A stretch of DNA of 64,000 bases from Frankia casuarinae. Its GTDB lineage: Bacteria > Actinomycetota > Actinomycetes > Frankiales > Frankiaceae. A model generated the notes under the pieces. It was given only the letters and a program-made list of their open reading frames with translations, was not told the DNA's origin and made no database searches. The position numbers were made by a program, and so were the translations under genes. The stretch lies in assembly GCF_000013345.1 (NCBI RefSeq), contig NC_007777.1, forward strand, positions 558,001 to 622,000, written 5' to 3'. Shown in pieces: positions 1-64,000 of the stretch; position 1 is the stretch's first letter; each line of letters starts with the position of its first letter.

Positions 1-338
1 GCGGCCGGCGGCCACGGACCGGGCATACACCGCCGAAATAATCTACGATCCTCGATCCGTCGTCGGCCGGCGGGGCGAACGTCACGAGCCCTGGACGGGT
101 CACGAGCCCTGGACGGGTCACGAGCCCTGGACGGGTCACGAGCCCTGGACGGGTCACGAGCCCGGCCACTGGGGTGGCCACGAACGCCGGCTCGAGTACG
201 ACGGGCGACATGGAGTTGATCGCCAGTCGGGCTACGGCTGGTAGCCCGCGCACGACGGCGGGCCGGGATCCGCGTTCCGCTGGCTGCCCGAGGGCGCCGT
301 AACCTCCAGGCCGGGGTAGAAGCGGGTGGAAGGGAAGG
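1..338. other. Intergenic region at window start
   Basis: No convincing gene is visible. The stretch holds an 18-base tandem repeat (83-163) and the upstream region of proC, with a purine-rich GGAAGGA ribosome binding site just before position 339. An upstream gene may end to the left of the window. Confidence 0.6.
83..163. repeat. 18-bp tandem repeat, 4.5 copies
   Basis: The unit CACGAGCCCTGGACGGGT is repeated perfectly at 83-100, 101-118, 119-136 and 137-154, followed by half a unit. Non-coding. Perfect copies point to recent slippage expansion. Confidence 0.95.
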
Positions 339-1142
339 ATGGTCATGATCGTTGCGGTCATGGGGGCGGGACGGCTCGGCGGGGCGATGCTGTCGGGGCT
401 GCTGCGGTCCGGGCATGCCGCTCAGGACATCGTCGTGGCCGAACGTGATGCCGACCGGGCTGGTGAGATCGTGGCGCGTCACGGCGTCGAGGTGCAGGCG
501 CCGACGGTGGCCGCAGCCAAGGCGGATGTTCTGATCATCGGGGTGAAGCCCCAGGACGTCGGGACCCTGCTGGCCGAGATCGGGTCGGTGGTCGCGAACG
601 GGACGCTCGTGGTGTCGTTGGCGGCGGGCATCACCACTGATCTTCTCGAGGAGCGGCTACCTTCGCTTCCCCCGGTGGTCCGGGTGATGACGAACACCCC
701 GCTGCTCGTCGGGGAGGCGATGTCGGCGATCTGCGGGGGCCGCTACGCCGAGGAGAAGCACCTCGCCACGGCAGAAGCCCTGCTGACGCCGGTCGGCCGG
801 GTGACGCGGGTGGCAGAGTCCCAGCTCGACGCGGTGACGGCCCTGTCCGGCAGCGGACCGGCGTACTTCTTCTATCTTGTCGATGCGATGATCGAGGCGG
901 GTGTGCTCCTTGGGCTGCCCCGCACCCTGGCCGCGGAACTCATGACCCAGACCGCCCTGGGCTCGGCGCGGATGCTGCGCGAGAGCGGTGAGCATCCGGC
1001 GCTGTTGCGGGAGGCCGTCACCTCTCCGGCCGGGACCACGATCGCGGCACTGCGGGAGCTGGACCGTCGCGGTGTGCGCGCGGCGCTCATGGACGCCCTG
1101 GAGGCGGCGAGCAGTCGGTCGCGGGAACTCGGCCGTAGTTGA
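339..1142 (+). CDS. proC: Pyrroline-5-carboxylate reductase
   Basis: Cytosolic last enzyme of proline synthesis; reduces 1-pyrroline-5-carboxylate to L-proline with NAD(P)H. The 267-residue product has the usual family length. The N-terminal Rossmann motif G9-x-G11-x2-G14 binds the nucleotide. The C-terminal dimer and substrate domain carries the family signature SGSGPAYFF (about 170-178) and TSPAGTT (from about 228). The GGAAGGA ribosome binding site supports ATG 339; an in-frame ATG at 345 is the alternative. It stands alone upstream of bS22, an arrangement common in high-GC actinobacteria. Confidence 0.96.
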   Translation: MVMIVAVMGAGRLGGAMLSGLLRSGHAAQDIVVAERDADRAGEIVARHGVEVQAPTVAAAKADVLIIGVKPQDVGTLLAEIGSVVANGTLVVSLAAGITTDLLEERLPSLPPVVRVMTNTPLLVGEAMSAICGGRYAEEKHLATAEALLTPVGRVTRVAESQLDAVTALSGSGPAYFFYLVDAMIEAGVLLGLPRTLAAELMTQTALGSARMLRESGEHPALLREAVTSPAGTTIAALRELDRRGVRAALMDALEAASSRSRELGRS

Positions 1143-1238
1143 GGGCACCCGGGTACCGGAGCACCCGGGCTCCGATGGTTGCCCGCCGTGGCGGGTAGGC
1201 TCGCCCGGTAACTTCCTCAACATAGATCGGTCGGGTAC

Positions 1239-1337
1239 GTGGGTTCTGTCATCAAGAAGCGTCGTAAGCGGATGGCCAAGAAGAAGCACCGCAAGTTGCT
1301 GAAGCGGACGCGCGTTCAGCGCCGCAACAAGAAGTAG
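1239..1337 (+). CDS. Small ribosomal protein bS22 (AURKAIP1/COX24 domain)
   Basis: A 32-residue, extremely basic protein from a GTG start: about two thirds of the residues are Lys or Arg and it ends QRRNKK. This matches the tiny AURKAIP1/COX24-domain protein of actinobacteria, known from mycobacterial ribosome structures as bS22, which sits in the small subunit near the decoding centre. The core pattern [14 protein letters not shown] is diagnostic. It is easily missed by gene finders because of its size. It lies between proC and the downstream adenosyltransferase, and a three-copy repeat begins right after its stop codon. Confidence 0.9.
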
Positions 1338-1396
1338 GCCGCTGCCAGGAAGTCAGGCCGCTGCCAGGAAGTCAGGCCGCTGCCAGGAAGTAGGTA
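1338..1396. repeat. 19-bp tandem repeat after bS22 stop
   Basis: The unit GGCCGCTGCCAGGAAGTCA occurs three times directly after the bS22 stop; the third copy is slightly diverged. It begins within one base of the stop codon, so it forms the proximal 3' untranslated region. Confidence 0.9.
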
Positions 1397-1564
1397 GCGC
1401 ACTAGGACGCGGGTCGCCCACCGGGGGGTGGGGCGTACCCGGGAGTCCGGTCGTACCTGGAGACAGTCGGCCGATCCGCGGTCCCCGGCGTCCGGTGTCC
1501 ACCCCGCACGTCGCGAGTTCGTACCGCCATGCCGTCTCGTATCATGTGGCTTTGCGTGCTGTAA

Positions 1565-1581
1565 CTGTCACCGTGTGACAG
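1565..1581. promoter_or_regulatory. Perfect dyad upstream of SAM adenosyltransferase gene
   Basis: Arms CTGTCAC and GTGACAG are separated by CGT, about 50 bases before the start at 1632. It could be an operator or a short RNA hairpin. The binding protein is unknown. Confidence 0.4.
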
Positions 1582-1631
1582 GCTGTTTCCCTCGGGTGGC
1601 AGCGTGGCCGGCCCGCAGCCAGGGAGACGGC

Positions 1632-2501
1632 ATGACGGGATCGTGGATCAATTTCCTGTCCGACTACGGCGTCGACGATGCCTCTGTAGGGGTGTGTCAC
1701 GGGGTTATCGCGCGGCACGCCCCGTCGGCGCGCGTCCTCGACGTCTGCCACGCCATCGCGCCGCAGGACGTCGGGCATGCGGCCGTCACCCTGGTCGGCG
1801 CGATCGGTTATCTTCCGATGGGGGTTCATCTCGTCGTCGTGGAGCGGCTCGATGCCGACGGTTACACCCGCGGCGCGGCGATCCGGAGCACGGACGGCTC
1901 GACCTTCGTCTGCCCGGACAACGGCGTGGCGTCGCTGGCCTGGGATGCGCTCGGTGGCGTCGCCGCGGTGCACGAGATCTCCAACCGGGAGCTGTGGCTG
2001 CCGCTGCCCACCGCGGTGTTCCGGGGACGGGACGTCTATGCGCCGGTCGCGGCCCGGCTTGCGGCCGGACTCGCCCTCACCGACGTCGGCCCCCGGCTCG
2101 ACCCCGACGCGCTCACGCGTTTCCAGCCGCGGGCGTGCAGCGTCGACGACGACCATGTGCACGGCGAGGTCGTGTCCGTCGACCACTTCGGCAATCTCTC
2201 GCTCAACATGACCCGGGCCGAGCTGGAGGCCGCCGGTATTCTGTTGGGAGATCTGGTCGAGGTCCGCGCCGGCAACCGCGTCATGCGGCTCACGTTCACG
2301 CATACCTACGGCGATGCGCCCCGCGGTGGAGTCACCTTGTGTGAGGACGCGTTGCGTCGAATGATGATCGCAGTAAATTGTGGGCGAGCGGCCGACCTGC
2401 TGCGGCTGCGGCGCCAGGACGCGGTCGTCGTGGCGCAGCTGCCGAGGAGCCCGTCACCGGGACGCTCCATCCTGGATTTTCCGCTGCCGGCCCAGCGGTG
2501 A
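1632..2501 (+). CDS. SAM hydroxide adenosyltransferase (DUF62 family)
   Basis: The 289-residue product belongs to the family that hydrolyses S-adenosylmethionine to adenosine and methionine, the non-halogenating relatives of fluorinase. The N-terminal motif NFLSDYG holds the conserved Asp11, followed by DASVG. Middle motifs include VCPDNG, and DHFGNLSLNM marks the start of the C-terminal domain. ATG 1632 is preceded by AGGGAG and begins exactly at the family N-terminus; an upstream in-frame extension of 68 codons has no family similarity. The physiological role is unresolved for most members; SAM removal is inferred. The stop codon lies inside a 48-base palindrome. Confidence 0.9.
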   Translation: MTGSWINFLSDYGVDDASVGVCHGVIARHAPSARVLDVCHAIAPQDVGHAAVTLVGAIGYLPMGVHLVVVERLDADGYTRGAAIRSTDGSTFVCPDNGVASLAWDALGGVAAVHEISNRELWLPLPTAVFRGRDVYAPVAARLAAGLALTDVGPRLDPDALTRFQPRACSVDDDHVHGEVVSVDHFGNLSLNMTRAELEAAGILLGDLVEVRAGNRVMRLTFTHTYGDAPRGGVTLCEDALRRMMIAVNCGRAADLLRLRRQDAVVVAQLPRSPSPGRSILDFPLPAQR

Positions 2502-2529
2502 TGCCGGCATCACCGCTGGGCCGGCAGCG
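2482..2529. terminator. 48-bp perfect palindrome over the stop codon
   Basis: Arms of 24 bases (2482-2505 and 2506-2529) are exactly complementary with no spacer. The RNA would form a very stable GC-rich hairpin. There is no U-tract, as is common for actinobacterial terminators. The preceding stop codon TGA (2499-2501) is inside the left arm. A terminator or mRNA-stabilising role is inferred. Confidence 0.7.
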
Positions 2530-2828
2530 TCGGCAGCGGCACCGGGCCTGGCCGGCGTCGATCCTCGTCCGGCTCGGACGGGTTGTTTTTCCCCTACTTT
2601 CCGTATTCGATGTGCGCGGCTGGCCTTACGCTGTGCAATGAGCGGTCGAGGGACGGGCGTACGATGAGCCCACGATCGGACCGCGTGAACCTTTCTCGGC
2701 CGGACATCGCGGCCCCCGGTCCCGGGGAACGGTGGCGCGCTCCGGTCGGCCTGGTTCGGGCTGCCCGGTCGCCCGGCCATCCGGTCCGGGTGCCGGGCTG
2801 GACCATGCGGGCGTTGCGGGAGACTGCC
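2530..2828. other. Intergenic region before the SDR gene
   Basis: Contains the promoter region of the SDR-acyltransferase pair. An in-frame open extension of the SDR gene runs back to 2583 but lacks family similarity, so it is treated as untranslated. The patch TTTTTCCCC TACTTTCCG near 2584-2602 is the least GC-rich part. Confidence 0.5.
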
Positions 2829-3869
2829 ATGAGACCACGCCGTGTGTTGGTGACCGGTGTAGCGCGGCCGTTGGGGGCGCAGGTGGCGATGGCGCTCGCG
2901 GCTGACCCGGGGGTCGAGGCCGTCGTCGGGGTCGATACCACTGCTCCCACCAGCGACCTCGGGCGGACCCAGTTCGTGCGCGCGGACATCCGGCATCCGT
3001 TGATCGCAAAGGTGATCTCCACCACGGAGATCGATACGGTGCTGCATCTGAACGTGATCGCCACGCCGCTCGGTGCGGGTGGACGGGCCGCGATGAAGGA
3101 AATCAACGTCATCGGCACGATGCAGCTGCTGGCCGCGTGCCAGAAGGCGCCCAGTGTCACCAAGCTGGTCGTGAAGTCCACGACGTCGATCTACGGGTCG
3201 TCCGCTCGCGACCCCGCGCTGTTTACAGAGGACACTGAGCCGCGCGCCCTGCCCGCCGGTGGCTATGCCAAGGACGCCGTCGAGGTCGAGGGTTACGTGC
3301 GTGGATTCAGCCGGCGACGTCCCGACATCGCGGTAACCGTGCTGCGGTTCACCAACATCCTCGGTCCGCAGATCGACAGCCCGCTCGCGCGCTATCTGGA
3401 CCTTCCGCTGGTTCCCACGGTCCTCGGCTTCGACCCCCGCATCCAGCTGCTGCACTCCGATGACGCGTTGGCCGTGCTGATGCGCGCGACCCGCCGCGCC
3501 CACCCGGGGACGTTCAACGTGGCCGGGGACGGTGTGCTCCTGCTTTCGCAGGCGATCCGCCGAGCGGGTCGGCCGTCCACGCCGGTGCCGTTCCCCGCGA
3601 TCGGGGTGTTGGGCGGGATCGCCCGGCGGCTGCGGCTCGTCGACTTCTCCGCTGAGCAGCTTGACTTCCTCGCGCACGGCCGGGCCGTGGACACGACCCG
3701 GCTGAAGGAGATCTTCGGTTACCGGCCCCGGTACTCGACGATGGAGACCTTCGACAGTTTCGTCCGCCAGCGCGGGCTCCGGTTCACCATCGACCACGAT
3801 CTGATCTCCCGAGCCGAGCACAGGATGCTCGATTCGCTGGCCCGACGCCGGCTGGTGGGAACAGGGTGA
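2829..3869 (+). CDS. NAD-dependent epimerase/dehydratase-like SDR protein
   Basis: The 346-residue extended short-chain dehydrogenase fold protein has an N-terminal Rossmann signature VTGVARPLG, a conserved DTVLHL strand and a KSTTSIYGSS segment. ATG 2829 has GGGAG eight bases upstream. The usual catalytic Tyr-x3-Lys pair is not visible: the equivalent segment reads GGYAKDAVEVEGY, so this may be a binding or atypical enzyme. It overlaps the out-of-frame reading start of the acyltransferase gene and is always paired with it in related actinobacteria, suggesting a shared lipid or envelope role. The substrate is unknown. Confidence 0.8.
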   Translation: MRPRRVLVTGVARPLGAQVAMALAADPGVEAVVGVDTTAPTSDLGRTQFVRADIRHPLIAKVISTTEIDTVLHLNVIATPLGAGGRAAMKEINVIGTMQLLAACQKAPSVTKLVVKSTTSIYGSSARDPALFTEDTEPRALPAGGYAKDAVEVEGYVRGFSRRRPDIAVTVLRFTNILGPQIDSPLARYLDLPLVPTVLGFDPRIQLLHSDDALAVLMRATRRAHPGTFNVAGDGVLLLSQAIRRAGRPSTPVPFPAIGVLGGIARRLRLVDFSAEQLDFLAHGRAVDTTRLKEIFGYRPRYSTMETFDSFVRQRGLRFTIDHDLISRAEHRMLDSLARRRLVGTG

Positions 3870-3925
3870 TGGAGGGCGGTTGCGGCCCGCCGGGTGCGGG
3901 ATCGGATAGGGGGGAGGCGGAACAC

Positions 3926-5074
3926 GTGATAAAAGGTGACGAATCCCGGGGTGAAGCGCAGATCATGCCTTGGAAATCCGCCGCAGCCGATTCGGCTTCG
4001 CGTGACCCGGCTTCGCGTGACCCGGCTTTTCTCGACGAGGTTTCCCCCGACGAGGTCTTCCTTGGTCCAGCCGCCGCGTCCCCTCGCTCCTCGCTCAACG
4101 GTGCCGAGGCGACGCTGACCGAAAGCCGGTCGGCGGCGGGTGGGCCGTCCGACCCGGCGACGGGTCCCACCGCCGCTGCCGGGCCCGATGGCGCTGCCAG
4201 GACGGACGGTGCGCCACCGCCGACGGCCGAACCCGGTGATCTGGAGACGGCCCTCGCGGGAGCGCTGGCCTTCCTGCGGCGGCGCATCACCGGCGACTAC
4301 GTCGTCGACGAGCACGGGTTTGACCCGGACCTCACCGAACACGTCGTCGCTCCGCTGCTGCGGCCGATCTACCGGGACTACTTCCGGGTCGAGACCCGGG
4401 GGCTGGAGAACATCCCGGACACGGGTGGCGCTCTGGTGGTGGCCAATCACTCGGGCACCCTGCCAATGGACGCGCTGATGATGGCCGTGGCCATCCTCGA
4501 TCATCATCCGGCCCATCGCCACCTGCGCATGCTCGCCGCCGACCTGGTGTTCGCGGTGCCGTTCCTGGCCCCGCTGGCTCGTAAGATCGGCAACACTCTG
4601 GCGTGTCAGGCTGACGCGGAACACCTGCTGAACACCGGGCACCTTGTCGGGGTCTGGCCGGAGGGCTTCAAGGGCGTCGGCAAGCCGTTCAGCGAGCGGT
4701 ACAAGTTGCAGCGGTTCGGGCGCGGTGGATTCGTCTCGGCCGCGTTGCGGACGGGTGTGCCGATCATTCCGTGCACGATCGTCGGAGCCGAAGAAATCTA
4801 TCCTATGATCGGTAACGCGAAGTCGCTCGCTCGCCTGTTCGGGCTGCCCTACCTGCCGGTTACACCGACCTTCCCGTGGTTCGGTCTGCTGGGGCTCATC
4901 CCGCTTCCGTCCAAATGGATCATCGAGTTCGGGGAGCCGGTCCCAACGAAGACGTACACCGCTGAGGCGGCGGACGACCCGATGCTGGTGTTCGAGCTCA
5001 CCGACCGCATCCGGGAGACCATCCAGCATACGCTGTACAGCCTGCTGATGCAGCGCCGCTCGGTGTTCTTCTAG
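3926..5074 (+). CDS. Lysophospholipid acyltransferase family protein
   Basis: A PlsC-like acyltransferase expected to move an acyl chain onto a lysophospholipid or related acceptor at the membrane. The catalytic block reads NHSGTLPMD, with its His and Asp further apart than in classical HX4D enzymes, as is usual in this actinobacterial subfamily. The second block VWPEGFKG corresponds to the acceptor-phosphate motif. GTG 3926 follows the strong site GGGGGAGG, giving 382 residues; a start overlapping the previous stop at 3866 is possible. The first 90 residues are disordered, Ala/Asp/Ser-rich, and contain a duplicated SRDPA segment. Confidence 0.85.
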   Translation: MIKGDESRGEAQIMPWKSAAADSASRDPASRDPAFLDEVSPDEVFLGPAAASPRSSLNGAEATLTESRSAAGGPSDPATGPTAAAGPDGAARTDGAPPPTAEPGDLETALAGALAFLRRRITGDYVVDEHGFDPDLTEHVVAPLLRPIYRDYFRVETRGLENIPDTGGALVVANHSGTLPMDALMMAVAILDHHPAHRHLRMLAADLVFAVPFLAPLARKIGNTLACQADAEHLLNTGHLVGVWPEGFKGVGKPFSERYKLQRFGRGGFVSAALRTGVPIIPCTIVGAEEIYPMIGNAKSLARLFGLPYLPVTPTFPWFGLLGLIPLPSKWIIEFGEPVPTKTYTAEAADDPMLVFELTDRIRETIQHTLYSLLMQRRSVFF

Positions 5075-5099
5075 GTTCTTTCCCGGCGCCGAAGGTGCT

Positions 5100-5987
5100 C
5101 TAGGCGCCCGCGGCCCGGCGCCGCAACGCCATGCCGGCGGCGACCCCGCCGGCGAGCGCGCCCACCCCGGCTGCCGTCGGAATGCCGATCTTGGCTGCCT
5201 TGCGGGCCGTGCGAAAGTCCTTGATCGGCCATTCGCGTTCCCGGGCCACGGTCTTCAGGTCCGGATCCGGGTTGATCGCGACCGGGTGGCCCACCAGGGA
5301 GAGCATGGGCAGATCGTTGATCGAGTCCGAGTAGGCCCAGCACCGCGACAGGTCCAGGCCCTCCCGCTCGGCGAGCGCCTGCACGGCCTCGGCCTTCGCC
5401 TGGCCGTGCAGCAGGCCGCCGACCAGGTGGCCGGTGTAGGTGCCCTCGGCGGAGACCTCACTGACCGTGCCGAGGGCGCCGGTGAGGTTCAGCCGCCGGG
5501 CGATGACCGAGGCGAGCTCGACCGGGGTGGCCGTGACCAGCCACACTCGCTGGCCCGCGTCAAGGTGCTGCTGGGCGAGCGCGTGCGTACCCGAGTAGAT
5601 CTGCTCGGCCATCCGTTCGTCGTAGATCTCCTCGCCGTAACGGACGATCTCGGCCACCGTGCGCCCGGCGACGAAGGCAAGCGCGGTCTCCCGAGCATCC
5701 CGGATGCCGCTCGGGTCCTCGAGCCCACGCAGCCGGTAGGTGATGTGCTGCCAGCCGAACCGGATCAGGTCACGCGAGTTGAAGAAGTCCCGGGCGGCCA
5801 GGCCGCGGGCGAAGTAGAAGATCGAGGCGCCCGCCATCATGGTGTTGTCCACGTCGAAGAACGCGGCCGCCGACTCGTCCAGCGGAGCCCGCGGAACCTC
5901 CTCGGCCGCGACCTTCAAGGCGGCGATCGCGGCGGCCTCGGCGGCCTGCCTCGTCGTGGCCAGGTCCCTGCGTCGTCGCACCCTCAT
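5100..5987 (-). CDS. HAD-IB family hydrolase
   Basis: A haloacid-dehalogenase phosphatase of subfamily IB (SerB-like). Motif I reads FFDVDNT with nucleophile Asp45 and general acid Asp47; a Lys in HGQAKAEAV serves as motif [14 protein letters not shown] gives the metal-binding Asp pair of motif IV. The C-terminus is a Gly/Ala-rich hydrophobic stretch that could anchor to the membrane. ATG 5987 has GGAG at suitable spacing; a longer start at 6068 lacks one. It converges on the acyltransferase gene with only 25 bases between. Homologues next to such acyltransferases are thought to dephosphorylate lipid intermediates; the substrate is not known. Confidence 0.85.
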
Positions 5988-6243
5988 CGTCAACTCCATG
6001 CTGTCCGGGGCGGAGCAAGGGCTCGGCTCGGGAAGTGACCGGGGCCGCCACCCACCCCTTGTCGCCACCTCCGCGCGCCGCGATCCACGCCATGGTTCGC
6101 CGGCACGCCGTCAGAGTACGGTGCGGCACGACTTCGCGGCGGCCGCCGCTCGAACGTGACGGCGGGAAAGTGCCGGTGGAACAACGACCGGGCCGGGGTT
6201 GCGACGTGATCTGGGATATCGCTCACGGCGAGGGGCCCGGAGG

Positions 6244-6960
6244 TCAGGCCGTGCCTGCTGCGGGAAGGGCGCGGGCAAGTGTCCGAATTGCTCTGAACTG
6301 CAAGGATTTGACCGCCCCTTCGTTGCGGCCCATGGCCAGCGCGGTCTCGCGGACCGACAGCCCTTCGAGGAACCGGAGCGCGACGCACTCCTGCTGGTCC
6401 GGGCGCAGTTCGCGGACGGCGTCGAGCAGCTCGCGGCGGGTCAGCACGGCCAGGATCGACTCTTCGGGGCTCGGCGCCGTCAGCGCCGTGGCTCGGTGCT
6501 CGGCCGCGGCGAGGATGTCCGCCGTCGGGATCTCGAACCGGCGCCGCGCCGAGCGGGCCTGATCGACCAGCAGGTTGCGGGCGATGGTGATGAACCAGGC
6601 ACCGATGTCCCGTCCCTGCCACTGGAACGTGCCGATGGAGCGGAAGGCACGCAGGAAGGTCTCGCTGACGATGTCCTCGGCGGCCACCGGATCCCCGCCC
6701 AGCCGGTACAGCGCGTACCGGAACACGAGGTTGGCGTACCGGTCGTAGAGCAGCCCGAAGGCGTTGACGTCACCTCGCCGGGCCCGGGCGACGAGCGCCG
6801 TCCGGTCGTCGTCGGCCGGATCGCCCTGAGGGTCCCCGACTCGCTCGCGGTCCTCCCGGGCGCCCACCGGGGACATCGCGTCCTGCCGGCGGAGGGGGCC
6901 GCGGCGCGGGGCGGCGAGGTCGACGAGGTCGACGAGGTCGGCGAGCGTGCATTCGGTCAC
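6244..6960 (-). CDS. bldN: ECF RNA polymerase sigma factor, BldN type
   Basis: Region 2 reads DAFGLLYDRYANLVFRY-like (here DVNAFGLLYDRYANLVFRYA in part) with the core motif TFQWQGRDIGAWF, and region 4 contains LRPDQQECVALRFLEGLSV followed by a helix-turn-helix with GRNEGAVKSLQ. These are the hallmarks of Streptomyces BldN, the sigma factor for aerial development, whose gene also lies just upstream of rex-hemA-C-D-B. BldN is made with a removable N-terminal extension. Here GTG 6960 with GGAG gives a moderate extension; a start at 7167 would add 69 poorly conserved residues. In this organism a role in sporangium or differentiation control is inferred. The divergent neighbour is a glutaredoxin-like gene. 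Confidence 0.85.
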   Translation of the reverse strand: MTECTLADLVDLVDLAAPRRGPLRRQDAMSPVGAREDRERVGDPQGDPADDDRTALVARARRGDVNAFGLLYDRYANLVFRYALYRLGGDPVAAEDIVSETFLRAFRSIGTFQWQGRDIGAWFITIARNLLVDQARSARRRFEIPTADILAAAEHRATALTAPSPEESILAVLTRRELLDAVRELRPDQQECVALRFLEGLSVRETALAMGRNEGAVKSLQFRAIRTLARALPAAGTA

Positions 6961-7222
6961 AGCCCGGGCTCCGGAGGATGCGGTCGCGGCAAGGTGGGCC
7001 GGAAGGCCCGGCGCACATGGTTCCGTTAGTAGCTGAGTGTAGCCGGAGGAGGGAGCGCGGGAAGTCGGAGATCGTCCGGGCGCAGGCAGAGGGCGTCTTC
7101 CGGCGAGGTCCGGACCGGACCGCACGCCGGGGCCGGGGCCGGGCCCCTGAACGGACCTCGGTCCCACCGAGCGGTTCGGAAAGCCACTCGGCGGCGACGG
7201 GGATCGCGCCTACCATCGGGGA

Positions 7223-7534
7223 ATGGACGACGGGTTGGAACAGGCGGATTCCGGCCGCGACGGTGTGCGTATCACACTGCTCACCCGGACGGGATGTCAT
7301 CTGTGCGACACCGCGCGGGCGGCGGTCGTCCGGGTCGCCGAGCAGGAGCAGGTCGGGTGGCGGGAGGCCGATGTCGACGCCGATCCCCAGCTTGCCGACG
7401 CCTACGGCGACCGGGTGCCGGTCATCCTGCTCGACGGCCGGGAACACGGTTACTGGCGGGTGGAGGAGGACCGGCTGCGGCGGGCGCTCGCCGGCGGCCG
7501 GTGGGCGCTGCGCCCTGCCAAGGGTGGTCGCTGA
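7223..7534 (+). CDS. Glutaredoxin-like protein (DUF836)
   Basis: The 103-residue thioredoxin-fold protein carries the redox motif CHLC within RTGCHLCD, the cis-proline segment RVPVILLDG, and a C-terminal helix. Members of this family occupy the same place between the BldN-type sigma gene and rex in many actinobacteria. It probably reduces disulfides or carries a thiol relay in the cytosol; its partner is unknown. The ATG at 7223 is about 185 bases upstream-divergent from the sigma gene. Confidence 0.8.
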   Translation: MDDGLEQADSGRDGVRITLLTRTGCHLCDTARAAVVRVAEQEQVGWREADVDADPQLADAYGDRVPVILLDGREHGYWRVEEDRLRRALAGGRWALRPAKGGR

Positions 7535-7558
7535 TCAGGGGGCCGGCTCTCCTCGGCA

Positions 7559-7580
7559 CTTCGTGAATCCCTTCACGAAG
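7559..7580. promoter_or_regulatory. Rex operator upstream of rex-hem operon
   Basis: A perfect dyad with left arm CTTCGTGAA, spacer TCCC and right arm TTCACGAAG. It closely follows the Rex box consensus TGTGAA-N4-TTCACA with an added G. It lies 140 bases before the rex start and should allow NADH/NAD-dependent autoregulation of rex and the linked hem genes. Identity with the consensus is seen; binding is inferred. Confidence 0.85.
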
Positions 7581-7719
7581 TCGTACACTGCCCGAGGACA
7601 GCCGACTTGTGGCGCCGACTACCGCACGCCGGGACTACCGCACGCTGGGTGTCGGCGGGGCCACGGATTCGGGCCCATAGCTCCGGGCGTAACCGCGCGC
7701 CTAGAGATCGGAGCCGCGG

Positions 7720-8862
7720 ATGAGTCAGCCACGGCGTCGCCCGGCGGTGATCCGGCGACGTACACGTAGTGACACGGCTTCCAGGCGTTCCTCCGACGTT
7801 CCGGAGGCGACGGTCGCGCGGCTTCCGCTCTACCTCCGGGTGCTGACGACATTGGCGGAAAGCGGGGTTTATACTGTGTCTTCGGACACGCTCGCGGCCG
7901 CCGCCGGAGTCACTCCGGCCAAGGTTCGCAAGGATCTGTCCCATCTCGGTTCCTACGGCACGCGGGGCGTCGGCTACGAGGTGGATGTCCTGCTCGACTG
8001 CATCGCCGCGAAACTGGGCCTCACCGAGGACAGAGCGGTTGTGCTGGTGGGAGTCGGCAACCTCGGCCACGCCCTGGCGGGTTACGGCGGCTTTTATGCC
8101 AGGGGCTTTCGGATCGTGGCCCTGGTCGACGCGGATCCCGAGCGAGTCGGCGAGCGGGTCGGTGAGGTTGTCGTCAGTCCCGTCGGCGATCTCGAACAGG
8201 TGATCGTCCAGGGTCAGGTCACGATCGGGATGATCTGCACGCCGGCAGCCGCGGCGCAGGGGGTGTGTGATCGTCTGGTCGCTGCCGGGGTCACCAGCAT
8301 CCTCAACTTCGCCCCCACGGTGCTTTCGGTACCCGACGGTGTGGACGTGCGTAAAGTCGACCTTGCCGTGGAACTGCAGATCCTCTCGTTCCATGAAGCA
8401 CGTAAACGTCCGTCGCCGGCACGGGACACATCACCGAGACGGGGCGCGAGATCCACACCGGGCGCCGGCTCCGGGCGTGACGCCGTGCCGCCGCGCCGGG
8501 CGCGCCCGGCGCGGCGGGCGCCCTCGGCACGCGAGGCGCTGCCAGGCGGCGACGAGGTCCTCGCCGCGCTCGGGGCGGCGGGCCTGGACGGGGTGACGAG
8601 CGCGGACGGGACGGAGCCCTCCGCGGGCAGGCTGGAGACCGATACGGATGAGGTCGTGCGGGTGACTCGGCAAGTAGGCATGACTCGTCCGGCGGGGGCA
8701 GCTCGTCCGGCCGGGATGGCTCGGGACGATCGGCCGACCCGGGATGATCGGGAGGGGGAACCGGGCGCGGTGCGCCTGGAGCACACCCCGGAGCCTGGAT
8801 CGCCGGCGCGCGGGACGCTGCCGGCCGCGGGAGCGCTGATGGCCGGAGGTGAGGCGTCGTGA
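7720..8862 (+). CDS. rex: Redox-sensing transcriptional repressor Rex
   Basis: Rex represses respiratory and fermentative genes when NAD dominates and releases DNA when NADH rises. The N-terminal winged helix (about 30-85) contains the conserved [12 protein letters not shown] segment. The Rossmann motif G111-x-G-x2-G116 (VGVGNLG) binds NADH. The domain ends with a typical [10 protein letters not shown] helix near residue 227. The protein is 380 residues, about 150 longer than usual: the C-terminal tail is Pro/Arg/Ala-rich and contains short repeats such as [14 protein letters not shown], probably disordered. The stop overlaps the hemA start by 4 bases, so rex and hemA are translationally coupled. 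Confidence 0.95.
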
Positions 8863-10280
8863 GCCTCCTGGTGGTCGGGCTCAACCACCAGACCGCGCCC
8901 ACGTCGTTGCTCGAACGCACCTCGGTCTCGGCCGAGGACATCCCGAAGGTCCTGCACGATCTGGCCGAGGGCACCCACGTCAGCGAGGCTGTGGTGCTCT
9001 CGACGTGCAACCGCATCGAGATCTATGCCGAGGTTGAGACCTTCCACGGCGGGGTCGCCGACATCTCCGACCAGCTCAGCCGGATCTGTGGGATCGACCT
9101 CGGTGATCTTGCCGGCCACCTGTACGTCCACCACGAGGCGCGGGCCATCGGGCACCTGTTCTCGGTGGTGTGCGGCTTGGACTCCATGCTTGTCGGGGAG
9201 AGCCAGATCCTCGGTCAGGTACGCACGGCCTTCCGGGCCGGTCAGGCCGCCGGGGTGGCGGGCAGCGCGCTGTCCGGCCTGTTCCAGGCCGCGCTGCGGG
9301 TCGGCAAGCGGGCCCACTCCGAGACGTCCATCGATGCCGCCGGCGCCTCCATTGTCTCGGTGGGTGTCCGGCTGGCCGCTTCCGGCCTGGGCCTCCACAG
9401 CGAGGTTCCGGCCGTGCCGGTGGCGCCGCCGGGCGGGCGGGCGCTGGACGGGGGAGGAGTCGCGGCCGAGGGGCCGCGACACGCCGTGACGCCCGAACCC
9501 CCGCCGTTGGCCGGGACCCGGGTGCTGCTCATCGGTGCCGGCGCGGTGGGATCGCTGGCCGCGCAGACCGTCCGGCGAGCTGGCGCCGGGGAGGTTGTGA
9601 TCGCGAACAGGACCGCCGCCCGGGCGGCCCGCGTCGCCGAGGCCCACGAGGCCCGGGTCGTCGGTCTCACCGACCTGGCCCACGAGATCACCATGGCGGA
9701 CCTGGTGATCTCCTCGACCGGCGCGAGCGGTCTCGTTGTCGAGCACGAGCTGGTTGCCGCGGCCCTGCCCGGCCGGGCAGGGCGCCCGCTGGTCTTCCTC
9801 GATCTGGCCCTGCCGCACGATATCGACCCGGGGGTGCGCGAGCTGCCCGGGGTGAGTCTGATCGACCTGGACGCACTGCGCATCGCGCTGGACGGCGCCC
9901 AGGTGACGCACGACGTGGAGGCGGTCCGCGCGCTGGTCGCCGCCGAGGTCGCGAGCTTCCTCGACCGCCGGCGGGCGGGCCGGGTGGCGCCGACCGTCGT
10001 CGCGCTGCGGGCCCACGCCGCCGCCGTGGTGCGTAGCGAGCTCGCCCGGTTGCACACCCGCCTGCCCGACCTCGACGATCGGGAGTGGAGCCTGGTGGAG
10101 GGCTCGGTCCGGCGCGTCGTCGACAAGCTGCTGCACGCCCCGACCGTGCGGGTACAGGAGCTGGCCGGGGCGCCCGGTGGGGACGCCTACGCCGAGGCCC
10201 TGCGGGAACTGTTCGATCTGCCGCGTGAGGTGCCCGCCGTGGTGTCCGCGCCTGACCTTGATCTGCTGGAGCGTTCGTGA
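8859..10280 (+). CDS. hemA: Glutamyl-tRNA reductase
   Basis: First committed enzyme of the C5 pathway; reduces glutamyl-tRNA(Glu) to glutamate-1-semialdehyde with NADPH. The catalytic Cys50 sits in [14 protein letters not shown]. The Rossmann domain shows [12 protein letters not shown] and the family segment ANRTAARA. An insertion of about 40 residues rich in Pro, Gly and Ala lies between the catalytic and NADPH domains (around 185-220) and is unusual. The GTG start overlaps the rex stop; the stop overlaps the hemC start. The product feeds HemL, whose gene is 24 kb away in this window. Confidence 0.97.
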
Positions 10281-11464
10281 CGGGGATCGACCCGACGAGT
10301 ACCGACCCGACGAGTACCGATCCGACGAGCATCGGCGCCACGGGTACCGGCGCCACGGGTACCGGCGCCGACCTGCTGGCCCGTTTCGCCGGCCGCCGGC
10401 TGCGGCTGGGAACACGGCGCTCGGCGCTGGCGCTGGCCCAGTCCGGGACGGTCGCTGCCACCCTGCGGGCGCGGGTGGGCTGCGCCGTCGAGCTGGTGCC
10501 GATCGTCACGGCGGGGGACCGCTCGTCCGGGGAGATCAGCCAGATCGGCGGGACCGGCGTCTTCGTCAGCGCGCTGCGCGACGCCCTGCTGTCCGGCGAG
10601 ATCGACCTGGCGGTCCACTCGTTGAAGGACCTTCCGACGGCCACCCCACCCGGTCTGGTGCTCGCCGCGGTCCCGCCGCGGGCGGACCCCCGGGACGTGC
10701 TGGTCGCCCCGAGCGGGCGGCGCCTGGCCGAGCTCAGGGCCGGCGCCCGGATCGCGACCGGATCCCCACGTCGCGCCGCGCAGCTGCGTGCTCTCGGCCT
10801 CGGGCTGGAGGTCGTCACGATCCGCGGCAATGTCGACACCCGGTTGAAGAAGGCCATCGACGGTGAGGTGGACGCGGTCGTCCTCGCGCACGCCGGGCTG
10901 GCGCGGCTCGACCGGCTCGATGCCGTCACCGAGATCCTCGAACCCACGGTGATGCTGCCCGCGCCCGGCCAGGGAGCCCTGGCGATCGAGTGCACGGGCG
11001 GTGCCGGGCTCGTCGTGGCCGGTCCGGCGCGCGCTCTGGTGCCCGCCGGGCCGGGTTCAGGTCCCGCTGTGGGACAAACCGGTGGCGAAACGTGGTCAGA
11101 TGGCGGCCAGCCCGTCGATACGGGCCTCGCCGAGCTGCTACGGTTTGTGCTCGATGACGCATCGTCGTCCGTCGCGGTCAGAGCGGAACGCGCGTTCCTC
11201 GCCGGCATCGAAGCTGGTTGTACTGCCCCGGTCGGCGCCTTGGCCGAGCTTCTTCCGGAGCTGGCCGAAGGAGCCGCGGCGGAGGCCGGCGGTGCGCCTC
11301 CCGCGGGTCGTCTGTGCCTGCGGGCGGTCGTCGCCGCGCCGGACGGAAGCGATGTCCTCCGGCGTGACGTCACCGGATCCGCCGTCGACCCGGAGGCGCT
11401 CGGGCAGCGCCTCGCGGACGACATGCTGTCCGCCGGAGCACACTCGCTGATGGGAACCCGCTGA
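10277..11464 (+). CDS. hemC: Hydroxymethylbilane synthase (porphobilinogen deaminase)
   Basis: Polymerises four porphobilinogens to hydroxymethylbilane on a dipyrromethane cofactor. The cofactor-binding cysteine is C315 in [10 protein letters not shown]. Domain 1 starts at [15 protein letters not shown] (from about 41) and contains VHSLKDLP and GSPRRAAQL. At 395 residues it is about 80 longer than usual. Two insertions explain this: an N-terminal tail built from repeats (TDPTS three times, ATGTG twice) and a 45-residue Gly/Ala-rich loop (about 241-285). Both are likely disordered. GTG 10277 overlaps the hemA stop. Confidence 0.96.
10288..10368. repeat. In-frame 15-bp repeats coding the HemC N-terminus
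   Basis: Near-perfect units ACCCGACGAGTACCG (three copies, the last ones diverging) followed by two units around GGCGCCACGGGTACC. Each is 15 bases, so copy-number change keeps the reading frame. They encode TDPTS and ATGTG repeats ahead of the conserved domain. Confidence 0.85.
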
Positions 11465-11466
11465 GC

Positions 11467-13290
11467 ATGGCCACCCGACGAACGAAGAAGCCCGTCTCCC
11501 CGGTCGCCCTGGTGGGTGCCGGACCGCGTGACCCCGGACTGCTCACCGTCCTCGCGGTCGAGACCCTGGCCGCCGCCGACCTGGTGGTTGCCGATCCCGA
11601 GGTGGCGCCGGCGGTGGTGGAGAACCTCACCGCCGAAGTGCTGCGCATCGGCGACCTCGAGGCGCCGAAGCCGGTCCGTGACGCGGAGGCGGCGACCGCC
11701 GCGGTGGTGAGCAGGGCCCGTGCCGGTGACAAGGTGGTCCGGCTCTACGCCTCCGATCCGTGGCTGACCCGCATCGGCGCCGCGGACGCCCAGGCGCTCG
11801 CGAAGGCCAAGATCCCCTATCGGGTGGTGCCCGGCATCCTCACCGGCGCCGCGGTCGCGACCTACGCCGGGGTCGCCCCGGGCGCGCCGGTCACCTTCGC
11901 CAGTACCTCCGGGGTCTTCTCGTCGTCGGGCACCGTGCCGGCGTCCTCGCCGTTCGGCGGGAGCGAGCCGGTGGGTCCGCTCACCGGTCCTCCGTTCGGG
12001 GCCTCGCGGCTGGGCGGACGGCCGATCGCCGGTCTCGGGGGCGGGCTCGGCGGTGGCCTGGGAACCGGCGGGTTCGGCTCGCCGCTGGGCCTCGGTGCCG
12101 CGGGCGGCTTCGGCGGGTTCGGTGCGCCGATCTCCTCCCCCGGTGACCTGGACTGGGGTGCCCTCGCCCAGACCCCGGGCACCCTCGTGGTCACGGCGGC
12201 ACCGACGGAGGTCGGCAAGGTCGCGGCGGCGCTCGTCGAGCACGGGCGGCCCGGTGACACCCCGATCGCGGTGACCGTGGACGGCACCACCACCGACCAG
12301 CGCACCGTCACCTCGACGCTCGACCGGGTCGAGGCGGACACGGCACCGCTGTTGACCGCGGCCCCCACCCCGATCACCCAGGTCGTGCTGTCCATCGGCC
12401 CGGTGGTCGCGACCCGCGGCAAGCTCTCCTGGTGGGAGACCCGGGCGCTGTTCGGTTGGACGGTGCTGGTCCCGCGGACCAAGGAACAGGCGGCGATCCT
12501 GTCCGACCTGCTGCGTTCGCACGGCGCAAGCCCGCTGGAGGTGCCGACGATCGCCGTCGAGCCCCCGCGGACCGCCGCCCCGATGGAGCGCGCGATCACC
12601 GGTCTGGTCTCTGGGCGCTACCAGTGGGTGGCCTTCACCTCGGTCAACGCGGTCAAGGCGGTGCAGGAGAAGGTCGAGGAACGCAGCCTCGACGCCCGCG
12701 CGTTCGCGGGGGTCAAGGTTGCGGCGATCGGCGAGGCGACGGCCGACGCGCTGCGTACCTTCGGTATCCGGCCCGATCTCGTCCCGTCCGGGCAGCAGTC
12801 CAGCGAGGGGCTGCTGGCGGACTGGCCGGACTTCGACGACACCCTCGACCTGCTCGACCGGGTGCTGCTGCCGCGTGCCGACATCGCCACCGAGACCCTG
12901 GTCGCCGGCCTGAAGGAACGCGGCTGGCAGGTCGATGACGTGACGGCCTACCGCACCGTGCGTGCCGCTCCGCCGCCCGCATCCATCCGGGAGGCGCTGA
13001 AGGGCGGCCGGGTCGACGCGGTCGTCTTCACCTCATCCTCGACCGTGCGCAACCTGGTCGGCATCGCCGGCAAGCCCCACGAGACGACGGTGATCGCCGT
13101 GATCGGTCCGGCGACGGCCGCCACTGCCCAGGAGCTCGGGCTGCGCGTCGACGTGCAGGCTCCGGAGGCGTCCATCCCCGCCCTTGTCGGGGCGCTGGCG
13201 GAGTTCGCTGCCGAACACCGGGAGGAGCTCGGGAAGATCGGGCCGCTCGCTGCGCGGTTGCCGAAGCCACGGCGAGGCTCGCGGCGGTGA
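11467..13290 (+). CDS. hemD: Uroporphyrinogen-III synthase fused to a degenerate methyltransferase-like domain
   Basis: The C-terminal half (about 320-590) is a complete HemD that closes hydroxymethylbilane to uroporphyrinogen III, with VLVPRTKEQA, AFTSVNAVKA and VFTSSSTVRN segments. The N-terminal half resembles SAM-dependent uroporphyrinogen methyltransferases (GAGPRDPGLLTV, then VVPGI), but the GDPF-type catalytic loop is replaced by ASDPWLTRI, so methyl transfer is doubtful. Between them lies a roughly 70-residue Gly-rich linker (GGGLGGGLGTGGFG). The same fusion with a decayed N-terminus occurs in streptomycetes. It sits 2 bases after hemC and overlaps hemB by 4. Confidence 0.93.
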   Translation: MATRRTKKPVSPVALVGAGPRDPGLLTVLAVETLAAADLVVADPEVAPAVVENLTAEVLRIGDLEAPKPVRDAEAATAAVVSRARAGDKVVRLYASDPWLTRIGAADAQALAKAKIPYRVVPGILTGAAVATYAGVAPGAPVTFASTSGVFSSSGTVPASSPFGGSEPVGPLTGPPFGASRLGGRPIAGLGGGLGGGLGTGGFGSPLGLGAAGGFGGFGAPISSPGDLDWGALAQTPGTLVVTAAPTEVGKVAAALVEHGRPGDTPIAVTVDGTTTDQRTVTSTLDRVEADTAPLLTAAPTPITQVVLSIGPVVATRGKLSWWETRALFGWTVLVPRTKEQAAILSDLLRSHGASPLEVPTIAVEPPRTAAPMERAITGLVSGRYQWVAFTSVNAVKAVQEKVEERSLDARAFAGVKVAAIGEATADALRTFGIRPDLVPSGQQSSEGLLADWPDFDDTLDLLDRVLLPRADIATETLVAGLKERGWQVDDVTAYRTVRAAPPPASIREALKGGRVDAVVFTSSSTVRNLVGIAGKPHETTVIAVIGPATAATAQELGLRVDVQAPEASIPALVGALAEFAAEHREELGKIGPLAARLPKPRRGSRR

Positions 13291-14309
13291 GGGCGCAGGC
13301 CCGGGGGAACGGGGCCGGGGCCGGCTATCCGACGGCACGTCCCCGCCGGCTGCGCCGCTCGTCCGCGCTGCGCCGGCTGGTCTCGAACGTGCGGTTGCAC
13401 CCGTCCGACCTGGTGCTGCCGATGTTCGTCAAGGAGGGCGTGGCCGATCCCGTTCCACTGGCCTCGATGCCTGGTGTCGTCCAGCACACCCGCTCCTCGC
13501 TGCGGGGGGCGGCCGTCGAGGCCGCCGAGGCCGGCGTGGGCGGGCTCATCCTGTTTGGTGTGCCCGCGGAGAAGGACGCCCGGGGCTCGGCCGCCGACGA
13601 CCCGGACGGCATCGTCCAGCTCGCGCTCGCCGATCTTGCCTCCGAGGTCGGTGGCGACGTCGTCCTGATGACGGACCTGTGCCTGGACGAGTACACCGAC
13701 CACGGGCACTGCGGTCTGCTCACCGACTCCGGGGAGGTCGACAACGACGCCACCCTGGCGCGCTACGGCGCGATCGCCGTGGCGCAGGCCCGTGCGGGTG
13801 CCGAGGTCGTCGCGCCGAGCGGGATGATGGACGGCCAGGTCGGCGCGATCCGGGCCGCGCTGGACGCGGAGGGCTTCGTCGACCTGCCGATCATCGCCTA
13901 CTCGGCTAAGTATGCTTCGGCGTTCTACGGGCCGTTTCGCGAGGCCGCCGAGTGCGCCCCGCAGTTCGGGGACCGGACCGGTTACCAGCAGGATCCGGCT
14001 CGCTCGGCCGAGGAGGCCCGGCGCGAGGTCGCGCTCGACCTCGCCGAGGGCGCGGACGCGGTGATGGTGAAACCGGCGCTGGCCTACCTGGACGTGCTGC
14101 GGGCGGTGGCCGACACGGTGGACGTACCGGTGGCGGCCTACCAGGTGTCGGGCGAGTACGCGATGGTGGAGGCCGCCGCGGCGGCCGGGTGGATCGACCG
14201 GGACCGGGCGATCGACGAGACGCTGACCGCGATCTCCCGGGCCGGGGCGGACATCATCCTGACCTACTGGGCCACCGAGGTTGCCCGCCGCTTGGCCGCC
14301 GCCCGCTGA
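13287..14309 (+). CDS. hemB: Delta-aminolevulinic acid dehydratase (porphobilinogen synthase)
   Basis: Condenses two 5-aminolevulinates to porphobilinogen. Both Schiff-base lysines are present: K208 in AYSAKYASAFYGPF and K262 in MVKPALAYLD. The metal-site segment reads LCLDEYTDHGHCG, with Asp replacing a zinc-binding Cys, which marks the magnesium-type enzymes. Length 340 residues is typical. GTG 13287 overlaps hemD. It is the last gene of the operon, although it acts before HemC and HemD in the pathway. Confidence 0.97.
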   Translation: MRAQARGNGAGAGYPTARPRRLRRSSALRRLVSNVRLHPSDLVLPMFVKEGVADPVPLASMPGVVQHTRSSLRGAAVEAAEAGVGGLILFGVPAEKDARGSAADDPDGIVQLALADLASEVGGDVVLMTDLCLDEYTDHGHCGLLTDSGEVDNDATLARYGAIAVAQARAGAEVVAPSGMMDGQVGAIRAALDAEGFVDLPIIAYSAKYASAFYGPFREAAECAPQFGDRTGYQQDPARSAEEARREVALDLAEGADAVMVKPALAYLDVLRAVADTVDVPVAAYQVSGEYAMVEAAAAAGWIDRDRAIDETLTAISRAGADIILTYWATEVARRLAAAR

Positions 14310-14384
14310 CTGTCCCCCTCGGTGACGATTCCTGTCCGCCGGCAGCTTTCTGGACAGGTATCCGGGCGGGAGGCCGCGCTCAAC

Positions 14385-14448
14385 GGAGCGGGCCGCGCCG
14401 GGAGCGGGCCGCGCCGGGAGCGGGCCGCGCCGGGAGCGGGCCGCGCCG
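14385..14448. repeat. 16-bp tandem repeat, 4 copies
   Basis: GGAGCGGGCCGCGCCG is repeated four times without change (14385, 14401, 14417, 14433). It is highly structured GC-rich DNA about 75 bases after the hemB stop. Confidence 0.95.
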
Positions 14449-14798
14449 GACCGGTGGGTGACCACCGCGAGGCGGCGCCCCGACGTGCCGGGTCGTGGGT
14501 GCCCGGCTGATGTGCCGGTCGTCCGTCCGCGCAGGATCTGATGGACTCTGGACCACCCGGCCGTATTGCGATGCGCTGATGTGATGCGCTCCCGTCGCCC
14601 AGCTGGCCGCCCATCCGGTCACAGTCCCGTGCGCCTGCTCTCCACGATGGTGCCGGAAGCTCGACATGTGCGGAAAGTGTTCGGCATGTTGCCCGAAGTA
14701 GGCCGGCGGGTTGGCCAAGGTGGGGCTGTGCGTCGCGGCCTTCCTGTGTCGGCGTGGGTGGGATCTCCCCCGTGATGATCGACCATTGGTTCGGAAGA

Positions 14799-14841
14799 TA
14801 CCCCCACCGGGTACCGGTACACCATACGGGGGGAGGGTATG
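14799..14841 (+). promoter_or_regulatory. Putative CsoR copper operator
   Basis: TACCC and GGGTA arms (14799-14813, spacer CCACC) followed at 14824-14841 by a second G-tract element ATACGGGGGGAGGGTAT. Runs of C/G bounded by TA match the style of CsoR operators that control actinobacterial copper genes. It lies about 100 bases before the copper chaperone. No csoR gene is in the window. Confidence 0.6.
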
Positions 14842-14938
14842 TTCGGGAGGTGGGACGGGCGCCGGTGGGCCGGTGGGTCGGGCAGATCCATTGGGGCCGG
14901 GGCGGCTTACAAGAGGAGACGAGGAGACGGGAACGGCC

Positions 14939-15163
14939 ATGACGACAACCGCCTACACGACCACCTACACGGTGGCCGGGATGACCTGCCAGCACTGCGT
15001 CCGATCCGTGACCGAGGAGCTCGCGCGGCTGCCGACCGTGTCGGACGTCGCCGTGGACCTGGCCGAGGGTCGGGTCACCCTCGTCAGCGATGGCGTCGTC
15101 GAGGACGGCGCCGTCCGGGAGGCCGTTGCGGAGGCCGGATACGAGCTTGTCGGGCGGGCGTAG
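14939..15163 (+). CDS. copZ: Heavy-metal-associated domain copper chaperone
   Basis: The 74-residue single HMA domain protein has the metal-binding motif M15-T-C17-Q-H-C20. ATG 14939 follows the purine-rich AGGAGACGAGGAGACGGG. It likely carries Cu(I) to the ATPase encoded 114 bases downstream. Longer upstream frames have no family similarity and cross the operator. Confidence 0.92.
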
Positions 15164-15276
15164 CGCTTCGGTGGTGCCAACGGTGCCGGTGGTCGGCGGG
15201 TGTGTCCGCTCCCACCGCCCGTGACCGGCGGTACCTTCCGGTCCGCCGTCAGGAATCCGCCGTAAGGGGAGAGCTG

Positions 15277-17829
15277 ATGACCACTCTCGACGTCGGAAGG
15301 GGTCACCCCGCGCGGATCGAGCTCGCGATCGGCGGGATGACCTGCTCGTCGTGTGCCGCGCGGGTGGAACGCAAACTCAACAAGCTGGACGGCGTCACCG
15401 CTTCGGTGAACTACGCCACCGAGAAGGCCACCGTGACCCTCACGGACACGGAGGCCCCCGCGGTCCGTCTCGACGATCTGATCCGCGTGGTCCAGGCCGC
15501 GGGCTACTCCGCGGCCCCGGCCGCCGGACGCGCGGCTGACACCAGGGCCGAGACGGCGGCCTACACCGGGGCCGAGACGGCAGCCGATGCCGAGGCTGAC
15601 ACCGAGGTCGTAGCCGGCACCGCGGCCGAGCAGGTGGCGGGTGCGGCGGATGCCAAGGACGGCGGCGCGCAGGACGGCGGCGGCACGCAGGACGACGCAC
15701 CCGGCGCGGCGCTGCGGGCGCTGCGCGTCCGGCTGGCGGTCTCGGCGGCGCTCGCCATGCCGGTGATCGTACTGGCCATGGTGCCCGCCTGGCAGTTCGA
15801 CTACTGGCAGTGGGTCTCGCTGGCCCTGGCGACGCCGGTCGTGCTCTGGGGAGGCTGGCCGTTCCATCGGGCCGCGGCCCGGGGCGCCCGGCACGGTGTC
15901 GCGACGATGGACACCCTGGTCTCCCTCGGAACGCTGGCCGCCTTCGTCTGGTCGCTGTACGCCCTGTTCCTGGGCGGAGCGGGCGAGCCGAGGATGCGGC
16001 ACTCGTTCTCGTTCACCGGCGGATTCCCGGGCCCGGAAGCCTCGGCCGGCGAGATCGTCCACTCGGGGAGTGGTCACGGCACCGGCGGGAGTGCCCACGG
16101 CGGCGCGGGCACGGCCCTCTACCTGGAGGTCGCCGCCGGGGTGACGGTGTTCCTGCTCGCCGGCCGATTCCTGGAGTCACGTGCCCGCCGGCGTTCCGGC
16201 GCGGCCCTGCGGGCGCTGCTCCACCTCGGGGCGAAGGACGTCACCGTGCTGCGCGTCCGGCCGGCGGACGGCGCGCGGGGGACTGGCCCGCGGCGGGTCG
16301 AGGAGCGGATCCCGGTCGAGGCGCTGCGGATCGGGGACGAGTTCGTCGTCCGTCCGGGCGAGAAGATCGCCACCGACGGCGTCGTGCTTGATGGGCTGTC
16401 GGCGGTGGACGCGAGCATGGTCACCGGCGAGTCGGTGCCCGTCGAGGCCGGCCCGGGTGACGCGGTTGTCGGGGCGACGGTGAACGTCGGCGGGCGGCTC
16501 GTGGTCCGGGCCACCCGGGTCGGTGCCGACACGCAGCTGGCGCGCATCGCCCGGCTCGTGACGGAGGCCCAGAGTGGCAAGGCCCGCGTCCAGCGCCTCG
16601 CCGACCGGGTCTCGGCGGTGTTCGTTCCGGTGGTGATCATTTTCGCACTCGTCACCCTCGGGGTCTGGCTGGCTCTCGGGCAGCCGGCGACCGACGCCTT
16701 CACCGCGGCCGTCGCCGTGTTGATCATCGCCTGCCCCTGCGCGCTGGGCCTGGCCACGCCGACGGCGCTGCTGGTCGGGACGGGACGCGGTGCGCAGGTG
16801 GGCATCCTTATCCGCGGCCCGGAGGTGCTGGAGTCGACGCGGCGGGTCCAGACCGTCCTACTCGACAAGACCGGCACGGTGACCAGCGGGCGGATGCAGG
16901 TTGTCGCGGTGCTGCCGGCTCCCGGCGAGGACGCCGCCGAGGTGCTCCGGCTCGCCGCGGCGGTGGAGGACGCGAGCGAGCACCCCATCGCCCGGGCGAT
17001 CGCCGACGCGGCCAGGGAGCACGCGGTGGCCGCTGGTGCGGCTGGGGAGCACGCGGTGGCCGTCGGTGTGCTGCCGCCGGTCGCGGACTTCGCGAACACC
17101 GCGGGCCTCGGCGTGCGCGGCACCGTCGAGGGGCATGCGGTGCTCGTCGGGCGGCCCCAGGTGTTCGTGGAACTCCCGGACGCGCTCGCCGCCGAGCTGG
17201 ACCGGGAACGGGCCGCCGGGCATACCGCCGTCGTGGTCGGCTGGGACGGCCGTCCCCGTGGACTGATCAGTGTCGCCGACACGGTGAAGCCCACCGCGGC
17301 CGCGGCCGTCGCCGATCTGCGTCGGCTCGGGCTGCACCCGGTCCTGCTGACCGGGGACGCCGAGGCGGTCGCCCGGTCCGTCGCCGCCGAGGTCGGCATC
17401 GCGGACGAGGATGTCATCGCCGAGGTCCTGCCCGAGGAGAAGGTCGCGGCGGTCCGTCGCTTGCAGGCGCAGGGCCGGGTCGTGGCCATGGTGGGCGACG
17501 GGGTGAACGACGCCGCCGCGCTCGCCCAGGCCGATCTGGGCCTGGCGATGGGCGGCGGCACCGACGCGGCGATCGAGGCGTCGGATCTGACGCTTGTCAA
17601 CGCGGATCCCCGCCTGGTGGCGGATGCTATCCGACTGTCGCGCGCCACCCTGCGCACGATCAAGGGCAATCTGTTCTGGGCGTTCGCCTACAACGTGGCC
17701 GGGCTACCGCTTGCCGCGACCGGTCTGCTCAACCCAATGATCGCGGGGGCGGCGATGGCGTTCAGCTCCGTCTTCGTCGTCACGAACAGTCTGCGGCTGC
17801 GGCGTTTCACCGCACTGCGGCCGGCCTGA
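15277..17829 (+). CDS. copA: Copper-translocating P1B-type ATPase
   Basis: An inner-membrane pump that exports Cu(I) at the cost of ATP. The 850-residue product has an N-terminal HMA domain with MTCSSC (21-26), an Ala/Thr/Glu-rich linker (about 90-145), the transmembrane metal site C486-P-C488, the phosphorylation motif D530-KTGT, SEHPIA for nucleotide binding, and GDGVND (740-745). A His/Gly-rich extracytoplasmic loop (around 260-285) contains [11 protein letters not shown], which may bind metal. ATG 15277 has AGGGGAGAG upstream. The stop codon region is amplified in a 15-base repeat. Confidence 0.95.
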
Positions 17830-17882
17830 GCGGGTCCGGCCTGAGCGGGTCCGGCCTGAGCGGGTCCGGCCTGAGCGGTTCC
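17823..17882. repeat. 15-bp tandem repeat over the copA stop codon
   Basis: Four units of GGCCTGAGCGGGTCC (last one with one change). The first unit contains the true copA stop TGA, so the stop region itself has been copied into the short gap between copA and the convergent metG. Confidence 0.92.
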
Positions 17883-17892
17883 ACGGCGTCGG

Positions 17893-19422
17893 TCAGGTCG
17901 TGGCCGGTTCGGCCGGCGGGGCCTCCAGGCGCGGGAACACCGGGCTGGGACCCGCGACCCGCGACCCGCCGTCGCCGCACTGCGCGGCGATGCGCGGTGC
18001 CGAGTCAGGCAGGAAGGGCGCGAGGTGCTCCGCCAGCTCCCGGCACGTGGCGACCAGTTCGGCGAGGACTGCGTCGAGGGCGTCGCGCGACGCTCCCTCC
18101 TTGCGCTCCGCCTTCGCGAGCTCCCAGGGCCGGGCAGCCTCCACGTAGCGGTTACCCTCGTCGCCGATCCTCGTGATGACCTCGGCCGCCCGGCGGAAGT
18201 CGAAGGCGGCGAAGGCGTCGTCGATCGTCCGGGGGGTCTCGTCGCGCACTGCCCGCAGCTTGGCGGCCGCGGGATTGTCGAGGGCGAGTGGGGGAATGAG
18301 CCCGTCCCGGTACCGCTTCACCATCGACACGGTCCGGTTGACCAGGTTGCCGATGTTGTTGGCGAGGTCTTCGTTCGCGCGGGTCACGAGCCGTTCGGTC
18401 GTGTAGTCGGTGTCGCCGGCTCGGGCGACGTCGCGCAGCATCCACCACCGCAGCGCGTCGGTGTTGAAGGCGGCGACGATGTCGGCGGGATCCTCGGCGT
18501 TGCCAGCCGACTTGCTGATCTTCATGCTGTCGGCGGTGAGATACTCGTGCACGAAGATGGTGTCGGGCAGGCGCACCCCGGCCGAGAGCAGCATCGCCGG
18601 CCAGTAGACGGCGTGAAAGCGGATGATGCCCTTGCCGATGACGTGCACTCGCCTGTCGGCGTCGTTCCACCAGTACTGGAAGCTGTCGTCGTCGTTGCCG
18701 TACCCGGGGGCGGTGATGTAGTTCCCGAGCGCGTCGAACCACACGTAGATGACCTGCTCGGGGTCGCCGGGGACCGGAATACCCCAGCCGCGGGCCCGGC
18801 TCATGCTCCGCGACGCGCTGAAGTCCTCCAGACCGGCCTCGATGAAGGACAGCACCTCCCGCTTGCGGGCGGCGGGCTCGATGCGCAGCCGGTCGGTGGA
18901 GATGAGCGCGTGGAGCTGGTCCTGATAGCGGCCCAACCGGAAGAACCAGTTGCTCTCCTCCACCAGGTCGGGAACGGTCCCGTGTTCCGGACAGCGGCCG
19001 TCCACCAGCTCGTCGGGCTGGTAGAACAGCTCGCATCCCACGCAATACAGACCGGCGTAGGTCTTGCGGTAGAAGTCCCCGCGGTCGGCGCAGGCCGACC
19101 ACAGCTTCTCGACTCCCGGCCGATGACGGGGGTCCGTGCTCGTCTTGATGAAATCGTCGAACGAGAGGCCCAACGGACCGCGAAGGCCCACGAACCCGGT
19201 GGCGACCCGCTCGACGTACTCGGCGGGTGTAATCCCCTCGGCCTCGGCCGCCTGGACGTTCTTCAGGGCGTTGTCGTCGGTGCCGGTCTGGAACCGGACC
19301 TCGTGGCCGCGCTGACGAAGATGACGTGCGTACGCATCGGTCTCGATCAGTTCGAGAGCGTGACCTACGTGCGGCTTGCCGTTGACGTACGGAATCGCCG
19401 TCGTCACGAAGTAGCGGCCCAT
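17893..19422 (-). CDS. metG: Methionyl-tRNA synthetase
   Basis: Charges tRNA(Met). The 509-residue product has the class I signatures HVGH (18-21) and K301-ISKS, the WSLADF-type family interior replaced here by DIVAAFNTDALRWW, and one zinc knuckle (CVGC ... CPEH). ATG 19422 follows AAGGA; an extension of 12 codons upstream is not conserved. It lacks the C-terminal tRNA-binding domain of longer forms. It converges on copA with 63 bases between. Whether it is the only MetRS of the genome cannot be told. Confidence 0.95.
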   Translation of the reverse strand: MGRYFVTTAIPYVNGKPHVGHALELIETDAYARHLRQRGHEVRFQTGTDDNALKNVQAAEAEGITPAEYVERVATGFVGLRGPLGLSFDDFIKTSTDPRHRPGVEKLWSACADRGDFYRKTYAGLYCVGCELFYQPDELVDGRCPEHGTVPDLVEESNWFFRLGRYQDQLHALISTDRLRIEPAARKREVLSFIEAGLEDFSASRSMSRARGWGIPVPGDPEQVIYVWFDALGNYITAPGYGNDDDSFQYWWNDADRRVHVIGKGIIRFHAVYWPAMLLSAGVRLPDTIFVHEYLTADSMKISKSAGNAEDPADIVAAFNTDALRWWMLRDVARAGDTDYTTERLVTRANEDLANNIGNLVNRTVSMVKRYRDGLIPPLALDNPAAAKLRAVRDETPRTIDDAFAAFDFRRAAEVITRIGDEGNRYVEAARPWELAKAERKEGASRDALDAVLAELVATCRELAEHLAPFLPDSAPRIAAQCGDGGSRVAGPSPVFPRLEAPPAEPATT

Positions 19423-20103
19423 CTGGTGTGAGTCCTTCCGCCCCGGTAGCAGCCTCACCGACGAGGCTCCGTCAGGGCCTCATCGGTCAGTCTGTCAAGA
19501 CGCGCGGAAGAGGCCGGACGGCATGTGCATCATCATCTGGCTGGCCGGCGTCTCGGCCGTGGCATGTGTCCTCGACACAGGGTGAATCCTACGCGACCTC
19601 GCGCCCGGTAGCCTCCCGGGGAGTGTGGCCCGATCCGCATGATTCGGATCATGGTTTCCGACTGAGGTCGCCATAGACGCTGACCACCGCGTTCATGCCC
19701 ATGCGGGCCATCGCGGCCGGCGCTGCCGGCACCCCCCGCCGGTCGGCCAAGCGTCGGCGTCGGTCGGCGCCGGGCTGCTTCCGCCGATCGTGACAACGAT
19801 CGTCGGCGGAGGTACTTCGTAACCGTCGCCGTTCGCCAGACTAATCCGGGTCTCGACAACGATCCGCGGGATGTGGCGTTGATGTACTTTGTCCATCGAA
19901 TTTTGGCTCCCGTCTTCAGGGTTTTCTAAGAATCACAGAAAGGCTTCATGAAAAACACACGAGAATCACATGTGATCTGCCGCCAAATGCTTCCGGCCAT
20001 CTCTGGCGCGAACACGCCGGGCGCAATCCAGCCAGGCGCCGGTGCGTACGGCTAGTCTTCCCATCGCAAGTAGTCGATCGATATTTTTGATGACGGGAGA
20101 ATC
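19423..20103. other. Intergenic region between metG and the secreted protein gene
   Basis: About 680 bases, unusually AT-rich between 19880 and 20000. It includes a possible small minus-strand gene (19693-19896), a 12-base palindrome ATCACATGTGAT (19965-19976) that could be an operator, and a hairpin-like CCGCCGA / TCGGCGG pair near 19780-19810. No tRNA fold was found. Confidence 0.5.
19693..19896 (-). CDS. Possible small protein of unknown function
   Basis: 67 codons from an ATG preceded by GGGAG at about 10 bases. The first half looks protein-like (HIPRIVVETRISLANGDGYEV, then PPTIVVTIGG), the second half is Arg/Pro-rich. The upstream DNA is AT-rich, which fits a promoter. I recognise no family. 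It may be a chance frame. Confidence 0.3.
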   Translation of the reverse strand: MDKVHQRHIPRIVVETRISLANGDGYEVPPPTIVVTIGGSSPAPTDADAWPTGGGCRQRRPRWPAWA

Positions 20104-20472
20104 ATGACAAGATCCCTGAAGAGGAAAGCGGTGGTCGCCTCCCTGTCCGCCGTGTCGGCAGTCTGTGTGACGGTGGGACCGGCGGCTTCAAGCGCCTGGG
20201 CCGACGACCGCGTTCCCGTGCGGAGTGTCAACCATTGGCACGCCACGGACGGCTGGAAGCGGAACGACTGGAACGGCTGGAACAAGGGCGGTCGGGGCAT
20301 CGGGCGGCAGGACCAGGGCCGCGAGGACGAGCGACGCCACGACGACAGCCGCCAGAGCGGCGGTAGCCAGGACCAGTGGCGCCGGGACCATGGTCGTCAG
20401 GGCCGGGACCAGCTACAACGGGACCAGGGCCAACGGGACTGGGGTCGCCAGCCGGGTGGAATAGTTCGATAG
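20104..20472 (+). CDS. Small secreted hydrophilic protein
   Basis: 122 residues. The N-terminus is a classical signal peptide: basic KRK, a hydrophobic core to about residue 30, and the cleavage site AWA before DD. The mature part is low-complexity and rich in Gln, Arg, Asp, Gly and Trp (HDDSRQSGGSQDQWRRD). No Cys or catalytic motif is visible. ATG 20104 follows GGGAG. A hairpin terminator follows the stop. No homologous family is recognised; a cell-wall or surface role is a guess. Confidence 0.7.
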   Translation: MTRSLKRKAVVASLSAVSAVCVTVGPAASSAWADDRVPVRSVNHWHATDGWKRNDWNGWNKGGRGIGRQDQGREDERRHDDSRQSGGSQDQWRRDHGRQGRDQLQRDQGQRDWGRQPGGIVR

Positions 20473-20475
20473 AAA

Positions 20476-20496
20476 GGGCCGACGGGTGATCGGCCC
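20476..20496 (+). terminator. Hairpin terminator after secreted protein gene
   Basis: GGGCCGA (20476-20482), 7-base loop, TCGGCCC (20490-20496), starting 3 bases after the stop codon. No T-run follows. Confidence 0.7.
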
Positions 20497-21061
20497 GGCG
20501 CCTTTCCGCCGGCCGGTCGTGCGGGTGCCGGGACTAGCGGTAGCCGACACCCGCATCCGTCAGCTTTCTGTTGACGTCGGAGGGCGTGCCCCCGGTCGCC
20601 AGCCGGGTACGGGCTGGCCTCCCTCAGGCGTTCAGCCAGTTACGCCGGTCTCGTGGCGCGGGACGTCGGTCCGCCGGCGTCGGGCACCGCCGTGGGGCCG
20701 TTTCCGCCCGTGTCCGCCGGGCCGGTCTGCGGCGGCCCGTCCCCGGTCTGCGCTGGCCCGTCGTGCGAGTCGGCGGAGGCGGGACGGATCGACCACGGCA
20801 CCTCACAGAACAGGCGGGGGAATTCGGCAAATAAACGCTAACCGCACTATCCGATTCTGCCAAGCGCGTGCATTCTGCCGACCACTCCCGCTCGTGACCA
20901 TGATTAGATAGGATGCCAGTAATGGCATGACTCTTGGCCTACTCTTGGCCTACCCGGGTACGTGCCAGATGCTCGCTGAGCTGCACCGATGCGCCGCCTC
21001 AGACGTACCCAATTAGCGGGTACGCCGTTGGGGGTCCGTTGGGGTGGTCGGGTACGCGTAT
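20497..21061. other. Intergenic region left of the transposon
   Basis: No supported gene in about 560 bases. It has a TCTTGGCCTAC direct repeat (about 20931-20952), a GTACCC/GGGTAC hairpin (21005-21023), and lower GC near 20820-20940. It may contain debris of earlier insertions. Confidence 0.5.
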
Positions 21062-21066
21062 GACGG

Positions 21067-21152
21067 TCTAGGGATCTGTAGGGATCGCGGACAGATGGCC
21101 ACTCACCGTGATGGTTGGCCAGTAGATGGCCGCTGGCCGTGGTAGTTGGCCA
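21067..21152. repeat. Left transposon end with transposase-site repeats
   Basis: Two tandem 10-base termini TCTAGGGATC and TGTAGGGATC (21067-21086) are followed by (A/T)TGGCCA sites at about 21095, 21115 and 21146. The same motif recurs inverted at the right end (28795, 28830, 28861), spaced 31-35 bases. Confidence 0.75.
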
Positions 21153-21306
21153 ATCTGCGGGAGACGTCGGGTGATGCCGGTCCGGAGCGATTCTGCCGCC
21201 GTCGCGGGTGCGGAAGGTCGGCGCGAGATCGTCGGCTCTCCGGCTGAATGGTTCGCGGGGTGCCAGCCTCGGATAATCGTCATTTCGATCTGTAGGAACT
21301 CGCTGA

Positions 21307-22176
21307 TTGCCGTGTTCTCTGGGGCCGCGGGTGTGGTCCGAGGTGTGCCCTGCGATGCATTGCGGCGGTTCCGGCCTCCTGGCGCCCTACCTTTCGGACA
21401 TCGACGGTGAACTGGTCGCGCAGAAGCGGGCTTCGGGTTCGGCCTGCGCGGACGGGGAGGACCTGCCTGAGCCGGTCGTGTTGTTGCGCACGGCGGAGGG
21501 TGAGGTCGAACGCCCGATACGGAACGTTACGGCAGCGCAGGTGATGGCGGCTGTGCCGTGGCGGACGGTCCGAAGCGTGCGAGGGCAGCCGCATTTTCCG
21601 GGTTGGTACTGGTCTGCGACGACGGGCGGTCATGTCGTCTACGAGAGCCGGTTGGAGTTGGCGCGGCTGCCGGTCGCGGACTTCGACACGCAGGTGGTCG
21701 GGATCGCGGCGCAACCGTTCCTGCTGCGGGCGACGGTCGGTGGCCGGGTCCGCCGGCACGTGCCGGACCTCCTGCTGGTGCATGCGGATGGGGCGGCGCG
21801 GCTGGTGAACGTGAAGCCGGTGTCTCGGCTGGAGGACCCGGTGGTCGCCGAGGCGCTGCGGTGGCCGGGCGTCGTGGCGCGGTCGCACGGCTGGGCGTAT
21901 GAGATCTGGAGCGGCACCGAGGCGGTCTATCTCGCGAACCTGCGGTTTCTGGCCGGCTATCGCCGGCCGGGTCTGCTGCCCGACGGGTTGACGGATGCCG
22001 TCGTCGCGGCGTTCCGGCCCGGTGACACGATCGGTTCGCTTGTCGGTCGCGCGACGCGGGAAAGCCCGGCGGGGCAGGTCAAGGCCGCAGCGCTGACGCT
22101 GCTGTGGCAGCGAAGGCTGTCGACGGACCTGCACCGTCGGCTGGGCGACGACAGCACGCTGGAGACGGCGCTGTGA
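21307..22176 (+). CDS. tnsA: TnsA-like transposase endonuclease subunit
   Basis: In Tn7-type elements TnsA nicks the 5' ends so that, with TnsB, the element is excised cleanly. The PD-(D/E)xK nuclease core is visible: E113 and E117 in YESRLE, D154 in VPDLL, and K170 in LVNVKP. The C-terminal part is helical and should contact TnsB or TnsC. The earliest start is TTG 21307; GTG 21331 or ATG 21355 (with GAGG upstream) may be the real start, as the first residues show no similarity. The stop overlaps the tnsB start. The gene looks intact. Confidence 0.85.
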   Translation: MPCSLGPRVWSEVCPAMHCGGSGLLAPYLSDIDGELVAQKRASGSACADGEDLPEPVVLLRTAEGEVERPIRNVTAAQVMAAVPWRTVRSVRGQPHFPGWYWSATTGGHVVYESRLELARLPVADFDTQVVGIAAQPFLLRATVGGRVRRHVPDLLLVHADGAARLVNVKPVSRLEDPVVAEALRWPGVVARSHGWAYEIWSGTEAVYLANLRFLAGYRRPGLLPDGLTDAVVAAFRPGDTIGSLVGRATRESPAGQVKAAALTLLWQRRLSTDLHRRLGDDSTLETAL

Positions 22177-24106
22177 TGGCGCAGGCGCGGGTGGACGTGG
22201 CGGTCGGTAGCCGGCTGGCGCACGACGGCCGGTGGTGGACGGTGACCGAGCTGACGGCGGGCTCGGTGCTGCTCACCGACGTCGGTGGCGGGGTCCGGCA
22301 GGTCGGGCTGGCTCATCTGCTGGCGCATCCCAGCACCCGGCTGCTCACCGACGTCCCGGTCGACGCGGTGGCGGGCGTGGGCGCGGATCTGGCGGGCTTG
22401 AACGCGGCTGGCCGTGAGGCGCTGGCCGATCGGGTCGGGCACGTGCAGGAGGTCCGCACGGGGTTCCGGCGGGGCTGGTCGACGAGCGGTGGCGGCGGCG
22501 ACAGACAGCGCTGAGCGTGGTGGATGGCCGCTGGGTGGATACGGCGCGGGGCGTGCTCGCCGAGTTCAGCCACGCGAGCACGCCGACTCAGGACTTGGTT
22601 CTCGCGGCGATCGAGGCTCGGCTTGAGCAGGAGCACGGCCCGGGGGTGGTGCGCCTGCCGGGTCGGACCCGGGCGCGGGCCCTGCTGCGGGAGCTGAGCC
22701 GCGGCACCAGCGCGTTCGGTGGAGCCAAGGGCCGGCGGGAGATCGCGGGCCGCCCGGTGGCGCCTTACGGGAAGCTGCGGGCGCACCGGCCGGGTGAGTA
22801 CCTGCTGGTGGACACGACCAGGTTGGACGTGTTCGCGATGGAGCGGGTGACGCTGCGCTGGGTGCAGGCGGAGCTGACGGTCGCGATGGACCGCTACGAC
22901 CGGTGCATCACCGGGCTGCGGCTGACCCCGGTGTCGACGAAGGCGGTCGACGCCGCGGCGGTGCTGTTCGAGTCGATCCGTCCGTTGCCGGAGCCGGCGG
23001 CGGGCTGGGTGGATGTCCGCCCGCCCTATCACGGTGTTCCTGGGCGGGTGGTGGTCGATGTCGAGCGGCTCGTCGACGCCGGCGGCGTCCCGCTGTTGCC
23101 GTCGGTGGCGGCGGAGACCCTGGTGGTCGATCATGGCCGGATCTATCTGTCGGAGCATCTGCTGTCGGTCTGCCAGCGGCTGGGGATCTCGGTGCAGCCG
23201 GCGCGGGTCGCCCAGGCCACCGACAAGGCAGCGGTCGAACGCTTTTTCCGCACGCTGCGCGAGCAGCTACTCGTCGCGCTTCCCGGCTACAAGGGCCCGG
23301 ACGTCCACCACCGGGGCGCCGATGTCGAGGAGCAGGCGTTCTACTTCCTCGACGAGCTCGAAGAACTCATCCGCCAGTGGGTCGCGGACTGCTACCACCG
23401 TCAGCCCCATGGCGGCCTCGTGGTCCCGGAGGTGCCGGGGCTGGCGGTGTCGCCGTTGGAGATGTTCGCCCACGGGGTGGCGCGGGCCGGTCATCTCCAG
23501 GTGCCCGCGCGGGCGGACCTGGTCTTCGACTTCCTGGCGGTCGAATGGCGCACGATCCAGCACTACGGGGTGGAGATCGGCGGGCTGCGCTACGACGGGC
23601 CCGCCCTGTCGCCCTACCGCAACCGGACCAGCCCGCACACTGGCGTCCACGCGGGCAAGTGGCCGATCCGCGTCGACGCCGATGACGTCAGCCGGGTCTA
23701 CTTCCAGGACCCGGCCGACCAACGCTGGCATGTGCTGCGCTGGGAGCACGCCGACGCCCTGGGCGGCCCGTTCAGCGCGGACGCGCTGGCCTACGCCCGC
23801 CAGCTCGCCACCGCGACCGACCGGTTCCCCGACACCCGCCGAGCACTGGCCCGGCTGTTGGAACGCTGGGACGCGGGCCTGGCCGGCAACCGGGCCGAGC
23901 GGCGCATGGCGGTGCGTCTGTCCGAACGGCGGCTGCGTCTCGTCGGCGACACGGCCGTCCCGGACGAACCCGCCCCGGCGGTCGCCTCGCCCGACCAGGA
24001 CCGTTCGGCCGAGGAGACGGCGGGCGATGACGACCGCGACGACGAGCTTGGCGCCCCGTTCCCTGGCGAAGACGACTTCTACGCCGACGCGATGGAGATC
24101 GTGTGA
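22173..24106 (+). pseudogene. tnsB: TnsB/TniA-type DDE transposase, internally deleted
   Basis: The 3' part (22517-24106, 529 codons) holds the complete catalytic core: D99 in LLVDTTR, D205 in VVDHGRIY and E241 in DKAAVERFFRTL, followed by a Mu-like beta-barrel and a tail ending in an acidic segment. The 5' part (22173-22514) encodes the normal N-terminus (VGSRLAHDGRWWTV ... RVGHVQEVRTGF) and then hits a stop. Read in the frame of the 3' part, the DNA just upstream encodes HGVPAGLVDERWRRR, the end of the usual helix-turn-helix. So roughly 45 codons of DNA-binding domain are missing and the frame is shifted. The protein is probably non-functional as a full transposase. Confidence 0.85.
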
Positions 24107-25236
24107 CCGCACCGCCGGACGGCGGCGAACGCGCCTACAGCCTGTCGACGAAACAGGGATGGACGACGTTCGTGACCGCCCCGGACCGGCCACGCCCCGA
24201 AGCGTTGGACCGCGCCGGCCTGGCGGCGCTGTCGGCGACGGCGCGGGCGGACTACGACGAGCAGCGCACGGTCTGGCACGCCAACCTCGGCCCGATCCGC
24301 ACCCCGCAGATGCGGGCTGTCCACGACGACCTCGATGACATCGTCGAGGCCAACCGGCAGGACGGCGACAAGGTCAAAGGCGCCGCGGTCATCGACGCGT
24401 TCCCCGGGCTGGGGAAGTCCACGGTCGCGCAGACGTTCGCCCGCGGCTTCCACCAGCGCCAGCTGGCCCGCTACGGGCCGACGACCACCGGCGGCCATGA
24501 GCGGGTCCCGGTCGCGCACGTCTGCCTGACCTCGTCGACGACGAAACGCACGTTCAACACGATGCTCTGCCGGTTCTTCCACCTGCCCGGCTCGGAGCGG
24601 GGCAACGCCGAGCACCTCGGCCACAAGGCCGCCGATGCGGTCCTGGCCTGCGACACCCGGCTGATCGTGATCGATGACGTCCACTTCCTCGACCCGCGGC
24701 GCGCCGACGGCCGCGATGTGGCGAACCATTTCAAATATTTGGCGAACACCTTCCCGGTCACGTTCCTCTACGTCGGTGTCGGGATCATCCGCCGCGGCCT
24801 GCTCGCCGAGGGACTCGGCCCGTCCGAGGAGGAGCTCGCGCAGAACGGCCGCCGGTGGACGACGCTGTCCGTCGACCCGTTCGAGATCGAGACCGAGCCG
24901 GGCCGGCGCACCTGGCGGCGGCTGCTCCTGGCGATCGAGAAGAACCTGATCCTCGCCGAGGGCCATCCGGGGATGGTCGCCGACGAGCTGTCGGACTACC
25001 TGTTCGCCCGCAGCACCGGCCACTTCGCCTCGCTGATGACCCTGATCGTCCGCGGCTGCCGCCGCGCGGTCCGCACCGGCCAGGAACGGCTCACTCCCGC
25101 CTTGCTCGACCAGGTCCGCAACGACGCCGCCGAAGCCGCCCGCCAGGAACTGCACGCCGCCTTCACCCACCGCCGGCTGACCAGCCGACCCGCCAGCACC
25201 CCACGCGCCGAGCCGGCGCTGCCGGCGGCGGGATAA
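24103..25236 (+). CDS. tnsC: TnsC/TniB-like AAA+ ATPase
   Basis: The transposition regulator that links target selection to the transposase. Of its 377 residues, the Walker A motif is G102-LGKST, Walker B is LIVIDD (D191-D192), and a sensor-like segment follows in FLYVGVG. The GTG start overlaps the tnsB stop by 4 bases, showing they were co-translated. The gene has no visible lesion. Close relatives occur in actinobacterial Tn7-like elements and also resemble TniB of Tn5053. Confidence 0.88.
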   Translation: MTAPPDGGERAYSLSTKQGWTTFVTAPDRPRPEALDRAGLAALSATARADYDEQRTVWHANLGPIRTPQMRAVHDDLDDIVEANRQDGDKVKGAAVIDAFPGLGKSTVAQTFARGFHQRQLARYGPTTTGGHERVPVAHVCLTSSTTKRTFNTMLCRFFHLPGSERGNAEHLGHKAADAVLACDTRLIVIDDVHFLDPRRADGRDVANHFKYLANTFPVTFLYVGVGIIRRGLLAEGLGPSEEELAQNGRRWTTLSVDPFEIETEPGRRTWRRLLLAIEKNLILAEGHPGMVADELSDYLFARSTGHFASLMTLIVRGCRRAVRTGQERLTPALLDQVRNDAAEAARQELHAAFTHRRLTSRPASTPRAEPALPAAG

Positions 25237-25240
25237 GCCG

Positions 25241-26800
25241 GTGGTCGACAGCATCCCGATCCGGCTGGCCCCGCTGCCCGGTGAGGACCTCGACAGCTAC
25301 CTGCACGCCTACGCCCGCCTGCTGCACGCCGAGGTCTCCGACATCCTCACCCTCGCGGGCCTGGCAGGTCAGCCGAGCACCGAGAAGCTCGGCCACCGGC
25401 CCTGGACCTACCGGCTCGACCCCGTCGAACGCGCCGCGCTCGCCACCGTCACTGGCCTTCGGCCACAGACTCTCACCGCGATGACCCTCGCCCGCTACGA
25501 CGACACCGGCCTACTGAGCGGTATCCGGCCGACCGGACGGCCCCGGCCGCCCCGCTGGTGGAACCAGCTCAAAGGATCACGGTTCTGCCCCCGGTGCCTC
25601 GCCGGCAACGGCGGACGGTGGATGCTGGCCTGGCGGCTGCCCTGGACCTTCGCCTGCACCCGTCATCATCTTCTGCTCGTCGACACCTGCCTCGCCTGCG
25701 GCCGGGCTCACCGCCCCGCCCTTGACCAGCCGCCCCGCGGCCCCGGGACGGTGCGACACGACCGGCCTGCCGCTCCCGTCACACCCGCGCGGACGCCAGC
25801 CGCCCGCCTGCACGGCCCCACCCGCCGACACCGACGCGGTCGCGCTGCGTCCCGATGGTCCGATCGTCACCGCGCAACGTCACGTAGACAATCTGCTCGC
25901 CGAGCTCGGCCGCAGCCATCCTGGCACCGTCGCCCGGCCGGCGGGTGTCGCGCAGCGCCTCGACGACCTGCACGCCGTCGCCTTCGACACCCACGGCGCC
26001 CCCATCGATTACGCCCGCCGCCGGCGATGGCGACGCCTGCGCCAGCCTGACTTCGACGAGACCGCCTGGCGCGATCGCTTATCTGCACGACCGCGCCGCA
26101 CACATCCTGCGCCGCGGCAGGATCGACGAACCTGTCACCTGGGAACCGCCCTTCGACTGGATCACCGGCATCACCTGGCCCGGCCTCGACCCCACCCGCG
26201 TGCACCGCCGGGAACTCTGGGCCCACCGACCCCGCCCCCATCGAACCGCCCCACACTGTCCAGCCCCCGACCATCACGGAGCCCACCCAGCTGTCCGGGC
26301 GCGCGATCCTCGCCGCGGTCGATCCCGCCTGGCTACGCGAGCAATACGAAGTCAAGCGACGACACTTCGCCGACATCGCCGCCGAGCTCGGCATCCATGG
26401 CACCGACGTCAGCGCCCGAGCACGCGCCCTCGGCATCCCCACCCGCCGCGGCACCGCCGCCCACACCCACCCCCTGGCCCCGCACGGAGGACCCGACGCG
26501 TTCACCCCGCTGACCTGGACCGTCCTCGACGGCCGAGGCGCCGAACAGCGTGTCCGCAGACTGCTCGCCACCCCCGGCCACGCCCACCTCCGCGACGCCG
26601 CCCGCGCCCTCGGCATCCGCACCGACGCCCTCAGACGGCAGATCCACCACCTTGAACACACCGTCGGCGCCGCACTGCTGCACACCGACGATCAAGAACA
26701 CCTCATGCTCACCCCGCACGGCGAACACCTCGCCCACACCCTCCTGCCCATCCTTGATCTCCTCGACCGCACTCGGAATCCGGGGAGGACACCCTCCTGA
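25241..26800 (+). pseudogene. tniQ: TniQ-family target selector with three frameshifts
   Basis: The N-terminal TniQ domain is clear: IRLAPLPGEDLDSYLHAY, then a zinc ribbon with CPRC (116-119), C139 and CLAC (150-153). The coding frame then changes near 25740 (to a frame reading RCDTTGLPLPSH ... NLLAELGRSHPGTVA), near 26074 (AYLHDRAAHILRRGRI ... GITWPGLDPTRVHRREL) and near 26225, returning to the first frame for a C-terminal part with two helix-turn-helix-like segments (ADIAAELGIHGTDVSARA and ALGIRTDALRRQIHHLE). The stop is 26798-26800. Restored length would be about 520 residues. Three separate +1-type shifts indicate decay or, less likely, sequencing error. Confidence 0.75.
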
Positions 26801-26983
26801 CCCACTCCGTCATGACTGTTCCTGGGGCGCGACGCCACGGGCATTCGTGATGAACCGGGTTAACGTCCGACGTCGTCGAGGAGGAACTCGCCGCCCCGGC
26901 CGAGGGCCGGTTCCGCATCGAACCGCTGATGTTCCACCTCGCCGCATCCCGTCCTCAGACAGGCCACGACGGTCGCAGCAGTG
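26801..26983. other. Spacer between tniQ and cargo
   Basis: Short region with an open frame reading TSDVVEEELAAPAEGRFRIEP near 26870-26930, which may be a remnant of another gene. No complete gene is supported. Confidence 0.35.
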
Positions 26984-27508
26984 TCAGCCGTCGAACACTG
27001 ACCAGCAGATGTCGTTGCGCAGTCGCTGATCGTCCAGAACCAGTTCGCGAATCGCGTCCGGGAGCTGTTCTCGCTGCCAACGGCACTCAAGCCGTGCGGC
27101 GGCCTCAGCTTCGCCCGCGGGCGCCGCCGCCCGCGCGGCCTTGATCGCGTAGGCCGCGGCACCGAGTTCGTGTGCGGCGACATGGGCGACCACCCCGGCC
27201 TGACCGGCGGCGAACGCCGCGTGACGAGCCGCTCCGCTCATCACCCTGGCGGCGGCCATGGCATGGCCGCCTGCCGAGCGGGACTGGGACATCGTGATCT
27301 CGCCTCGCGACCAGGCTCGAATCTGCTCGATCGCATGGCGGGGCCGGGGGTCCGACGGCTGCACCGACTCGAAGAGGTACAGAACGTGTTCTGCGCAGGC
27401 TGCCGCCCACACGGCCAGGAGCTGATGATCGGAGTCCGTGAGCGTGCCCCCACGGCGAACCGTGATGAACCGGGGGTCCCGCTCCTTGGGGAGGATCACG
27501 GGTTCCAC
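26984..27508 (-). CDS. Imm-5-like putative immunity protein
   Basis: The product (174 residues from GTG 27508) starts ILPKERDPRFITVRRGGTLTDSD and continues with HQLLAVWAAACAEHVLYLFE, an Ala-rich helical body (MAAARVMSGAARHAAFAAGQAG) and RWQREQLPDAIREL at the C-terminus. This is the layout of the Imm-5-like family of predicted immunity proteins of polymorphic toxin systems. No partner toxin is next to it. It is cargo of the Tn7-like element, transcribed toward tniQ. GTG 27499 is an alternative start. The family assignment is from pattern recognition; its activity is not known. Confidence 0.65.
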   Translation of the reverse strand: MEPVILPKERDPRFITVRRGGTLTDSDHQLLAVWAAACAEHVLYLFESVQPSDPRPRHAIEQIRAWSRGEITMSQSRSAGGHAMAAARVMSGAARHAAFAAGQAGVVAHVAAHELGAAAYAIKAARAAAPAGEAEAAARLECRWQREQLPDAIRELVLDDQRLRNDICWSVFDG

Positions 27509-27597
27509 CGTACGGCCACGCAGACATCGCAGGTCTGCCCGCAGACAGCGACGAACCGGCGGGCCCGATGGGACGATGGGTTCGAAGGAGGGGCAGC

Positions 27598-27921
27598 GTG
27601 GACGACCCGCATGTACATGTCGAGTGGGCCGTGCCGAACGCCAGCGCCGATCTGCGCGCGGTGACGGCATCAGTGTTCGGGCTCGTCGGCGACGCACCTC
27701 ACGCGGTGCGGACGGGATGCGGCACGCAGGTCTCGTATGCCTCGACCTCCACCCATCCCGAACGTGTCACCTGCCTGCCGTGCCGGGACTACGCGCGAGA
27801 CCGCTACCTGCGCTACGCGACCAGGATGGAGGAGTCAGCGATCCTGCCAGGCGGCGGTGATGTTCAGGACGTCCTCGCCGCGGCACGCAGACTGCGCGAC
27901 CTCGCCGATCGGTTCACCTGA
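27598..27921 (+). CDS. Small CxxC protein of unknown function
   Basis: 107 residues from GTG 27598, which has a near-perfect site GAAGGAGG seven bases upstream. The middle contains C-G-T-Q-V-S-Y-A-S-T-S-T followed by TCLPCRDYARDRY, so a Cys plus a CxxC pair could bind zinc. A C-terminal helix reads VQDVLAAARRLRDLAD. It is divergent from the Imm-5-like gene and so may share its control region. The function is unknown. The strong ribosome binding site and intact frame argue that it is a living gene amid decayed transposition genes. Confidence 0.65.
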   Translation: MDDPHVHVEWAVPNASADLRAVTASVFGLVGDAPHAVRTGCGTQVSYASTSTHPERVTCLPCRDYARDRYLRYATRMEESAILPGGGDVQDVLAAARRLRDLADRFT

Positions 27922-28113
27922 CACCAGGTTCTGCATCACGACGAACAGCGCCTCCGCCGCCTCCTGGATCGCCAAAAATGGCCAAGTAGACGCTGCCCGT
28001 CGGCCCCTCCTCTGGCCGCGCCGAGCGACGGCGAGGGGGCCGGTTGCCTGAGGATGGGCTGTTTCGGATGTGAGGTGGTCTCGGTGCCGGTACGGGCGTA
28101 ATCCGGTGGAGGC
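27922..28113. other. Spacer holding an internal transposon-end copy
   Basis: TGGCCAAGTAGA at 27979-27990 is identical to bases 28861-28872 of the right end, in the same orientation. It suggests a former element boundary here, with the methyltransferase gene lying between two end copies. Confidence 0.6.
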
Positions 28114-28767
28114 CTACGTCTGCTGGGGGCGGCGGGCCAGTAGCTGGGCCTGTCGGCCTCGTTCTTCGTCCGTCGGTGCTCGTACCAGCTGGGCGACCTC
28201 GACCAGTCCTGCCTGCCGTGCCAGCTCGGTGAGGTGGTCGGGCGGCCAGCGGTACGCGCCGGTGACCCGGTGGTCATAGGCGTGCACCCCGGCCGCGGGC
28301 TCGTCGGTGGCCAGAAAGCCGAGGAGCAGGTGGCCGCCGGGTGCAAGGAGGCGGTAGATCTCGGCGAGGATGGCGGGGATGTCGGCGGGCGGGGTGTGGA
28401 TGAGCGAGTAGCGGCACAGGGCGCCGCTGAGGATGCCGTCCGGCAGGTCCAGCGCGGTCATCGTGCCCACCTCGAAACGCAGCTGTGGATGTGAGCGTCG
28501 AGCGATAGCGATCATCTTCGGTGACAGGTCCACGCCGAACACGTCCAGCCCCAAGCGGTGCAGGTGGGCCGTCGCATAGCCGGGCCCGCAGCCGAGGTCG
28601 GCGACCGGGCCGGGCAGGGGGCGCGTGAGGTCGGCGAACGCGGACAGCAGCGCACGCTCCAGCGGCTGGCGGTCGAGCACGTCGGCGAATAGCTCGGCAT
28701 ACACCTCGGCCACGCCGTCATACGCCGCCGCGACGGTCGTCAGATAGTTCGGGGCAGACTCGGCCAT
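28114..28767 (-). CDS. Class I SAM-dependent methyltransferase
   Basis: 217 residues with the SAM-binding motif I VADLGCGPGY near residue 55, the acidic ribose-binding strand VFGVDLSPKMIAIAR, the post-I segment DLPDGILSG, and LAPGGHLLLGF. It belongs to the broad Methyltransf_11/25 group; the target cannot be read from sequence. It is the last cargo gene before the right end, on the minus strand, and is flanked by two copies of TGGCCAAGTAGA, so it may have been acquired separately from the other cargo. Confidence 0.82.
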   Translation of the reverse strand: MAESAPNYLTTVAAAYDGVAEVYAELFADVLDRQPLERALLSAFADLTRPLPGPVADLGCGPGYATAHLHRLGLDVFGVDLSPKMIAIARRSHPQLRFEVGTMTALDLPDGILSGALCRYSLIHTPPADIPAILAEIYRLLAPGGHLLLGFLATDEPAAGVHAYDHRVTGAYRWPPDHLTELARQAGLVEVAQLVRAPTDEERGRQAQLLARRPQQT

Positions 28768-28794
28768 GGCCGATCATCCTAGGCGTGCCCCGGC

Positions 28795-28885
28795 TGGCCA
28801 ACTACGGTGGCCAGCCGGGGCGCTGGCGCTGGCCAACAACCGCGACCTGCCAGCTCGGAGTGGCCAAGTAGATCCGTTTCCTACA
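28795..28885. repeat. Right transposon end (inner)
   Basis: TGGCCAA sites at 28795, 28830 and 28861, then CCTACA ending at 28885. Its complement TGTAGG matches the left inner end at 21077, and both continue to a TGGCCACTC about 20 bases inward. Confidence 0.75.
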
Positions 28886-29063
28886 ACGGTCTAGGGATCG
28901 CAGATAGATGCCCGATCCGTTGAAGCCGGGCCAGGTCGTCGCTGCTGTAGCGGCGGGTCCCGCCGTCGGTGCGGGCCGGCTCCAGCAGCCCGCGCCGCTC
29001 GTACAGACGCAGGCTCTGCGGGTCCATCCCGACCAGATCGGCGGCCACCGAGATCCCGTACAC
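28881..29063 (-). pseudogene. MerR/HspR-type regulator, N-terminal fragment
   Basis: 60 codons. The first 48 residues are a good MerR-type winged helix: YGISVAADLVGMDPQSLRLYERRGLLEPA ending at DDLARLQRI. The frame then runs into the transposon terminus (complement of TCTAGGGATC) and stops, so the rest of the regulator is missing. The wording of the helix is closest to HspR-like members. It lies wholly inside the 218-bp element 28890-29107. A truncated DNA-binding peptide is the most that could be made. Confidence 0.75.
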
Positions 29064-29107
29064 CTCTCACCAGGCCCCGGGATGGCCAACGTCGCGCGAT
29101 CCCTACA
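28890..29107. mobile_element. 218-bp non-autonomous element carrying a merR fragment
   Basis: Bounded by TCTAGGGATCGC on the left and the complement of TGTAGGGATCGCG on the right. (A)ACGG lies before it and GACGG after it. It holds one TGGCCAA site (29083) and the 5' end of a merR-type gene. It looks like a miniature or deletion derivative of the same transposon family, and perhaps the original occupant of the GACGG site into which the larger element inserted. Confidence 0.55.
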
Positions 29108-29579
29108 GACGGCGGGCTGTGGGGATCGGAACGGCCGCATTGTGCCGATCGCCGGTTCGGGGGCGCGGAGGGGTACGGACGTCCGAGCGAGTCTGGAAAC
29201 GATCAGAAGCCTCGACTGGTGTGACGTCCGCCACTTTCACGGAGCGTGAAAACCTGCGTCGACTGGGTCGCTTGGGGGAGGGGTGGTGGAAGTTCCATCG
29301 GCACCGTCCCGGCCCGCGGCCTGAACCAACACCGCCGGGGCCTCGTCGGCTGCGTGCTGGCCCAGCCGCTGCACTCGTCCTCGCCCGGGTCGGACAGGGC
29401 GCTGGCGGACCGGGGCCGAGCGATGCTCCGACTGAGGGCTCGGATCGGCTGTGCCAGCCCGGCCACCGTGCCGACGAACCGCCACGAAATCGTCCGCACG
29501 AAGCCCAACGCCCAACATGAGGAACGGGCAAACACCGCCTCCACCAGCCAATCTATGCCGCCCTGATAAACTCTGAGCC
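29108..29579. other. Intergenic region before the split argS
   Basis: About 470 bases without a supported gene. It contains the right GACGG duplication and a perfect dyad TTTCACG-GAG-CGTGAAA (29235-29251). Overlapping frames on both strands show no family features. Confidence 0.5.
29235..29251. promoter_or_regulatory. Dyad upstream of argS-like gene
   Basis: TTTCACG and CGTGAAA separated by GAG. It is a candidate operator for the argS-like gene 330 bases downstream, or a relic of the transposon flank. The regulator is unknown. Confidence 0.35.
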
Positions 29580-30216
29580 GTGAATATGCTTGCCCAGGTG
29601 ACCTCCACGCGTAGGCGTGATATCGAAGATCTCCGCGACCGGGTTCGCGGGTCTCGCCCCGCGGCCTTTCCTTCGTCACGCGACTATCCGCTGGCAAGGC
29701 TAAGTGCGATCGTCACGCAAGCATTGCAGGAGAAGTTTGCGCGTTCCGATCTCACGGCAGAGATCGAGTTGATCTCCCGAGAGAAGTTCGGCGCCGACGT
29801 GACGGTTAAGATGCCGATGCTCCTTAAAGAGGCGGGCGCGAAAGAGTTCGTTAGGACCTACATTCCGCGGGCCATCGAGGCCCTGCAGGTCGAGGAGCTC
29901 AAGAAGGTAATTTCCGAGGCCACCGCCAAAGGCATCTACATCAATCTCACGCTGTCCGATAACTGGCTGGCGCAGGCCGTCCAGGGGATCAACAGCCTTG
30001 GCGATAGATTCGGCGAGAACGACAGTGCCGCCAGGCGGACCCTCATCATCGAATACTCGTCGCCGAACGTCGCGAAGAAGCTTCACGCCGGACACGTCCG
30101 ATCAACTATCATTGGGCATGTGCTCGGCAATCTACACCAAGCATGCGGTGCGCTCGTATACCGGTTGAACCACATCAATGACTTCGGCGGATTCGGTTTC
30201 ATGCTGGAGGGGTTTC

Positions 30217-30224
30217 GCCGTTTC
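30217..30224. repeat. IS66 target duplication, left copy
   Basis: GCCGTTTC, repeated exactly at 32145-32152. Eight bases is the standard duplication length for the IS66 family. Confidence 0.95.
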
Positions 30225-32144
30225 GTACGTATTCGGAAATCCCGTTGGGGCATGATCGTGGGCGGCGTGACCGTGGGGCACTCCGCTGGGGTCTCGGGGG
30301 TCGGGGTCAGCCGGGAGGCTGTTGCCAGGTGGTGAGGTCCTCGGGGCTGGCGGCCCAGGGCAGGAACCGGTCGAGGTCGGCGCCGGTCGGCGGCTTGCCG
30401 CCGGCCCGGCCGCAGGCGTCGAGGTAGTTCTCCAGGTAGGTCAGCAGGTTCAGGTTGTGCATCGCGGCGGTCGCGGTGACCGTGAAGATCGTGGCGGCGT
30501 GGCGGGCGGTGTCCTCGGTGCGGGAGCCGCCGGCGTTGCGCCGGGTCACGACCGGGCCCCTGATCGCCCTTTCCGCCGGGTTGTTGTCCATGCCGATCAT
30601 GGGGTAGTCGCGGTGGGCGACCAGCCCGTCCCATTCCCGGTCCAGGGTCGCGAGCGCCTTGCGCGCGGGTTCCTGCAGGCCGGGCGAGGCCGTCTGCTCG
30701 CGGCGAACCGTGTCGATCACGGTGATCGCGGTGTCCCAGCCGGCGTACGCGGCGGCGAGCCGCTTCTCGGTGGCCGGCGACGGGGCCGCGGCGGCGGTGT
30801 GCCAGGCGGCGGCGAGCTCGCCGTGCGCGGTGTAGAGCGCGCGGATCCGCTCGACCCACTGGCGGGCCCAGATCCCGAGCTGGGCGGGGTTCGCGTCGCC
30901 GGCCCGCACGAAGTACCGCCGCGCGTGCGCCCAGCAGTACAGGTTGACCAGGCCATCGGCGCGGCGGCCGGCGGAGACGTACACGGTGTAGAAGTCCGAC
31001 GACAGCACGAGGCGGCGCGGTCCGCCGTCGGCGTCGTCGGTCAGCTGGCCGCTGTCCGGGTCGAGGCCGACGTGTTCGGCGAGCACCGCCGTCGAGCGGG
31101 TCGCGTCCATCACGAAACAGACGCTGTCCGGCCCCAGGAACACCCACAGCCACCAGCGGGCCGGCCCGCCGCCGCCGGTCGGGGTGAACACCCGCCAGGT
31201 CGTCTCGTCGGCGTGCAGGTGCCACGACCCCCGCGACCGCCCGACGATCTGCTCGGCGAGTGGGGCGAGCAGGCCCGCGACCTGGGCGCACGCCCCGGTC
31301 AGCGTCGCCGGCGAGAGCTGGGCGCCGTGCCGGGCCAACCCGGTGACCAGCGAGTTCTGCGAACGGCCCGCGACATAGCGCTCCACGATCAGCATCGCGA
31401 GGAACCGGTGCGTGAACAGGCCCTTCCCGATCGCCTTCGACGGTCCCGGCGCGGTCACCGTCAACGACCCGCCACAGCGGCAGCCCCGCCGATACCGGCG
31501 CCGCCTCGACACCCGAACCCGCACCGTCACCAGCCAGTCGAGCTGCTCGACGACATGCTCGCCCCACGGCGTGAACGGCTGCCCACACGACAGGCAGCCA
31601 TAGCCCCCGCCCTCGAAGTCGCAGTCGACCTCGTCGCGGGACAGATGGTCGTAGCTCCGCCGGCCCGAGCGCGCGCCCGGCCCCCGCCGCCGGCCTGCCG
31701 ACCCGGCGGCCTCGCCCCGCGCCCCGTCGCCACAACCGTCCCCGCCATCCGGCGAACCCACGGCCGGCGACCCGCCGCACTCCCGTTCCGACGACCGGCC
31801 GAACAGCATCCGCCGCAACGTCGCCAGCTCCGCCTGCAACGCCTCGAGCTGGAGACGCAGCTCCACCACCTCGGCCTCACGCGTCGCCTCCCGCGCGACC
31901 AGCCCGGCGATGTCCGTCAACAGCTCCGCGACCCGGGCCCGCAGCCAGGCGTTCTCCGCCAGCAGCGCCGCGCCCTCGGCAACCTCACCGCTCGCGGCAG
32001 CGCCCGCCCCCGACTCGACAACCGTCACGCACCGCAGCAAACCACCCCGACCGGCAGAACATCACCCACCACGACCATCAGGCCACACCCAGCCCCGAAG
32101 GCCGTCACCCCAAAAGATCAACAACGGGACTTCCGAATACGTAC
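30225..32144. mobile_element. IS66-family insertion sequence (ISBst12-like)
   Basis: A 1,920-base element. The inverted ends read GTACGTATTCGGAAxTCCCG with one mismatch (30225 onward and the complement ending at 32144). It carries only a tnpC-type transposase gene and no tnpA/tnpB, as in the ISBst12 subgroup. Target duplication GCCGTTTC on both sides shows a simple insertion. The interrupted gene is otherwise intact, so the event is recent. Confidence 0.95.
30307..32040 (-). CDS. tnpC: IS66 family transposase (TnpC)
   Basis: 577 residues, an intact reading frame. The N-terminal coiled coil with leucine-zipper-like spacing (LLAENAWLRARVAEL ... LRLQLEALQAELATLRRMLFG) is followed by a zinc-finger region with CLSCG and CRCGG. 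The central DDE domain includes LHADETTWRV (first Asp), SSDFYTVY (second Asp) and, near the end, NNPAERAIR (catalytic Glu). The gene is inserted antiparallel to argS and ends 82 bases from the left inverted repeat. Nothing suggests inactivation, so the element may still move. Confidence 0.95.
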   Translation of the reverse strand: MLRCVTVVESGAGAAASGEVAEGAALLAENAWLRARVAELLTDIAGLVAREATREAEVVELRLQLEALQAELATLRRMLFGRSSERECGGSPAVGSPDGGDGCGDGARGEAAGSAGRRRGPGARSGRRSYDHLSRDEVDCDFEGGGYGCLSCGQPFTPWGEHVVEQLDWLVTVRVRVSRRRRYRRGCRCGGSLTVTAPGPSKAIGKGLFTHRFLAMLIVERYVAGRSQNSLVTGLARHGAQLSPATLTGACAQVAGLLAPLAEQIVGRSRGSWHLHADETTWRVFTPTGGGGPARWWLWVFLGPDSVCFVMDATRSTAVLAEHVGLDPDSGQLTDDADGGPRRLVLSSDFYTVYVSAGRRADGLVNLYCWAHARRYFVRAGDANPAQLGIWARQWVERIRALYTAHGELAAAWHTAAAAPSPATEKRLAAAYAGWDTAITVIDTVRREQTASPGLQEPARKALATLDREWDGLVAHRDYPMIGMDNNPAERAIRGPVVTRRNAGGSRTEDTARHAATIFTVTATAAMHNLNLLTYLENYLDACGRAGGKPPTGADLDRFLPWAASPEDLTTWQQPPG

Positions 32145-32152
32145 GCCGTTTC
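32145..32152. repeat. IS66 target duplication, right copy
   Basis: GCCGTTTC, identical to 30217-30224; after it the argS frame continues GDMFPAAMTEND. Confidence 0.95.
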
Positions 32153-33703
32153 GGCGATATGTTTCCCGCAGCCATGACCGAGAACGATCGCCTGCTGGAG
32201 ATCTACGCCATCCGCCGCGCGCTGGAGAGGGTGGTTGCCTCCGGCGGAGGGCTGGGCGGCGCCAGCGAATCGGACGCCGCCGTGCTCCAGCGCTATTTCC
32301 CGGGCGTGGACAGCAAGGATGCGCTTGAGTCTGCGTTCAAGGGTTACGTGGAGGCGTCGGATGCCCGCTTTGCGAGGCTGGAAGGCGGAGACTCCGAGGA
32401 GGTGGAACTCTGGTCCAAGATGGTGGACTGGAGCCTTGCAGATTTCCGTTCTTTCTATGAAGCACTCGACATCCACATCGACTTCACGATCGGTGAAAGC
32501 TTTTACTTCCAGGCCGGTAATGAGGTGATCGAGACCGCTCTGCGCGACGGCCGGGCATTCGAGTTCACGGAGAGTCGCCTGCGCGAGGAAATCGCCAAGA
32601 TCGAGCAGGCCATGTCTGCCGGTGAGATCACCTCCGCCGTTCGCGACCGGACTGTGGAATTCGCCCGGAAGGATCTCGGAGCCATCGTCGTTCCTCTTCC
32701 AGGAAACGAGCGGTTCGTGGTCCGCAGGTCGGACGGCCGGAGCATCTACGCGACACGCGACGTCGGAGCCATCAAGCTCCGCCGTGATATCTTCGACCCG
32801 TCCGGCATCTACTATGTCGTGGGCCAAGAGCAGCGCGTCCATTTCGCGCGGCTCTTTCAAGCTGTCGAGGTCCTGGGCATCGCAAGCCGTGACGAACTGG
32901 ACCTCCGACACATCTACTTTGGCTTCTACGTCGATGAGAAGACTGGCCGGAAGCTCTCAAGCCGAGACAGCGTCGCCGGAGTAAACGATCTACTGAAAAT
33001 GTCATTCGAGCACTTTTGGAAGAGGTCTGCGGAGCGCGGCACGATGACGGAGGAGGAACTCTCCGTCGCCGCCCAGCAGTTGGCGGTCGGCTCGCTCGTC
33101 TTCAACGACCTCAAGCAGGACATGAAGACGACTGTCGCCATGGCTCGCGGAGATCTTTCTCCGACCTTGACGGCCTTCGAGAAGTCAGGAGGACCGTATG
33201 TTGTCTACACCGCATGCCGCGCACGGGCAATCCTACGGAAATGGGGCAAGCCCGTGCCGAGTCTGGTTGACCTGACACATTTCGAGGTCAGCGACCAAGA
33301 GGCGCAGCTCATTCTCAGGTTGCAGGAGTTGCCTAGCAAGATTACCAGAGCAACAGGCGAGGATAGCCCGGCCATTCTCGTCCGCTATCTACTGGATCTG
33401 GCAGCACTCTACAATTCCTACTATACGACCTCGCCGGTCCTTGCGGGTGAGGCCGCCAACGAATTTCGACTAATGATCACTCGGGCTGTTCAGTACACGC
33501 TGGTTAACGGACTGCGTCTCTGCCACGTCGAGTGTCCCCCGAAGATCTGACGTGTAGTACCCCGAAGACGGCGTGCCGCGAATTCTGAGGTTATCAGACG
33601 GGCCCACGGGCGAGTATTACCTGCCTCGGCGAGAAGCTCCTCATCCCGCGGCCGTCCCGAGACGGAATCCGTCCGGCGTGGGCCAGGCTTGCCTCAATGA
33701 TCC

Positions 33704-33880
33704 CTAATGATCATTGACTGGAGTGGGTCGTGTGGGCGGCGTACCGGGCACCATTAGGGCAAGCAGCACCAGGACAACCACCAGGACAACCACCAGGACA
33801 ACCACCAGGACAACCACCAGGACAACCATCGGGACAACGTCGTCGTCTTCCTTGTAGCCCTCGCGGTAGTCCTCGCCCAT
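33704..33880 (-). CDS. Small single-span membrane protein with repeat-coded helix
   Basis: 58 residues from ATG 33880: an acidic head ([13 protein letters not shown]), one transmembrane stretch of about 26 residues made almost only of Val and Leu (VVLV repeated), and a Pro/Thr-rich tail. The helix is encoded by a 12-base tandem repeat, four residues per unit. It lies between argS and hemL on the minus strand, divergent from hemL. Function unknown; the charge layout suggests a plausible membrane protein. It could be a chance frame over a repeat, but the acidic head and clean start argue for a gene. Confidence 0.5.
33769..33828. repeat. 12-bp tandem repeat, 5 copies
   Basis: CCAGGACAACCA repeated five times exactly, with degenerate partial copies on both sides. 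On the minus strand it encodes Val-Val-Leu-Val units of a transmembrane helix. Each unit is four codons. Confidence 0.95.
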
Positions 33881-34168
33881 CGAGATCGGGCCGACCGGCG
33901 GTGGATCGCCGAACGCCGGGGCCTGGGAGGGACAGCGGCCGACCGACGGCCGCGGGTGTCCGGGGAGGACCGGGCGCACGAGCCGCCGTCGGTGGGCGGC
34001 CGGGGCAGACCCCCGTCCACCGGCGGCTTCCAGCGATGGCTTCCAGCGATGGCTTCCAGCGATGGTGGCGGGTGGGTCAACGCGGAGCATGGACCGGGGA
34101 GGAGGACGCGGCGTGCCACCGGACACGCGGGGCGCGGGAGGCGGAGCCGACCTGCGAGGATCGTGGGC
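33881..34168. other. Upstream region of hemL
   Basis: Divergent promoter region. It has a triple 15-base repeat (ATGGCTTCCAGCG family, about 34022-34066). An open frame in phase with hemL runs back to 33956 but has no family similarity, so it is treated as untranslated. Confidence 0.5.
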
Positions 34169-35527
34169 ATGGTGGTTCCGTCTGCCGCGCCGGCATCCGA
34201 GGAGCTTTTCCGGCGCGCCGAGCGTGTTGTTCCCGGTGGGGTCAATTCTCCGGTCCGAGCCTTCCGTGCCGTCGGCGGCACGCCGCGCTTCATGGTGGCG
34301 GGCAACGGCCCCTATCTGACCGATGCGGACGGGCGTACCTACATCGACCTGGTGTGCTCGTGGGGGCCGATGATCCTCGGGCATGCCCATCCGGCCGTCG
34401 TCGAGGCGGTGTCGCGCGCCGTCTCGGTCGGCACCAGCTTCGGCACCCCCACACCGGGGGAGGTGGAGCTCGCGGAGCTGATCGTCGACCGGGTCGGCCC
34501 GGTCGAGAAGGTGCGCCTGGTCAACTCCGGCACCGAGGCGACGATGAGCGCCGTGCGACTGGCCCGGGGTTTCACCGGCCGGTCGACCATCATCAAGTTC
34601 GCCGGCTGCTACCACGGGCACGTTGACGCGCTGCTCGCCTCCGCCGGTTCCGGAGTGGCGACCCTCGGGTTGCCGGACACCCCGGGAGTCACCGGCGCCG
34701 CCACCGCGGACACCATCGTTCTGCCCTACAACGATCTCGCGCTGGTCGAGGCGGTCTTCGTCGAGCGCGGTGAGACGATCGCGGCGGTCATCACGGAGGC
34801 CGCCGCCGCCAACATGGGGGTCGTCCCGCCGCTGCCCGGCTTCAACGCCGGGTTGCGCCGGCTGTGCGACATCCACGGCGCGCTGCTCATTCTCGACGAG
34901 GTGATGACCGGGTTCCGCATCTCACGCGCCGGCTGGTGGGGCAACGAGGGCGCGATCGAGGACTGGTCGCCGGACCTGTTCACCTTCGGCAAGGTGATGG
35001 GCGGCGGGCTGCCGGCGGCGGCCTTCGGCGGGCGGGCGGACGTGATGGCCAGGCTCGCACCCGCCGGCCCGGTGTACCAGGCGGGCACGCTGTCGGGTAA
35101 CCCGATTGCCGTCGCCGCCGGACTCGCCACCCTGCGGGCCTGCACCGATGAGGTCTACGCCACCGTCGACACCCGCGCCGCCGACGTGGCCGGGATCGTC
35201 TCAACCGCGTTGACCGAGGAGGGCGTGGCCCACCTGCCGAGCAGCGCCGGATCGCTGTTCAGCTTCTTCTTCACCGACGCCGCCACCGTGGTCGACTACG
35301 CCGGCGCCCAGGCGCAGAACACCGCCCGGTACGCGGCGTTCTTCCACAGCATGCTCGACGCCGGGATCTACCTGCCGCCGTCGGCGTTCGAGGCGTGGTT
35401 CGTCTCGGCCGCGCATGACGACGAGACGGTGGAGCGGATCGCCGCGGCGGCACCGGCGGCCGCACGTGCCGCCGCGGCGGTACCCGAACCGGTGACCGTC
35501 TCCGCCTCTCCCGAGGGGCGGGCATGA
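34169..35527 (+). CDS. hemL: Glutamate-1-semialdehyde 2,1-aminomutase
   Basis: A PLP enzyme that converts glutamate-1-semialdehyde to 5-aminolevulinate, so it acts between HemA and HemB. The 452-residue product starts at ATG 34169 with [23 protein letters not shown], the family N-terminus. Cofactor features are [10 protein letters not shown], the Asp in [11 protein letters not shown] and the Schiff-base lysine K275 in [12 protein letters not shown]. The C-terminal tail is Ala-rich. Its stop overlaps the next gene start, beginning the same gene order known from mycobacteria (hemL, phosphatase, tlpA-like, ccdA, resB, ccsA). Confidence 0.97.
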
Positions 35528-36171
35528 CGGAGCCGACTTCGTTGACCCGGGTGCATCTGGTCCGCCACGGCGAGGTCTTCAACCCGGAGAAGATCCTCTA
35601 CGGCCGGCTGCCGGGGTTCCGGTTGTCCGACAAGGGCCAGCAGCAGGCGAAGGTCACCGCCGAGTTCCTCGCGGAGCTGGACGTCGCGGCCGTGGTCGCG
35701 AGTCCGCTGGATCGTGCCCAGCAGACCGCTGCGCCCATCGCCGCGGCGCACGCACTCGCCGTCCAGGTCGACCCGCGGCTGATCGAAAGCCGCAACGCCT
35801 TCGAGGGCAGAACGTTCGAGGCCGGCCCGGCGGTGGTCCGGTACCCCGCCCTGTGGCGCCTGCTACTCAATCCGTTCCGCCCATCCTGGGGCGAACCGTA
35901 CGACGAGATCGCCGCGCGGATGCTCGTGGCCGTCGTGGAATGGCGCGACGCCCACCCCGGTCGGCACGTCGTGCTCGTCAGCCACCAGCTTCCGGTCTGG
36001 ACGGCTCGGCGTGCCCTGGAGAGAGTGCCCCTCTGGCACCGTCCCGACCGGCGGCAGTGCGGGCTGGCGAGCGTCACCACGGCCGTCTACCGGGACTCCG
36101 AGCTCGTCGGCGTCGAGTACGCGGAGCCGAACGGGCCGACCGCGAACACGCCTGGATCGGTCGGCGCCTGA
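35524..36171 (+). CDS. Histidine phosphatase family protein
   Basis: 215 residues with the phosphohistidine signature HLVRHGE near residue 12, LSDKGQQQA, the [11 protein letters not shown] block, and the second catalytic His in [11 protein letters not shown]. The phosphoglycerate-mutase-like fold serves many substrates; the true substrate here is unknown. ATG 35524 overlaps hemL by 4 bases, so it belongs to the hemL-cytochrome maturation unit. A role in that pathway is not established. Confidence 0.88.
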
Positions 36172-36260
36172 CGAACTCCATCGGTCCCGAGTCACCGGCG
36201 CCGGCCGTCGCTGCCCCGCCGGCCGTCGCTGCCCCGCCGGCCCTCGCGGCCCTGCGGGCC

Positions 36261-37148
36261 GTGCTGCCGTTTCTGCGCTGCCCCGTGTGCGGCCACGCGC
36301 TGCACCCGGCGGACAGATCCCTGCGCTGTCCCGCCGGGCACGACTTCGACGTCGGCCGCGGCGGCTATGTCAACCTGCGCACCGGCCGGACTCGGCGGGT
36401 CGTCGGCGACAGTGCCGTCATGGTCGCCGCGCGGGAGTCCTTCCTCGGTGGTGGCCACTACGGGCCGCTCACCGCCCGGCTGGCCCAGATCGCGCATCCC
36501 GTCCCCGGGGGGCCATCCGGGCTATCCGGGCCATTCGGGCCGCCCGGTCGGGTGATCCTCGACATCGGTGCCGGGACCGGGCACCATCTGGCCGGCGTGG
36601 TCGGTGCGCGACCGGACGCCGTCGGCCTCGCCGTCGACGTCTCCAAGTACGCCCTGCGTCGCGCGGCGCGTGCCCATCCCCGGATCGGCGCGGTCTCCTT
36701 CGACGTCGCAGCCCCCTGGCCGGTGGCCGACCACGCCGTCGCCGTGCTCCTCGACGTCTTCGCGCCGCGCAACCTGGCCCAGATGCACCGGGTGCTGCGC
36801 CCCGACGGGCTGCTCATCGTCGTCACCCCCGGGCCGGGCCATCTCGCCGAGCTGCACGGCCCGCTCGGACTCGTCGGGATACAGGCGGGCAAGAGCGACC
36901 GGCTCGACGAACGGACCACCGGACGGTTCGAGCCGATCATCGTCGAGCACGTTGACGTTCCGCTCACGCTGAACACCGAGCAGATCGTCGACCTGGCTCT
37001 GATGGGCCCGACCGGCCATCACCGGGCGCCCGACCAGCTGCGCCGACGGGCCGAAACCGCCTTCCCCGGGAGCGCCACCGTCACGGCCCGTTTTCAGATC
37101 CGCGGTTACCGTCCGCTCCCGGTCCCGCCGGTGGCCGGCGGCCGGTGA
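36261..37148 (+). CDS. RlmA-like 23S rRNA (guanine-N1) methyltransferase
   Basis: An N-terminal zinc ribbon (LRCPVCGHAL ... LRCPAGHDFDVGRGGYVNL) and a SAM-binding Rossmann domain with LDIGAGTGHHLA define the RlmA family, which methylates G745 or G748 of 23S rRNA; Gram-positive members such as TlrB can confer macrolide resistance. The 295-residue size fits. The start is uncertain: GTG 36261 lies next to the conserved ribbon, whereas an earlier non-ATG start near 36168 would add a repeat-rich leader (AVAAPPAVAAPPA). Its place between the phosphatase and tlpA is an insertion relative to the mycobacterial order. Confidence 0.8.
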   Translation: MLPFLRCPVCGHALHPADRSLRCPAGHDFDVGRGGYVNLRTGRTRRVVGDSAVMVAARESFLGGGHYGPLTARLAQIAHPVPGGPSGLSGPFGPPGRVILDIGAGTGHHLAGVVGARPDAVGLAVDVSKYALRRAARAHPRIGAVSFDVAAPWPVADHAVAVLLDVFAPRNLAQMHRVLRPDGLLIVVTPGPGHLAELHGPLGLVGIQAGKSDRLDERTTGRFEPIIVEHVDVPLTLNTEQIVDLALMGPTGHHRAPDQLRRRAETAFPGSATVTARFQIRGYRPLPVPPVAGGR

Positions 37149-37245
37149 GGCGGCGGAACGGTGCCCGCCTGGCAGATGAAGCCCACAGGTGTCCTTCGTC
37201 GAGAAGCCCATGCGCGTCTCGCGGCCCCTCCACCTACCCTGAGTT

Positions 37246-37263
37246 GAGTTCTACAGTTGGTCG
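37246..37263. promoter_or_regulatory. Short dyad before tlpA-like gene
   Basis: TCTAC and GTAGA arms separated by 8 bases in the least GC-rich part of the gap between rlmA and tlpA. It may be an operator for a separate promoter of the cytochrome maturation genes. Weak evidence. Confidence 0.25.
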
Positions 37264-37378
37264 TAGACAGGTTCCCGGGTGGGAAGGGGCAGGGCACATA
37301 CTGGTTCGCGTGGCGGAGAAGGGATGGCGGTCCGCGTCGGATGACAGGTCGGACCCGCCGGTGACAGGCATTGCCCCG

Positions 37379-37990
37379 ATGCGGCGGACGCGCCGGGCCT
37401 GGTCGGCCCGCCGTGTCCGCCGGGCGGGACGCATCGCCTTGGCCGCCGTGGCGCTCGCGGCGGCCGGGCTGCTGGCCGCCTGCTCCCCCGGGGCGAACTC
37501 GGTCGACGCCACCGGTGGTGGGGGCTACGGCTTCGTCCAGCAGGCGGCCGGGCAGGACTTCGCCGCCCCCGGAAACCGGCATCCAGCACCCCCCCTGTCC
37601 GGTAAGACTCTCGACGGGACCTCCCTCGACCTCTCGTCCTACCGAGGGAAGATCGTTGTGATCAATTTCTGGGCCTCGTGGTGCGCTCCCTGCCGCGCGG
37701 AGACGCCAGGCCTGGTCCAGCTGGCCAAGGACAACCCCACGGTGGCGTTCCTCGGTGTCAACGAGAAGGACACCGTCTCCGGTGCGAAGGCCTTCACGCA
37801 GGACTTCGGCAGGTCCTACCCGAGCATCGTCGACAAGCTGGGCACCCTCGCCGCGGGCTGGCCGGTCGCTCCGGGCCTCCCGTCGACGTTCGTGCTCGAC
37901 CAGAACGGGCGGATCGCGGCCCGGTTCACCGGTGGTGTGCTGCCCGACGACCTGAAGCCCGCGTTGAGCCGTCTGCAGGCCGAGGCGTGA
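37379..37990 (+). CDS. resA: TlpA/ResA-type thiol-disulfide reductase lipoprotein
   Basis: Extracytoplasmic thioredoxin that reduces apocytochrome c cysteines before heme attachment. The N-terminus has a run of Arg, a hydrophobic core and the lipobox LAAC, so it should be lipid-anchored after cleavage. The active site is W-C102-A-P-C105 within INFWASWCAPCRAE; the cis-proline region is LPSTFVLDQNGRI. ATG 37379 gives 203 residues; GTG 37361 or 37310 are possible starts. CcdA, encoded next, supplies its electrons. Confidence 0.9.
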   Translation: MRRTRRAWSARRVRRAGRIALAAVALAAAGLLAACSPGANSVDATGGGGYGFVQQAAGQDFAAPGNRHPAPPLSGKTLDGTSLDLSSYRGKIVVINFWASWCAPCRAETPGLVQLAKDNPTVAFLGVNEKDTVSGAKAFTQDFGRSYPSIVDKLGTLAAGWPVAPGLPSTFVLDQNGRIAARFTGGVLPDDLKPALSRLQAEA

Positions 37991-38024
37991 GCGGGCACCG
38001 TTTGCCCGGGGCGGAGGACCCGCG

Positions 38025-38960
38025 GTGAGCGTGGTCGGGCTCATCACCGACGGGCCGGTCCTGCTCGCCGCGCCGGTCGCCGCCGCGGCGGGACTGCTCT
38101 CTTTTCTCTCCCCCTGCGTCCTTCCGCTGGTGCCGGGCTATCTCAGCTTCGTCACCGGCCTGTCCGGGGCGGAGCTTCAGGATCGTTCGAGGCGAGTTGC
38201 CGCCACCCCGGGCGGGCTGCCGGGCCGGGCACCGGCGATGCCGGCGGTGTCCGTAGCGGTGCCGGCGGTGCCGGGCATGGCGGTGGCCGGCGGGGCGGCG
38301 GTCTCCGGTGCCCTCGCCCGGGACGACGAGGGGACCGGGTCGCCCGGGCCGCGGCTGTACCGGCTGCGCGCGGGTGGGCGGGTCGCCGCGGGCACGGGTC
38401 TGTTCGTGCTCGGCTTCACCGCGGTCTTCGTGTCCTACGGCGCGGCGTTCGGTGGGCTCGGGCAGTGGCTCACCCGCCATCAGGTCGGCGTCAGCCAGCT
38501 TCTCGGGGTTGTCACCATTGTGATGGGACTCGCGTTCGCCGGCGTGTTCTCCCGGCTGTCCTGGGCGAACAGGGAGTGGCGCATCCACCGGTTGCCGGCG
38601 CCCGGCCTGCTCGGCGCGCCCGTGCTGGGGGTGCTCTTCGGAATCGGCTGGACGCCTTGCCTCGGCCCGACGTTGTCGGCCGTCCTGGGGCTGGCGGTGA
38701 CGAGCGCGACGGCGCAGCGGGGAGCGTTCCTCTCCGCGGTGTACTGCCTCGGGCTCGGGCTGCCGTTCCTCGCCGTCGGACTGGCTTTCCGACGTGCCGT
38801 CGGCGCCCTGCGGGTGCTGCGACGGCATACCCGCATCCTGACCCTGCTCGGCGGCATGCTGCTCGTCACGGTCGGAGTGCTTCAACTCACGGGGGAGTGG
38901 GCCGACCTGGTTGCGAACCTACGGCCCTACGCCCCCGGCTTCTCGGAGACGCCGCTGTGA
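38025..38960 (+). CDS. ccdA: Cytochrome c biogenesis protein CcdA
   Basis: A polytopic membrane protein that passes reducing power from cytosolic thioredoxin to the TlpA-like lipoprotein. Redox cysteines are C31 in FLSPCVLPLVPGYLSF and C212 in GWTPCLGPTLSA. About six hydrophobic segments are visible. A 60-residue Ala/Pro/Gly insertion (about 55-115) with AMPAVSVAVPAVPGMAVAG separates the first and second thirds and is unusual. GTG 38025; the stop overlaps resB. Confidence 0.94.
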   Translation: MSVVGLITDGPVLLAAPVAAAAGLLSFLSPCVLPLVPGYLSFVTGLSGAELQDRSRRVAATPGGLPGRAPAMPAVSVAVPAVPGMAVAGGAAVSGALARDDEGTGSPGPRLYRLRAGGRVAAGTGLFVLGFTAVFVSYGAAFGGLGQWLTRHQVGVSQLLGVVTIVMGLAFAGVFSRLSWANREWRIHRLPAPGLLGAPVLGVLFGIGWTPCLGPTLSAVLGLAVTSATAQRGAFLSAVYCLGLGLPFLAVGLAFRRAVGALRVLRRHTRILTLLGGMLLVTVGVLQLTGEWADLVANLRPYAPGFSETPL

Positions 38961-41071
38961 CCTCCTCAACCCGTTCGAACGCCCGGCTCGCGCCTGCGTC
39001 CGGAACCGTCGATCCCGCAGCACTCGCCGTCGATCCCGCGCCACTCGCCGCCGGGTCCGTCGACGTCGAACCCATCGACACCGTCGAGGTCGAGTCCGAC
39101 CTTGAGAAGTCCGACCTCGATTCCGCCGTCGAGTCCGCGGGATTCGACTCCGACGCGGCGGCCAGCGCGCGCCGTCTGCCCGAGGGGCACGCCGACGCCC
39201 GCGCCGCCGCCCCCGAGGCGTTCGATCCGCCGGACAGCGCGGCCGGTCCGTCGTCCGACGACCCCGGTACGCCGACCGGCGGACCGGGGCGCGCTCCCGG
39301 CGCCGGTGGCCGGTTCACCCGGCATCCGGCCCTTGCCCTCGCCGTCCGGTCCTGGCGTCAGCTCACCAGCATGCGCACCGCGCTGCTGCTGCTGTTCCTG
39401 CTGGCCCTGGCTGCCGTGCCCGGATCGCTGCTGCCGCAACGCGCCATCAACCCGATGCGGGTAGAGCAGTACCGCGCCGACCACCCCACCCTCGGTCCGC
39501 TGCTCGACCGGTTCTCCGGGTTTGACGTCTTCGCCGCGCCCTGGTTCGCGGCGATCTACCTGCTGCTGTTCATCTCCCTGATTGGCTGCCTGTCGTCCCG
39601 GATCCGCTGGCATGCCAGGGCGCTGTTCACCGCGCCGCCGAAGGCCCCGGCCCGGCCCGGCCGGCTGCCCGGCGGCAGCGCCTGGACGAGTCCGATGGAG
39701 TCCGCCGACGCGATGGCGGCTGCCCGGCAGGCGCTGCGCCGACGGCGCTTCCGGGCCACGGCCACAGCTGGGGAGGCCCACGACGCGAAGGGGACTGCCG
39801 ACCACTCCGTCGCCGCGGAGAAGGGGTACCTGCGCGAGACCGGCAACCTCGTCTTCCACATTGCCCTGGTGGGGCTGCTCGCCGCGGTGGGCTTCGGTTC
39901 CTGGTACGGATACTCCGGGACCGTGCTCGTCGTTTCCGGGAGCGGGTTCGCGAACACGATCATCTCCTATGACCAGTTCAACGCTGGTCAGCGCGTCGAC
40001 ACCGCGAAGCTGCGTCCGTTCTCGCTCACGCTGGACCGGTTCAACGCCACGTTCCAGCCAAGCGGCCAGCCGTCCGACTTCCGCGCCGACGTCACGTATG
40101 CCGCCGCGCTGAACGCCCCGACCCGCAAGGCGACCATCCGCGTCAACCATCCGCTGGTGATCGGCAACGCCAAGATTTACCTCATCGGGCATGGATTCGC
40201 CCCGCACTTCGTGCTTCGCGACGCCGCACGCAAGGTCGTCTGGGAGGCGAACGTGCCGTGTACCCCGCGGGACGGCATGTTCACCTCAACCTGCACCGTC
40301 AAGATCCCCGACACCGGACTGCCCGCGCTGGGCGTCCGCAAGGAGCCCCAGCAGCTGGCCTTCAGCGGCGTGTTCACGCCGACCACCCGCCTCGACCCGA
40401 CCCAGGGATACGTCTCCGCGTTCCCCGCCGCCCGCGCGCCCGGTCTGACGATCACGGGATTCGTCGGCAACCTCCATCTCAACGAGGGCATTCCACAGAA
40501 CGTCTACACGGTCGACACCCGCGACCTGCGCCAGATCACGATGACGGGTCCGGCGGGCAGCGAGCGCACCGCGCAGGTCCTGGCCCTCGACAACCCGCGG
40601 CAGCGCACCCTTACCGGGCTACCCGGCGGGATGAGCCTCGAGGCCGACCGCGTAGCCGAGTTCGCCACCTTCCAGGTCAAGTCCGACCCGTTCAAGGGTG
40701 AGGCGTTGCTCTTCGCGGTCCTCATCATCGTCGGGCTGATCGCGAGTCTTCGGGTGCGCCGCCGCCGGGTATGGGTGCGGGCCCGGCCAGCGGCCGCCGG
40801 TGGGTGCACGGTGGAGATCGGTGGGCTGTCCCGCTCCGACGCCGACGGGTTCGCCGTCGAGCTGGCCCAGCTCACGACCCTGGTCCGCGAGGCCACCGGG
40901 CCCGCGGGCACCGACCGGTCCGTGCCGACCGCCTCGGAATCGAGCGGCGCCGAACCAGCCAGTACCGAACCAGCCAGTACCGAGCCGGGCAGTACCGAAC
41001 CCAGTAGTACCGAACCGGGTGGCACCGCAGCCGGCGATGCCGCGTCGAGTGCCAGCGAACGGGAGCACTGA
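38957..41071 (+). CDS. resB: ResB-like cytochrome c synthase subunit
   Basis: With CcsB it forms the system II heme lyase that exports heme and joins it to apocytochrome c. The 704-residue product has a 125-residue hydrophilic, acidic N-terminus with repeats (DPAALAVDPAPLA), then membrane segments from SMRTALLLLFLLALAAVPGSLLPQ, a large extracytoplasmic domain, and a last membrane helix (LLFAVLIIVGLIASLRV). The cytosolic tail ends with a PASTEPASTEPGSTEP repeat. GTG 38957 overlaps ccdA. Confidence 0.93.
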   Translation: MTSSTRSNARLAPASGTVDPAALAVDPAPLAAGSVDVEPIDTVEVESDLEKSDLDSAVESAGFDSDAAASARRLPEGHADARAAAPEAFDPPDSAAGPSSDDPGTPTGGPGRAPGAGGRFTRHPALALAVRSWRQLTSMRTALLLLFLLALAAVPGSLLPQRAINPMRVEQYRADHPTLGPLLDRFSGFDVFAAPWFAAIYLLLFISLIGCLSSRIRWHARALFTAPPKAPARPGRLPGGSAWTSPMESADAMAAARQALRRRRFRATATAGEAHDAKGTADHSVAAEKGYLRETGNLVFHIALVGLLAAVGFGSWYGYSGTVLVVSGSGFANTIISYDQFNAGQRVDTAKLRPFSLTLDRFNATFQPSGQPSDFRADVTYAAALNAPTRKATIRVNHPLVIGNAKIYLIGHGFAPHFVLRDAARKVVWEANVPCTPRDGMFTSTCTVKIPDTGLPALGVRKEPQQLAFSGVFTPTTRLDPTQGYVSAFPAARAPGLTITGFVGNLHLNEGIPQNVYTVDTRDLRQITMTGPAGSERTAQVLALDNPRQRTLTGLPGGMSLEADRVAEFATFQVKSDPFKGEALLFAVLIIVGLIASLRVRRRRVWVRARPAAAGGCTVEIGGLSRSDADGFAVELAQLTTLVREATGPAGTDRSVPTASESSGAEPASTEPASTEPGSTEPSSTEPGGTAAGDAASSASEREH
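40939..41023. repeat. In-frame 15-bp repeats in resB tail
   Basis: Units near CAGCCAGTACCGAAC occur about five times with small changes and encode the PxSTE repeats of the ResB C-terminus. Unit length keeps the frame. Confidence 0.85.
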
Positions 41072-42264
41072 TGGCGGTCAACGAGGGCGTAGCCAGCCTT
41101 TCCGATCATCTGTTTGGCAGCGGCGAGGCGGTGTACGCCACGGCGATGCTCGGCTACGCGGCCGAGTTCGCGTTCAGCCGGCTCGGCCTGCGCCACGACG
41201 TGGCTCAGGAGGCGGCGGCCGTCCCGGCACGGCAGGGGGCCGGGCTGCCGGCAGCGCTGATCGGGGCGGCGGCCGGCGGGATCGGCGGCGCCGCCGATCC
41301 CGCCGAGGCGGCCGGCCCGACCGACGGGGCCGCGACCCCGATCGACCCGTCCGACCCCGCCGCCGTGGCCCTCGCTGCGGCCCGGGCCCGGGAGATCGAG
41401 GCTGTCCGGCGGCGGGCGAACGCCGCGCACACGCTGGCCGCCGGTAACGACGGCGACGTGGCGGTTCCCGCGCGTGCCCGGTGGATCGGGCGGATCGCCG
41501 TCGCGCTGACGGTCGTCGGCTGGACGCTGCACCTGGGGTCCGTCATCACTCGTGGCCTCGCGGCGGACCGGGTGCCCTGGGGCAACATGTACGAGTTCTC
41601 GTCGATGATCTGCCTGATCGCGGTCACGACGTTTCTCGCCCTGATGATCCGGCAGCCGGTCCGGTGGCTGGGCGTCTTCGTCATGCTGCCGGTCGTGCTC
41701 TCGCTCGGTTTCGCCGGCACTGTGCTCTATGTCGCAGCGGGACCGCTGGTGCCCGCGCTCAACTCGTACTGGCTCAAGATCCATGTGGTCGGTGCGATCG
41801 TCGCCAGCGGGGTGTTCCTGGTCTCCGCCGTGACCACGGTGTTGTTCCTCGTCAAGGAGCGTTGGGAAAATCGGCTGGCCGAGGTCGCGGCCGGACGGGC
41901 TGACGCGAGCCAGGCCATGCAGCGCCGGGGCGGCATCGTCATGCGCCTGCCGTCGTCGGCGGCGCTCGACACCCTGTCCTACCGGGTCATCGCGTTCGCG
42001 TTCCCGATCTGGACCTTCGCGATCATTGCCGGGGCGATCTGGGCGGAATCAGCATGGGGCCGCTACTGGGGGTGGGACCCCAAGGAGACGTGGTCGTTCA
42101 TCACCTGGGTCTGCTACGCCGCCTACCTGCACGCCCGCGCGACGGCCGGATGGCGTGGGCGGCGGGCCGCGGCGATCTCGCTGCTGGCCTTCAGCGCCCT
42201 GTTCGTGGACTACTACCTGGTGAATCTGGTCATCTCGGGGCTGCACTCCTACGCCGGCATCTGA
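41071..42264 (+). CDS. ccsB: Cytochrome c biogenesis protein CcsB (ResC type)
   Basis: Heme-handling partner of ResB. The signature WGWDPKETW, the WWD-type heme domain, is in ESAWGRYWGWDPKETWSFI; conserved histidines lie in KIHVVGA and in YLHARAT. Several transmembrane segments cover residues 145 onward. The N-terminal 130 residues include an Ala-rich low-complexity region. ATG 41071 overlaps the resB stop by one base. It is the last gene of the unit starting at hemL. Confidence 0.95.
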   Translation: MAVNEGVASLSDHLFGSGEAVYATAMLGYAAEFAFSRLGLRHDVAQEAAAVPARQGAGLPAALIGAAAGGIGGAADPAEAAGPTDGAATPIDPSDPAAVALAAARAREIEAVRRRANAAHTLAAGNDGDVAVPARARWIGRIAVALTVVGWTLHLGSVITRGLAADRVPWGNMYEFSSMICLIAVTTFLALMIRQPVRWLGVFVMLPVVLSLGFAGTVLYVAAGPLVPALNSYWLKIHVVGAIVASGVFLVSAVTTVLFLVKERWENRLAEVAAGRADASQAMQRRGGIVMRLPSSAALDTLSYRVIAFAFPIWTFAIIAGAIWAESAWGRYWGWDPKETWSFITWVCYAAYLHARATAGWRGRRAAAISLLAFSALFVDYYLVNLVISGLHSYAGI

Positions 42265-42450
42265 CCCTCCCCACGGCTGCTGCTCCCTGGTCCCGGCCTG
42301 GCCCCGCCGGGGAGAACGGGCGGGCCACCCGCAGCCTGCGGAGAACACCCCGCTCGGCCGCGTACCGGAACGACGGACCGCTGCTCGTCCCGGTGCGCGG
42401 AGCCGGTCAGCCGCGGGCTCGTGCCCCTGGATCCCCCGCGTCCATGCGGC

Positions 42451-42876
42451 TCAGCCGCGGGACGATGACGACGGAGGTCCGGCCTCGCCCTTGCGGATCC
42501 GGGCGGACAGCTCCCGCATGAAGTCCGGGTCGTCGTCGGGACCCTTCGGCCGGACGGCGGCCCGGCGGGTGCCCGTCCGCGCGCTGTACCGGCCGAAGCC
42601 GCCATCACGCCGGCTGTCGATGCCCCAGGACGATCGTTGCCCGAAGGCCGGATGGTCGGAGACCGGCCGGCGCAACGGCCGCTCGCCGACGCTGTTCGCG
42701 CGAGGTCGACCGAAGAAAAACCATCCGGCGGTGCCGAAGATACCAAGGAAGATCACTGCTACGATCCACGCGAGTTTGGGCATGATCCGAACCTCCTCGG
42801 GGGGTGTCCCGAAGACATCGATGATCGCGTAAGCCCAAACACCAATGATCACAAACGTCAGCGCGAGGCCCAGCAC
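42451..42876 (-). CDS. PLDc N-terminal-domain membrane protein
   Basis: 141 residues. Two transmembrane helices (LTFVIIGVWAYAIIDVF and PKLAWIVAVIFLGIFGTAGWFFFG) with the IDVF and PxxLAW spacing typical of the PLDc_N domain found alone in actinobacterial membrane proteins. The cytosolic tail is Arg/Ser-rich and ends ARIRKGEAGPP. The domain alone has no phospholipase activity; its role is unknown. It converges with ccsB and is divergent from mqnL. Confidence 0.82.
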   Translation of the reverse strand: MLGLALTFVIIGVWAYAIIDVFGTPPEEVRIMPKLAWIVAVIFLGIFGTAGWFFFGRPRANSVGERPLRRPVSDHPAFGQRSSWGIDSRRDGGFGRYSARTGTRRAAVRPKGPDDDPDFMRELSARIRKGEAGPPSSSSRG

Positions 42877-43262
42877 CGGCCGGTCGCTCCTTCCTGCTTT
42901 TCTTGATCGTTATGTCCGTCTTGGCCTGTCAGGTATGGAACATCCGATCCGCGGGCATCTAATCCCCGACCCGTGGCGAAACCCCCGACCCGTGGCGACG
43001 TCACGGACGGATGGCGCCACGGACGGGCGACCTCACCAGATGGGTCAGGCGAGCACGTACCGTCCGCTATGGCCCGCGACGGACGTACATGTCGTGGTGA
43101 TGGCCGGCCCGTGTATCTCTAGTGTGCCTTCCGCGCCGGCTCCTCGTCCTCCCGGTCCGTTATCCGACGAGGCCGTGCCCGGGACGTGACGTGTTGAACT
43201 GGGATCGTGACCACCTGTGGGCGGTCGGGCATCCACCCGTGGCGACTGCGAGGATGGAGCTC
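42877..43262. other. Divergent promoter region of PLDc_N gene and mqnL
   Basis: About 385 bases with no supported gene. A 15-base near-repeat (CCCCGACCCGTGGCGA/AACCCCCGACCCGTGG) lies at 42964-42998. In-frame upstream extension of mqnL to 43122 has no family similarity. Confidence 0.5.
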
Positions 43263-44714
43263 ATGGCCTGGGCGGATCTGCGTGCGTTCCTTGCTCATCT
43301 CGAAAGGCGGAAGGATCTGCGCCGCGTCACCGTACCCGTCGACCCGCGTCTCGAGGTCACCGAGATCGTGACCCGGGTGGTACGGGAGCGCGGGCCGGCT
43401 CTGCTGTTCGAGTCCCCGGCCGGCGCCGACATGCCGCTGGCGATCAATGTGTTCGGCACCGAGGAGCGGATGGCTGCCGCGCTCGGCGTCGAGGCGCTGG
43501 ACGACATCGGTGAACGGCTCGGCGCGCTGCTGCGCCCGCAGCTGCCGATCGGCCTGTCCGGGTTGCGTGAGGCGTTCGGCAAGGCAGCGTCGCTCGCCTC
43601 GGTCCCGCCCCGCCGGGTCCGGACCGCGCCCTGCCAGGACGTCGTCCTCAAGGGTCCGGACGTCGACCTGTTCCGGCTGCCGGGGGTGCACGCCTGGCCG
43701 AACGACGGCGGGGCCTTCCTCAACCTCGGTCTGACGCACACGAAGCACCCCGAGACCGGGGCGCGTAACCTCGGGATGTACCGGTTGCAACGCCATGACG
43801 CACGCACCGTCGGCATGCACTGGCAGATCCACAAGGACTCCAACGCGCATCACGCGGTCGCCGAGCGGCGTGGGGAGCGGCTGCCGGTCGCCATCGCGTT
43901 CGGGTGCGACCCGGCGGTCACCTACGCCGCGTCCGCCCCCCTGCCTGCCGACCTCGACGAGTACCTGTTCGCCGGTTACCTGCGCGGCGAGCGGGTGGAG
44001 ATGGTCGACTGCCTCTCCGTCCCGCTGCGGGTGCCCGCGAACGCACAGGTGGTGATCGAGGGCTGGCTCGAGCCGGGGGAGCGGCTGCCCGAGGGGCCGT
44101 TCGGCGACCACACCGGCTTCTACACGCCCGTCGAACCGTTCCCGGCGCTGCACGTCGACGTGATGACGATGCAGCGTGACCCGGTGTTCCAGACGATCGT
44201 GGTCGGTCGGCCGCCGCAGGAGGACGGTCCGATGGGCAAGGCCACCGAACGGATCTTCCTGCCACTGGTCAGGATGATGATTCCCGAGATCGTCGACTAC
44301 GACCTGCCCGAGGCGGGGGTGTTCCACAATTGCTGCATCGTCTCCATCGAGAAGCGTTATCCGAAGCACGCGCAGAAGGTGATGAACGCGGTCTGGGGGG
44401 CCGGGCTGCTGTCGTTGTCGAAGCTGATCGTGGTCGTCGACGCCGACTGCGACGTGCACGACTACCACGAGGTCGCTTGGCGCGCCTTCGGCAACGTCGA
44501 CTATGCCCACGACCTGATCACCACCATCGGGCCGGTGGACCATCTCGACCACGCCGCCTACGAGCAGTTCTGGGGCGGCAAGGTCGGTGTGGACGCGACC
44601 CGCAAGCTACCGAGCGAGGGTTACCGGCGCGACGGCGGCTGGCCGGAGGAGATCGTCATGGACGAGGCGGTCCGCGAACGGGTCACCCGCCGATGGAAGG
44701 AGTATGGCCTGTGA
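43263..44714 (+). CDS. mqnL: UbiD-family menaquinone biosynthesis decarboxylase
   Basis: Removes the carboxyl group from a late intermediate of the futalosine menaquinone pathway using prenylated FMN supplied by the UbiX-type partner. The 483-residue product carries the UbiD features: GMYRLQRHDARTVGMHWQIHKDSNAHH for cofactor and metal binding, the catalytic E-x-R-x-E region PEGPFGDHTGFY, and a C-terminal helical domain. ATG 43263 gives MAWADLRAFLAHLE, the family start; ATG 43254 is possible. Followed by mqnP and mqnM. Confidence 0.93.
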   Translation: MAWADLRAFLAHLERRKDLRRVTVPVDPRLEVTEIVTRVVRERGPALLFESPAGADMPLAINVFGTEERMAAALGVEALDDIGERLGALLRPQLPIGLSGLREAFGKAASLASVPPRRVRTAPCQDVVLKGPDVDLFRLPGVHAWPNDGGAFLNLGLTHTKHPETGARNLGMYRLQRHDARTVGMHWQIHKDSNAHHAVAERRGERLPVAIAFGCDPAVTYAASAPLPADLDEYLFAGYLRGERVEMVDCLSVPLRVPANAQVVIEGWLEPGERLPEGPFGDHTGFYTPVEPFPALHVDVMTMQRDPVFQTIVVGRPPQEDGPMGKATERIFLPLVRMMIPEIVDYDLPEAGVFHNCCIVSIEKRYPKHAQKVMNAVWGAGLLSLSKLIVVVDADCDVHDYHEVAWRAFGNVDYAHDLITTIGPVDHLDHAAYEQFWGGKVGVDATRKLPSEGYRRDGGWPEEIVMDEAVRERVTRRWKEYGL

Positions 44715-44729
44715 CCGTCCTCCGTTTTT

Positions 44730-44780
44730 CTTGCCTAGCCAGAGGGACAAAAAGGACGCTGGGGCCTCTGGCTGGGCAAG
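44730..44780 (+). promoter_or_regulatory. Long stem-loop between mqnL and mqnP
   Basis: Arms CTTGCCTAGCCAGAGG (44730-44745) and its complement (44765-44780) pair at 15 of 16 positions around a 19-base A-rich loop. It lies directly before the mqnP ribosome binding site AAGGAG. It may be an attenuator, an RNA processing site or a stability element. Confidence 0.65.
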
Positions 44781-44801
44781 GAACAAGGAGTGGTGATCGC
44801 G

Positions 44802-45749
44802 GTGAGTGACGCCGCGTGGGTGCCTGGCGCGTCGGAGCCGGTCGGGCGAGGGTCGGGAGCCGGCCCGGGACACGCCACCGGCCGGGTACGGGCGTTTCTG
44901 CGGCTCGTCGTCATCGAGCACTCGGTCTTCGCGCTGCCGTTCGCCTACATCGCGGCGCTCGCCGCCTCGTTCGCGGATTCCCGGTCGGTGCACTGGTCGG
45001 ACCTCGCCCTCGTCACCGTGGCGATGGTCGCGGCCCGAACTTTCGCCATGGCCGCAAACCGGGTCATCGATCGCGCGATCGACGCCCGTAATCCGAGGAC
45101 GGCGAACCGAGAGCTGGTCACCGGCGTGGTCTCGGTGCGTACGGCGGTCGTCGGCGCCGCGGTCGCGCTCGCCGTCTTCCTCACCGCCGCCGCGGCCTTG
45201 TCCTGGCTCTGCCTGCTGCTCGCGCCGGTCGCCGTCGCGCCGCTCGTCGTCTACCCCTACGCGAAACGGTTCACCGACTTCCCGCACGCCGTGCTCGGCA
45301 TCGCCCAGGCGGTGGCCCCGGTCGGCGCGTGGATCGCGGTCACCGGTGAGTGGTCCTGGGCCGCACTGGTGCTCGGCCTTGCGGTCGGTAGCTGGATCGG
45401 CGGCTTCGACGTGATCTACGCCTGCCAGGATGCCGAGGTCGACCGGCGCATCGGCGTGCGTGCGGTGCCGGCCCGGTTCGGGGTGCGGGCCGCGCTCATT
45501 GGTTCCACGGTTACGCATATGATCACCTTTGCGTTGTTCATCGTCTACGGGCTGATGGACAACGCCGGTCCGTGGTGGTGGGCTGGGCTCGTGCTGACGG
45601 CGGCGGCATTCTGCTATGAGCACGCCATCGTGTCCCCGAACGACCTGTCGCGGGTCAACCGGGCCTTCCTCACCGCGAACGGATTCGTCGGCATCGTCTT
45701 GTTCCTCTTCGCCGTTGTCGATCTCGCCAGCCGTGGTCTGGCCGTCTGA
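44802..45749 (+). CDS. mqnP: UbiA-like prenyltransferase (MqnP)
   Basis: An integral membrane enzyme that attaches the polyprenyl chain to the naphthoate ring precursor. Both Asp-rich motifs are present: NRVIDRAIDARNPRT (N-x3-D-x3-D) and DVIYACQDAEVDRRIG, with hydrophobic helices between. GTG 44802 follows AAGGAG by 11 bases; upstream GTGs at 44790 and 44793 are too close to it. It sits between the UbiD- and UbiX-type genes, which fixes it to the menaquinone pathway. Confidence 0.92.
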   Translation: MSDAAWVPGASEPVGRGSGAGPGHATGRVRAFLRLVVIEHSVFALPFAYIAALAASFADSRSVHWSDLALVTVAMVAARTFAMAANRVIDRAIDARNPRTANRELVTGVVSVRTAVVGAAVALAVFLTAAAALSWLCLLLAPVAVAPLVVYPYAKRFTDFPHAVLGIAQAVAPVGAWIAVTGEWSWAALVLGLAVGSWIGGFDVIYACQDAEVDRRIGVRAVPARFGVRAALIGSTVTHMITFALFIVYGLMDNAGPWWWAGLVLTAAAFCYEHAIVSPNDLSRVNRAFLTANGFVGIVLFLFAVVDLASRGLAV

Positions 45750-45763
45750 GCATCGGATTCGTC

Positions 45764-46546
45764 ATGGCCGATGTGTTCAGTGCCCCCGAGGAGGGGGCCG
45801 GAGCGCGCCTGCCGTGGGTGGTCGGGGTGAGCGGCGCCAGTGGAACCCCCTACGCGGCCGCGGTGCTGCGTGGCCTGCTGGCCGCTCGGCTGCCAGTCGA
45901 TCTGGTGCTGTCCCGCGCGGCCCGCCTGACCCTGCTCGATGAGACGGGTATCGCCTGGCGTGACTCCGCCTGGGCGAAAGCCCTGGTCACGTGGCTGTCC
46001 ATGCCCCCGGGCGGGGTGTCACCTCCGGAGGGTCTGTCGGCGCGGCTGGCCGATCGTGACGTGCTGGCCGATACGGTGTCCACCCTCGTCGCGGTACATG
46101 CCCCTGGTGATCTGGGGGCGCCGACGAGCAGCGGTTCGTACCCGACTCGCGGGATGATCGTCGTCCCGGCGAGCACCGCCTGCCTGGCCGGCATCACCCT
46201 GGGACTGTCCAAGGATCTGTTGCAGCGGTCGGCGGATGTCACGCTCAAGGAAGGCCGCCGTCTGATCGTCGTCCCGCGGGAGATGCCCTACACCCGCGCG
46301 ACGCTGCGCCACATGCTGGACCTGCACGACGCCGGGGCGGTGGTGGCCGCGGCGAGCCCGGGGTTTTACGCGGGTGTGCGGACGGCCGGCGATCTCGTCG
46401 ACTTCGTGGCCGGGCGGGTGCTCGACGCCGCCGACGTGCCGCACACGCTCTTCCGGCGTTGGACCGGCGAGCTCGGCGGCGCCCGCCGTGACCTGGCGGA
46501 CCGCCGTGACCTGCTGGAGGTCGAGACGGCGCCACCGGCCGGGTGA
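45764..46546 (+). CDS. mqnM: UbiX-type flavin prenyltransferase
   Basis: Makes the prenylated FMN cofactor for the UbiD-type decarboxylase. The N-terminal flavodoxin-like motif is GVSGASGTPYAAAVLR; the phosphate/FMN segment is PASTACLAGITLGLSKDLLQRSADVTLKE; then VVPREMPYTRATLRHML. At 260 residues it is longer than typical UbiX because of an insertion around residues 75-120 (PPGGVSPPEGLSARLADRD). ATG 45764 is 15 bases after mqnP, consistent with one operon. Confidence 0.92.
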   Translation: MADVFSAPEEGAGARLPWVVGVSGASGTPYAAAVLRGLLAARLPVDLVLSRAARLTLLDETGIAWRDSAWAKALVTWLSMPPGGVSPPEGLSARLADRDVLADTVSTLVAVHAPGDLGAPTSSGSYPTRGMIVVPASTACLAGITLGLSKDLLQRSADVTLKEGRRLIVVPREMPYTRATLRHMLDLHDAGAVVAAASPGFYAGVRTAGDLVDFVAGRVLDAADVPHTLFRRWTGELGGARRDLADRRDLLEVETAPPAG

Positions 46547-46641
46547 CGTCTGTTCCCCCTGGCGCAGGCCCCACCCGGACAGGCACAGTTGTCGGGAACG
46601 GGCCCCGACCGGGGCCGCGGTGCCGGCGGGATGAGGACGAT

Positions 46642-47034
46642 ATGGCGACGGGTGGGCGCGGACCGACGAGGAACCGGGGCCGGGGAACCGGTGGGGTGGA
46701 CGGGGCCACGGCACGCAGATCCGCCTCGGCGCGGCCGGGTCGTCCCACTCGCGCCGAGCGGCCCGCGCCGCAGGACGTGAACCTGCGTGCGCAACTGCCG
46801 TATTTCCTGATCCGCGTCGCAGCCCTCGCCGTGATTACCGTGATCCTGGTGGCCGTCGGGCTGAACCTGCTGATGGCGCTGCTCGTTGGGTTCGCTGTCG
46901 CCGGACTGCTGACCTGGCCGCTCGGGCGGATGCAGCGCAGGGCCGCACAGCGGGCCGCTCAGCGCCCGGATGCGAGGAACGCCGGGAACGCCGGGAACGC
47001 CGGGAACAGCGGGAACAGCGGGAACGCCGGGTAG
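46642..47034 (+). CDS. DUF4229-type small membrane protein
   Basis: 130 residues from ATG 46642 (GAGG upstream; an earlier frame to 46543 lacks similarity). An Arg/Gly-rich head is followed by LRAQLPYFLIRVAALAVITVILVAVGLNLLMALLVGFAVAGLLTWPLG, two membrane helices of the DUF4229 type. The C-terminus is a repeat, GNAGNAGNAGNSG. A second DUF4229-type protein is encoded at 48599-48916. Function unknown; linkage with menaquinone genes is common in actinobacteria. Confidence 0.75.
   Translation: MATGGRGPTRNRGRGTGGVDGATARRSASARPGRPTRAERPAPQDVNLRAQLPYFLIRVAALAVITVILVAVGLNLLMALLVGFAVAGLLTWPLGRMQRRAAQRAAQRPDARNAGNAGNAGNSGNSGNAG
46978..47031. repeat. 9-bp repeat coding GNA/GNS units
   Basis: Six tandem units of AACGCCGGG or AACAGCGGG at the 3' end of the DUF4229-type gene; each is three codons. 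Confidence 0.9.
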
Positions 47035-47050
47035 CCGCGAGTAGTCGGAC

Positions 47051-47070
47051 GCCCCGCCGGATCGCGGGGC
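47051..47070 (+). terminator. GC hairpin upstream of mqnE
   Basis: GCCCCGC (47051-47057), loop CGGATC, GCGGGGC (47064-47070), with a further GCGGGGC copy after it. No T-run. A terminator or processing site is possible. Confidence 0.5.
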
Positions 47071-47147
47071 GGATCGCGGGGCGGCTGTGACCGGGCAGCC
47101 GTGCTCGCCTCCGAGGACACCGAGACCGGCGGGCTAGGCTGGAAGGC

Positions 47148-48296
47148 ATGGATGCTGGGCTCAAGCGGGAGATCGAGGCCAAAGTTTCCGCCGGCGAGAG
47201 ACTGAGCCGTGCCGACGGGGAGGCGCTGTACGCCAGCGACGACCTCGTCTGGTTGGGCGGTCTCGCCCACGAGGTTCGCACCAGAAAGAACGGCGACAAG
47301 ACCTTCTTCAACGTCAACCGGCATCTGAACCTGACGAACGTCTGCTCGGCGTCCTGCGCGTACTGCTCGTTCCAGCGCAAGCCCGGTGAGTCCGATGCCT
47401 ACACCATGCGCATCGAGGAGGCTGTCCGGCTGGCGAAGGAGATGGAGCCGGCCGGGATCACCGAGCTGCATATCGTCAACGGTCTGCATCCGACGCTGCC
47501 CTGGCGTTACTATCCGCGCTCGCTGCGGGAGCTCGGCAAGGCGCTGCCCGGCGTCGCCTTGAAGGCGTTCACCGCTACCGAGATCCACTGGTTTGAGAAG
47601 ATCAGTGGCCTGTCCGCCGATGAGATCCTCGACGAGCTCATCGACGCGGGACTCGAGTCGCTCACCGGCGGCGGCGCGGAGATCTTCGACTGGGAGGTCC
47701 GCCAGAAGATCGTCGGTCACGAGACGCACTGGGAGGACTGGTCGCGCATCCACCGGCTCGCCCACGCCAAGGGCCTGCGCACTCCGTGCACGATGCTGTA
47801 CGGGCACGTCGAGGACCCCCGGCACCGGGTGGACCACGTGCTGCGGCTGCGTGAGCTGCAGGATTCCACGGGCGGGTTCACGGTCTTCATCCCGCTGCGC
47901 TTCCAGCACGACGCCGCCGGCGACCCGCGCAACCGGTTGATGAACCAGCCGATGGCGACGGGGGCCGAGGCGTTGAAGACGTTCGCCGTCTCCCGGCTGC
48001 TGTTCGACAACGTGGACCACATCAAGTGCTTCTGGGTGATGCATGGTCTCACCACGGCGCAGCTCGCGTTGAACTTCGGCGCCGACGACCTCGACGGTTC
48101 CGTTGTCGAGTACAAGATCACGCACGATGCGGACCGGTTCGGGACGCCGCACACCATGACCCGCGAGGATCTGCTCGCAATCATCCGCGACGCCGGCTTC
48201 CGCCCGGTCGAGCGGGACACCCGCTACCGGGAGATCCGTGTCTACGACGGTCCCGACCCGGCTCGGCGTGACGTCCCGACCTCGATCGACGCCTGA
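47148..48296 (+). CDS. mqnE: Aminofutalosine synthase
   Basis: A radical SAM enzyme that joins the MqnA product 3-[(1-carboxyvinyl)oxy]benzoate to SAM, giving 6-amino-6-deoxyfutalosine. The cluster motif is C66-x3-C70-x2-C73 in VCSASCAYCSF. Other family segments are ELHIVNGLHP, TGGGAEIF and GADDLDGSVVEYKITHD. Length 382 residues is typical. It is one of two radical SAM enzymes of the pathway in the window (with MqnC). Confidence 0.96.
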   Translation: MDAGLKREIEAKVSAGERLSRADGEALYASDDLVWLGGLAHEVRTRKNGDKTFFNVNRHLNLTNVCSASCAYCSFQRKPGESDAYTMRIEEAVRLAKEMEPAGITELHIVNGLHPTLPWRYYPRSLRELGKALPGVALKAFTATEIHWFEKISGLSADEILDELIDAGLESLTGGGAEIFDWEVRQKIVGHETHWEDWSRIHRLAHAKGLRTPCTMLYGHVEDPRHRVDHVLRLRELQDSTGGFTVFIPLRFQHDAAGDPRNRLMNQPMATGAEALKTFAVSRLLFDNVDHIKCFWVMHGLTTAQLALNFGADDLDGSVVEYKITHDADRFGTPHTMTREDLLAIIRDAGFRPVERDTRYREIRVYDGPDPARRDVPTSIDA

Positions 48297-48299
48297 CCG

Positions 48300-48602
48300 G
48301 TGGACCGGATGGGCACCGGGGAGGGGCCGGGGCCGGCCCGCGGATCCGAGGAGTCGCCGGCGCCCGGGGGTTCCGGGCCTGTCCGGCCCCACGGAGCACC
48401 CGGCATCGGATCGATCTTTGTGCTGGCCTTCCTGGTGATCCTGTTTCCGGGGGTGGCCGGGTATGTGGTGCTCGACTGGATCGGTCTGCCGATCGGTGCC
48501 GCCGGCCTGCTGGGTCTGTTCGTCGTCTTCCTGGGGCTGGGCTTCTTCCCGACCGTGCTGCGCCGGCTCGGCTGGGTGCCGACGAAGAGACGGAGGACGT
48601 GA
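48300..48602 (+). CDS. Small membrane protein of unknown function
   Basis: 100 residues from a GTG. A Gly/Pro-rich head precedes two membrane helices (IFVLAFLVILFPGVAGYVVLDWI and GAAGLLGLFVVFLGLGFFPTVL). The basic tail reads RRLGWVPTKRRRT. It is 3 bases after mqnE and overlaps the next gene by 4, so it is co-transcribed with menaquinone genes. No family function is known to me. Confidence 0.7.
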   Translation: MDRMGTGEGPGPARGSEESPAPGGSGPVRPHGAPGIGSIFVLAFLVILFPGVAGYVVLDWIGLPIGAAGLLGLFVVFLGLGFFPTVLRRLGWVPTKRRRT

Positions 48603-48916
48603 TGGCGCAATCGCGTAGGCGGCTGGTTTCGTGGCCACAGCGGGTTTCGTGGCCACAGCGGGCGATGCCCGACTCGCCGACCGAATCGGGCCAGGCGGGC
48701 GAGCGCGGCCTGCTCGGCATCAACCTGCGGTACTTCGCGGTACGCGTGGTGCTCTTCGGAGCGGTGCTGGCCGTGGTCCTGCTGCTGGGGGTGAACGGGC
48801 TGCTGGCCTTCGCCCTGGCCGTGGTGTTCAGCGGGCTGCTCAGCTATCCCCTGGCGTTGCGCCAGCGCCGCGCGGTCATCGAGGTCATGGAGGAGCGCCG
48901 GGGCGGACGGTGTTGA
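48599..48916 (+). CDS. Second DUF4229-type membrane protein
   Basis: 105 residues with LRYFAVRVVLFGAVLAVVLLLGVNGLLAFALAVVFSGLLSYPLALRQRR, the same two-helix arrangement as the protein at 46642-47034. The head contains a perfect duplication, VSWPQR twice, from an 18-base repeat (about 48627-48662). ATG 48602 rather than the GTG at 48599 could also be used. It overlaps mqnA. Confidence 0.75.
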   Translation: MMAQSRRRLVSWPQRVSWPQRAMPDSPTESGQAGERGLLGINLRYFAVRVVLFGAVLAVVLLLGVNGLLAFALAVVFSGLLSYPLALRQRRAVIEVMEERRGGRC

Positions 48917-49788
48917 CCGGAGCCGGAGCGGACGACGACGGCGATACCCAGGCCCGTCCCCGGGTGGGGCACATCCAGTTTCTGAACTGCCTGCCGCTGT
49001 ACTGGGGACTGGTCCACTCCGGTGCTCTGCTCGACATCGAGCTGACGAAGGACACCCCGGACCGGCTGAACGACGCGCTGATCGTCGGCGATCTCGATAT
49101 CGGTCCGATCAGCCTGGTGGAGTACCTCCGGCATGCCGACGAGCTCGTCGTGCTGCCCGACCTCGCGGTCGGCTCCGACGGTCCGGTCCTGTCCGTCGTG
49201 CTGAGCACGGCGGCGCCGCTCGCGGAGATCCGGACCGTCGCGCTCGGCTCGACGTCCAGGACCAGCGTGCTGCTCGCCCGGATGTTGCTGGAGGAGCGCC
49301 ACGGCCTGCGACCGGAGTACGTGACGATGCCGCCGGACCTGCCGTCGATGCTGCGGGAGGCGGATGCCGCGGTGATCATCGGGGATACCGCGCTACGGGC
49401 GACCTACGACGCCGAGCGGGGCGGTCCGGACCATCCTCTCCGGCTCATCGATCTCGGTGCCGCCTGGCAGGAGTGGACCGGCCTGCCCATGGTGTTCGCC
49501 GTGTGGGCCGCCCGACGGTCCTTCGCCGAACGCCGTCCCGGGGTGGTCAAGGAGGTGCACGGCGCGTTCCGCTCCGGACTCGACCTGGCGCTGCGTGATG
49601 TGGACGAGGTCGCGGCGCGGGCGGCCCGTTTTGAGGTGTTCGACCCGGGCACGCTGGCCCGGTATTTCACCACTCTCGACTTTCGGCTTGGTGCGCGCCA
49701 GCAGGCGGGGATTATCGCCTTCGCCGGACGTGCCGCGCGGCGAGGTGATGTTCCGGCGCTGCGCGAACTGCGTTTCGCGGACGTCTGA
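48910..49788 (+). CDS. mqnA: Chorismate dehydratase
   Basis: First step of the futalosine pathway: dehydrates chorismate to 3-[(1-carboxyvinyl)oxy]benzoate. The periplasmic-binding-protein-like fold is indicated by RVGHIQFLNCLPLYWGL, GDLDIGPISLVEYLRH, LGSTSRTSVLLARMLL and VIIGDTALRA. GTG 48910 (or TTG 48913) overlaps the DUF4229-type gene and gives 292 residues. It converges on the XRE regulator gene. Confidence 0.94.
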   Translation: MLTGAGADDDGDTQARPRVGHIQFLNCLPLYWGLVHSGALLDIELTKDTPDRLNDALIVGDLDIGPISLVEYLRHADELVVLPDLAVGSDGPVLSVVLSTAAPLAEIRTVALGSTSRTSVLLARMLLEERHGLRPEYVTMPPDLPSMLREADAAVIIGDTALRATYDAERGGPDHPLRLIDLGAAWQEWTGLPMVFAVWAARRSFAERRPGVVKEVHGAFRSGLDLALRDVDEVAARAARFEVFDPGTLARYFTTLDFRLGARQQAGIIAFAGRAARRGDVPALRELRFADV

Positions 49789-49819
49789 GCGCCACTCAGG
49801 CCGGCGGTCGGAACCCCGC

Positions 49820-50815
49820 TCAGACCGGTGGTCGGAACGCGCGGGAGATACTGGTCGGCGGAATCGGAACCGCTCGGCGCGTACTCGCCGTGGCGAAGCG
49901 CGCGATACGGCCCTTTACCAGCGCGATCAACCGGGGCGGGGTGGCTCGCCCGCCCGGCGCGATCAGCATCTCGTCGAGAGTCTCGCCACCGGAATCATCC
50001 CCGTCGGCCAGAGCATACCTCGGAGCGCTGGGCTCACCTGGCGGCCCGGACCGTGGGTCCGGTGGCACGGGGGCCCCGGGGCCGTCGCCGGACACGATGC
50101 CGGGTTCGGTGCCGGGTTCGGTGCCCTCGCAGACCTGCCGGGCGGCCGCGTCGATGAGGCTGTTGACCGCGAGGGTCCAGGCCCGTAGTCCTTCGTGACC
50201 GGTCAGCTCGGTGAACACCGCCGCCTCGAGGCAGCAGGTGCTGGCTCCCGCGAGCTCGTCCACGTCCAACAGGGAGATGGCGAGCAGCCCGGCCAGGTGA
50301 CCCGCGAGCATGAACAGCCGGAACTGCTGGTGCGGCAGCATGGGCGTGTGTAGCAGGTTGTCGACGACGTTCTGCTGCTCCAGCACCTGGGCGGTGACGT
50401 CCTGTGGATCGAGCCGATCGGCCTTGGCGATCAGATCGGCCACCAACCGATCGAGGTAGTCCAGTTCGGTGTCCGACCGGCGGTGGTCGAGCAGATCCGA
50501 AACCCGGCGGCGGGACTCCCGCTCCGGATCGGGCCTGCGACGCAGGCGTTCCGCCCGGGCGGCGACGGCTGCCTCACGCAGGTCGATGAGGGCGCCCCCG
50601 GCCTCCAGCGCCGCGTCGACTGCGGCGATCACCGGCCGGGAGGGGATGCCTCGGCTGGGCTGTTCGAGCTGACCGATGTACTGGCGGCTGTAGCCGGTGC
50701 GTCGGGCGAGCTCCTCCCGAGAGAGGACACGTTCACAGCGCCGCCGTCGGACCTCAGCGGGTAGCAGGTCTTCGGCGGTCGCCGCATCGTGCCGGCCTCG
50801 GCTCCGTTGCCGCAT
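49820..50815 (-). CDS. XRE-family transcriptional regulator
   Basis: The N-terminal helix-turn-helix reads ELARRTGYSRQYIGQLEQPSRGIPSRPVIAAVDAAL (about residues 34-70). A central helical region (LDYLDRLVADLIAKADR ... AGHLAGLLAISLLDVDELAGAS) resembles the sensor parts of actinobacterial XRE regulators. The C-terminus is Pro/Gly-rich and includes a GTEPGTEPG repeat. ATG 50815 has AAGGA upstream; an earlier TTG is in frame. Target genes are unknown; it is divergent from the receiver-domain gene across about 515 bases. Confidence 0.8.
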   Translation of the reverse strand: MRQRSRGRHDAATAEDLLPAEVRRRRCERVLSREELARRTGYSRQYIGQLEQPSRGIPSRPVIAAVDAALEAGGALIDLREAAVAARAERLRRRPDPERESRRRVSDLLDHRRSDTELDYLDRLVADLIAKADRLDPQDVTAQVLEQQNVVDNLLHTPMLPHQQFRLFMLAGHLAGLLAISLLDVDELAGASTCCLEAAVFTELTGHEGLRAWTLAVNSLIDAAARQVCEGTEPGTEPGIVSGDGPGAPVPPDPRSGPPGEPSAPRYALADGDDSGGETLDEMLIAPGGRATPPRLIALVKGRIARFATASTRRAVPIPPTSISRAFRPPV

Positions 50816-51330
50816 CTGTGACGTCCTTCCGCGTGGCAAGGTCCCGCCTCCCGAGGAGGGAAGCTCAGCAGTCGTGTGCTGTCTCTGCCCGCCCGCCTGA
50901 CGGTCGCCCGCCCGATGGCCAGCAGAGAGTCACCGATAGTGATCAGATTACTCCAGACTGCACCCTAGTAGACTAGAGGTCAAAAGTCCCATACACATCC
51001 AGTTCCAATGATTACTCTCAGCTGTCGGGTGGCAGGCGAAGTTGATCGGCGTCGCGCTTCGTGGTCGACCGATTGATCGTAGCGTGGAAGTCGTCCGTCG
51101 TACCGCGCCTCCGTCGAGACATTATGCCGACCTTCTTGGGTTATTGTTGGGAAACGCGAGCGTTGCCACGGAAGTGTTGGCAGAAAGCGGCGGAATCGCC
51201 GAGGGCTCGTCCGGACGGGCTATTCCCGCATGGTGTGCTATCGCGGCCGCGTCCAGGCTGCGGTGCTTCGCGACGGTCTGCGGGTATCGGCCTGATGGCC
51301 AACGTGGGTCATCCTCGGAAACCATCCTGA
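50816..51330. other. Intergenic region between XRE regulator and receiver gene
   Basis: About 515 bases. The part at 50930-51020 is clearly AT-richer and should hold the divergent promoters. No gene with recognisable features was found; open frames at 51042-51521 overlap the receiver gene and look non-coding. Confidence 0.5.
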
Positions 51331-51876
51331 ATGACGATGCGCGGGGTCGGGCGGGGCGCGTACAAAAGAATGGTGGATACCGGCCGTTCGGTGGATGCCG
51401 ACACCGTCGGGCTCGTCGGGGAGAAGGCCGTCGGCCTGGCCGGCGGTTCCGCTGTGGGCCGTGGTTCCCCTCCGGGGGAGCAGGTGCCTCCGCCCGGTCC
51501 ACGGCGCGTCGTCGTCGTTGACGACGCGGACGGCGTGCGCGAACTATTGTGCCTGTTGCTGGAGACCGAACCCGACTTCGTGATCGTCGGCGCCGCGTCC
51601 AACGGCGCGGAGGCGATCGACGAGGTCGTCCGCACCGAGCCGGACCTCGTGCTGCTTGACCTGGCCATGCCGGTCCTCGACGGCATCGCCGCCCTGCCGC
51701 GGATCCGGCGGGTCGTGCCGCGGGCCACGGTGGTGATTTTCACGGGATTCTCTGAGGATGCGTTGCTCGACCAGGTGCTGGAACTCGGCGCGGACGCCCT
51801 GCTGGAGAAAGGGCTGGCCACCGGTCCGCTGGTGGAGCAGCTTCGACGGCTGTGCGCCGTCCACCGGACGATCTGA
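51331..51876 (+). CDS. Stand-alone response regulator receiver protein
   Basis: A CheY-like receiver without output domain. After a 55-residue Gly-rich head, the fold starts at RRVVVVDDADGVRELLCLLL with the acidic pair DD; the phospho-acceptor Asp is in LVLLDLAMPVLDG; the switch Thr is in VVIFTGFSEDA and the Lys in ALLEKG. The 181-residue length counts the head; ATG 51370 is an alternative start. No sensor kinase is nearby. It may be regulated by, or act with, the XRE gene. Confidence 0.85.
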   Translation: MTMRGVGRGAYKRMVDTGRSVDADTVGLVGEKAVGLAGGSAVGRGSPPGEQVPPPGPRRVVVVDDADGVRELLCLLLETEPDFVIVGAASNGAEAIDEVVRTEPDLVLLDLAMPVLDGIAALPRIRRVVPRATVVIFTGFSEDALLDQVLELGADALLEKGLATGPLVEQLRRLCAVHRTI

Positions 51877-52221
51877 GCGATCTTGCGACTGGCAGAATTG
51901 TTCATTTTCTCCACTGGCATGATAGAGTTTTATGTTCGGTGGCTGTCATGGTTGCCGCATCGGTCGCATCGGCCATGATGGACGATCTCGGGGCTGGCTG
52001 TCCGGTTTGTTGCAGTTTGGAGCAGCATGGCGGGTCGAAGTAGGCCGGACAGTGCCCCGACTTGCCCATCGGCCGTACTTCTGTGGAAACATGGGCTCGT
52101 GACTACGTGCGCCCTCGCTGGTGGGGTGCCGGTTGGGCAGGCGTCGGGCCTTCCGGTCGATGCCTCCCGCCGGCGCCGGGCTGCGTCGTCCCCCGCGGTG
52201 CCGTGCCTGGTGATCGAGCCG
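51877..52221. other. Leader region of the sulfite reductase operon
   Basis: An AT-rich patch at 51895-51945 (TTGTTCATTTTC and TATGTTCGG) probably contains the promoter. An open frame in phase with the leader peptide runs back to 52027 but only the last 22 codons match the leader peptide type. Confidence 0.5.
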
Positions 52222-52290
52222 ATGCTCGTCGCCCGTCTGCACGTCGACCTGCTGCGGGTTTCCAGCGCCGGCTGTCGCCGCCCCCGCTGA
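52222..52290 (+). CDS. Putative cysteine-type leader peptide
   Basis: A 22-residue peptide with RLHVDLLRVSSAGCRR near its end, matching the short leader peptides found just upstream of sulfur-assimilation genes in many actinobacteria. Such uORFs end in Cys and basic residues and are proposed to sense cysteine supply by ribosome stalling (shown for cysteine-rich uORFs in mycobacteria). Start ATG 52222, or GTG 52210. It ends 60 bases before nirA. The mechanism here is inferred. Confidence 0.75.
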   Translation: MLVARLHVDLLRVSSAGCRRPR

Positions 52291-52350
52291 CGTCTCCGTT
52301 CGTGGCGCCCGCTGTCGGCGCCGCGACTTCCTCGCGCACCGAGAGATCTC

Positions 52351-54060
52351 ATGACTTCTCCTGCTCGTCCTGCCCGGTCCGCGCGCCCGTCCCGACCCAA
52401 GGGAGCGGGCCAGTGGGCGTTGGGATATTCCGAGCCGCTCAACGCGAACGAGCGGATGAAGAAGGACCAAGGCGGCCTGGAGGTGCGGGACCGCATCCTC
52501 AACCTCTACCCGCGCACCGGTTTCGACGGGATCGATCCCCAGGACCTGCGGGGCCGGTTCCGGTGGTGGGGTCTGTACACCCAGCGCCGGCCGGGGATCA
52601 GTGGCGGGCGGACGGCGATCCTCGAACCCGAGGAACTGGACGACTCCTACTTCATGCAGCGCATCCGGCTCGACGGCGGCCGGATGACCTCGGATCAGCT
52701 CCGGGTGATCGCCGACGTCTCCACCTGCTACGGCCGGGACGTCGCTGATGTCACCGACCGGCAGAACATCCAACTCCACTGGATCCGGATCGAGGATGTG
52801 CCGGCGATCTGGGCGGCGCTGGAGAACGCCGGCATGACCACCGCCGAGGCCTGTGGCGACACCCCCCGGGTGATCCTCGGTTGCCCGCTCGCCGGGGTCG
52901 ACGGTGACGAGATCATCGACGGGAGCGAGGCGATCGACGAGGTCGTCCGCCGGTTCGTCGGCGACCCCACGCTGGCCAACCTGCCCCGTAAGTTCAAAAG
53001 CGCCATCTCCGGCTGCGCCGACCACTGCACGTTGCACGAGATCAACGACATCGCGTTCGTCGGGGTCGTCCATCCGGAGCTGGGAGCCGGCTACGACCTG
53101 TGGGTCGGTGGCGGTCTGTCGACGAACCCACGGCTCGGCGTGCGGCTGGGCGCGTTCGTGCCGCCGGCGCGGGTTGCCGAGGTCTGGCACGGCGTCGTAT
53201 CGCTGTTCCGAGACTACGGCTACCGACGGCTGCGCACCCGCGCCCGGTTGAAGTTCCTGGTCGCGGACATGGGCGCCGAATGGGTGCGCGCGACTCTGGA
53301 GAAGGAGTACCTGGCTTCGGCGCTGCCCGATGGCCCGCCGCCGGCCCCGCCGCGCAGCGAGGGGCGCGACCACATCGGGGTGCACCGCCAGCGCGACGGC
53401 CGCAACGCCGTGGGGTTCGCACCGCGGGCGGGTCGGCTCAGCGGGACCACGCTGAGCGCGGTGGCGGACCTCGCCGACCGGTTCGGGCAGGGCCGCATCC
53501 GCGCCACGACGACGCAGAAGCTCGTCATCCTCGATGTCGCCGACGCGGACGTCAACGCGCTGGAGGCCGAACTCGGTGCGCTCGACCTGGTGGTCCGCCC
53601 GAGCGTGTTCCGGCGCGGCACGATGGCCTGCACCGGTATCGAGTTCTGCAAACTGGCGATCGTCGAGACCAAGGGTCGGGCCCGCGACCTCATCGACGAG
53701 CTCGAACGCCGGCTGCCCGACTTCGACGAGCCGATCGGGATCAACGTCAACGGCTGCCCCAACGCCTGCGCCCGCTTTCAGGTCGCCGACATCGGGCTCA
53801 AGGGCTCCCTGGTACCGGACGACGCCACCGGTGAGATGGTCGAGGGCTTCCAGGTCCACCTCGGCGGGCACCTGGGCACCAGGTCGCGGCTGGGCCGCAA
53901 GTCGCGTGGTCTGAAGGTGACCGCCGACGGCCTCGTCGACTACGTCGTCGCGGTGCTGGAGACCTACCGGGCGGACCGGACCGCGGGGGAGAGCTTCGCG
54001 GACTGGGCGGAGCGGGCCGACGAGGCCCAACTGACGGCGCTCGGTGCCGCAGATGGCTAG
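52351..54060 (+). CDS. sir: Ferredoxin-dependent sulfite reductase (NirA/SirA type)
   Basis: Reduces sulfite to sulfide with six electrons from ferredoxin. The 569-residue product has two ferrodoxin-like repeats and the cluster/siroheme motif C427-x5-C433 (ACTGIEFC) with C469-x3-C473 (GCPNAC). The STCYGRDVADVTDRQN segment is the siroheme pocket. Context with APS reductase and a leader peptide indicates sulfite rather than nitrite as substrate. Siroheme could come from the methyltransferase and chelatase genes downstream. Confidence 0.93.
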   Translation: MTSPARPARSARPSRPKGAGQWALGYSEPLNANERMKKDQGGLEVRDRILNLYPRTGFDGIDPQDLRGRFRWWGLYTQRRPGISGGRTAILEPEELDDSYFMQRIRLDGGRMTSDQLRVIADVSTCYGRDVADVTDRQNIQLHWIRIEDVPAIWAALENAGMTTAEACGDTPRVILGCPLAGVDGDEIIDGSEAIDEVVRRFVGDPTLANLPRKFKSAISGCADHCTLHEINDIAFVGVVHPELGAGYDLWVGGGLSTNPRLGVRLGAFVPPARVAEVWHGVVSLFRDYGYRRLRTRARLKFLVADMGAEWVRATLEKEYLASALPDGPPPAPPRSEGRDHIGVHRQRDGRNAVGFAPRAGRLSGTTLSAVADLADRFGQGRIRATTTQKLVILDVADADVNALEAELGALDLVVRPSVFRRGTMACTGIEFCKLAIVETKGRARDLIDELERRLPDFDEPIGINVNGCPNACARFQVADIGLKGSLVPDDATGEMVEGFQVHLGGHLGTRSRLGRKSRGLKVTADGLVDYVVAVLETYRADRTAGESFADWAERADEAQLTALGAADG

Positions 54061-54289
54061 CGGTGAGCGGGTGGTGCCCTTCTACTGCCCGTATTGCGGC
54101 GAGGAGGACATCGTCCCGGACACGCCGCCGGAGGGCTCCGGCGCGGGACATGGTCACGGGTACTGGGCGTGCCGGTCCTGCCTGCGGGGCTTCCGGCTGA
54201 GCCTGACGGCCCTCGCGGTCGCCTCGGGCGGGACCGCCGTCATCACGGGCGGGGCGTTCGGCGCGGCGGAAGAGCAGGCGGCACGGTGA
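54053..54289 (+). CDS. Small zinc-ribbon protein
   Basis: 78 residues: ASGERVVPFYCPYCGEEDIV, then YWACRSCLRGFRLSL, so two CxxC knuckles form a zinc ribbon. The hydrophobic, Ala/Gly-rich tail is unusual for this group. ATG 54053 overlaps the sir stop by 8 bases. Homologues sit between sulfite reductase and cysH in related actinobacteria; the function is unknown. Confidence 0.75.
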   Translation: MASGERVVPFYCPYCGEEDIVPDTPPEGSGAGHGHGYWACRSCLRGFRLSLTALAVASGGTAVITGGAFGAAEEQAAR

Positions 54290-54390
54290 TCGGCAATGGA
54301 CAGCACCCGGGCGGCTGCCCGGTGGACGACCGCGGCATCCGCCTGCGGCGTCGCCGGAGCCGGGTTGCGTGACGACGAGGAGACGAGCTG

Positions 54391-55062
54391 ATGGATGCCG
54401 CGTTGCAGGCCCGGGCGCTGCGGGCCGGGGACGACCTCGAGGGCGCGCCGGCGGAGGAGATCCTGCGCTGGGCGGTCGGGGAATTCGGGACGAAGCTGGC
54501 GATCGCCGCCTCGATGGCTGAGGCGATCCTCGTGGACATGCTCGCCCGGATTCGGTCCGACGTCCCCGTGGTTTTCATCGACACCGGTTATCACTTCCCC
54601 GAGACCGTCGGTACCCGGGACGCGGTGGCCGGAACCTACGACCTGCCGATCATCAGCGCCCGTCCGCAGCTCACCGTCGTCGGCCAGGACGCCGTCTACG
54701 GCCAGGACCTCTACCGGACCGACCCGGACCTGTGCTGCCGGATGCGCAAGGTCGTTCCGCTGGATCGGGCCCTGGCGCCCTACCGTGCCTGGGCCGCGGG
54801 GTCGCGGCGGGCGGAGTCGCCCAGCCGGGCGAAGCTCCGGGTCGTCGACTGGGACGCCCGACGGGGCAAGGTGAAGATCCACCCGCTCGCGGCTTGGACC
54901 GACGAGGACGTCGAACGCTACGTGGCCGAGCACGGCGTCATCGTCAACCCGCTCCTCTCCGATGGTTACGACTCGGTCGGCTGCTGGCCGTGCACCCGGC
55001 GGGGCGCCGGCCGGGAGGGCCGGTGGGTCGGTTCGATCAAGACGGAGTGCGGCATCCACTGA
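54391..55062 (+). CDS. cysH: Adenylylsulfate (APS) reductase
   Basis: Reduces APS to sulfite with thioredoxin as donor. The PAPS-reductase fold begins at KLAIAASMAEAILVDML with IDTGYHFPET. The 4Fe-4S cluster ligands that separate APS from PAPS reductases are present: C115-C116 and C198-x2-C201. The catalytic Cys is C220 in the terminal ECGIH. It is 223 residues long, and the ESPSRAK segment replaces the common GLRRDES block in slightly altered form. Sulfate adenylyltransferase genes are not in the window. Confidence 0.94.
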   Translation: MDAALQARALRAGDDLEGAPAEEILRWAVGEFGTKLAIAASMAEAILVDMLARIRSDVPVVFIDTGYHFPETVGTRDAVAGTYDLPIISARPQLTVVGQDAVYGQDLYRTDPDLCCRMRKVVPLDRALAPYRAWAAGSRRAESPSRAKLRVVDWDARRGKVKIHPLAAWTDEDVERYVAEHGVIVNPLLSDGYDSVGCWPCTRRGAGREGRWVGSIKTECGIH

Positions 55063-55122
55063 CCTCCTCGGGCCTGCCGGCTGCCGGTGTTCGAAGGCAA
55101 CCGAGCAGGTACGGTGCACGCC

Positions 55123-56649
55123 GTGACGGACGGGCGAAGTGTGGGTGAGGTCTGGCTGGTCGGCGCGGGTCCGGGCGATCCCGGTCTGCTCACCGTTCGC
55201 GGCCGTGAGGTGCTGGCGAACGCGGACGTCGTGGTCACCGACCGGCTCGCCGCGGCCGTCCTCCTCGGCGCCGCCCCGGCCGGCGCCGAGATCATCCACG
55301 TGGGCAAGAGCCCGGCCGCCCCGTCGTGGACCCAGGAGGAGATCAACGCGGTCCTCGTCGACCGGGCGCGCGCCGGTGCGCGCGTCGTCCGCCTCAAGGG
55401 CGGCGATCCCTACATGCTCGGGCGAGGCAGCGAGGAGGCGCAGGCCTGCGCCGCGGCGGGGGTCGCGTGCACCGTCGTGCCCGGCGTCACCTCGGCGCTG
55501 GCCGTACCCGCCTGTGCCGGCATCCCGGTCACCCATCGTGGTCTCGCGCAGGAAGTTGCCATCGTCTCGGGGCACCTGCCACCCGGCCATCCGGAGTCGA
55601 CGGTGGACTGGGCCGCTCTCGCGGCCTCCCGGGCGACCATCGTCATCCTGATGGGGGTGGCGCGTCTCATGGACATCGCCGACGCGCTGCTCACCGGCGG
55701 TCGCCCCGAGGCGACGCCGGTCGCGGTCATCGAGCGCGGGGCGACCCCGGCGCAGCGGGTCCTGCGGACCACCCTGGACGCGCTGGCGATCGACGCGATC
55801 GCGGCCGGTGTGCGGTCTCCCGCGGTGATCGTGGTCGGAGAGGTCGCGGCGCGCCGGGACGCGCTGGCCTTGGAGGCGGGGCCGCTCACCGGGATCCGGG
55901 TACTCGTGGCCCGTACCCGGCCGCGGCCGGGTCTGCTGGCTCGCCGGCTGCGGCAGCTGGGCGCGGATGCGGTCGAGACCGTCGTTGCCCGGCCCGCGCC
56001 GGTCGAGGACGCCGGTGCCGCGCTGGTGGCGGCGCTGCCGGGAGCGGGCGGCCTGCTGCTGGCCGATGCGGACGAGGTCGCCGCCGTGGTGACCCTGCTG
56101 CGTCGAGCCGGCACCGACGTGCGGGCGTTGGCCGGCCTGACTCTCGTCGCGGCCCGCGAGGACGCCGCGGAAGCGCTTGACGGCCTGGGCCTCGCCTCGG
56201 TGCCCGTCGCCGAGCTGTCCACGGATCCGCTGTCCGCGGATCCATCGTCGACCGGTCCCGCCGGTCCCGCCGGTCCGACCGGCTCGTCGCGGGTGCTGAT
56301 CGCCGGCGCGGCGGACCCGCCGGACGCGGTGTGTTCCCTGCGCCGGGTGCCGCTGCTCACCGACGTGACCGCCGAGCCGGATCCCCGGATCGCCGAGGAG
56401 CTCCGGCATGGCGACTTCGACGTCGCGGTCTTCGCGTCGTCCACCGCCGCCCGCGGCACCGCCGAGATCTACGGACCTCTCCCGCCCGATCTGCTCATCG
56501 CGGCGATGGGTCGACGCAGCGCGCTGGCCTGCGCGGCGGCGGGCATGCGGGTGGACATCGTGCCCACCGAACCCGGGGTCCATCCGCTCGCGGCCGCCGT
56601 CGCGGACTTCGTCGTCACCAGCCGGTCCACCGGCTCGCCTGGGGGTTGA
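55123..56649 (+). CDS. cobA: Uroporphyrinogen-III C-methyltransferase fused to a HemD-like domain
   Basis: The N-terminal half is a complete SUMT: VGAGPGDPGLLTVRG, LKGGDPYMLGRGSEE, VVPGVTSALAVPACAGIPVTHR and VSGH. It makes precorrin-2 for siroheme. The C-terminal half resembles uroporphyrinogen-III synthase (IRVLVARTRPRPGLLARRLRQLG, AVFASSTAARGTAEIY) but has lost or changed much of the family pattern and has a GPAGPAGPTG linker. GTG 55123 or 55087 may be the start. It is the mirror image of the hemD fusion at 11467. Its 3' end overlaps the convergent sirB by 35 bases. Confidence 0.9.
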   Translation: MTDGRSVGEVWLVGAGPGDPGLLTVRGREVLANADVVVTDRLAAAVLLGAAPAGAEIIHVGKSPAAPSWTQEEINAVLVDRARAGARVVRLKGGDPYMLGRGSEEAQACAAAGVACTVVPGVTSALAVPACAGIPVTHRGLAQEVAIVSGHLPPGHPESTVDWAALAASRATIVILMGVARLMDIADALLTGGRPEATPVAVIERGATPAQRVLRTTLDALAIDAIAAGVRSPAVIVVGEVAARRDALALEAGPLTGIRVLVARTRPRPGLLARRLRQLGADAVETVVARPAPVEDAGAALVAALPGAGGLLLADADEVAAVVTLLRRAGTDVRALAGLTLVAAREDAAEALDGLGLASVPVAELSTDPLSADPSSTGPAGPAGPTGSSRVLIAGAADPPDAVCSLRRVPLLTDVTAEPDPRIAEELRHGDFDVAVFASSTAARGTAEIYGPLPPDLLIAAMGRRSALACAAAGMRVDIVPTEPGVHPLAAAVADFVVTSRSTGSPGG

Positions 56650-57088
56650 TCTTCAGGGTGGCGGCATCGGCTTCGCGGACCAGGAGACGCAGGGTGTCGT
56701 CGAGTCGCGCGCGGACCGCGTCGACGACGCTCGCGTGCAGCCCGAGCGGCTCCGACAGCACCCATCGGGTCGTCGGGTGCCGGCACCGGGCGCCCTCCAG
56801 TGCCGCCGGGATGTCCCGGCGGGTGTGGTTGCCGTCGAACAGGAAGAACGGGTAGGCGACGATTTCGGTGCATCCCGCGTCGGCCAGCGTGGCGTACCCG
56901 GTGGCGATGTCGGGCTGGGCGATTTCAAGGAAGGCGGCTTCGACCGCCCCCCACGTCCATGGCGCGGCGGCATGGCCGGGATCGACCACATGGCCGGGAT
57001 CGACCAGGAGCCGGTGGGCGAGTTCCCGAACCGTCGCGTTCGCCTCGTCCCGCCGGGATCCGTGACCGATCACCAGTAGACCGCGCAT
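56615..57088 (-). CDS. sirB: Sirohydrochlorin chelatase (CbiX/SirB type)
   Basis: 157 residues. The N-terminus GLLVIGHGSRRDEAN contains the metal-site His of small chelatases; IVAYPFFLFDGNHTRRDIP contains the second. It should insert iron into sirohydrochlorin (siroheme) rather than cobalt because of its context beside sulfite reductase and SUMT. A short repeat (VDPGHVVDPGH) interrupts the fold near residue 30. Convergent with cobA. Confidence 0.88.
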   Translation of the reverse strand: MRGLLVIGHGSRRDEANATVRELAHRLLVDPGHVVDPGHAAAPWTWGAVEAAFLEIAQPDIATGYATLADAGCTEIVAYPFFLFDGNHTRRDIPAALEGARCRHPTTRWVLSEPLGLHASVVDAVRARLDDTLRLLVREADAATLKINPQASRWTGW

Positions 57089-57190
57089 GTTCCCAGTGTG
57101 CGCCGCGGGTCCGCCGGTGCCCGGTCGGAAACGGCCACATCCGTCGGCCGCATCCGTCGGCCACGCCTGTCGGCCACGCCCGCCGGGCGC

Positions 57191-58282
57191 TCAGCCGCCG
57201 GTGCCGTCGTCGGAGCTGTGCCCCGGGAAGATCTTTGCCGACGGGTCCACCAGCGGCGCCGCGTTGTTGACCGCCGTCGCGGCCTCCCCGAAACCCGTCG
57301 CGATCAGGCGGACCTTCCCCGGGTACTCGGTGATGTCGCCGGCCGCGAAGATCCGCTCGACCCCGGTCGCCATCGTCGGGTCGACGACAATGTGCCGCTT
57401 GTCAATGGTCAGATTCCAGCGGGTCAGCGGTCCGAGGTCGGCGGTGAATCCGAGCGCGGCGACGACCGCCTGCGCGGGTCGGACATGTCGGTCGCCGGTG
57501 CGGGTCTGCACCAGTTCGACCTTCTCGATCCACTCCTCACCGTGGACCATGGCGACCTCGGTGAAGGTCAGGATCTCGACGGAGGACGCCTCGACCCGCT
57601 CGACTGTGGACATATGCGCCCGGAACCGGTCCCGCCGGTGCACGAGGGTGACCGAGCGGGCGATCGGCTCCAGGGCCAGCGCCCAGTCGAAGGCGCTGTC
57701 CCCGCCGCCGACCACGATGACGTCCTGGCCGGTGTGGACGTCGAGCTTGGGCACGAAGTAGACCAGGCCGCGGCCCAGATGCGCGGTGCCGGTGGGCAGC
57801 GGGCGGGGGGCGAAGGTGCCGAGACCGCCGGTGATGACGACGACCTTGGCGCGTACCCGAAGGCCCTGGCTGCTGGTCACCACCACGGCGTCCGGCTTGT
57901 GGGCCAGCTCGGCGGCCTGCTGGCCCAGCAGGTAGGTGGGGGAGAACTGGTTCGCCTGGATCAACAGGGCGTCGATCAGTTCCCGCCCCCGGACGGCCGG
58001 CAGACCCGCGATGTCGTAGATCACCTTCTCCGGGTACATCGCGGTGACCTGACCGCCGGCCTCGGGCAACGAGTCCATGAGCGCGACCGACATGCCGCGG
58101 AATCCGGCGTAGTAGGCGCCGTAGAGACCGGCCGGACCGGCGCCTACGATCAGCATGTCGACGTCGGTGTCGACCGGGGACGTCCCCGACCGCACGGCGC
58201 CGGTGACGCTCGCTCCGGCCGCGGGGTCGGTCTCCGTGACCGCGTTCGCGGGCTGGTGCGCATCGGCGGACTGCGTGACCAC
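57191..58282 (-). CDS. Ferredoxin-NADP reductase, thioredoxin-reductase type
   Basis: 363 residues from GTG 58282, which has GGGAG upstream. The FAD motif is MLIVGAGPAGLYGAYYAGFRG; the NADPH motif is VIVVGGGDSAFDWAL; the C-terminal FAD segment is IFAAGDITEYPGKVRLIATGFGEAATAVNN. There is no CxxC, so it is not a thioredoxin reductase but a YumC-like FNR. Next to sulfite reductase it probably supplies reduced ferredoxin. The first 45 residues are disordered. Confidence 0.88.
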   Translation of the reverse strand: MVTQSADAHQPANAVTETDPAAGASVTGAVRSGTSPVDTDVDMLIVGAGPAGLYGAYYAGFRGMSVALMDSLPEAGGQVTAMYPEKVIYDIAGLPAVRGRELIDALLIQANQFSPTYLLGQQAAELAHKPDAVVVTSSQGLRVRAKVVVITGGLGTFAPRPLPTGTAHLGRGLVYFVPKLDVHTGQDVIVVGGGDSAFDWALALEPIARSVTLVHRRDRFRAHMSTVERVEASSVEILTFTEVAMVHGEEWIEKVELVQTRTGDRHVRPAQAVVAALGFTADLGPLTRWNLTIDKRHIVVDPTMATGVERIFAAGDITEYPGKVRLIATGFGEAATAVNNAAPLVDPSAKIFPGHSSDDGTGG

Positions 58283-58701
58283 GGGTGACTCCCTAGGCTT
58301 GGCGGCCGACCGGCGCTGTCGGGGCAGCCGGTCGGTAGCAGTGGATGTTCCCTCCCTCATCCTGCCGGAGACACACCTCACCCGCCTTCATCCGCGGAAT
58401 GGTGAGTCGTCGACCACCTGTGGTTGTTGTCGACCACCTGCGGTCTCCTCGGATACGGCTGGCGGGAACGATCGGATCCGCCGCGTCGGCTGGCGGACAA
58501 CGCTCGACATCGATTTACTCGAGAGGGTTAGCGTGACTTCCGCGCCGTTGCGGATGCCCGTAGGGACTGGGCGACGACGGACTGTGGCGTGATGATGGGT
58601 TCATCTCCCTGCACGGGGAGACAATTGCGGCACCGGTGACGGCTCCCAGGCCGGAACGGTACCTGGGCCGCGGCCGGAGGTATAACACGGGCGGGAGAAC
58701 A
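58283..58701. other. Divergent promoter region of FNR and kinase genes
   Basis: About 420 bases. It contains a CGACCACCTG direct repeat near 58410-58440 and a hairpin TCTCCC-TGCACG-GGGAGA (58604-58621) about 80 bases before the kinase start. No gene is supported. Confidence 0.5.
58604..58621 (+). promoter_or_regulatory. Leader hairpin before kinase gene
   Basis: Six-base arms TCTCCC and GGGAGA around TGCACG. It may be an RNA leader structure. Significance uncertain. Confidence 0.3.
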
Positions 58702-60540
58702 GTGACGGAACGATCGGCGCGTCGGGTTTCGCCTATCGGCGGATATCCGGCCGAGGCGCCGCATCCCGATGATCCGACCACGATCGGTGTTTACCAGGTC
58801 GTCGGTCGGCTGGGCGCGGGTGGGATGGGAACGGTGTTCCTCGCCCAGGACGCGGCCGAGAAGTTCGTTGCGATCAAGGTGATCAGGTCGGACCTCGCCG
58901 CCGACCCGGAATTCCGGGCACGTTTCCGGGACGAGGTGGCGGCCGCTCGGCGGGTCGCGCCCTTCTGCACCGCCCAGGTACTCGACGCCGATCCCGACGC
59001 GCGTCGTCCTTATCTGGTCACGGAGTACATCGACGGCGTCCGGCTTGATCAGGCCGTCACCGAGTCCGGTCCGCTGCCGCTGTCGACACTGCAGGGCGTG
59101 GCGGTCGGCGTGGCGTCCGCGCTCACCGCCATCCACCGGGCCGGCATCGTGCACAGGGATCTCAAACCGAGCAACGTCATGCTGTCGTACTCCGGCCCCC
59201 GGGTCATCGACTTCGGGATCGCCCGCACGCTCGACATGACGAAGGGCCGCACCCAGACGGGTCTGGTCCTCGGCTCGGTCGGCTGGATGGCGCCCGAGCA
59301 GATGGAGGGCGCTGCGCTCGGTCCGGCGGTCGACGTCTTCGCCTGGGGACTGCTGATCGGCTACGCGGCCACCGGCGGTCACCCCTACGGCCACGGCACC
59401 TACCTGGAGATGTCGGAGAAGATCCTGACGGGTCAGCCGGACCTGCGGGCCATGCCGCCGGATCTCACGCCGATCGTCCGGTCCGCGCTCGCCCGCGACC
59501 CCCGGGACCGGCCCTCCACCGAGAACCTGCTGCTCACCCTACTCGGCGAACGCGGCCGGGCCGGTGACGCGCGGGACGCCGCGACCGCACTGCTCGACGG
59601 GACCTGGCCACGGGGGCGCAGTACCGCCGGGGCTGGGGCGGCCGCGCTCGCCGGGGGTGCCGGGGCCGGTTGGCCGGATCCGACCCACGTTGCGACCCCG
59701 TATGAACAGCGGCGCTGGTGGGAGAATGAGCCCCGGCCCCTCGGCGGCGACCGTTGGTGGAACGACTCGGCCCGCGACAGGCCCCCGCCGGCCGGTCCGC
59801 CTGTGCCGCCACCCGCGCTGGCACCGCCACCGGCCGCCGACCGTGCCGCGGGCCCGCGGCACGGGGTGCCGCGGGCCCGTCGACGGCGCCGCGGCGGATT
59901 CGTCCAGTACGACGATGAGGCCGACGGGAACGGCCACCGATCGGGTTTCGACAATTCCGGCGAGGGGGGCCATCCGCCGCCGGCGCCGGACGCCCGCCCG
60001 AGGCACGGCGGCCAGCCCCGGGTGGATTCTCCGCACGCCGGTCAGCCCTACCCGGACCAGGCCCACGCGGGTCGGCCCTACGCCGGTCGGCCCTACGCCG
60101 GTCAGCCCTACGCCGGCCGTGCCGCGGAGGCGGCACCGTCTCCCCAGGCGCCGGCCCGGCCCCGCCCCGTGGCCCAGCAGCGGCCCCCGTCGGCGCCCGC
60201 GGGTCCCGCGCCTGCCCCGGCCCCGCGGGTGGCCGAGGCGCGGCCGGCGCCGCGCGGACGCGCGCCGGCTCCCTACGCCGAATCGGTGCCGCGACCGCGT
60301 CCCCGGCGTCGGTTCCGGCTGCGGATCCCTTTCAAGCGCACGATCCTGTTCGTTCTTGTCGTCCTGCTGCTGCTCTCCGCGGCGGACCAGATCGCCTTGA
60401 TGGTCGACGAACAGCGCCAGCGGTTGTGGAACAAGGTCGTCACGTCCGTCAAGGATGACACCCATGACCAGCTCGACAGCCTGTGGAACCGGGTGAGGGA
60501 CACGTTCGGCGGCTCCTCGGGCGGGTCGTCGAACGGGTGA
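58702..60540 (+). CDS. Transmembrane Ser/Thr protein kinase (PknB family)
   Basis: 612 residues from GTG 58702. Kinase motifs: Gly loop GRLGAGGMGTV (35-45), K59, HRD at 151-153, DFG with D170 and an APE segment. A Pro/Arg/Gly-rich juxtamembrane region of about 230 residues has AGRPYAGRPYAGQPYAGR repeats and ends in a basic cluster. One transmembrane helix lies near 548-565 (TILFVLVVLLLL), followed by a short extracytoplasmic tail without PASTA domains. The signal is unknown. A small protein gene follows 42 bases later. Confidence 0.92.
   Translation: MTERSARRVSPIGGYPAEAPHPDDPTTIGVYQVVGRLGAGGMGTVFLAQDAAEKFVAIKVIRSDLAADPEFRARFRDEVAAARRVAPFCTAQVLDADPDARRPYLVTEYIDGVRLDQAVTESGPLPLSTLQGVAVGVASALTAIHRAGIVHRDLKPSNVMLSYSGPRVIDFGIARTLDMTKGRTQTGLVLGSVGWMAPEQMEGAALGPAVDVFAWGLLIGYAATGGHPYGHGTYLEMSEKILTGQPDLRAMPPDLTPIVRSALARDPRDRPSTENLLLTLLGERGRAGDARDAATALLDGTWPRGRSTAGAGAAALAGGAGAGWPDPTHVATPYEQRRWWENEPRPLGGDRWWNDSARDRPPPAGPPVPPPALAPPPAADRAAGPRHGVPRARRRRRGGFVQYDDEADGNGHRSGFDNSGEGGHPPPAPDARPRHGGQPRVDSPHAGQPYPDQAHAGRPYAGRPYAGQPYAGRAAEAAPSPQAPARPRPVAQQRPPSAPAGPAPAPAPRVAEARPAPRGRAPAPYAESVPRPRPRRRFRLRIPFKRTILFVLVVLLLLSAADQIALMVDEQRQRLWNKVVTSVKDDTHDQLDSLWNRVRDTFGGSSGGSSNG
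60060..60119. repeat. In-frame repeats in kinase linker
   Basis: 15-base units near CGGCCCTACGCCGGT, four copies with small changes, encode G-R/Q-P-Y-A repeats in the disordered linker. Confidence 0.85.
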
Positions 60541-60582
60541 CCGGCAGGCGTAAACCCCTGCCCGGATAGGTACACCGTTGTC

Positions 60583-60843
60583 ATGGCCAGTTTCTCGAAC
60601 AAGATCACGGACTTCCTACACAGCCCGAAGACCAAGGAGATGGTCAACAAGGCCAAGGCCGCGGCCAACCGGCCGGAGAACCGGGCCAAGATCAAGCAGC
60701 TCCAGGCGAAGCTCACCAGCCGCGGCCACGGTCACCACGACGCCGGTCCCGCCAGCCCGGCCGGCTCCTCGACAGCCGGCTACACTGACGCCACCCGTGG
60801 TGGCTCCAGCCCGGTGGACCCGAGGACGCGATCCGGACACTGA
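60583..60843 (+). CDS. Small hydrophilic protein of unknown function
   Basis: 86 residues: a helical, Lys-rich first half (FSNKITDFLHSPKTKEMVNKAKAAANRPENRAKIKQL) and a disordered Ser/Gly/His-rich second half. It resembles short actinobacterial proteins of unknown function. ATG 60583 stands 42 bases after the kinase stop, so it may be co-transcribed and even be a kinase substrate, which is only a guess. Confidence 0.7.
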   Translation: MASFSNKITDFLHSPKTKEMVNKAKAAANRPENRAKIKQLQAKLTSRGHGHHDAGPASPAGSSTAGYTDATRGGSSPVDPRTRSGH

Positions 60844-60852
60844 CCGTTCATC

Positions 60853-61145
60853 CCCCGCGTCGCGCGGAAGGCTCCGACGGCTACCCTGGGAGGATCGCCG
60901 AAGGTGATTCGACGGAGACCCCGAACGGCGCCCGATGCCAGGGGTCCCCGCGTCGCGCGGAAGGCTCCGACGGCTACCCTGGGAGGATCGCCGAAGGTGA
61001 TTCGACGGAGACCCCGAACGGCGCCCGATGCCAGGGGTCCCCGCGTCGCGCGGAAGGCTCCGACGGCTACCCTGGGAGGATCGCCGAAGGTGATTCGACG
61101 GAGACCCCGAACGGCGCCCGATGCCAGGGGTCCCCGCGTCGCGCC
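60853..61145. repeat. 93-bp tandem repeat, 3 full copies, before mqnC
   Basis: Three exact 93-base units plus a partial fourth, with period confirmed at 60860, 60953, 61046 and 61139. Each unit carries GGGAGG followed by a GTG about 10 bases later, that is, a potential ribosome binding site and start codon, and TACCCT, a possible -10 box. 93 is a multiple of 3, so an open frame continues through the repeat into mqnC. Confidence 0.93.
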
Positions 61146-61170
61146 GAAGGCGCTACGCGGGGAGGGCCGT

Positions 61171-62358
61171 ATGGATGTCGATGGTGAGATTCCGGTGGGT
61201 CGGGGTGGTGGCGAGATCCGGTCTGTGCTGGACCGGGCCGCAGCCGGCGGGCGTATCTCCGCGGAGGAGGCGCTGCTCCTCTATACGAGGGCGCCGCTGC
61301 ACGCGCTCGGCGGCGCGGCGGACACGGTCCGTCGGCGCCGTTTCCCCGATGGCATCGCGACGTACATCATCGACCGGAACATCAACTACACGAATGTCTG
61401 CGTGACCGCCTGCCGGTTTTGCGCCTTCTACCGCGCTCCGAAGCATGCCGAGGGCTGGGTCCGCGACGTCGAGGACATCGTCGCCAAGTGCGGGGAGGCG
61501 GTCGAGCTCGGCGCCACGCAGATCATGCTGCAGGGCGGGCACCATCCCGACTTCGGCATCGAGTGGTATGAGCGTACCTTTGCCGCCATCAAGAAGGCAT
61601 ATCCCCAGTTGGCGCTGCACTCGCTGGGCGCCAGCGAGGTTGTGCACATCGCCCGGACGTCCGATCTGACTTTTCCCGAGGTCATTACCCGGCTGCGGGA
61701 CGCGGGCCTGGACAGCTTCGCGGGCGCGGGAGCGGAGATTCTCACCGAACGGCCCCGGCAGGCGATCGCTCCGCTGAAGGAGCCCGGTCACGTCTGGCTG
61801 TCCGTGATGGAGACCGCCCACAACCTCGGCCTGGAATCCACCGCCACCTTCATGATGGGCACGGGGGAGACGAACGCCGAGCGCATCGAACACCTGACGA
61901 TGATCCGGGACGTCCAGGACCGGACCGGCGGGTTCCGTTCGTTCATCCCCTGGACCTACCAGCCGGAGAACAATCATCTCGGCGGGCGCACCCAGGCGAC
62001 GACCCTGGAGTACCTCCGCCTCGTCGCGGTCGCGCGGCTGTTCTTCGACAACATCACGCACCTGCAGGGCTCCTGGCTGACCACCGGCAAGGAGATCGGC
62101 CAGCTCACCCTGCACATGGGCGCCGACGACCTCGGCTCGGTGATGCTGGAGGAGAACGTCGTCTCCTCCGCCGGGGCGCGCCACCGCACCAACCGGTCGG
62201 AGCTGATCTCCCTGATCCGTGCTGCCGGCCGCATCCCCGCTCAGCGCGACACCCGCTACCAGCACCTCGTCGTGCACCGCGACCCGGCGCAGGACCCGGT
62301 TGACGACCGGGTGGCCTCGCACTTCTCCTCCACCGCGCTACCGCTCATCTCCGCGTAG
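61171..62358 (+). CDS. mqnC: Cyclic dehypoxanthinyl futalosine synthase
   Basis: A radical SAM enzyme that cyclises dehypoxanthine futalosine. Cluster motif C77-x3-C81-x2-C84 in VCVTACRFCAFYR; family segments include MLQGGHHPDFG, GAGAEILTERPR and MGADDLGSVMLEENVVSSAG. ATG 61171 follows GGGGAGGG, giving 395 residues. An upstream in-frame extension through the 93-bp repeats is possible but not conserved. It heads the mqnC-add-menG cluster. Confidence 0.95.
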   Translation: MDVDGEIPVGRGGGEIRSVLDRAAAGGRISAEEALLLYTRAPLHALGGAADTVRRRRFPDGIATYIIDRNINYTNVCVTACRFCAFYRAPKHAEGWVRDVEDIVAKCGEAVELGATQIMLQGGHHPDFGIEWYERTFAAIKKAYPQLALHSLGASEVVHIARTSDLTFPEVITRLRDAGLDSFAGAGAEILTERPRQAIAPLKEPGHVWLSVMETAHNLGLESTATFMMGTGETNAERIEHLTMIRDVQDRTGGFRSFIPWTYQPENNHLGGRTQATTLEYLRLVAVARLFFDNITHLQGSWLTTGKEIGQLTLHMGADDLGSVMLEENVVSSAGARHRTNRSELISLIRAAGRIPAQRDTRYQHLVVHRDPAQDPVDDRVASHFSSTALPLISA

Positions 62359-62382
62359 CCGGGCGCACCATACAGTGACCGG

Positions 62383-63465
62383 GTGAGTGACCCCTCCGGA
62401 TTCGCGGTCCCGTCCCCGACCGGGCCGAAGATCGAACTCCACGTCCATCTGGAGGGCACGGTCCGTCCCGCCACCCTGCTGGAGATGGCGCGCCGCAACT
62501 CCGAGGCGCTGCCTGCCCGCACGGTCGAGGGCCTCGCGGACCTCTACCGCTTCCGCGACTTCGACCACTTCCTGAAGGCCTGGATCCTCACCACCCACGT
62601 GATGCGGACGGAGGCCGACTTCCGCCAGGTGGTCGTCGACTACGCCGCCGAGGCGGCCCGGGCGGGCGCCGTCTACCTGGAGGGCATCTTCTCGCCCTGG
62701 TTCCGGGTCCATCGGGGGGTCCGCGTCGAGGAGATCTTCCACGGCTACGCCGACGGGGCGATCGAGGCCCGGGAACGCTATGGCGTCGAGGTGCGCCTCA
62801 CCCCGGACATCGAGCGGGTGCTGCCGGTCGAGGCCGCGATGGAGGTGGCGCGGTGGGCGGTGCGGTTCGCCGATCGCGGTGTCGTCGGCATTGGGCTCGG
62901 CGGACCGGAGGTCGGTCATCCCCCCGAGCCGTTCGCGCCGGCGTTCGCACTGGCCGCCGACGGCGGGCTCGCCGCGGTCCCGCACGCGGGGGAGACGGCG
63001 GGCCCGGTGTCCGTACGGGGCGCGCTCGACGCGCTGGGAGCCAGGCGGATCCGGCATGGGATCCGGGCCGCCGAGGACCCCGAGCTGATGCGACGGCTGG
63101 TCGATCAGGGGATCGTGCTGGACGTCTGCCCGGTGTCCAACCTGCGGACTCGGTCGGTGGCATCCCTCGACGACCACCCCTTGGCGGCGTTGCTGCGGGC
63201 CGGGGTCGCGTGCTCGCTTGCCACCGACGATCCCGCTATGTTCGGCACCGATCTGGAGACGGAGCACGCGGTCGCGGCAGGGCTCGGTGCCCGGGCCCGC
63301 GACCTGTACACCGCCGGGGTCGCGGGCGCGCTGTGCGACGAGCCGACCCGCACGCGGCTGCGGCGGATCGGCGAGAGCACCGACTGGGACACCGTCGAGA
63401 GGGCCGCCCGCGACGCCTCGGCGGCGGCCTCGGCGCGGTTCGGCGGCGGGGAAGGGGCATGGTGA
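62383..63465 (+). CDS. Adenosine-deaminase-family enzyme, likely aminofutalosine deaminase
   Basis: 360 residues. Zinc ligands are in HVHLEG (H20, H22), the third His in VPHAGE (with catalytic Glu) and the Asp in [10 protein letters not shown]. In some actinobacteria members of this family deaminate 6-amino-6-deoxyfutalosine, the MqnE product, and the position between mqnC and menG strongly favours that role over purine salvage. GTG 62383. The stop lies in a 20-base duplication shared with the menG start. Confidence 0.85.
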
Positions 63466-63487
63466 GCGGGGAAGGGGCATGGTGAGC
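63448..63487. repeat. 20-bp duplication covering the menG start
   Basis: GGGGAAGGGGCATGGTGAGC occurs at 63448-63467 and 63468-63487. Each copy carries a ribosome binding site and ATG. The first copy also contains the stop of the deaminase gene. Confidence 0.95.
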
Positions 63488-64000
63488 AGAGCGGGACTCG
63501 ACAAACGTCCGCGGGACGTCGCGTCGATGTTCGACGGGGTGGCCAACCGGTACGACCTGACCAACACCGTGCTCACCGGCGGGCTCGACCGGACCTGGCG
63601 GCGCGCCGCGGCGGGCGCGCTGGACCTGCGGCCGGGGCTTCGGGTCCTCGACCTCGCCGCCGGGACGGCGACCTCGTCACGAGCCTTCGCTCTCGCCGGG
63701 ACCGATGTGGTGGCCTGTGACTTCTCCCTGGGGATGCTGCGGGCCGGGCAGCGTCGGCTGGCGTCGCGGCCGTTGCCGGGGGAGGCTGGGCGGATCCTGC
63801 TGACCGCCGGGGACGGGCTGCGGCTGCCGTTCCGGGACGAGACCTTTGACCGGACGACGATCTCGTTCGGTCTGCGCAACGTCGCCGACACGTTCGGCTG
63901 CCTCACCGAGCTGCGTCGGGTGACCCGTCCGGGCGGGATGCTCGTGGTGTGCGAGTTCAGCCGCCCGGTCTGGGCGCTCTGGCGGACGGTCTACGTCGAG
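63479..64000 (+). CDS. menG: Demethylmenaquinone methyltransferase, 5' part
   Basis: UbiE/MenG family; C-methylates demethylmenaquinone in the last step of menaquinone synthesis. The visible 174 codons show [16 protein letters not shown] (family N-terminus), [11 protein letters not shown] (SAM motif I), [20 protein letters not shown] and [10 protein letters not shown]. The gene runs off the right edge. ATG 63479 is in the second copy of a 20-base duplication; GTG 63482 is an alternative. Confidence 0.93.

What the first reader, a model, noticed from the sequence alone, without database searches (positions are those of the whole stretch)
28880..29112. Nested transposon ends and a captured merR fragment
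Beyond the inner right end (28885) comes ACGG, a second left-type terminus TCTAGGGATC (28890), the 5' part of a MerR/HspR-type gene cut exactly at that terminus, and an outer right terminus (29107) followed by GACGG. The 14 bases ACGGTCTAGGGATC also abut the left inner end at 21063-21076. The simplest history: a 218-bp miniature element first inserted at GACGG, then the large element inserted 10 bases inside its left end. The 14-base repeat is longer than the 5 bases expected, so a recombination event is an alternative.
Basis: partly seen in the sequence, partly recalled or inferred. Interest (0 to 1): 0.6.

Follow-up and report, generated by a model that had tools for sequence, protein, structure and literature searches.

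The report
Small transposon inside a Tn7-like array
A very small transposon carrying a scrap of a regulator gene was invaded at its own end by a larger, now broken, Tn7-like transposon; both belong to a family of mostly small elements that, in related bacteria, often sit only a few bases apart.

Summary
Element B (28890-29107, 218 bp) has terminal repeats and a 5-bp duplication, GACGG. Element A (21077-28885) is a decayed TnsA/TnsB/TnsC/TniQ (Tn7-like) transposon. B was found once; intact merR, 92-97% identical, is in 4 of 12 other genomes of the genus and nowhere else in this one.

New context: Frankiaceae hold a family of mini-elements with ends TGTAGGGATCG..TGGCCA. Of 35 such ends, 11 have another outward-facing terminus 4-7 bp away (control: 82 of 40,000 positions). 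Several carry one or two genes and are too short to hold the transposition genes. A terminus flush on a 12-bp piece of a sister terminus is seen in G008, and a 4-bp spacing like A-B in G027. The 14-bp repeat does not fit the family's 5-bp duplication; I favour a crossover between two ordinary A insertions (at ACGGT and GGATC), but an aberrant duplication or a later change is not excluded.

The parts
21062..21066 (.). GACGG, left copy of the outer 5-bp target duplication
   Evidence: sequence; pairs exactly with 29108-29112
21063..21076 (+). left copy of the 14-bp repeat ACGGTCTAGGGATC, flush with A
21077..28885 (+). element A, decayed Tn7-like transposon, ends TGTAGG..CCTACA
21307..22176 (+). 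tnsA-like gene
   Evidence: Pfam TnsA_N E 8.4e-5, below its curated cut-off; 46% identity to an annotated TnsA-like protein
22104..24106 (+). tnsB/tniA, broken: N and C parts in different frames (ORFs 22104-22514 and 22517-24106)
24103..25236 (+). tnsC/tniB
   Evidence: Pfam AAA_22 and TniB
25241..26655 (+). tniQ remains: N-terminal domain intact, later pieces in other frames, no match for the middle
26984..27697 (-). cargo: Imm5-like gene
28114..28767 (-). cargo: class I methyltransferase
28886..28899 (+). right copy of the 14-bp repeat (ACGG plus B's left terminus)
28890..29107 (.). element B, 218-bp mini-element
28905..29064 (-). captured internal merR fragment, about codons 12-64 of 112
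29083..29107 (-). B right terminus, TGTAGG-N13-TGGCCA on the minus strand
29108..29112 (.). GACGG, right copy of the outer duplication

Best explanation
B is a non-autonomous mini-element of a Tn7-like (TnsABC-TniQ) family. Its ends enclose an internal piece of an hsp20-linked merR gene, joined on the left at a shared TAGATG. B was at GACGG first. A, an autonomous relative that has since decayed, inserted at B's left end, as family members often do at sister ends. The 14-bp flanking repeat most simply comes from a crossover inside A between two ordinary 5-bp insertions, one at ACGGT (4 bp outside B plus its first base) and one at GGATC (bases 6-10 of B); that crossover gives GACGGTCTAGGGATC-A-ACGGTCTAGGGATCGC exactly. 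Shown: the sequences, A's gene content, the habit in relatives, the 5-bp duplications. Inferred: order of events, that B moved as an element, the microhomology step, the crossover. I put about 0.8 on B first and A second, and less on the crossover.
For: Outer duplication GACGG. Ends of A (both) and B (right) match TGTAGG-N13-TGGCCA exactly, 4 exact sites in the genome. Delimited relatives duplicate 5 bp. Ends lie 4-7 bp apart in 11 of 35 unselected cases against 82 of 40,000 control positions; a separate search gave 8 places with spacers 4,5,5,5,5,5,6,7 and none at 22 other lengths. Parallels for each junction: G008 and G027. Intact merR elsewhere.
Against: B was found once. B's left end departs from the consensus (TCT start; TGCCCG instead of TGGCCA). 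No empty site or intermediate allele was found. The crossover needs two A insertions 9 bp apart. In G008 the far end of the neighbouring element was not found in 19.7 kb. Neighbour spacers of 4, 6 and 7 show that the 5-bp rule is not strict at sister ends, or that spacers change later. L086 has TGTAGG ends on both sides of the genes without matching 5-mers.
Confidence: 0.45

Rival explanations
1. A inserted once into B's left end with an aberrant 14-bp target duplication.
For: One event explains the flush 14-bp repeat. Neighbour spacers in relatives vary from 4 to 7.
Against: 5-bp duplications in the delimited relatives and mini-elements; strand-transfer distance is fixed by the transpososome in Tn7 (recalled).
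Confidence: 0.25
2. A inserted beside B with a 5-bp duplication ACGGT, and the extra CTAGGGATC at its left came later by slippage or conversion from B's left end.
For: The 4-bp spacing has a parallel in G027; the two ends share TAGGGATCGC.
Against: Needs a second, exact 9-bp event; a flush terminus piece is also seen in G008, where it fits an ordinary insertion.
Confidence: 0.2
3. B never moved as a 218-bp unit: a larger family element at GACGG lost its middle and the break was filled with merR DNA on the spot.
For: Single copy; left joint at a 6-bp microhomology; each end keeps only about one candidate TnsB site. This is compatible with every account of the 14-bp repeat.
Against: Elements of nearly the same size (214 and 223 bp) with 5-bp duplications are established elsewhere.
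Confidence: 0.35
4. The whole A-B pair moved here as one unit with duplication GACGG.
For: Two arrays have an outer duplication around a different inner spacer, L146 (GTCAC, CAGGC) and L156 (GTCCC, GGTCT).
Against: The inner spacer repeats ACGG of the outer GACGG, a coincidence if the pair came from elsewhere; the doubled TCTAGGGATC stays unexplained.
Confidence: 0.05

Closest known systems
Tn7-like transposons of the actinobacterial TnsB clade (Benler et al. 2021, PMC8649781, passages seen)
   Same: TnsA, TnsB, TnsC and TniQ genes, TGT..ACA ends, inner repeats, 5-bp duplication in relatives; that paper mentions elements inserted within or next to others.
   Different: A is broken, its flanks show 14 bp, and it sits among transposase-less mini-elements. 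Whether A falls in that clade was not tested by a tree.
TIMEs, Tn3-derived miniature elements (PMC4133298, passages seen)
   Same: About 260-bp elements with a transposon's ends and no transposase; pairs can mobilise DNA between them.
   Different: Ends and transposition genes are Tn3-type, not Tn7-like.
Mobile insertion cassettes (search listing only)
   Same: As I recall them: short ends around a passenger gene, no transposase.
   Different: Ends here belong to a Tn7-like family.
Pack-TYPE elements of plants (search listing only)
   Same: A piece of a host gene between terminal repeats.
   Different: Bacterial, single copy, Tn7-like ends.

Membership tests
Tn7-like transposon (element A) | TnsA, TnsB, TnsC and TniQ genes together | tested here: met
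   TnsA below the Pfam cut-off but 46% identical to an annotated TnsA-like protein; tnsB and tniQ broken
Tn7-like transposon (element A) | TGT..ACA ends with inner repeats | tested here: met
Tn7-like transposon (element A) | 5-bp target duplication | tested here: not met
   A's flanks are a 14-bp repeat; met in relatives
MITE (element B) | short, terminal repeats, no transposase | tested here: met
   218 bp
MITE (element B) | target duplication | tested here: met
   GACGG
MITE (element B) | several copies | tested here: not met
   One copy in this genome, none in 12 other genomes of the genus
MITE (the 214-bp sister elements) | several copies with 5-bp duplications | tested here: met
   G000, G008 and G018
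Gene-capturing (Pack-TYPE-like) element (B) | gene fragment between termini, parent gene elsewhere | tested here: met
   Parent gene in 4 of 12 other genomes at a place that shares no other match with the window
Gene-capturing (Pack-TYPE-like) element (B) | mobility after capture | not testable with these tools
   Only one copy known

The most novel reading that the evidence does not exclude
A Tn7-like family in Frankiaceae uses the ends of resident sister elements as its landing site, stacks single-gene mini-transposons a few bases apart, and such stacks can then move as units: a transposon-based way of collecting gene cassettes.
Probability: 0.25. Interest if true: 0.8.

Novelty: new variant of a known kind. 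Interest (0 to 1): 0.5.

Why it matters
The locus opens onto a family that I did not find described in the held papers (searches; listings, and passages of four papers): Tn7-like mini-elements with one or two passenger genes and no room for transposition genes, which accumulate at each other's ends. If the ends act as targets, target choice in this family becomes testable, and so does how small a Tn7-like end can be, since B keeps about one candidate site per end.

Tried and rejected
Copies of B elsewhere: none (on plasmids 45 records match, no match covers 80% of B, and the annotated ones seen are mostly merR genes; 25 of 45 rows not listed). Idea that B marks the original merR locus: rejected, since 14-17 kb around merR in four congeners has no other match to the window at E 1e-8. 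Idea that A-type elements normally have a doubled left terminus: not in the four delimited plasmid relatives; in the Frankiaceae loci scanned only this window and G008 show one, plus one weak chance-like hit, L055. Empty site: joined flanks found no relative with both sides together; the left flank (20700-21043) is a dispersed repeat whose similarity ends about 23 bp before the insertion. Conserved attachment site: G000 and G008 share one locus and G018 has a similar flank, but the window's left flank is only weakly alike (score 33, highest of 20 shuffles 28) and the other flanks look unlike; left open. L141 looked to me like a captured transporter fragment, but Pfam and a plasmid search gave nothing; dropped. 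In one search, a search for outer ends that repeat the spacer found both for L148, only unconvincing candidates for L155 and L156, and none for L150, L167, L168, L169 and L170. Of 8 plasmid loci, L066, L068, L072 and L073 could not be delimited; of the genome relatives, only the G018 element could. The raw counts (43 hits, reversed control 40; 8 places, reversed control 22) are not above control; the signal is the shared extra bases, the duplications and the spacing. From, 8 of 43 hits without the extra consensus were dropped before the 35-end count.

Full report
The sequence. Every coordinate in the finding is right. From left to right: GACGG (21062-21066), TCTAGGGATC (21067-21076), element A (21077-28885), ACGG, element B (28890-29107), GACGG (29108-29112). 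The 14 bases ACGGTCTAGGGATC lie flush on both sides of A. The window is G000:C1:558001-622000 of a single 5,433,628-bp contig; from memory that size is Frankia casuarinae CcI3, and no call names the organism.

Element A. It carries genes for TnsA-like, TnsB/TniA, TnsC/TniB and TniQ proteins. A TnsC search found 168 plasmid records; eight loci were viewed and show this gene set, TniQ annotated as such in six of them (L067-L072 have TniQ or a neighbouring TniQ family protein, L073 too, L066 not). tnsB is split between two frames, and for tniQ only the start and two later pieces match, in different frames, so A is probably not autonomous today. In 4 of the 8 plasmid loci the ends could be set: TGTAGG ends with 5-bp duplications (L067 GCCGC, L069 GCTCG, L070 TCTAT, L071 CAAGA). 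In genome G018 a relative has GCTGA on the left flank in one contig and on the right flank in another; that pairing is inferred. In L086 TGTAGG ends flank the genes without matching 5-mers. A's own flanks do not fit 5 bp.

Element B. Its right end matches TGTAGG-N13-TGGCCA exactly, as do both ends of A and the right end of a second element in this genome; these are the only four exact sites in 5.43 Mb. The second element (L046 7447-8951, duplication CGGGC) is a 214-bp mini-element interrupted by a 1288-bp IS3-type insertion with a GGG duplication. B's left end, TCTAGGGATCGCAGATAGATG, departs from the consensus but resembles ends of a sister type with TGAGCA repeats (L150, L155, L156). A TCTAGGG start was seen once more, in G032.

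The merR piece. 28905-29064 matches open merR genes at 92-97% in G001, G004, G007 and G011, that is 4 of the 12 other genomes of the genus. In G001 the gene has 112 codons and lies beside hsp20, and a Rhodococcus plasmid has the same pair. The piece covers about codons 12-64. The intact genes read GAGTAGATGCCC or the like and B reads CAGATAGATGCCC, so the left joint lies in a shared TAGATG (in G007 one base differs); joining at microhomology is inferred. No other copy is left in this genome at E 0.001.

The family. Exact TGTAGG-N13-TGGCCA was sought in 35 Frankiaceae genomes: 43 hits in 21 genomes, 35 of them with the extra consensus [GA]A[TA]CG. The raw count equals the reversed-pattern control (40); the shared extra bases and the duplications show the family. 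Elements with exact 5-bp duplications: 214 bp (L143 GCGAT, L148 ACCCA), 223 bp (L148 ACCCA), 801 bp (L141), 920 bp (L139), 947 bp (L149), 2392 bp (L153). Passenger reading frames matched Pfam in 8 of 10 tested: AHSA1 (L139), glyoxalase (L146, L149), SnoaL (L146), metallo-beta-lactamase fold, hydrolase and TetR (L156), NAD-binding (L152); L141 and L153 gave none. L152 has no exact duplication, and L146 and L156 are arrays. L153's right end matches A's left at 172 of 197 positions.

The habit. Of the 35 ends, 11 have another outward-facing terminus (at most 2 mismatches in 10) 4-7 bp away; 82 of 40,000 random positions in the same loci do; without this genome it is 10 of 31. Separately, CCCTACA-N{0,25}-TGTAGGG gave 8 places in 35 genomes with spacers 4, 5, 5, 5, 5, 5, 6 and 7 and none at the other 22 lengths; the reversed pattern gave 22 places, so the signal is the spacing, not the count. 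Four of those 8 places (G018, G027, G032, G033) are also among the 11. L148 is a clean array, ACCCA-214-ACCCA-223-ACCCA. L146 and L156 have a shared outer duplication around a different inner spacer, as if the pair had moved together. Of the ten neighbours outside this genome I read six as TGAGCA-like, one TGGCGA and three TGGCCA; no base rate was measured. Both self-end targeting and reuse of one attachment site predict equal spacers, as in L148; flanks at most solo sites look unrelated, which favours the first, but G000, G008 and G018 share a similar flank, which favours the second.

The A-B junctions. The left junction of A (TCTAGGGATC|TGTAGGG) has one parallel: in G008 a 12-base TGTAGGGATCGC lies flush on the end of a 214-bp element whose 5-bp duplication is the last five of those bases; beyond the element's other end follow that duplication and another terminus, not the rest of the first one. 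The right junction (ACA|ACGG|TCTAGGG) has a parallel in G027 (GCCT). Each junction alone is an ordinary 5-bp insertion into or beside a sister terminus: GGATC on the left, ACGGT on the right. Joining them by a crossover in A gives the observed structure without an unusual duplication. A single 14-bp duplication, or a 5-bp insertion plus a later 9-bp change, is not excluded.

Against this reading: B is single-copy; its left end is degenerate; no empty or intermediate allele was found; the G008 parallel could be followed on one side only; and spacers other than 5 occur.

Papers. Bickhart et al. 2009 on Frankia insertion sequences (PMC2770080) does not contain the words Tn7, TnsA, MITE or nested (word search of the main text). 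Benler et al. 2021 (PMC8649781) says in a passage seen that the clade dominated by actinobacterial transposons had no experimentally characterised member; I did not place A on a tree. Passages of PMC10293859 and PMC4133298 were seen. Nine searches of the held library listed no description of these mini-elements; it lacks most subscription journals.

Noticed in passing
29118-29129: TGTGGGGATCGG, 10 bp beyond B's right end, one base from the family terminus and preceded by CGGGC as in the second element; no inner TGGCCA follows. Possibly the relic of a third element.
   Followed up: partly
20700-21043: The left flank is a dispersed repeat: a copy at 2752632-2752980 of this genome (76%) and copies in G008, G010, G026 and G027.
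   Followed up: partly
L046 7447-8951; L143 1891-2104: Two genomes carry a 214-bp mini-element at the same chromosomal place with different 5-bp duplications (CGGGC, GCGAT), so the site may have been hit twice.
   Followed up: partly
29580-30335: Start of an arginyl-tRNA synthetase gene that runs into an IS66-like transposase region on the other strand (IS66 is my reading).
   Followed up: no
L072 11944-13068: A TnsC-type ATPase gene bears the predicted-resistance label BLMT in the plasmid table, probably a mislabel.
   Followed up: no
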